From: a virus
IMG/VR virus record: IMGVR_UViG_3300017598_000081
Coordinates: 1 to 20,595 of that record
DNA: 20,595 nt
Reading direction: 5' to 3' (one strand)
Part shown: positions 1-20,595 of the stretch, piece by piece
How the letters are laid out: each line of letters opens with the position of its first letter
Numbering within the stretch: the first letter of the stretch is position 1
The notes under the pieces: model-generated
The model's database searches: none
What the model saw: only the letters and a program-made list of their open reading frames with translations
What the model was told of the DNA's origin: nothing
Translations under genes and position numbers: made by a program

Positions 1-1
1 A

Positions 2-1072
2 GGTGACACGGGCTTGACTGGTCCGCAAGGTGACACGGGCTTGACTGGTGCTACTGGTCCTGCGGGCGACACTGGTCCTCAGGGGCCTGCTGGTGTTAAG
101 GGTGACACGGGCGCTGATGGTGCTGATTCTGTCGTGCCTGGTCCGCAAGGTGACACGGGCTTGACTGGTCCTGCTGGGGCTGACGGGGCTGACGGGGCTG
201 ACGGTGCTACTGGTCCTCAGGGCGATACTGGTCCTGCTGGTGCTGATGGTGACGACGGTGCGCAGGGGATCCAGGGTGACACTGGGGACGCTGGTGCTGA
301 TGGTGCACAGGGGATCCAGGGTGTTAAGGGTGACACTGGGGACGCGGGTGCTGATGGTGTGCGTGGGGCTTTGTGGTCTACGGGCACTGGTGCCCCGTCG
401 TTCCTTTTCGGGGACGAGTTGGGCGACCAGTATTTAGATACCTCTACGGGTGACGTTTACTCGTGTGATGGTGCTGCGTGGAATCTCGCCACTAACATCA
501 CTGGTCCTGCTGGTGCGGCAGGCGCAGCGGGTGCTGACGGTGCTGACGGTGCTGACGGTGCCGACGGGGCCGAGAATGCGCTTCCGCTTACAGGCGGGAC
601 GCTCACGGGTGGGCTGACAGGCACGACGATTAACGCCACAACGATTGAGGCAGTGACAAACCTTGAGGTGGACAACGACGACGGCAACGCCACTCTTTCG
701 TTGCGTTCAGACAATGCGGCCGTTATTGCGTTCACAGAGAGCACGTCGCCCACAACATATAATGCTGGCATCTCTTCTAATGCTGCGTCCCCGTTCATTC
801 TGTACAAGGGGCTTCCAGTTTTCGGGCAGGCTGTGCTCTCCGTGAACTCTAGCGGTGATGTGGATATGGGTGCTGCTACTTCGGTGGAGGTGCCTGATCC
901 TACGGCTGATGCTCATGCGGCAACGAAAGAGTATGTGGACCAGGGGTTCGTGTTCCACGGGGCGACCGCTTCTACGGCTCGACCCACTGGCGTTTTACAT
1001 GTCGTTTGGGTTGGGTCTGTTGAACCAACGAATGCTGACACTGACGACGACATTTGGATTGATACCGCATGA
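2..1072 (+). CDS. Collagen-like tail fiber protein (5' end cut by window edge)
   Basis: This is a tail fiber or minor tail protein. The reading frame is open from the first bases, and Gly-X-Y triplets already run there, so the TTG at 14 is almost certainly an internal Leu codon and the true start lies outside the window. Collagen-like triplets (GPQGDTG, GADGADG) cover about 2-358 and again 500-573. They flank a short non-collagen module (360-500) with the YLDTSTGDVYSCDGAAW-type motif seen in many phage fibers. After 574 comes a beta-rich C-terminal part (LPLTGGTLTGGL, then DPTADAHAATKEYVD), typical of tail-fiber shaft and tip regions. The triplets probably form a trimeric stalk projecting from the tail. 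Stop is TGA at 1070. A second fiber-like gene follows 18 bases later. Exact receptor role is unknown. Confidence 0.85.
   Translation, partial: GDTGLTGPQGDTGLTGATGPAGDTGPQGPAGVKGDTGADGADSVVPGPQGDTGLTGPAGADGADGADGATGPQGDTGPAGADGDDGAQGIQGDTGDAGADGAQGIQGVKGDTGDAGADGVRGALWSTGTGAPSFLFGDELGDQYLDTSTGDVYSCDGAAWNLATNITGPAGAAGAAGADGADGADGADGAENALPLTGGTLTGGLTGTTINATTIEAVTNLEVDNDDGNATLSLRSDNAAVIAFTESTSPTTYNAGISSNAASPFILYKGLPVFGQAVLSVNSSGDVDMGAATSVEVPDPTADAHAATKEYVDQGFVFHGATASTARPTGVLHVVWVGSVEPTNADTDDDIWIDTA
20..49 (+). repeat. 30-bp direct repeat copy 1 in collagen-coding region
   Basis: Bases 20-49 are identical to 140-169. Both encode part of the Gly-X-Y stalk (GPQGDTGLTG). A shorter partial copy lies at 2-22, and GATCCAGGGTG-type units recur near 267 and 312. 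The repetition extends to the DNA level, which favours unequal recombination and length change of the stalk. Confidence 0.8.
140..169 (+). repeat. 30-bp direct repeat copy 2 in collagen-coding region
   Basis: This is the second exact copy of the segment at 20-49, in the same reading frame and 120 bases downstream. The spacing is a multiple of nine bases short by six but remains a multiple of three, so recombination between copies would keep the frame. Confidence 0.8.
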
Positions 1073-1090
1073 GGATTTGGAGAAGCTGAC

Positions 1091-2491
1091 GTGACATCGT
1101 TTACCGACGACTTCAATCGTTCTGACGAAGATCTGACCGCTTCGTCCAACTGGGTCGACGGCTTGCAGGGCAGCTTTGGTGTCTCGCTGGCGCTGGAATC
1201 GAACCGTGTAAACGGTGGGCAGACCAATGGCTCCAGCGACGGCGCTGTGTGGGCGACGGCATGCGACACCGACGCCCAGTGGGCCGAGGGGCTGGTCTAC
1301 TCGACCGATGCCAACGGCGGCTACACCGACATGGCCGTGTGCGTCAACGCTCTGGCGAGTGAGTTCACGGCGTACATGGGCATATTCGTCAACGATAACG
1401 GCACGCGCGGCATCGAGTTGTGGAAGGTGGTAGATGGGGACTGGGGCACGGTTCTCGCCTCCGACTCGTATGACGCCGTGGGTGAGACGCTCCGTATCGA
1501 GCACGACGGTTCTGGCGGTCTCACGCTCTACAGCGATGACGTCGAGCAGCTCAGCTACACCGACGGCGGCACGGCGCTCACGGGCGGCACGGTTGGGCTC
1601 CACGCGTGGAAAAACGGTTTTGGAGCATCGACCCACTTTGACGATTTCGCTGGCGGTGACATCGCTCCCGCTGGCGGCGGTCCAGCCACCTATGTTACTA
1701 AAGTTTACGGCGGGTCGTCCTGGGATGCTGCTGTCGTGAAAACGTACAACGGGTCGGCTATCGCTGCTACCCTGCTTGATTCAGGGACCAGCGACGTGTG
1801 GCACCCTGACGGCACGAATGTCGACGGGTTCACGACGGCGAGCGTGTCACCAGGGGCTGACGCTCTGCTGGTGCTGCTTCTCACGGTCATTGACTCTAAC
1901 CAGGAGGATTTGATCCCTGGGTCAGTGGCGTCGTCTGGGTCTGGGCCTGCGTGGTCGACGGACGAATACTCTGATGATGCTGGTGGGGACTGGAGATCCT
2001 CATCGGCTGCATTTGCTGTTGAGACGGGTGGTAGCGATCCTGGAGCGTTCACGGTCACATGGACCGCTGGAGGCGACGACCCGTACGAAGTGGGATACTT
2101 CACGTACGCTTTGTGGGAGGTCACAGGGTACGACACGGACGCTCCCATTGTTGGTGGGGCGGCTAGTTCCGACCAGGCGGGCAACGGGCCTGTAACGCTG
2201 ACTATGGATGCTACTCCGTCGGCTGACCAGTTGACGATTGCTCTGTGCTCCGCTGACCAGAACACATCTGATGGCTATTCGACGTTCGGGACAGGTACGG
2301 GCATCTGGATCGACACGGACATCCCTGGACTCAACGGTGGTGTCACTGGGTACCGCATTGGGTACTCTGCTGATGCCGATATCGACTGGTCGGACGTCCA
2401 GTCCACGCCCGATACGGTATATACGTCGGCACAGACGGCGTTGATTATCGCTCCTGGCGCTGGTTGGTCTGGTTCGGCCGTGCGGGGCTGA
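1091..2491 (+). CDS. Putative tail fiber / minor tail protein with LamG-like N-terminal domain
   Basis: This 466-aa protein starts at GTG 1091, with GGAG at 1079-1082 upstream. Residues 1 to about 197 read as a concanavalin/LamG-type beta sandwich: FTDDFNRSD at the start, LRIEHDGSGGLTLYSDDVEQLSY in the middle and HFDDFAGG at the end. Such domains often bind carbohydrate. After a Gly/Pro linker, residues 200-466 are a second beta-rich part opening with KVYGGSSWDAAVVKTYNGSA, a pattern I associate with fiber and tail-tip repeats. It sits between the collagen-like fiber and the terminase. The first 590 bases use GCC, ACC and GGC codons more than the neighbours, which suggests a domain acquired separately. 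A role in host surface recognition is inferred from domain type and position. Confidence 0.7.
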   Translation: MTSFTDDFNRSDEDLTASSNWVDGLQGSFGVSLALESNRVNGGQTNGSSDGAVWATACDTDAQWAEGLVYSTDANGGYTDMAVCVNALASEFTAYMGIFVNDNGTRGIELWKVVDGDWGTVLASDSYDAVGETLRIEHDGSGGLTLYSDDVEQLSYTDGGTALTGGTVGLHAWKNGFGASTHFDDFAGGDIAPAGGGPATYVTKVYGGSSWDAAVVKTYNGSAIAATLLDSGTSDVWHPDGTNVDGFTTASVSPGADALLVLLLTVIDSNQEDLIPGSVASSGSGPAWSTDEYSDDAGGDWRSSSAAFAVETGGSDPGAFTVTWTAGGDDPYEVGYFTYALWEVTGYDTDAPIVGGAASSDQAGNGPVTLTMDATPSADQLTIALCSADQNTSDGYSTFGTGTGIWIDTDIPGLNGGVTGYRIGYSADADIDWSDVQSTPDTVYTSAQTALIIAPGAGWSGSAVRG

Positions 2492-2522
2492 CAATACGAG
2501 ACTGTGAGGCTGAGGGGCTCTT

Positions 2523-3974
2523 ATGATTCTACCTATAACTGAGGGCGAGTCTAAGGGCGAGCACGTTGTGCGTTTTATCGAGACGTTCCTGGTGCTCGGT
2601 AAGAGCCACCTGGGTGTGCCGTTTCTGCTGGAAGACTGGCAGAAGGACGTGATCCACGACATTTATCGTGTGGGCGATGACGGGAAGCGTAAGCATCGTG
2701 CCTATCTGCTGGGGTTGCCGCGCAAGAACGGTAAGAGCCAATTGGGTGCAGCGCTGGCGTTGTATCATCTGATTGCGGATACGGCTGATAGTGGGCCTGA
2801 GGTTTACAGCGCTGCGGGTGACCGTGAGCAGGCGCGTCTTGTGTTCACGGAAGCTAAGCGGATGGTGGAGGCTTCTCCTGAGCTTCTGGACGTGTGCACG
2901 GTGTACCGCAACGAGATCCTGTGCAACATTAACAACGGTAAGTACAAGGCTGTGTCGGCTGATGCGGGCCTACAGCAGGGGCTTAACCCTTCGTTCGTGA
3001 TCGTTGACGAGTTGCACGTCCATAAGACTATGGATTTGTATGATGCGATGTCTATGGGTTCGGGCGCTCGTAACGAGCCTCTGATTTTGACGATTACCAC
3101 GGCGGGCTTTGATTTGGAGTCTCCATTGGGGCGGCTCTATTCTCACGGCAAGCGTGTGCGTTCTGGCGAAGTAGACGACACCTTTATGGGCATGACGTGG
3201 TATGGTCCTGACGACGATGAGGAGTTTGACCCTCTGGACGAAGACAACTGGCGCAGGTGGAATCCTGCTACGTTCATCAACTACGATGACATGCGGGCTA
3301 ACGCTCACCGCACACAGGGTAATGCTGCGTTCATCCGTTACCGTCTGAATGGTTGGACGGCTTCAGAGTCTGCGTGGCTTCCTAACGGGGTGTGGGCTAA
3401 GTGCGAGACTGACGGGGCGCTCGTGGACGGTGACGAGGTTGTGTTTGGCTTTGACGGTTCGTGGAAGGGTGACAGTACGGCGCTTGTGGCGTGTCGGCTG
3501 AGCGACCTTCATATCGAGGTTCTGGGGCACTGGGAGTGCCCACCAAACGATCCGCACTGGCGCACTCCTATTGAGGATGTGAAAGCGGTTATTCGTGACA
3601 ACGCGCGACGGTTCAAGCTGCGCGAGTTGGCGGCTGACCCGTACCGTTTTGAGCAGTCGCTTATGGAGCTTGCTGAGGAGGGTATTCCGATTGTGGAGTA
3701 TCCTACGAACGCTCCTGCTCGTATGATTCCTGCTACGACGGCGTTCTATTCGGCTGTGGTGGACGGTATACTGTCACATAACGGGGATCCTGCGTTGGCG
3801 CGTCACATGGGTAACGCTATTCTGAAGGAAGACGCTCGTGGTGGGCGTATCACCAAGGACCACAAGATGTCCAGTAAGAAAATTGACCTTGCCATTGCGG
3901 CTGTGATTGCTTATCATCGAGCGGTTGCGTATCGTGAGGACGAAGAGCCTGAGGCAAGGCTTATCCTGATCTAA
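2523..3974 (+). CDS. terL: Terminase large subunit (ATPase and nuclease)
   Basis: This is the DNA packaging motor. It pumps DNA through the portal using ATP and cuts concatemers. The 483-aa length is usual for the family. Walker A is LPRKNGKS at about residues 65-72, Walker B is FVIVDE at 158-163 with catalytic Glu163, and a coupling motif LTITTAG is at 189-195. The C-terminal RNase H-like nuclease shows FGFDGS (Asp311), LAADPYRF (Asp372) and KKIDLAIAA (Asp455) as likely metal-binding acids. The start is ATG 2523, preceded by a GAGGGG-type purine run. No small terminase gene is visible beside it; the upstream neighbour is a fiber gene. The portal gene follows 16 bases after the stop. Family assignment is firm; the packaging type (cos or headful) is not determined. 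Confidence 0.96.
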   Translation: MILPITEGESKGEHVVRFIETFLVLGKSHLGVPFLLEDWQKDVIHDIYRVGDDGKRKHRAYLLGLPRKNGKSQLGAALALYHLIADTADSGPEVYSAAGDREQARLVFTEAKRMVEASPELLDVCTVYRNEILCNINNGKYKAVSADAGLQQGLNPSFVIVDELHVHKTMDLYDAMSMGSGARNEPLILTITTAGFDLESPLGRLYSHGKRVRSGEVDDTFMGMTWYGPDDDEEFDPLDEDNWRRWNPATFINYDDMRANAHRTQGNAAFIRYRLNGWTASESAWLPNGVWAKCETDGALVDGDEVVFGFDGSWKGDSTALVACRLSDLHIEVLGHWECPPNDPHWRTPIEDVKAVIRDNARRFKLRELAADPYRFEQSLMELAEEGIPIVEYPTNAPARMIPATTAFYSAVVDGILSHNGDPALARHMGNAILKEDARGGRITKDHKMSSKKIDLAIAAVIAYHRAVAYREDEEPEARLILI

Positions 3975-3990
3975 TGTCCGTGGAGGGCGC

Positions 3991-5235
3991 ATGTTTGAGA
4001 CTATCATGAGAGCCCTGCGGGGATCACCTGAGAAGCGTAGCTTTGACCTGAACGACGATCTGTTCTTCAGCAACTCTAAGGCTGGGCAGGTTGTTAATGA
4101 GGAGTCGGCGCTTTCTATCATGGCGGTGTACGCGTCTGTGCGTCTCATCTCTGAGGGTTTGGCGTCGCTTCCTATCGCTTCGTTTACGGAGACGGCTGGC
4201 GGGTGGAACACTGAGGCTGTTAAGCAACCTGAGTGGCTGACTACGGCTAATCTTGGGTTGGGCATGTCTACTCAGGATCTTATTTCACAGACTCTGGTTA
4301 GTCTGCTCCTGCGGGGTAACGCTTTCGTCTTCGTGGTGCGCGGGCAGTTTAATAAGGTCGTGGCGTTGGAGGTTATGGACCCTGACACTGTGACAGTTAA
4401 GCGTCAAGGTGCGTTTGTGGTCTACGAGGTGGGCGACGTGCGGTACACTACTGCTGAAGTTTTGCATGTGCGTGGTTTGACGCTCCCTGGTGCGCTTGAG
4501 GGTATCGACCCGATTACGTATGCGGCTTCTACGCTGGGCACGGGCCTGGCGGCACAGGAGTATGGATCTAGCTACTTTGAGAACGCTTCTCTTCCGTCAG
4601 GGTTCATCGGCGTGCCTGGTAACCTGTCTGAGGTCGGTGCGGACATGCTGCGGCGGTCCTGGGATCGTTTGCACAGCGGGCAGGAGAACGCGGGCTCTGT
4701 TGCGGTGCTGACTGAGGGCGCTGAGTTCCGTCCTCTCGCTCTGTCTCCTGAGCAGACGCAGTTTCTGGACGTGAAGCGGTTTACGGTGCAGGATATTGCT
4801 CGTTTGTTCGGCGTTCCTCCGCACTTGCTGGCTGATTCGTCTAACTCTACTTCGTGGGGCTCGGGCCTTGCGGAGCAGAACAGTGCGTATGCTAAGGCTA
4901 CGCTGATTCCGTGGGCGTCTCGTTTGGAGCGTGCGTTTACGACGCTTCTGCGTTCTGAGGGTGGGCCTCGACAGAACCTGAAGTCGTCTGTGGTGATTAA
5001 CCTTGACGGCTATGAGCGTGGTGCGTTCTCTGATCGTATCGACACGTATGCTGCTGGCATTGCGGCAGGTATTTATGATCCTAACGAGGTGCGTGGGTGG
5101 GAAGATCTCCCACCGCTGGACCACCATCACGGGGCTGCGGATCCTACCCCTTCTGCGCTTGTCCCTGGTGAGTCCACACCTGCTGACAGTTCTGGGGCAC
5201 AGACTGACGATAATGATGAGCCTGAGGAGGGCTGA
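3991..5235 (+). CDS. Portal protein, HK97 family
   Basis: This is the dodecameric ring at the capsid vertex through which DNA is packaged and to which the connector binds. The 414-aa protein has family features: an N-terminal ALSIMAVYASVRLISEGLASLP segment, LRGNAFVFVVR, then VLHVRGLTLPGALEGIDPI, and the conserved FTVQDIARLFGVPPHLLAD near residue 265-285. The C-terminal end is Pro/Asp/Glu-rich and likely flexible. The start is ATG 3991 with GGAGGG at 3982-3987, a somewhat short spacing of three bases. It lies between terminase and prohead protease, the standard HK97-type order. The stop is two bases before the protease start. Confidence 0.95.
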   Translation: MFETIMRALRGSPEKRSFDLNDDLFFSNSKAGQVVNEESALSIMAVYASVRLISEGLASLPIASFTETAGGWNTEAVKQPEWLTTANLGLGMSTQDLISQTLVSLLLRGNAFVFVVRGQFNKVVALEVMDPDTVTVKRQGAFVVYEVGDVRYTTAEVLHVRGLTLPGALEGIDPITYAASTLGTGLAAQEYGSSYFENASLPSGFIGVPGNLSEVGADMLRRSWDRLHSGQENAGSVAVLTEGAEFRPLALSPEQTQFLDVKRFTVQDIARLFGVPPHLLADSSNSTSWGSGLAEQNSAYAKATLIPWASRLERAFTTLLRSEGGPRQNLKSSVVINLDGYERGAFSDRIDTYAAGIAAGIYDPNEVRGWEDLPPLDHHHGAADPTPSALVPGESTPADSSGAQTDDNDEPEEG

Positions 5236-5237
5236 CG

Positions 5238-5897
5238 ATGACTGAATTGCGTACCACATTTGAGGTGCCTACCCTGCGGCATGCTGAGGAGCGTGCTGAC
5301 GGGACGGGCTCGCTCGTTGCTGAGGGTTATGGCGTTGTCTATGACAAGCGTTCGCGTGACCTGGGCGGCTTCGTTGAGGAGGTCCGTTACGGATCTGCTG
5401 CGAAGACGGTGCAGGAAGCTGACGTGCGTGCGCTCGTAAATCACGATCCTAGCATGCTGCTTGGGCGTACGGGTGCGGGTACTCTGCGTCTGGAGGATCG
5501 TGAAGCGGGACTCTTCTACAGCATTGATCTCCCTGACACTACGCTGGGGCGTGACACGGCTAAGCTGCTTGAGCGTGGGGACTACCCTGGCTCCTCGTTC
5601 GGGTTCCGTGCTTTGGGTGACGAGTGGACTGAGACAGAGGATGGTCGTCCACTGCGTATCCTGACTGAGTTTGCGCTTCGTGACGTTGGGCCTGTGGCCT
5701 TCCCTGCATACGACGATTCTACTACGGGGCTTGCTTCGTTGGCTGCTAAGCGGTCTATGGATCTTGCTGAAGTTCGTGCGCTGGCTGATGAGGGCAACCT
5801 TATCGAGGCTGTGCGCCATGTTGTACCGACTGAGGACGAGGATGAGGGCCGCTGTGAGGCACCCTCTACCCTCTGGGTTCCTAAGCGGTATTTCTGA
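5238..5897 (+). CDS. Prohead maturation protease (HK97 / U35 type)
   Basis: This serine protease is packed in the procapsid, where it removes the N-terminal delta domain of the capsid protein before expansion. The 219-aa protein has the His motif ALVNHDPSMLLGRT (His69) and the Ser motif GDYPGSSFGF (Ser119/Ser120), both diagnostic of the HK97 protease fold; FALRDVGPVAFPAY is also conserved. The start is ATG 5238 with a strong GAGGAGGG at 5224-5231. It immediately precedes the capsid gene, and the capsid protein's coiled, charged N-terminus fits as its substrate. The last 30 residues are acidic and then basic, unlike the core. Confidence 0.94.
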   Translation: MTELRTTFEVPTLRHAEERADGTGSLVAEGYGVVYDKRSRDLGGFVEEVRYGSAAKTVQEADVRALVNHDPSMLLGRTGAGTLRLEDREAGLFYSIDLPDTTLGRDTAKLLERGDYPGSSFGFRALGDEWTETEDGRPLRILTEFALRDVGPVAFPAYDDSTTGLASLAAKRSMDLAEVRALADEGNLIEAVRHVVPTEDEDEGRCEAPSTLWVPKRYF

Positions 5898-5920
5898 GTC
5901 GGGACATCTCACTTAGACGG

Positions 5921-5939
5921 GTTGCGGACTACCGCTAAC
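5921..5939 (+). other. Small hairpin between protease and capsid genes
   Basis: The arms GTTGCGG (5921-5927) and CCGCTAAC (5932-5939) pair with one bulged base around a 4-base loop. There is no clear T run after it, so it is weak as a terminator. It may be part of the capsid mRNA leader. Confidence 0.3.
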
Positions 5940-5947
5940 TTAAACGT

Positions 5948-5968
5948 GATCTCACACCGTGTGGGATC
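5948..5968 (+). promoter_or_regulatory. Inverted repeat / hairpin upstream of capsid RBS
   Basis: The arms GATCTCACAC and GTGTGGGATC are complementary with one G-T pair around a single central C. The hairpin ends 12 bases before the GAGGAGGA ribosome-binding site (5981-5988) of the capsid gene. It could stabilise the 5' end of the capsid message or bind a protein. The function is inferred only from its position. Confidence 0.4.
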
Positions 5969-5996
5969 CATTGATGTCCTGAGGAGGACTATTATC

Positions 5997-7181
5997 ATGA
6001 ACACACGTAAAGCATTTGAGGCGCGGCAGGCTGTCGTTGCTAAGTTGAACGCGGCGAACGACGAAGTTCGTAGCGAAGAGGGCCCGTCTGCTGAGCAGGC
6101 TTCGGCTATCGAGGCGCTGGAGACTGACCTTCGGTCGGCTACTGAGGCTATGGAAGCGGCTATTGTCGCTGACGAGGCTGACAAGCGTTTTGCTGATGCG
6201 TACGCTGCTTCGGGCTTCGTTCCTGTCGCTCGTGAAGAGCGGTCGGCTGCTGACGCTGAAGTTGCGCAGCTTGAGGCGTTCCGTGCGGGTGAAGTCCGTT
6301 CGGTCGATCTCATGCCGAATGAGGTTCGTTCGCTCGGTACTGGTGCCGCTGAGGGTGCCGATACGGTGCCGTCGAGCATCTACGGTCAGATCATTGCGGG
6401 CATCCGCGAGTTCAGCACCGTTTTGGCTGCTGGCGCTACTGTCGTGAACACGACTGGGGGCAACGAAATCAGCGTGCCTGGTCGTAACGCTTACCCTTCG
6501 GCTGCTCTCATCGCTGAGAAGGGTACGTATGGCAAGAGCAACGGCACTTACCAGGAGAACGCCGTTCTTCGTAGCTACAAGTACGGACTCATCAGCCAGG
6601 TTTCCAACGAGCTTCTCGCTGATTCTCAGTTCAACATTGCTAGCGAAGTTGCTACCCTTGGTGGGGAAGCAATCGGGCTGGGTATCGGCGCTGCGTTTAT
6701 GAACGGTGACGGTTCGGACAAGCCTGAGGGCATTACCACGAAGGCTGCTGACGACACGTTTGCTGGCGCTGACGCTATCACTGCGGACGAATTGATTGAT
6801 GTTGTTCATTCGCTGGGCCGCCCGTACCGTAACAACGCTGCGTTCATCATCAGTGATGATACCCTGAAGCTTATTCGTAAGCTCAAGGGCTCTGACGGGC
6901 AGTACATGTGGCAGGCTTCGCTTACCGCTGGTGAGCCCGATACCATCCTGGGCCACCCTGTCTACGTTGATGCTGAAATGGCTGCTCCTACCACTGGTAA
7001 CAAGAGCGTCCTCTTCGGTGACATCAAGCGGGCATTCATGGTCCGTTTTGCTGGTGGAGTGAACGTCGCTCGTAGCGATGAGTACGGTTTCGACACCGAC
7101 CTGGTGTCGTGGAAGTGGAGCACTCGTGTTGACTCCGCTATCGTGCTTCCTGAGGCGTACGTCCTCTGGGACCAGGCCTGA
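5997..7181 (+). CDS. Major capsid protein, HK97 fold, with N-terminal delta domain
   Basis: This protein forms the capsid shell. The start is ATG 5997, chosen because GAGGAGGA (5981-5988) sits eight bases upstream; the frame is open back to 5922 but that part lacks a ribosome-binding site. The product is 394 aa. Residues 1 to about 110 are charged and helical (RKAFEARQAVVAKLNAAN, then EALETDLRSATEAMEAA), as expected of a scaffolding delta domain cut off by the neighbouring protease. The mature part holds typical HK97-family stretches: ISVPGRNAYPSA, the E-loop region, LISQVSNELLADS, FMNGDGSDKPEGI, ILGHPVYVDAEM and VLFGDIKRAFMVR. Cleavage near residues 105-115 (VRSVDLMPNEVRSLG) is a guess. It is followed by the largest noncoding gap of the window. 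Confidence 0.95.
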   Translation: MNTRKAFEARQAVVAKLNAANDEVRSEEGPSAEQASAIEALETDLRSATEAMEAAIVADEADKRFADAYAASGFVPVAREERSAADAEVAQLEAFRAGEVRSVDLMPNEVRSLGTGAAEGADTVPSSIYGQIIAGIREFSTVLAAGATVVNTTGGNEISVPGRNAYPSAALIAEKGTYGKSNGTYQENAVLRSYKYGLISQVSNELLADSQFNIASEVATLGGEAIGLGIGAAFMNGDGSDKPEGITTKAADDTFAGADAITADELIDVVHSLGRPYRNNAAFIISDDTLKLIRKLKGSDGQYMWQASLTAGEPDTILGHPVYVDAEMAAPTTGNKSVLFGDIKRAFMVRFAGGVNVARSDEYGFDTDLVSWKWSTRVDSAIVLPEAYVLWDQA

Positions 7182-7216
7182 TTTTAGGCTGATATTTGCG
7201 TGAGGGCGCATTGTTT

Positions 7217-7265
7217 GGGTCCGCCCCTTCCCTTCCTCTGGCTTTGGCTGGAGTGGGGCGGGCCC
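7217..7265 (+). terminator. Long two-part hairpin downstream of capsid gene
   Basis: The outer arms GGGTCCGCCCC (7217-7227) and GGGGCGGGCCC (7255-7265) pair over 11 bp with one G-T pair. Inside, CTCTGGC (7236-7242) pairs with GCTGGAG (7247-7253) around TTTG. This is the strongest predicted fold I found. The T tract after it is poor (CATCTT), so it may be a partial terminator or a 3' stabiliser of the abundant capsid message. Confidence 0.55.
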
Positions 7266-7270
7266 ATCTT

Positions 7271-7316
7271 GGTAGGTAGCGCTGGAGCGCGTGGGGTTCG
7301 ATTCCCTGTCCTACCA
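7271..7316 (+). ncRNA. tRNA-like element lacking an anticodon arm
   Basis: This 46-base segment looks like a tRNA with its anticodon arm removed. GGTAGG (7271-7276) pairs with CCTACC (7310-7315), followed by an A (7316) in the discriminator position. T7277-A7278 sit where the tRNA position 8-9 linker would be. A 4-bp D-like stem GCGC/GCGC (7279-7290) closes a TGGA loop. The T arm is TGGGG-TTCGATT-CCCTG (7292-7308), with the canonical TTCGA loop and the right seven-base distance to the acceptor end. No full-length tRNA can be drawn, because no upstream bases pair better with the 3' arm. It could be a degraded tRNA gene, an RNA processing signal cut by RNase P, or a 3' end protector. All function is inferred. 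Confidence 0.4.
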
Positions 7317-7343
7317 CTGTTCTATTTGCCTGAGGAGGCTGTT

Positions 7344-7562
7344 ATGAAAGTACGAGCATTGATGAACTTCGCTACTACGGGTGGCGGGTTTGAGGCTGAC
7401 GAGGTTTACGAGATGCCTGAGAAGGCGGCGCGTGCGTTTGTCGCTTCGGGTCACATGGTTGCGGTTGAGGCTGTGAAGGCTGCTCCTAAGAAGACGGCTG
7501 CTAAGAAGGCTGCTGCTCGTAAGACGGTTGCGGTTGTCGAGACTGCTGCTACTGATCTCTGA
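7344..7562 (+). CDS. Small Lys/Ala-rich protein after capsid gene
   Basis: This is a 72-aa protein. The start is ATG 7344, with GAGGAGG at 7332-7338; the same frame is open back to 7200 but that extension reads through the hairpin and tRNA-like element and is rejected. The N-terminal half (MKVRALMNFATTGGGFEADEVYEMPEKAARAFVASG) resembles short phage proteins often coded beside capsid genes. The C-terminal third is a run of Lys and Ala (APKKTAAKKAAARKTV) like the tail of histone H1 or bacterial HU-like proteins, so it may bind DNA or RNA. Its location between capsid and connector suggests a head-associated role. I do not recognise a named function. Confidence 0.8.
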   Translation: MKVRALMNFATTGGGFEADEVYEMPEKAARAFVASGHMVAVEAVKAAPKKTAAKKAAARKTVAVVETAATDL

Positions 7563-7593
7563 TTCTTGACGCTTAAGACGGAAAGGGGCCCCT

Positions 7594-8160
7594 GTGGCTA
7601 TCTACACTGATTTGGCTACGGTGCGTGCGCTCCCTGGCTTGGAAGACGAAACAGAGTTTCCTGACTCGCTGCTGAACGATTGTATTGCTCGTGCGGACGA
7701 AATCGTCACGGACTACTGTGGCCCGTGGGCTCCTACGTCGATCTCTAAGCGTATGGCTGGCGGCTCGGGCTCTGTGTTCTCTACTCGTATCCCTGCGCTG
7801 CGCTCGGTGGATGCTTGCACGGTGGACGGTGACGTTCAGGACGTGGCTGCGTGGAGCGTCGATTTCTACGGGGACGTTTACGCTGACGTTTCGTTCTATG
7901 GTGCTACGCAGGTGGAGATTACTGTTACGGCTGGCATCGAGGATACGGCTCCTGTGCGTCTGGCTCATGCGGCTACGATCCTTGCTGGCTCTTACGCTAC
8001 CGATTTCGACAGTGCGACTCCTGAGCGTGCGCTGGCGGTGCAGTCCGAGTTTGGGCAAATCCAACTGGCACAGGCGGGCGGGCGTCCTGATCGGCCGACG
8101 GCTTATCCTGACATCAACGCGGTTCTCAACCGCTTCCGTGGGGCGGTGAAGATCGGATGA
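7594..8160 (+). CDS. Head-tail adaptor (connector) protein
   Basis: This 188-aa protein probably docks under the portal and joins head to tail, like HK97 gp6 or SPP1 gp15. It opens with YTDLATVRALPGLEDETEFPDSLLNDCIARADEIVTDYCG, the helical start usual for this family, followed by a beta-rich middle and a helical VRLAHAATILAGSYAT segment. The start is GTG 7594 with GAAAGGGG at 7581-7588. It overlaps the next gene by four bases (ATGA at 8157). The call rests on family pattern and on position between capsid and tail terminator. Confidence 0.75.
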   Translation: MAIYTDLATVRALPGLEDETEFPDSLLNDCIARADEIVTDYCGPWAPTSISKRMAGGSGSVFSTRIPALRSVDACTVDGDVQDVAAWSVDFYGDVYADVSFYGATQVEITVTAGIEDTAPVRLAHAATILAGSYATDFDSATPERALAVQSEFGQIQLAQAGGRPDRPTAYPDINAVLNRFRGAVKIG

Positions 8161-8594
8161 GCACTGCTGTTGCGGTCAAGACTGCTCTTACTCAACTCTT
8201 GGGCGACTCTACTGGTGTGCAGGTTTCGTACGGCGATGACGTGCGGCAACCTCGTAAGGAGCGTATCTACTTTGGTGACATTGAGGTGTCTGAGGTGGCA
8301 CCCGCAACGATGAGGGCCACGCGGGTTCGCACTGAGGAGAACTATACGCTATCTACCATCATCCTTGTAGATTCTAAGAAGGGCCAGGCTGCGTGTGAGA
8401 CGCGGGCGTTTGAGCTTTTGGGTGCTATCGAGGATCTGCTTGCTACTGACCCTAAGTTGGCTACGGCGACGGTGGATCCTGGGATCCTGTTCCTGACTGT
8501 GGGAGCATTCTTGATGTCCACTTCTGTTGTGTCTGAGGGCGTCCACCGTACGTTGGTGGATGTCGAACTTCTAGTGAAAGCGCGTAACACATGA
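8157..8594 (+). CDS. Tail terminator / neck protein
   Basis: This 145-aa protein has the length and layout of siphovirus tail terminators (lambda gpU-like), which cap the tail tube and join it to the connector. It has an N-terminal helix (VAVKTALTQLLG), a beta part (RIYFGDIEVSEV), a central helix (CETRAFELLGAIEDLLA) and a final strand pair (VHRTLVDVELLVKA). Its start overlaps the adaptor stop, and its stop overlaps the next start (ATGA at 8591). Assignment is by fold pattern and synteny; no catalytic motif is expected. Confidence 0.65.
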   Translation: MSTAVAVKTALTQLLGDSTGVQVSYGDDVRQPRKERIYFGDIEVSEVAPATMRATRVRTEENYTLSTIILVDSKKGQAACETRAFELLGAIEDLLATDPKLATATVDPGILFLTVGAFLMSTSVVSEGVHRTLVDVELLVKARNT

Positions 8595-8827
8595 TTCGTT
8601 TAACCTATGTTGGGCCTGTGAGCCCTGTGACCATCAATTTTGCTACGGGCAGGTCTTTTCTTGTCGCGCGTGGCGACACTCTGGAGCTTCTCCAGGGTGA
8701 AGCGGACTCCCTTGGCGGGCGTCCCGATTTCGTGGCGGCTGTTGAGGCTGCTGACGATGAAGATAATGCTGACTGCGGCAATCCCGTCGTGTCGGATGAT
8801 GATGATAACGCCCATGAGGAGCGGTAA
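8591..8827 (+). CDS. Small hypothetical protein with acidic tail
   Basis: This is a 78-aa protein of unknown function. Its start overlaps the previous stop, and its stop TAA is immediately followed by the major tail protein start at 8828. The N-terminal part (MIRLTYVGPVSPVTINFATGRSFLVARGD) is beta-like. Residues from about 52 on are strongly acidic (AADDEDNADCG, then VVSDDDDNAHEER). Small genes in this slot between tail terminator and tail tube are common in actinophages. The GAGGAG at 8816-8821 inside its end serves the next gene. Confidence 0.7.
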   Translation: MIRLTYVGPVSPVTINFATGRSFLVARGDTLELLQGEADSLGGRPDFVAAVEAADDEDNADCGNPVVSDDDDNAHEER

Positions 8828-9799
8828 ATGAGTTCAATTCTAGATCAAGCGGTCCTCTTTGGTGAGGAAGTCACTTACGGCACGGCGGTTGCGCTGACCC
8901 GTGGCTACGAGGCTAAGGCTGACGCGTGGAAGCGTACGCAAGAGCCTTTGGAGTCTGTGGGGATGCGCGCGGGTATGCAAACTGTCCGTTCGGATCGTCG
9001 TAAGCAAATCCTGATGGGTGCTGAGGGCGAGCTTTCGGATATCGACTTCCTGTCTAACGGCATGGGTATGATTCTTCAGAGCATGCTTGGCACTGTTGCT
9101 GGGCCTACGTCTGATGTTGTCACCTTGGCTACGGACGCTGGTAGCGATCCTAAGAGCTTCACGGTTCAGGTTCTGCGCGTTTCTGACGACGGCGTTGTCT
9201 TCCCGTTCACTTACACGGGTGCGGTTGTTACTTCGTGGAGCATCGCTCAGACTGTTGGCGACTTGTTGAAGCTGGGCTTGACGTTTGACGCTCAGAACGA
9301 GGTTACTGACGTTGCAGCGGGCACACCTACGTACCCTGCTGATGCTACTCCGTTCTGCTGGCCTGACGCTGCGGTTTCGATTGGTGGTTCACCTGTTGAC
9401 AACGTTACCGATATCGAGTTCTCGGGCGATCTTGCTATGAAGACGGATCGTCGCTTCCTGAACGCTACGAACCTGAAGAAGGCTCCTCGTCGTTCGGGCA
9501 CGCCGACCTACACTGGTTCAATCACTGGCGAGTTCCAGGATCTCACGGAGTTCAACCGTTACATTGCGGGCGACATCTTTGAGGTTGAGGCTGTGTGGAC
9601 GGGTGCCGATTATTCGGGACCAGGGCCGACGGGTTTCAACACTCTTACCGTGACTGCTCCTGCGTGTCAGTACGACGGCGACTCACCTGTGTCGTCTATT
9701 AGCGAGTTGACTACGGCGTCGATGCCGTTTAAGATTCTGCATGATGGCACTAACCCTGCTATCACCATCACGATTGAGAGTGCTGATTCGGCTCTCTGA
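8828..9799 (+). CDS. Major tail (tube) protein
   Basis: This protein polymerises into the tail tube. The 323-aa product starts MSSILDQAVLFGEEVTYGTAV, the N-terminal pattern common to siphovirus tube proteins, where GEE/TYGT leads into the first strand. It is beta-rich throughout, with FSGDLAMKTDRRFLNATN and PTYTGSITGEFQDLTEFNRYIAG resembling the tube fold. ATG 8828 is preceded by GAGGAG at 8816-8821. It lies between the tail terminator and the tail completion and chaperone genes, the usual position. A 10-bp hairpin follows the stop, as is often found after highly expressed tube genes. Confidence 0.85.
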   Translation: MSSILDQAVLFGEEVTYGTAVALTRGYEAKADAWKRTQEPLESVGMRAGMQTVRSDRRKQILMGAEGELSDIDFLSNGMGMILQSMLGTVAGPTSDVVTLATDAGSDPKSFTVQVLRVSDDGVVFPFTYTGAVVTSWSIAQTVGDLLKLGLTFDAQNEVTDVAAGTPTYPADATPFCWPDAAVSIGGSPVDNVTDIEFSGDLAMKTDRRFLNATNLKKAPRRSGTPTYTGSITGEFQDLTEFNRYIAGDIFEVEAVWTGADYSGPGPTGFNTLTVTAPACQYDGDSPVSSISELTTASMPFKILHDGTNPAITITIESADSAL

Positions 9800-9819
9800 T
9801 TTGGTGTGGGCTTGACGTT

Positions 9820-9850
9820 ATCCCGTCCATGTGTTAGGCGTGGGCGGGAT
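9820..9850 (+). terminator. Hairpin downstream of major tail protein
   Basis: The arms ATCCCGTCCA (9820-9829) and TGGGCGGGAT (9841-9850) pair over 10 bp with one G-T pair around an 11-base loop. The following bases TTCGTCG are only slightly T-rich, so termination may be partial. It lies 21 bases after the tail tube stop and could lower expression of the downstream tail genes or protect the message end. Confidence 0.5.
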
Positions 9851-9899
9851 TTCGTCGTGTTCAGGGGCTGTGCTCCGTTCTGTAACTTGTGGAGGCGTT

Positions 9900-10295
9900 G
9901 TGGCTGTCGAACCTGTGGTGAAGATTGAGGGTCTTAAGGCTCTGAATAAGCATATACGCTCCCTGAAGGACGATGAGCTTAACGCTGCAATGAAGAAGGT
10001 TAACCATGATGCGGGAACGATTGTGTCCAAGTCGGGTAAGACTCGTGCGCCTACTGTGTCGGGTAAGCTGAAGGCTTCTATCAAGTCGTCTAAGAGTAAA
10101 GCCTATGTGCAGGTGCAGGTGGGCACGCGGGCAAAGACTCCGTATGCTGGGCCGATTCACTTTGGTTGGCGCAAGCGCAACATTCGTCCGAACAAGTTTA
10201 TGTATAAGGCAATGCGGTCTTCGTGGCCGCGTGTCATTGATAAGTATGAAGAGGGTTTCGAGGCGGTCGTTCGACTGCTGGAGAAGGGTAACTAG
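9900..10295 (+). CDS. HK97 gp10-like tail completion / minor tail protein
   Basis: This 131-aa basic protein begins VEPVVKIEGLKALNKHIRSLKDDELNAAMKKVNHDAGTIV and continues with APTVSGKLKASIKSSKSKAYVQVQVG and YAGPIHFGW. That order matches the HK97 gp10 / phi-13-type family of neck or tail completion proteins. The start is GTG 9900, with GGAGG at 9891-9895; an upstream in-frame TTG at 9831 would read through the 9820-9850 hairpin and is rejected. In most phages this gene sits before the tube gene, whereas here it follows it. Confidence 0.7.
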   Translation: MAVEPVVKIEGLKALNKHIRSLKDDELNAAMKKVNHDAGTIVSKSGKTRAPTVSGKLKASIKSSKSKAYVQVQVGTRAKTPYAGPIHFGWRKRNIRPNKFMYKAMRSSWPRVIDKYEEGFEAVVRLLEKGN

Positions 10296-10314
10296 GCTGG
10301 AGGGCCACAGAATT

Positions 10315-10608
10315 ATGGATCTGAAGATTGACTTCAACACACTTACTATGGATGAGGCTGAGACGGTCGAGACTGTTTCGGGCATGGGACTGACTGCTTT
10401 GGGCGCTGCGTTCAACGACCCTGAGGCTCCTAAGATGGCGGCTATCAAGGCGCTTGCTGTGGTTGCGTACCGTCGTGAGAATGGCGGCACTGTGAAGGCT
10501 GCTATTAAGCACGTCGGTGAGATGCCGTTGACTGCGGTCACGGGCGGCGAAGATGCGGCGGTTGAGGTGACTGCGGGCGAGCACCCTACGGTCGAGAGCG
10601 GATCGTAA
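10315..10608 (+). CDS. Tail assembly chaperone, G part
   Basis: This 97-aa protein lies directly upstream of the tape measure gene, where siphoviruses code their tail assembly chaperones. The start is ATG 10315 with GGAGGG at 10299-10304; the frame is open back to 10105 but that overlaps the previous gene. The product is helical and acidic (MDLKIDFNTLTMDEAETVETVSG, MAAIKALAVVAYRRENGG). Chaperones coat the tape measure protein and recruit tube subunits. The T extension lies in the -1 frame (10566-10745), so a fraction of ribosomes should shift between 10566 and 10605 to make the longer G-T protein. Confidence 0.8.
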   Translation: MDLKIDFNTLTMDEAETVETVSGMGLTALGAAFNDPEAPKMAAIKALAVVAYRRENGGTVKAAIKHVGEMPLTAVTGGEDAAVEVTAGEHPTVESGS

Positions 10609-10745
10609 ATCTAGCTCTCGTTTGCAGGCACTTCCGTATCTCTCTGGCTGATGCTAGGGGCTTGCGGGTGTTTGAGTTGGATGCGCTCGTTAAGCGGATC
10701 ATCAAGGAACAAGAAGAAGAGAAGCGGCGTTCCAAACGTCGATAA
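10566..10745 (+). CDS. Tail assembly chaperone, T extension (-1 frame)
   Basis: This frame is open from 10566 (after TGA at 10563) to TAA at 10743. It encodes VNLALVCRHFRISLADARGLRVFELDALVKRIIKEQEEEKRR. The pattern (helix, then LRVFELDALV, then a charged helix) fits the T part of G-T chaperones, and the frame relation to G is -1, as in lambda and most siphoviruses. No good ribosome-binding site or start codon serves it alone. I see no canonical X-XXY-YYZ heptamer in the overlap; GGC at 10576 and CCT at 10585 are the only codons that can re-pair with the base before (GGG, CCC). The fused product would be about 10315-10745, roughly 143 aa. Confidence 0.7.
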   Translation, partial: GDCGRAPYGRERIVNLALVCRHFRISLADARGLRVFELDALVKRIIKEQEEEKRRSKRR

Positions 10746-10761
10746 CCCTTAGGGAGATCCA

Positions 10762-13236
10762 GTGTCAAAGCCAATTACAATCAAGATCACTGGTGATGCT
10801 GACGGGCTGAAGAAGGCGCTTGGTGGGGCGTCCACTGAGCTAGATAAGTTTGGTACCGATACCGAGTCTATGTTTAGCGGGCTCGCTATCGGTGCTGGCG
10901 TTGCTGGTGTTGCGGTTGGTGCTGCGTTTGTTGCTGGCGTGAGCGAAGCTATGGAGGCTCAGGATTTCCAAGCTGGGCTGGACGCGCGCTGGGCTGCTAC
11001 GGGCACTGACGCTGCGGGTTCTATTGGTGCTGCGGCGCAGGCTGCGTACCTGGATGGCTGGGATCGTGAGGCTGTGGGCGCTGGCATCGAGGCTGCGGTG
11101 TCTCTTGACCCGTCGTTGTCTGATAAGCTGGGCGATGATGCTGGCTCCCTCCTGGGCGGCGTTATTGATGCGTTCGACCTTGAGGGGCCGATTGTTGGTG
11201 AAGTACTTGGACAAGGGCTGGCTGACGGGACAATTGATACGTTTGAGGGCGGGCTGGATACGATCACAACGGCTATCTCTGGTCATTCTGCGGAGTGGAG
11301 CGAAGAGTTCCTTTCGGGTGTGCGCGAGTACGGGCCTGCTCTCTCTGAGGTAGGTATTGGTATTGAGGAGATCGCTGCTGCTACGGCTACGGCGACTTCT
11401 GCGTTTGAGGTTGACAAGCGCATGGATGCCATGAAGGAGTTTTACGCTATCATCACAACGGACTCCCCTCGCGCAATTAGTGCGATCGAGGAGCTTGGGT
11501 TTGCAGGGCAGGAGACTGTGGACATCATCGCTGCTGGTGGTGACGAGGCTGTTGCTAAGCAGGCTGAGGTAGCGCAGGCGTTGCTTGATATTGAGGATCC
11601 TGCTGAGCGTGCGCGGCTGGCTGCCGAGTTGTACGGCACAATGGTAGAAGATATGGATCTTGACTCTTTCTTGGAGGGTCAGGTCGATATGGAGAGCGGC
11701 TTTGAGACGGTGGAGGGCGCTGCTGGCACGGCTGGCGATATGGTGGCTGACACTCTGAGCGCTAAGTTCACGGCGTTTAAGCGTAACGTCATGGACAAGA
11801 TTTCCAAGCCCATCCTGGAGCACATACTTCCTGCGTTTGAGAGGTTCTTAGGCGCTATGGAACCTGTCTTTGGCTTCATTCAGGATAACGCTGCGCCGAT
11901 TGCGGGCGCTATGGGCGTGGTGGCTGTGGCTATCGGTACGGTGCTGATCCCGATTATCTGGGCTAAGGTGGCTGCGTGGACGGCGGCTGCGGTGGCTATG
12001 ATTGCTGCTAACGCTCCTCTGATCCTGATTACAGTCGCTATTGCTGCGCTTGTCGCGGGCGTCATCTGGGTTGTACAAAATCTTGACATATTCAAGAACG
12101 TGATAGGCGCTGTGGCGTCATTCTTCTCGGACACTGTATGGCCTATGATCCAGACTGCGGTGGACGGGATCGTTGCTGCGTTCTGGTGGCTCGTGGATTC
12201 GGCTGTCATGGCCTGGGATGCGGTGTACGCTGCTATAGAGACTGCTATTGTGTGGATAACAGAGACGTTCACGGCGATCGTTGAGACTGTCACAGAGGTG
12301 TGGAACACCGTGTGGGAGACTACTGTAGAGGTTCTTACTGCCGTGTGGGACACGATTGTTGAGATCCTTGGGTTCATCCTTGAGTTGTGGTTGCTACAGT
12401 GGCAACTCATCTGGGAGGGCATTAAGCTTGTCTGGGAGGGCATCCAGGCTCTGGTGGAGCTAGCTATTGACGCTGTGCTGCTGTACATTGAGACGGCTAT
12501 TGCAGTGTTCACTACTGCGTGGGATTTGGCGTGGGGCGCTATCGAGACTGCACTACAGGTTGTGTGGGACGCTATCGTTCTGATTGCCGAGACTGCTATC
12601 GACAAGTTGGTGACTGGCGTCGAGACTGTTATTAACGGGTTCCAAATTATCTGGGATACGGTGTGGGGTGCTATCTCTACCACGTTCCAAACTATCTGGG
12701 ATGGCATTTACACGACTGTGGAGACGGTGTGGAACAAGGTTTCCACATTCATTGACACGGGTATCAGTAACGTTGTAGGGTTTGTTACGGCGATCCCTGG
12801 CGCTATCAAAGAGGCGGTGACGGGTGCGTTCGATCCTCTGAAGGAAGCGTTTAAGAGTGCTGTAAACTTTATCATTGACGGGTGGAACGGGCTTAGCTTC
12901 ACCATTCCTGGGTTCGACCCTCCTGGGCCTGGCTCATTCCCTGACATCACAATCAGTACCCCTAATATCCCGCGGTTGGCTAAGGGAGGTGTCATTGACT
13001 CTGCAACGCTTGCTCTGGTTGGCGAAGGTGGCGAGACTGAGATTGTTACTCCTGAACGGCTCATGGGCGAGATTGTCCGTAAAGAGCTTAGGGCTGTGGG
13101 CGGTCACGGTGGCGCTACGATTGTGCAGAACTTTCACGGGTTCTCTACTGAGGAAGCTAAGCGGCTGGCTCGCGAGGGGACGGAGGAAGCGTTTGTGTCG
13201 CTTCAGAATCAAACTAGAAGGAACGTGACGGCATGA
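10762..13236 (+). CDS. Tape measure protein
   Basis: This 824-aa protein sets tail length and is ejected with the DNA. It is the longest gene here. The start is GTG 10762 with AGGGAG at 10751-10756. Residues 1-100 are Gly/Ala-rich with a hydrophobic stretch. Residues about 375-443 hold several membrane-spanning-like segments (GAMGVVAVAIGTVLIPIIW, then APLILITVAIAALVAGVIW). Residues about 450-670 form a long helical tract with Trp roughly every 11-20 residues (VWDTIVEI, IWEGIKLVWEGI, IWDTVWGAI). The C-terminal LAKGGVIDSATLALVGEGGETEIVTP is a signature of tape measure proteins. At about 2.5 kb it predicts a tail near 120 nm by the usual rule of about 0.15 nm per residue. No peptidase or lysozyme motif was seen. 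Confidence 0.93.
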   Translation: MSKPITIKITGDADGLKKALGGASTELDKFGTDTESMFSGLAIGAGVAGVAVGAAFVAGVSEAMEAQDFQAGLDARWAATGTDAAGSIGAAAQAAYLDGWDREAVGAGIEAAVSLDPSLSDKLGDDAGSLLGGVIDAFDLEGPIVGEVLGQGLADGTIDTFEGGLDTITTAISGHSAEWSEEFLSGVREYGPALSEVGIGIEEIAAATATATSAFEVDKRMDAMKEFYAIITTDSPRAISAIEELGFAGQETVDIIAAGGDEAVAKQAEVAQALLDIEDPAERARLAAELYGTMVEDMDLDSFLEGQVDMESGFETVEGAAGTAGDMVADTLSAKFTAFKRNVMDKISKPILEHILPAFERFLGAMEPVFGFIQDNAAPIAGAMGVVAVAIGTVLIPIIWAKVAAWTAAAVAMIAANAPLILITVAIAALVAGVIWVVQNLDIFKNVIGAVASFFSDTVWPMIQTAVDGIVAAFWWLVDSAVMAWDAVYAAIETAIVWITETFTAIVETVTEVWNTVWETTVEVLTAVWDTIVEILGFILELWLLQWQLIWEGIKLVWEGIQALVELAIDAVLLYIETAIAVFTTAWDLAWGAIETALQVVWDAIVLIAETAIDKLVTGVETVINGFQIIWDTVWGAISTTFQTIWDGIYTTVETVWNKVSTFIDTGISNVVGFVTAIPGAIKEAVTGAFDPLKEAFKSAVNFIIDGWNGLSFTIPGFDPPGPGSFPDITISTPNIPRLAKGGVIDSATLALVGEGGETEIVTPERLMGEIVRKELRAVGGHGGATIVQNFHGFSTEEAKRLAREGTEEAFVSLQNQTRRNVTA

Positions 13237-13613
13237 CGGAAGTTAACCTAGACTACTTGTACCTGCACAACGCTGCTGACGATTCTACGTTCCTGACGTT
13301 CGATCTTGACGCGCTGGCTGAGACGACTTCCCGCAACGGGGCGATTCGGCAGTTGGCTAGCGGTAGGCGTCGTGCGGTGTTCTTGGAAGGTGTTACTACT
13401 ACGTGGGCTGTGTCGCTCATGCAGGTGTCTCGTGCGGGTGTTGATGCGCTGAGGGAGTGGGCCAATGATGGCACGCTTCTGATGGCGCGTGACCCTCGCG
13501 GGCGTCTTGAGTGGGGTCACGTTCGGGCTCCGTCGTTCACTGAGATACCGCTTACGAACATTGCGGATGTCACCTTTACGTTTGAGGCTATCACGTTCAC
13601 TGAAGAGGTGTGA
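13233..13613 (+). CDS. Distal tail / minor tail protein (Dit-like position)
   Basis: This 126-aa beta-rich protein follows the tape measure gene with an ATGA overlap at 13233; AGAAGGAA near 13216-13222 is the ribosome-binding site. In siphoviruses this slot codes the distal tail protein, which joins tube to baseplate or fibers. Sequence pieces such as TFLTFDLDALAETTSRNG and DVTFTFEAITFTEEV fit a compact tail-ring fold. It is shorter than most Dit proteins (about 250 aa), so it may carry only the ring domain. The family is inferred from position. Confidence 0.6.
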   Translation: MTEVNLDYLYLHNAADDSTFLTFDLDALAETTSRNGAIRQLASGRRRAVFLEGVTTTWAVSLMQVSRAGVDALREWANDGTLLMARDPRGRLEWGHVRAPSFTEIPLTNIADVTFTFEAITFTEEV

Positions 13614-13615
13614 GT

Positions 13616-14737
13616 ATGTTGAATCCTATCGCTGCTCCGCGTGACGGGCTCACGGTTGACGAGGTGACTGCGTTGTTGCGTAGTCCTTCTGTGGCTGTGA
13701 GTTCGCATTTGGAGACTGTGGACCCTGACACGTTGGCTCCTATGGAGGATGTGTCAGACCTGTTGGAGGCTGGGTCTGTGTCGCGTGACAACTATGCTAC
13801 GCTGCATGGCTCTTGCTCGTTGACGCTGACGGCTCCTCTGAGCACAAATACGCTCGTACGTCCATACATCGTTCTGTCTGACCGATATGGCGACACTAGC
13901 GCACGGTTCAATATGGGTGCATATTTTGTAACGTCTCCTGACAGACCGCTTGGTGGCGAGTCTACGGCTGCTAACGGGTTTGACAGGCTTATCATTCTGA
14001 ACGATTTTGTGGGCGATTCGTATACGGTGGCTGCGGGTACTGCGTATCTGACGGCAATTGAAACTATCTTGACGGCGTTGGGTGTTACGGCGTCTATTGA
14101 CCCTGCGGCTGCGGCTAAGACGCTCCCTAGTGCCCGTGTGTGGCCTATGGAGGATGGGCTTACGTGGCTGCACATCATCAATGGTCTGTTGGCTTCTGTC
14201 GGCTATCGTGCTATGTGGTCTGATGACTACGGGCATTTTACTACGGCTCCGTATGTTGCTCCTGGGGCTCGTGCTCCTGAGTGGGAGTATGATACGCGTG
14301 CGGATGACACGCTTGTCGGGCTGACTCGTAGCGTGAAGGCTGACACGTTCGGTGCGCCTAATCGGTGGATCTTCATTCGCGACATGCCTGCTGAGGGTGC
14401 TGCTGAGGACGGTGACGGGCGCTACGTGGTGGTGAACGAGTCTACGGGGCCTACGTCTGTTGCTGCGGTGGGGCGCACCATTACGCAGGTTACGCATTTG
14501 GAGGCGGCTTCACAGGCTGATCTTGTGGTGCAGGGTGACGCTCATGTTGATGCGTCTGCTAACACTCATAACATTTTGAGTATGGCGATTGAGCCTAATC
14601 CGTTGCACTGGCATTTCGATGTGGTGTCATACCTTGACCATGCGGACTCTAGTTTGCTTCCTAAGCAGGCTGTACGTTCGTGGTCTTTGGATTTGGTGAC
14701 AGGGCTTATGGCGCAGACTTGGAGGGGTGTTTCATGA
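13616..14737 (+). CDS. Tail hub / baseplate protein (minor tail protein)
   Basis: This 373-aa protein probably forms the tail-tip hub, like the N-terminal part of Tal or gp27-type proteins. I chose ATG 13616 because GAAGAGG (13602-13608) lies seven bases upstream; the GTG at 13610 would sit one base from it. Hub-like features include LVRPYIVLSDRYGDTSARFNMGAYFV, the AYLTAIETILTALGV helix, and TWLHIINGLLASVGYRAMWSDDYGHFTTAPYV, a pattern common in siphovirus hubs. The stop overlaps the next start (ATGA at 14734). No peptidase domain is present. Confidence 0.7.
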   Translation: MLNPIAAPRDGLTVDEVTALLRSPSVAVSSHLETVDPDTLAPMEDVSDLLEAGSVSRDNYATLHGSCSLTLTAPLSTNTLVRPYIVLSDRYGDTSARFNMGAYFVTSPDRPLGGESTAANGFDRLIILNDFVGDSYTVAAGTAYLTAIETILTALGVTASIDPAAAAKTLPSARVWPMEDGLTWLHIINGLLASVGYRAMWSDDYGHFTTAPYVAPGARAPEWEYDTRADDTLVGLTRSVKADTFGAPNRWIFIRDMPAEGAAEDGDGRYVVVNESTGPTSVAAVGRTITQVTHLEAASQADLVVQGDAHVDASANTHNILSMAIEPNPLHWHFDVVSYLDHADSSLLPKQAVRSWSLDLVTGLMAQTWRGVS

Positions 14738-14943
14738 TTACGATTCACGATTTGTTGCCTGCTGAGAAGTCGGTGTTTATGTTTGGTGAAGTTGAGGTTG
14801 TGTCTCCGTTGGAGGTGCGGGTTAATGGCGCAGATACTGCGTCTACGGGCTTTTTGTCGTTGAGTAGCTATACTCCTGTGTTAAATGATACGGTGATTAT
14901 GGCGCGTGTTGGTAATAGTTGGATCATTCTTGGCGCTCTGTGA
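14734..14943 (+). CDS. Small tail protein, possible OB-like fold
   Basis: This 69-aa protein starts at ATG 14734, with a strong GGAGGGG at 14721-14727 six bases upstream. The frame is open back to 14680 but that part overlaps the hub gene. The product is beta-rich (VFMFGEVEVVSPLEVRVNG, then LNDTVIMARVGNSWIILGAL). This pattern is seen in small tail-tip domains that continue the hub in many siphoviruses, where they are fused to larger proteins. The tight overlap with the hub gene suggests the two act together. The function is inferred. Confidence 0.7.
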   Translation: MITIHDLLPAEKSVFMFGEVEVVSPLEVRVNGADTASTGFLSLSSYTPVLNDTVIMARVGNSWIILGAL

Positions 14944-14971
14944 GTGTCGGACTAGGTAGGGAGTTTCCGTT

Positions 14972-16987
14972 ATGGTGATGACGACAGTAGATATTGGGAA
15001 CGTTGGCGGACTGCTACAGCACCAGCCTACGCACTCTGATATTGATATTACGACTGGCAGACTGTGGCACTTCGCTTACATCGGCAACTACGGACGTGAA
15101 CCGTGGTACTCTGACGACAACGGTGCGACGTGGACGCAATCACCTTCTGACCTTCCTTCGTGGACGGGTGGCCCGGATTCGGCCACATTTATTGACAACG
15201 ACGGTTGCTTGCACACGATCCAAGAGTACCACTTCCAGGCGAATACGTACGTCGCATGGTATGAGCTTAACGGCGCTGGCGACGAGTGGTTGCTTGTCGA
15301 TAAGCATACGGTATCGGCGTGGAAAAACGATGCTAGCAACGCTTGGGTTACGGTTGCTGGGTACACCAAGTCTGACGGTTCGCGGCGCACGTTCGCTAGC
15401 ACGGACCTTAACGATAAAGAGTATTTCCTTCGTTTTGATACGGATACGGCGGGGCTGTGGTCGGCTACGCAATTCTTCGGTCCTGGGACGAGCAGTTGCC
15501 TGGCACCTTCTCGGGTGTTCTTTGATGCGCTGGCTGACGGTAAGACTCCTGCTAGCGATTCGGCTGTGGGCGTGGGCCTTTCCCTGCGCTCAGGCGCTTA
15601 CGTTAAGATCCCTGTTACGGGTTCGACATGGACGACGACACCCGCAACTAATTCGTGGGACACTACGTGTGTGTGGGGTGTGGGCGAAGCGTGGTTTCTG
15701 GTTGCAGATGGGTCTACCGTTGGTTATGCGGTGGAGCATCTGGATTACTCCACGATGACGACCAGCATTGTCACTACGGCTGCTAGTGGCACAATTCCGT
15801 TCTACCAGTATTCCAATAAGGCGTGTGAGCTTCCTGTATCTGTGGGTGTGCACTACAACGGTGTGTTGTATTTCTTTGTGTACGTGGACGAGGCCCAGCC
15901 TGTGTGGTCTGGCGAGTACACTGTTTCGGGTGGCACGTTCTCTGGCTGGGTGGAGGAGACGGATGCTGCCTGGGAGGAGAACAGTCGCTTCTACGGCGGG
16001 TTGTCGGTTATTGGGCCTGCGGGCGGCGCTGTCGTGCTGGTGCAAGCTCGCCACGACACTTCTGCTGTTGCTGCGTTGTATACGGAGCTAAATGCTCCTC
16101 CGTCTGCTCCTACGTGGAACACTGCTGCGGGGGCGCACGAGGTCACTGACACGCTCACGGTGGACTGGAACTTTATTGATGCTGATCCTGACGACTCTCA
16201 GACCGAGTTTAAGCTTCGTCGTGTTGTTGACGGTGGGCCGTCTGAATGGTGGAACGGCACTATTTGGACTACTGAGCAATGGGTTGTTTCGACGTCTACG
16301 AGTGTGGTTTATCCTGCTTCGTGGGCTACGCTGGGTGAGTCAATCTACTACTATGTGAACACTAAGGACGCTGCTGGGGTTGAGGGCACAGAGTCTGCGG
16401 GGTTGCAGATCACTGCTGCTACTAAGGCCAATCCTGTCCTCACGTACCCTACGGGCGATCCTACGATTAACACGGGGTCTATTACGGTTGAGTGGACGTG
16501 CACGGACCAGTCTGCGTACAGGTTGCGTCTGCTGTCCAGTCCTGGGGCTGCTGAGCTTTGGGATTCGGGCACGGTGGCGAGCGCTGGGGCGCGGGCTAAG
16601 ACGATTGTGTATCTGCTTGTTGATGCTACCGATTATACGGTGGAGCTTACTACTACATCTGGTACGGCGCTTCTGTCGGATGTTCAGACTGAGGATTTCT
16701 CTACGAGCTTCATTCCTCCTGCGGTGGCTACGCTTGTGGTGACTGCTGACGACCCTGAGGATGGCTCTATTACGGTCACGGTGTCTAACAACACTGGTGT
16801 CACTGCGTTTGCTAATAACGAGTTGTTCCGTCGTGTGGCGGGCGAGTCTGAAAGTATCAGGCTTGCTGATGTGCTGGCTGAGGACGTGGTGTACGTGAAC
16901 CGTACTGCGCGTTCAGATGTGGACTACGAGTATCAGATTTTGACGACGGGCGACAACCTGTCTACGAGCCTGAGCGCTTGGACCTGA
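14972..16987 (+). CDS. Tail fiber / minor tail protein: beta-propeller plus Fn3-like domains
   Basis: This 671-aa protein starts at ATG 14972, with AGGGAG at 14958-14963. Residues 1 to about 370 look like a sialidase/BNR-type beta-propeller; SDDNGATW at residues 47-54 is a good Asp-box, and repeated W/Y-rich strands follow. I see no convincing catalytic arginine triad, so binding rather than cleavage is likelier. From about 373 three Fn3-like or Ig-like modules follow (opening PPSAPTWN, then KANPVLTYPTGDPTINTGSITVEW at about 485, then PPAVATLVVTADDPEDGSITVTV at about 582). Such modules are common in phage fibers. The stop is one base before the next ATG (16989). It probably binds host surface glycans. 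Confidence 0.75.
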   Translation: MVMTTVDIGNVGGLLQHQPTHSDIDITTGRLWHFAYIGNYGREPWYSDDNGATWTQSPSDLPSWTGGPDSATFIDNDGCLHTIQEYHFQANTYVAWYELNGAGDEWLLVDKHTVSAWKNDASNAWVTVAGYTKSDGSRRTFASTDLNDKEYFLRFDTDTAGLWSATQFFGPGTSSCLAPSRVFFDALADGKTPASDSAVGVGLSLRSGAYVKIPVTGSTWTTTPATNSWDTTCVWGVGEAWFLVADGSTVGYAVEHLDYSTMTTSIVTTAASGTIPFYQYSNKACELPVSVGVHYNGVLYFFVYVDEAQPVWSGEYTVSGGTFSGWVEETDAAWEENSRFYGGLSVIGPAGGAVVLVQARHDTSAVAALYTELNAPPSAPTWNTAAGAHEVTDTLTVDWNFIDADPDDSQTEFKLRRVVDGGPSEWWNGTIWTTEQWVVSTSTSVVYPASWATLGESIYYYVNTKDAAGVEGTESAGLQITAATKANPVLTYPTGDPTINTGSITVEWTCTDQSAYRLRLLSSPGAAELWDSGTVASAGARAKTIVYLLVDATDYTVELTTTSGTALLSDVQTEDFSTSFIPPAVATLVVTADDPEDGSITVTVSNNTGVTAFANNELFRRVAGESESIRLADVLAEDVVYVNRTARSDVDYEYQILTTGDNLSTSLSAWT

Positions 16988-16988
16988 C

Positions 16989-17141
16989 ATGTTGCACAGA
17001 CTGACGTGGGATAAGAACTTCCCTCAGGATGAGATGGTGCGCGGATACTTGAGGCTTAACTGTCAAGAGCGTTTCGTTCCTCCGTTTACTCTGTCAGGCA
17101 CTGTGACGCTGCACGAGGTTATGGACCCTGCTATTTTTTGA
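16989..17141 (+). CDS. N-terminal part of LamG-endolysin protein, in a separate frame
   Basis: This 50-codon frame starts at ATG 16989, one base after the preceding stop, and ends at TGA 17139. It reads MLHRLTWDKNFPQDEM and ends with FTLSGTVTLHEVMDPAIF, a typical LamG strand. The next part of the same fold (EDGVPAHYSPGFNF) continues in the +1 frame right after the T6 run at 17134-17139. One T fewer would join both parts into one protein. Either the ribosome shifts +1 at TTT-TGA, where TTT re-pairs perfectly, or the phage carries a frameshift, or the read has a homopolymer error. As a separate 50-aa protein it makes little sense. Confidence 0.6.
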   Translation: MLHRLTWDKNFPQDEMVRGYLRLNCQERFVPPFTLSGTVTLHEVMDPAIF

Positions 17142-17148
17142 GGATGGT

Positions 17149-18546
17149 GTGCCTGCACACTACAGTCCAGGGTTCAACTTCCACCCTCATTATCCTAGCA
17201 ACAATCAGAACACAGGGTGCGGTTTTGGGCGGGCGACTGACCCTACTACCGTGTTCAACTGGGCTGAGATGCACGAAGAGCCTGAGGGCCACAGCTACCG
17301 TGTGCGTACTGGATACGTGAAGCGCGACAAGTTCCCGCTGGCTGCGAGCCCTTATGATAGCCTTCCGCACCGTTTGCGTGTGGAGGTGTTGTCGTGGGGC
17401 TCGTATAAGGCGTACTGGGATGACGTGTTGTTTGCTGACATTGAGGAGAAGTCTCCTGTGTCGATTATGGCGAACGCTGCGGGCTATGCGTTTGGGCTGA
17501 GGCTTGACTTTCTGAGCTTTCGGCTCGGGGAGTTTTACGTTGACGATTTGAAGAAAGAGACTAGTATGTTTGTGGATATTGAGGCGCTGGCGGCACGGTA
17601 TCGTGCTGCTGGCTTGACGGTGGACATCCTGCCAGGCGCTCACACGCGTGCTGCACGGATGTACGCAGGGTCTGGCTACCCTTCGGGAGGGCCGCGCATG
17701 CTGGACCGTCACCATACGGCACAGCCTACGAGCATGACAGATGCGCAGAGCATTGCGTACATGACGTACAATGCTCCGCACCCTGTCATTTGTAACACCT
17801 ACCCACATCGTGACAGACCTGGGCATCTGACCATCTGCGCTGCTGGACCGTCGTACACGGCTGGCAAGGGCGGGCCTTTGGGCAACGTTCCTAAGGACCG
17901 TGGCAACCAGTATGGGTGGAGCATGGAAGCTCCTAACAACGGTGTCGGTGAGCCGTGGAGCAATCATTTGCAGAACACTATGGTGACGATGACTGCGGTG
18001 GAGTGCGAGTTCTTTGGGCTTGCTCCTACTCGCGACAATGTGCCTGCTCATTTCGAGTGGACTAGTCGCAAGATTGACCCTGCGGGCCCGTCGCGGTTCA
18101 CGGGCGGGCGTAACGAGAAGTGGAATATGGGTGCGTTTCGTGCGGCGGTTGCTGTGCGTCAAGACGAGTTGTACGGCGCTGGAGCGCCAGAAAGAGAGTT
18201 GGAGATGCGTACTTGCTTCCCATTTCGGGTGGATTCACGGACGAGTCAGTGGCAGACCACGCTTAAGGCTGGCGAAGAGCGAGAGGTTTGGCTGACGCTC
18301 CCTCCTGGGGCTAAGGCTGCTGGCGTTAACGTTGTGATGCTCCCTAAGAGCACTAACAAGCCTGGCCTATGCACCATTTCGGGCACTAAGGGCTACAGCG
18401 GTGGGAACACTGTTAACTGGTCGTCTGGCAACGACAGGGCGCAGGGCTGGTGTATCACGACGGTCGGTGATGGTAAGAAGGTGTTTCTGACTTCCAACCG
18501 TGACGCCGATTTCGTGATCGACGTTACTGGTGTGTGGTGGAATTAG
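17149..18546 (+). CDS. Endolysin: N-acetylmuramoyl-L-alanine amidase with N-terminal LamG-like domain
   Basis: The amidase cuts the bond between muramic acid and L-alanine in peptidoglycan to release phage. In this frame the product is 465 aa from GTG 17149, with GAGGA at 17140-17144. Residues 1 to about 135 complete a LamG-like sandwich that begins in the preceding frame (HRLRVEVLSWGSYKAYWDDVLFADI, then GEFYVDDLKK). Residues 140-345 are the amidase: RHHT (His188/189), ICAAGPSYTAGKGGPLG, HFEWTSRKIDPAGP (His301, Lys308, Asp310). Zn is probably held by His, His and Asp. Residues about 355-465 resemble the actinobacterial surface-protein domain ending in V-D-V-x-G-x-W, probably the wall-binding part. 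Met140 (17566), behind a strong internal ribosome-binding site, could start a stand-alone 326-aa endolysin. Confidence 0.85.
   Translation: MPAHYSPGFNFHPHYPSNNQNTGCGFGRATDPTTVFNWAEMHEEPEGHSYRVRTGYVKRDKFPLAASPYDSLPHRLRVEVLSWGSYKAYWDDVLFADIEEKSPVSIMANAAGYAFGLRLDFLSFRLGEFYVDDLKKETSMFVDIEALAARYRAAGLTVDILPGAHTRAARMYAGSGYPSGGPRMLDRHHTAQPTSMTDAQSIAYMTYNAPHPVICNTYPHRDRPGHLTICAAGPSYTAGKGGPLGNVPKDRGNQYGWSMEAPNNGVGEPWSNHLQNTMVTMTAVECEFFGLAPTRDNVPAHFEWTSRKIDPAGPSRFTGGRNEKWNMGAFRAAVAVRQDELYGAGAPERELEMRTCFPFRVDSRTSQWQTTLKAGEEREVWLTLPPGAKAAGVNVVMLPKSTNKPGLCTISGTKGYSGGNTVNWSSGNDRAQGWCITTVGDGKKVFLTSNRDADFVIDVTGVWWN
17551..17568 (+). promoter_or_regulatory. Internal ribosome-binding site and in-frame ATG for a short endolysin
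   Basis: AAGAAAGAGA at 17551-17560 lies five bases before ATG 17566, which is in frame with the endolysin gene. The peptide from there (MFVDIEALAARYRAAGLTVDILPG) is the normal N-terminus style of actinophage amidase endolysins. This supports separate translation of the 326-aa enzyme. The purine run also encodes KKE, so chance is possible. Confidence 0.5.
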
Positions 18547-18592
18547 CACTTGGGGACCGCGGTGAAGGGGTGCGGCAACTCCAGATAGTGCT

Positions 18593-18613
18593 TCTGGCGA
18601 CTGTGCCAGATTT
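18593..18613 (+). terminator. Weak hairpin with short T run after endolysin
   Basis: TCTGGC (18593-18598) and GCCAGA (18605-18610) pair over 6 bp around a 6-base loop and are followed by TTT. It is a weak intrinsic terminator candidate 46 bases after the endolysin stop. Confidence 0.35.
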
Positions 18614-18627
18614 GGTAGTAGACGGTG

Positions 18628-18644
18628 TGTACGGGATCCGTACA
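18628..18644 (+). promoter_or_regulatory. Palindromic hairpin upstream of holin ribosome-binding site
   Basis: TGTACGG (18628-18634) and CCGTACA (18638-18644) pair perfectly over 7 bp around GAT. It ends eight bases before AAGGAG (18653-18658) of the holin-like gene. It could be an operator or a leader hairpin that tunes lysis timing. The function is inferred. Confidence 0.4.
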
Positions 18645-18666
18645 GAGCAGGCAAGGAGTCGGGCCA

Positions 18667-18996
18667 ATGTTGAGTAGTGCGTTCTGTGGCGAGTTGTTGC
18701 CGTTCCTGCGTGCTGCGGCGGCGCTCACGCTGCTGCTATCGGCTGTCAGTCTGGTGCGGTTGCGTCGTGTGCTGCACACGGATTTTGGGCCTCACATTGT
18801 GTTTGTGGCTGGCTGGTCACTGGTGAATAGTGTGCTCATGTTCATGCTGTCGTTCCATATTGAGACGCTGGTTGTGTTTCAGGCGCTCAACGGTGCTACC
18901 GTGTGTCTGATAGGTGGCTGGGCTACGCTAGTAATGCGGATTTCTAGTAGGCTCCAGGCTGCGTCCTCGCGAGTGAAGGAAACTAATGAGCCATGA
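18667..18996 (+). CDS. Holin-like membrane protein (three TM segments)
   Basis: This 109-aa protein starts at ATG 18667, with AAGGAG at 18653-18658 eight bases upstream; a GTG at 18625 in the same frame lies inside the palindromic region and is rejected. Three hydrophobic segments are visible at about residues 10-30, 41-62 and 66-90, with a charged C-terminal tail (RLQAASSRVKETNEP). This matches class I holin topology. It follows the endolysin, so it probably makes the membrane lesions that release or activate it. The stop overlaps the next start (ATGA at 18993). Holins have low sequence conservation, so the call rests on topology and context. Confidence 0.65.
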   Translation: MLSSAFCGELLPFLRAAAALTLLLSAVSLVRLRRVLHTDFGPHIVFVAGWSLVNSVLMFMLSFHIETLVVFQALNGATVCLIGGWATLVMRISSRLQAASSRVKETNEP

Positions 18997-19250
18997 CGGT
19001 CGCACTTGCAACGGTTCTAGTGGGCCTGACGACGGTAGTGTTAACAACGGGTTCGACGGTGTGGCACAGGCGCACAAGGGGGCCAGAGGCTCACGCACAG
19101 ATTGTGAACGCTTCTACGGGGCTTCTGGAGCAGCTACAGACACGGATTGGGGTGCTGGAGACGCGCGTTGATCTGTTGGAGGCGGAGAACATTGAGCTTA
19201 CTGAGACGGTGGCACGGTACTACTTTGTGTATGGTCCGCTGCCTGAGTGA
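18993..19250 (+). CDS. TM plus coiled-coil protein, probable lysis accessory
   Basis: This 85-aa protein has one N-terminal membrane segment (TVALATVLVGLTTVVLTTGSTVW, about residues 2-24), a short basic stretch (HRRTRG) that predicts the C-terminus inside the cell, then a coiled coil (LLEQLQTRIGVLETRVDLLEAENIEL) at about residues 44-69. It is translationally coupled to the holin-like gene. Small proteins of this shape next to holins in actinophages are thought to be second holins, antiholins or envelope-disruption helpers. No lipobox is present, so a classic lipoprotein spanin is unlikely. Confidence 0.65.
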   Translation: MTVALATVLVGLTTVVLTTGSTVWHRRTRGPEAHAQIVNASTGLLEQLQTRIGVLETRVDLLEAENIELTETVARYYFVYGPLPE

Positions 19251-19918
19251 GCAACTGGGCGGTTCGTAAAGACGTGGGTGGTATGACTAAGCGTACAGAG
19301 TTCTCTAACAATTCGATCACCTTCCACCCTGGCTGGCGTGGCGCTGGGCGGGGCTGGGTTGCTCTCTCTGGGCCTCCTGGCTCGGGCAAGGACACGCTCG
19401 CTAGCTACCTGGTGGGTGCTCACGGGTTTACTCGTGTGGCGTTTGCCGACCCTGTGCGGGAGATGGCGCTTGCTATTAACCCATACGTGCATGATGCGAC
19501 CACTACACAGCGGCTGCGTTCGCTCGTGGACGTGCACGGCTGGGAAGGCAGCAAGCGCGAGTTCCCTGAGGTGCGCAGGTTGCTTCAGGTGATCGGCACA
19601 GACGCTGTGCGGGCACAGTCTCCCGATTTCTGGGTTGACCAGGCGCTGGCTACTGTTCGTGCGGTGCGTGGGCCTGTCGTGTTCACGGATACACGATTCT
19701 TGAACGAGGCTGAGCGCGTGGTGATGCTGGGCGGGATCTCTGTGAACATTGAGGGCCCGTCTGACCCGCACCCTGAGCACGAGTCTGAGGGCGGCCTGGC
19801 TGACTTCAAGCATACTGCTACCGTACACAATCCACGGGCTCCTAGGCTCGTACATCAACAAACCATGGCGCGGGCTGCTAGGAGTCTCGCCACCTATCTC
19901 CTGAAGGAGCTTGCATAA
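19247..19918 (+). CDS. Deoxynucleoside monophosphate kinase
   Basis: The likely reaction is ATP-dependent phosphorylation of dNMPs to dNDPs in the cytoplasm, feeding phage DNA synthesis. The 223-aa protein carries a P-loop GPPGSGKDT at residues 42-50, then FTRVAFADPVREMALAINPY, RRLLQVIGTDAVR and VVFTDTRFLNEAE, the order found in T4 gp1-type dNMP kinases. The start is GTG 19247, overlapping the previous stop (GTGA); ATG 19283 is an alternative start that would drop 12 residues and keep all motifs. Presence in the lysis block rather than with replication genes is somewhat unusual but seen in actinophages. Confidence 0.85.
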   Translation: MSNWAVRKDVGGMTKRTEFSNNSITFHPGWRGAGRGWVALSGPPGSGKDTLASYLVGAHGFTRVAFADPVREMALAINPYVHDATTTQRLRSLVDVHGWEGSKREFPEVRRLLQVIGTDAVRAQSPDFWVDQALATVRAVRGPVVFTDTRFLNEAERVVMLGGISVNIEGPSDPHPEHESEGGLADFKHTATVHNPRAPRLVHQQTMARAARSLATYLLKELA

Positions 19919-20121
19919 TGCAGTCAATCCGAAACTTCCTGGCTAACGAACCCGTGCGGGTCTATGAGATCCTGGTGGCGCTCATGGCGCTTGTGGTGCT
20001 GGCAGTCCCTGACTTCCCTGTGGCGCTCGTGCTGGCCTTCCTGGTCCCTGTGTTGGGGCTTGGCGAAGTTGTGCGTAGCAAGGTCACGCCGTACGGGCAC
20101 GTTGTTGACGATGAGCAATGA
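19918..20121 (+). CDS. Small membrane protein (two TM segments)
   Basis: This 67-aa protein starts at ATG 19918, sharing its A with the kinase stop (TAATG), with a strong GAAGGAG at 19903-19909. Residues about 17-31 and 33-51 are hydrophobic (ILVALMALVVLAVPDFPVALVLAFLVPVLGLGEVV) with a Pro-Asp-Phe-Pro turn between, so a two-TM hairpin. It may be a second holin-like protein or belong to an unrelated membrane function. I do not recognise the family by name, although small TM proteins next to kinase genes recur in actinophages. Confidence 0.7.
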   Translation: MQSIRNFLANEPVRVYEILVALMALVVLAVPDFPVALVLAFLVPVLGLGEVVRSKVTPYGHVVDDEQ

Positions 20122-20248
20122 GCAAACGCGCTACCATTACCAATGTGGGAACGGGCATACTATGGCTACCCCGATTGCGGGTGAGCGTAAGTGTCGTGCG
20201 TGCGTGCATGGCGTTCCGTGTGATGGCGTGTTGAAACCAGTTAAGTGA
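20111..20248 (+). CDS. 45-aa Cys-rich protein, possible zinc ribbon
   Basis: This short gene starts at ATG 20111, overlapping the previous gene by 11 bases, and stops at TGA 20246. It reads MSNEQTRYHYQCGNGHTM, then GERKCRACVHGVPCDG. Cys12, Cys28 and Cys31, with His16 or Cys37, could bind one Zn ion. The same frame is open back to 19964 but that is a shadow of the membrane gene. No clear ribosome-binding site is present, so it is probably coupled to the upstream gene. The function is unknown; it might be a small adaptor or nucleic-acid-binding protein. It is the last gene before a terminator. Confidence 0.6.
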   Translation: MSNEQTRYHYQCGNGHTMATPIAGERKCRACVHGVPCDGVLKPVK

Positions 20249-20253
20249 GGATC

Positions 20254-20288
20254 TCCCCTCTGGGCTTTCGGGCCTGGAGGGGATCTTT
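20254..20288 (+). terminator. Intrinsic terminator closing the late block
   Basis: TCCCCTCTGGGC (20254-20265) pairs with GCCTGGAGGGGA (20272-20283) over 12 bp with two G-T pairs around TTTCGG; TCTTT follows. It starts six bases after the stop of the Cys-rich gene and ends before the next ribosome-binding site, so it probably ends the structural-lysis transcript. Confidence 0.7.
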
Positions 20289-20306
20289 GCGTTCTAAGGA
20301 AGGTTA

Positions 20307-20595
20307 ATGCAAATGCAACGAGTTTGTGAGTGGTGCGGCGGTCCGAACGAGCGTCCTACTCAAGCTAGGTTCTGTAATAAACGCTGCGGTGAGGCGTCGT
20401 ACAGGAGCAGGAACAGAGAGCACCTGAGGGCATACCATGCAGCGTGGAGGGAAGACAACTCAGCGTACGCGGAGTACCAGGCGGCGTACAGTGAGCGCAA
20501 TGCTGAGTACAAGCGCAAACGAACTAAACAGTGGGCTGCTGCAAACCCTGCGCGCAAGCGGGAGGCTGACGCTGCGAGGAACGCTGCAAACCACG
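20307..20595 (+). CDS. HNH / endonuclease VII-like protein, N-terminal part (cut by right edge)
   Basis: This frame starts at ATG 20307, with AAGGAAGG at 20297-20303, and stays open to the window end, giving 96 residues. The N-terminus has a Cys knuckle (VCEWCG, then RFCNKRCG: Cys7, Cys10, about Cys24 and Cys28) that probably binds Zn. It is followed by a basic, repetitive helix (YRSRNREHLRAYHAAWREDN, then YSERNAEYKRKRTKQW, AANPARKREADAARNAANH). This order is typical of phage HNH or endonuclease VII-type proteins, whose catalytic part would lie beyond the edge. It could be a homing endonuclease or a packaging-linked nuclease. A second in-frame ATG is two codons in (20313). Confidence 0.7.
   Translation, partial: MQMQRVCEWCGGPNERPTQARFCNKRCGEASYRSRNREHLRAYHAAWREDNSAYAEYQAAYSERNAEYKRKRTKQWAAANPARKREADAARNAANH

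Follow-up and report, generated by a model that had tools for sequence, protein, structure and literature searches.

A tRNA-like element lacking the anticodon arm downstream of a phage capsid gene, and related miniature tRNA mimics between the genes of other phages

Positions 7271-7316 on the plus strand of the viral DNA analysed here (the window: all 20,595 nucleotides of IMG/VR record IMGVR_UViG_3300017598_000081) hold a real tRNA-like element without an anticodon arm, as direct reading of the sequence, folding, a descriptor scan with shuffled controls and a covariance model (R1) indicate. Its shared architecture makes it a likely member of a class of "mini-tRNAs", miniature tRNA look-alikes that are widespread between phage genes and apparently undescribed so far. 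On balance, we favour the interpretation that the element is a processing mark for RNase P, and perhaps also for RNase Z, placed between the capsid message and the downstream message.

The 5′ half of the element follows U7270 and consists of the acceptor strand GGUAGG (7271-7276), UA (7277-7278), GCGC (7279-7282) and the loop UGGA (7283-7286). The 3′ half continues with GCGC (7287-7290), GUGGGG (7291-7296), the T loop UUCGAUU (7297-7303), CCCUGU (7304-7309) and the acceptor strand CCUACC (7310-7315), followed by A7316 and C7317. GGUAGG and CCUACC form an acceptor of six Watson-Crick pairs, or seven when U7270-A7316 is counted. The D-like hairpin (7279-7290), which is evident from sequence and fold and has counterparts with similar loops in other phages, has a 4-bp stem and a shrunken UGGA loop within a D region of 14 nt. 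The T arm (7291-7309), recognized from the sequence and by covariance models, combines a perfect T loop with a stem of three G-C pairs and three G-U wobbles, its outer half being weak (G-U, U-G, G-U). The distance from the T loop to G7271 is a tRNA-like 12 bp. In tRNA numbering, U8-A9 and T54-A58 are in place and positions 27-48 are absent. A73-C74 completes the 3′ acceptor segment (7310-7317); a U occupies the position of C75, and position −1 is also U.

The minimum free energy structure (−19.5 kcal/mol) is exactly this three-way tRNA-like shape. Sequence and fold thus bear out the initial annotation, which had described an acceptor GGTAGG/CCTACC plus A, a linker, a 4-bp D-like stem with TGGA and a T arm with TTCGATT, and had noted that the anticodon arm and variable loop were missing. 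The spacing of seven bases that it gave from T arm to discriminator applies in a 5-bp T-stem register and in no other. The folding energy itself is unremarkable (z −1.1; 32 of 200 shuffled sequences folded equally well) and is also weak for other class members, and it was dropped as proof. Since the energy is ordinary compared with shuffles, it is the tRNA-specific layout, not thermodynamics, that makes the case for the element.

Both strands were scanned with a descriptor that calls for the T loop TTC[AG]A, no fewer than 11 coaxial pairs in T stem and acceptor together, and a GG within the D region. It gave one match in the window, compared with 0.0205 per dinucleotide-shuffled window; once the acceptor also had to measure 7 bp and the D hairpin to contain 4 or more Watson-Crick pairs, two matches arose in 2000 shuffled windows. 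The initial annotation had also proposed a covariance search with a custom model; in such a search, model R1, built from 15 elements of other phages with the window excluded, found the element with 35.5 bits (E = 9.8e-8 at 7275-7315; E = 0.15 for the runner-up match), a score partly helped by the common GGUAG acceptor through which the members of the model had been found. The structure-dominated model R2, free of this acceptor bias, recovered as its best window match the T arm only (13.9 bits, E = 0.068) because the D region measures 14 nt, not 11. ARAGORN reported no tRNA gene in the window and made only spurious calls in relaxed mode, and neither RF00005 (searched to E = 10) nor any other known Rfam family matched the window. 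The element lacks both the anticodon arm and the recognition by ARAGORN or Rfam that characterize a canonical tRNA gene. Features of a tmRNA are missing as well, there being no RF00023 match and the third acceptor pair being U-A, not G3-U70.

The element lies within the 162 bases that separate the major capsid gene (5997-7181) from the next gene (7344-7562), both on the plus strand, and ends 27 nt before the start at 7344. That a capsid gene precedes it, as initially annotated, was confirmed: the product is an HK97-type major capsid protein (phrog_10, E = 2.2e-65) with tblastn matches to Pontimonas phage phiPsal1 and phiC31. Between the capsid stop and the element is a strong hairpin with a 12-bp outer stem (7216-7266, plus strand), which ends 4 nt before the element and is possibly a 3′ end cap or an attenuator. 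The downstream gene encodes 72 amino acids (phrog_2616, function not known) and is preceded by the Shine-Dalgarno sequence GAGGAGG at 7332-7338. At the left end of the window (2-1072), a collagen-like Gly-X-Y repeat protein of the tail fibre type is encoded.

The window derives from a phage of the phiC31-like actinophage kind, its terminase and capsid being 50% and 33% identical, respectively, to those of phiC31, and its capsid 33% identical to that of phiPsal1. The sole near relative found (L205, 92% terminase identity) has a sequence that stops before the capsid. Capsid-alignment scans of viral and genome contigs gave relatives at 28-43% identity; approximately 240 loci with related capsids (30-43%) were examined, and no mini-tRNA of the window's type occurred among these capsid relatives; in 1.49 Mb of their loci, every descriptor match lacked the D-loop GG. 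Exact or near DNA matches to the site were absent from the phages and viral_contigs collections, and a scan with the capsid as single protein gave no match. In the comparison of capsid-downstream gaps suggested in the initial annotation, which covered relatives at approximately 30-43% identity, the element was absent. In most of these relatives the capsid gene is followed by a hairpin and by nothing resembling a tRNA, and such a hairpin is seen whether or not a tRNA-like element accompanies it. In a Frankiales MAG prophage with a related capsid, a complete, initiator-like tRNA-Met(CAT) (L232:5279-5356) sits between the capsid hairpin and a phrog_2616-like gene, which is the exact position of the window element. 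Two further loci (L334 and L374) have, ahead of the capsid gene, a "mini-tmRNA" of 80 nt that matches RF00023 with E = 3e-23 and 2e-26 and with approximately 290 model positions deleted. Since R2 recovers only the T arm and no orthologue was found, the window element may be a divergent or fading member of its class.

The class is defined by 11-13 coaxial acceptor and T-stem pairs, a UUCRANN T loop, a D region of 10-18 nt with GG and no anticodon arm. Its members are 39-47 nt long and lie in the intercistronic gaps of many unrelated phages; the window element, with 7+6 pairs, a 14-nt D region and UGGA, has this architecture, and it too stands between co-directional genes, its 27 nt to the next start being within the class range of about 27-50 nt. 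A first wide-gap pattern scan returned mostly ordinary tRNAs with GGTAG in the D loop and was discarded, after which the gap was narrowed. The narrowed pattern (GGUAG acceptor and a gap that leaves no room for an anticodon arm) matched 95 viral contigs. T-stem pairs 49-51, which the pattern left free, form in nearly all of the 70 different short elements, and at two of these three positions each of the four Watson-Crick types occurs; further pair counts were set aside as proof, since those sequences had been selected for pairing. With its three wobbles, the T stem of the window element is weaker than that of nearly all class members. When whole records were searched, multi-copy clusters were found, with 43 elements in ten phage loci compared with 0.4 in shuffles, and in L593, L594 and L597 one element stands between each of several consecutive ORFs, their stem sequences being unrelated. 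Adjacency to capsid genes was considered as a rule for the class and rejected, major head genes accounting for only 3 of the 40 genes after mini-tRNAs. Our search of the openly accessible PMC literature found no description of such elements. Separately, dense mini-tRNA-like arrays with a spacing of approximately 100 nt occur on the reverse strand of L591 (G025:C1:24000-35000), where there are no clear genes.

Two of the phages that carry such elements, Indlulamithi and Fowlmouth, are mycobacteriophages grown on M. smegmatis. Indlulamithi has 13 elements, all on the coding strand and 12 of them in annotated gaps; most start 5-13 nt past a stop codon (two at 135 and 168 nt), with 29-48 nt between their ends and the following start codon. 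The remaining element overlaps gene 53 at its annotated start. Because annotated starts overlap mini-tRNAs here (L601) and in the region of genes 43, 47 and 56 of L607, these start codons have probably been called too early. The elements are unannotated in Indlulamithi, Fowlmouth and Cuke. When orthologous gaps were compared among Fowlmouth, Cuke and MrMiyagi, both bases differed in 17 stem pairs, a single base differed in two that still paired, and no pair was broken, a count in which broken partners may be under-represented, as both partners were found by the same descriptor; one of the eight gap pairings was made from order together with stem sequence, and some Fowlmouth and Cuke gaps gave no descriptor match. 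An orthologous element with a GGGUAG acceptor, present in Indlulamithi, Fowlmouth and Cuke, has the sub-architecture of the window element; its D hairpins read CUC-UGGU-GAG, CCGA-UGGU-UCGG and UCAC-UGGU-GUGA, so that the stem covaries while the loop is constant. D hairpins with a UGGU or UGGA loop on differing stems are found in these three phages and also in cyanophage elements of the Syn5 group.

In Syn5, S-TIP28 and related cyanopodoviruses, an element lies approximately 130-170 nt before the capsid gene, between the scaffold and capsid genes in the Syn5 group, and a GC-rich hairpin immediately precedes it; the P60 element is a variant whose acceptor is GCUAG/CUAGC. Cyanophage elements end in UA, not R-C, which would fit their hosts, since cyanobacterial RNase P RNA is not known to make the CCA contact. 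Upstream of the capsid region of cyanopodoviruses we also observed Glutamine-II riboswitches (L206:1037-1089, L214:1126-1179 and L154:695-747), which stand shortly before the tRNA-like element where one exists. In L210, L212, L213 and L215, the position of the Syn5 element upstream of the capsid is taken by a hairpin that they share and whose loop region, CACCTCAGAGT[CA]GGAC, is conserved. The mini-tmRNAs are a further form, namely the tRNA-like domain of tmRNA with the entire mRNA-like part replaced by a short hairpin. They were found at L334:1884-1966, L374:2273-2354 and at least about 90 distinct sites among L376-L494. Among the matches listed, G3-U70 is present in 89 of 90 and A73 and C74 in all 90, and acceptor pairs 4-6 covary. 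Major head genes make up 8, and portal genes 5, of the 38 genes that follow mini-tmRNAs.

RNase P reads the coaxial helix of acceptor and T arm, uses a distance of 12 bp from the T loop as its ruler, makes contact with R73-C74-C75 and favours U at position −1; model hairpins of acceptor and T arm alone are good substrates and are correctly cut, and pre-tmRNA, the phage M3 and C4 RNAs and T4 gene 32 mRNA are natural ones (PMC11143913). On the favoured reading, the window element is a miniature mimic that has dropped the decoding half of tRNA and retained what the enzyme reads, namely the 12 bp of acceptor and T stem between the T loop and the cut, the T loop itself, the D-loop GG for the elbow, A73-C74 and U-1, with U in place of C75. 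The presence of R73-C74 after all 21 elements scanned in Indlulamithi (12 of 12) and Fowlmouth (9 of 9) agrees with the RCCA contact of RNase P RNA. In the mechanism we propose, host RNase P would cut the polycistronic late RNA between U7270 and G7271 and so end the capsid message 4 nt past the hairpin at 7216-7266, a position at which 3′ exonucleases should be slowed; the downstream message would also be released. As a conjecture, RNase Z or another 3′ endonuclease may cut after A7316, which would give the downstream message a new 5′ end approximately 27 nt before its start codon. Among the three roles offered in the initial annotation, that of a processing signal for RNase P or Z is the best supported, because similar elements recur in many phages as intercistronic marks with compensatory evolution. 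Protection of a message end, the second, is plausible as a consequence of cleavage and not as a rival to it, since a cut at 7270/7271 would leave the capsid message ending in a 12-bp hairpin.

The third role, a decayed tRNA, would make the element the functionless remnant of a full phage tRNA gene after the capsid gene that lost positions 27-48. This is a plausible history, given a layout that corresponds to a tRNA from which the variable loop and anticodon arm are gone while U8, A9, the 4-bp D stem and T54-A58 remain, the full tRNA-Met at the same site in L232 and the three wobbles in the T stem. However, decay would not spare the acceptor and D stems, which are perfect, and it leaves unexplained the anticodon-less forms that are retained and co-evolve in other phages; we therefore regard it as unlikely. 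A passive 3′ end or message-stability structure, uncut by tRNA enzymes, would suit a site that adjoins a strong hairpin and follows the gene with the highest expression, but a plain hairpin would suffice for that purpose, whereas class members keep the tRNA-specific T loop, D-loop GG and R73-C74, and this makes the idea improbable. Slightly less credible again is a precursor of a small stable tRNA-like RNA acting in trans, for example as a decoy that diverts nucleases or enzymes that bind tRNA: the elbow of the structure is complete and the L591 arrays are dense in non-coding DNA, but elements of the Indlulamithi type, one per gap, tight behind stop codons and each with its own stem sequences, fit action in cis. 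Chance similarity is very improbable at the low rate in shuffled windows, as is an attachment site that arose from the 3′ end of a tRNA gene in the host: although attP sites often contain such ends, the core would copy the tRNA 3′ end without the matching shortened 5′ acceptor and D hairpin, the element lies inside a late operon and inspection of the ORFs of the 20.6-kb fragment revealed no integrase, as initially noted.

Taking processing by RNase P as the preferred explanation, we lean slightly towards a wider proposal, in which many unrelated phages have adopted, independently or by descent, mini-tRNAs and mini-tmRNAs as RNase P punctuation that cuts operons into single messages. If true, this would reveal a hidden layer of phage RNA processing signals that escape gene annotation and tRNA-finding programs, link late gene expression to RNase P and explain why the small genes of such phages are spaced by regular gaps of 90 nt. 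That mini-tmRNAs keep the alanine identity without the tag would then pose a second question.

Several known systems resemble the window element in part. The tRNA-like domain of tmRNA, which is processed by RNase P, shares the acceptor, a reduced D region with GG, the T arm and the missing anticodon arm, but the window element is without the G3-U70 alanine pair. M3 RNA of phi80, C4 RNA of P1/P7 and T4 gene 32 mRNA are phage RNAs cut by host RNase P (PMC11143913); unlike the class described here, they are not repeated intercistronic miniature tRNAs. Armless mitochondrial tRNAs likewise lack a whole arm, but it is the D or T arm, with the anticodon kept. Closer in proposed role is mascRNA of MALAT1 (listed in Rfam as mascRNA-menRNA), an anticodon-poor tRNA-like structure after an RNA, at which a cut by RNase P defines the 3′ end of that RNA. 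The likeness extends to the tRNA-like form and the proposed definition of a 3′ end, whereas MALAT1 is a eukaryotic lncRNA and the window element stands in a phage operon, with no triple helix and no Rfam match, and is therefore an analogue and not a member. Mitochondrial tRNA punctuation likewise uses tRNA structures as cutting marks between the genes of a polycistronic transcript, but these are functional full tRNAs, whereas the phage elements have no anticodon arm and do no decoding. If the proposed punctuation is true, the phage elements would be the bacterial-virus counterpart of both mitochondrial tRNA punctuation and MALAT1 end formation.
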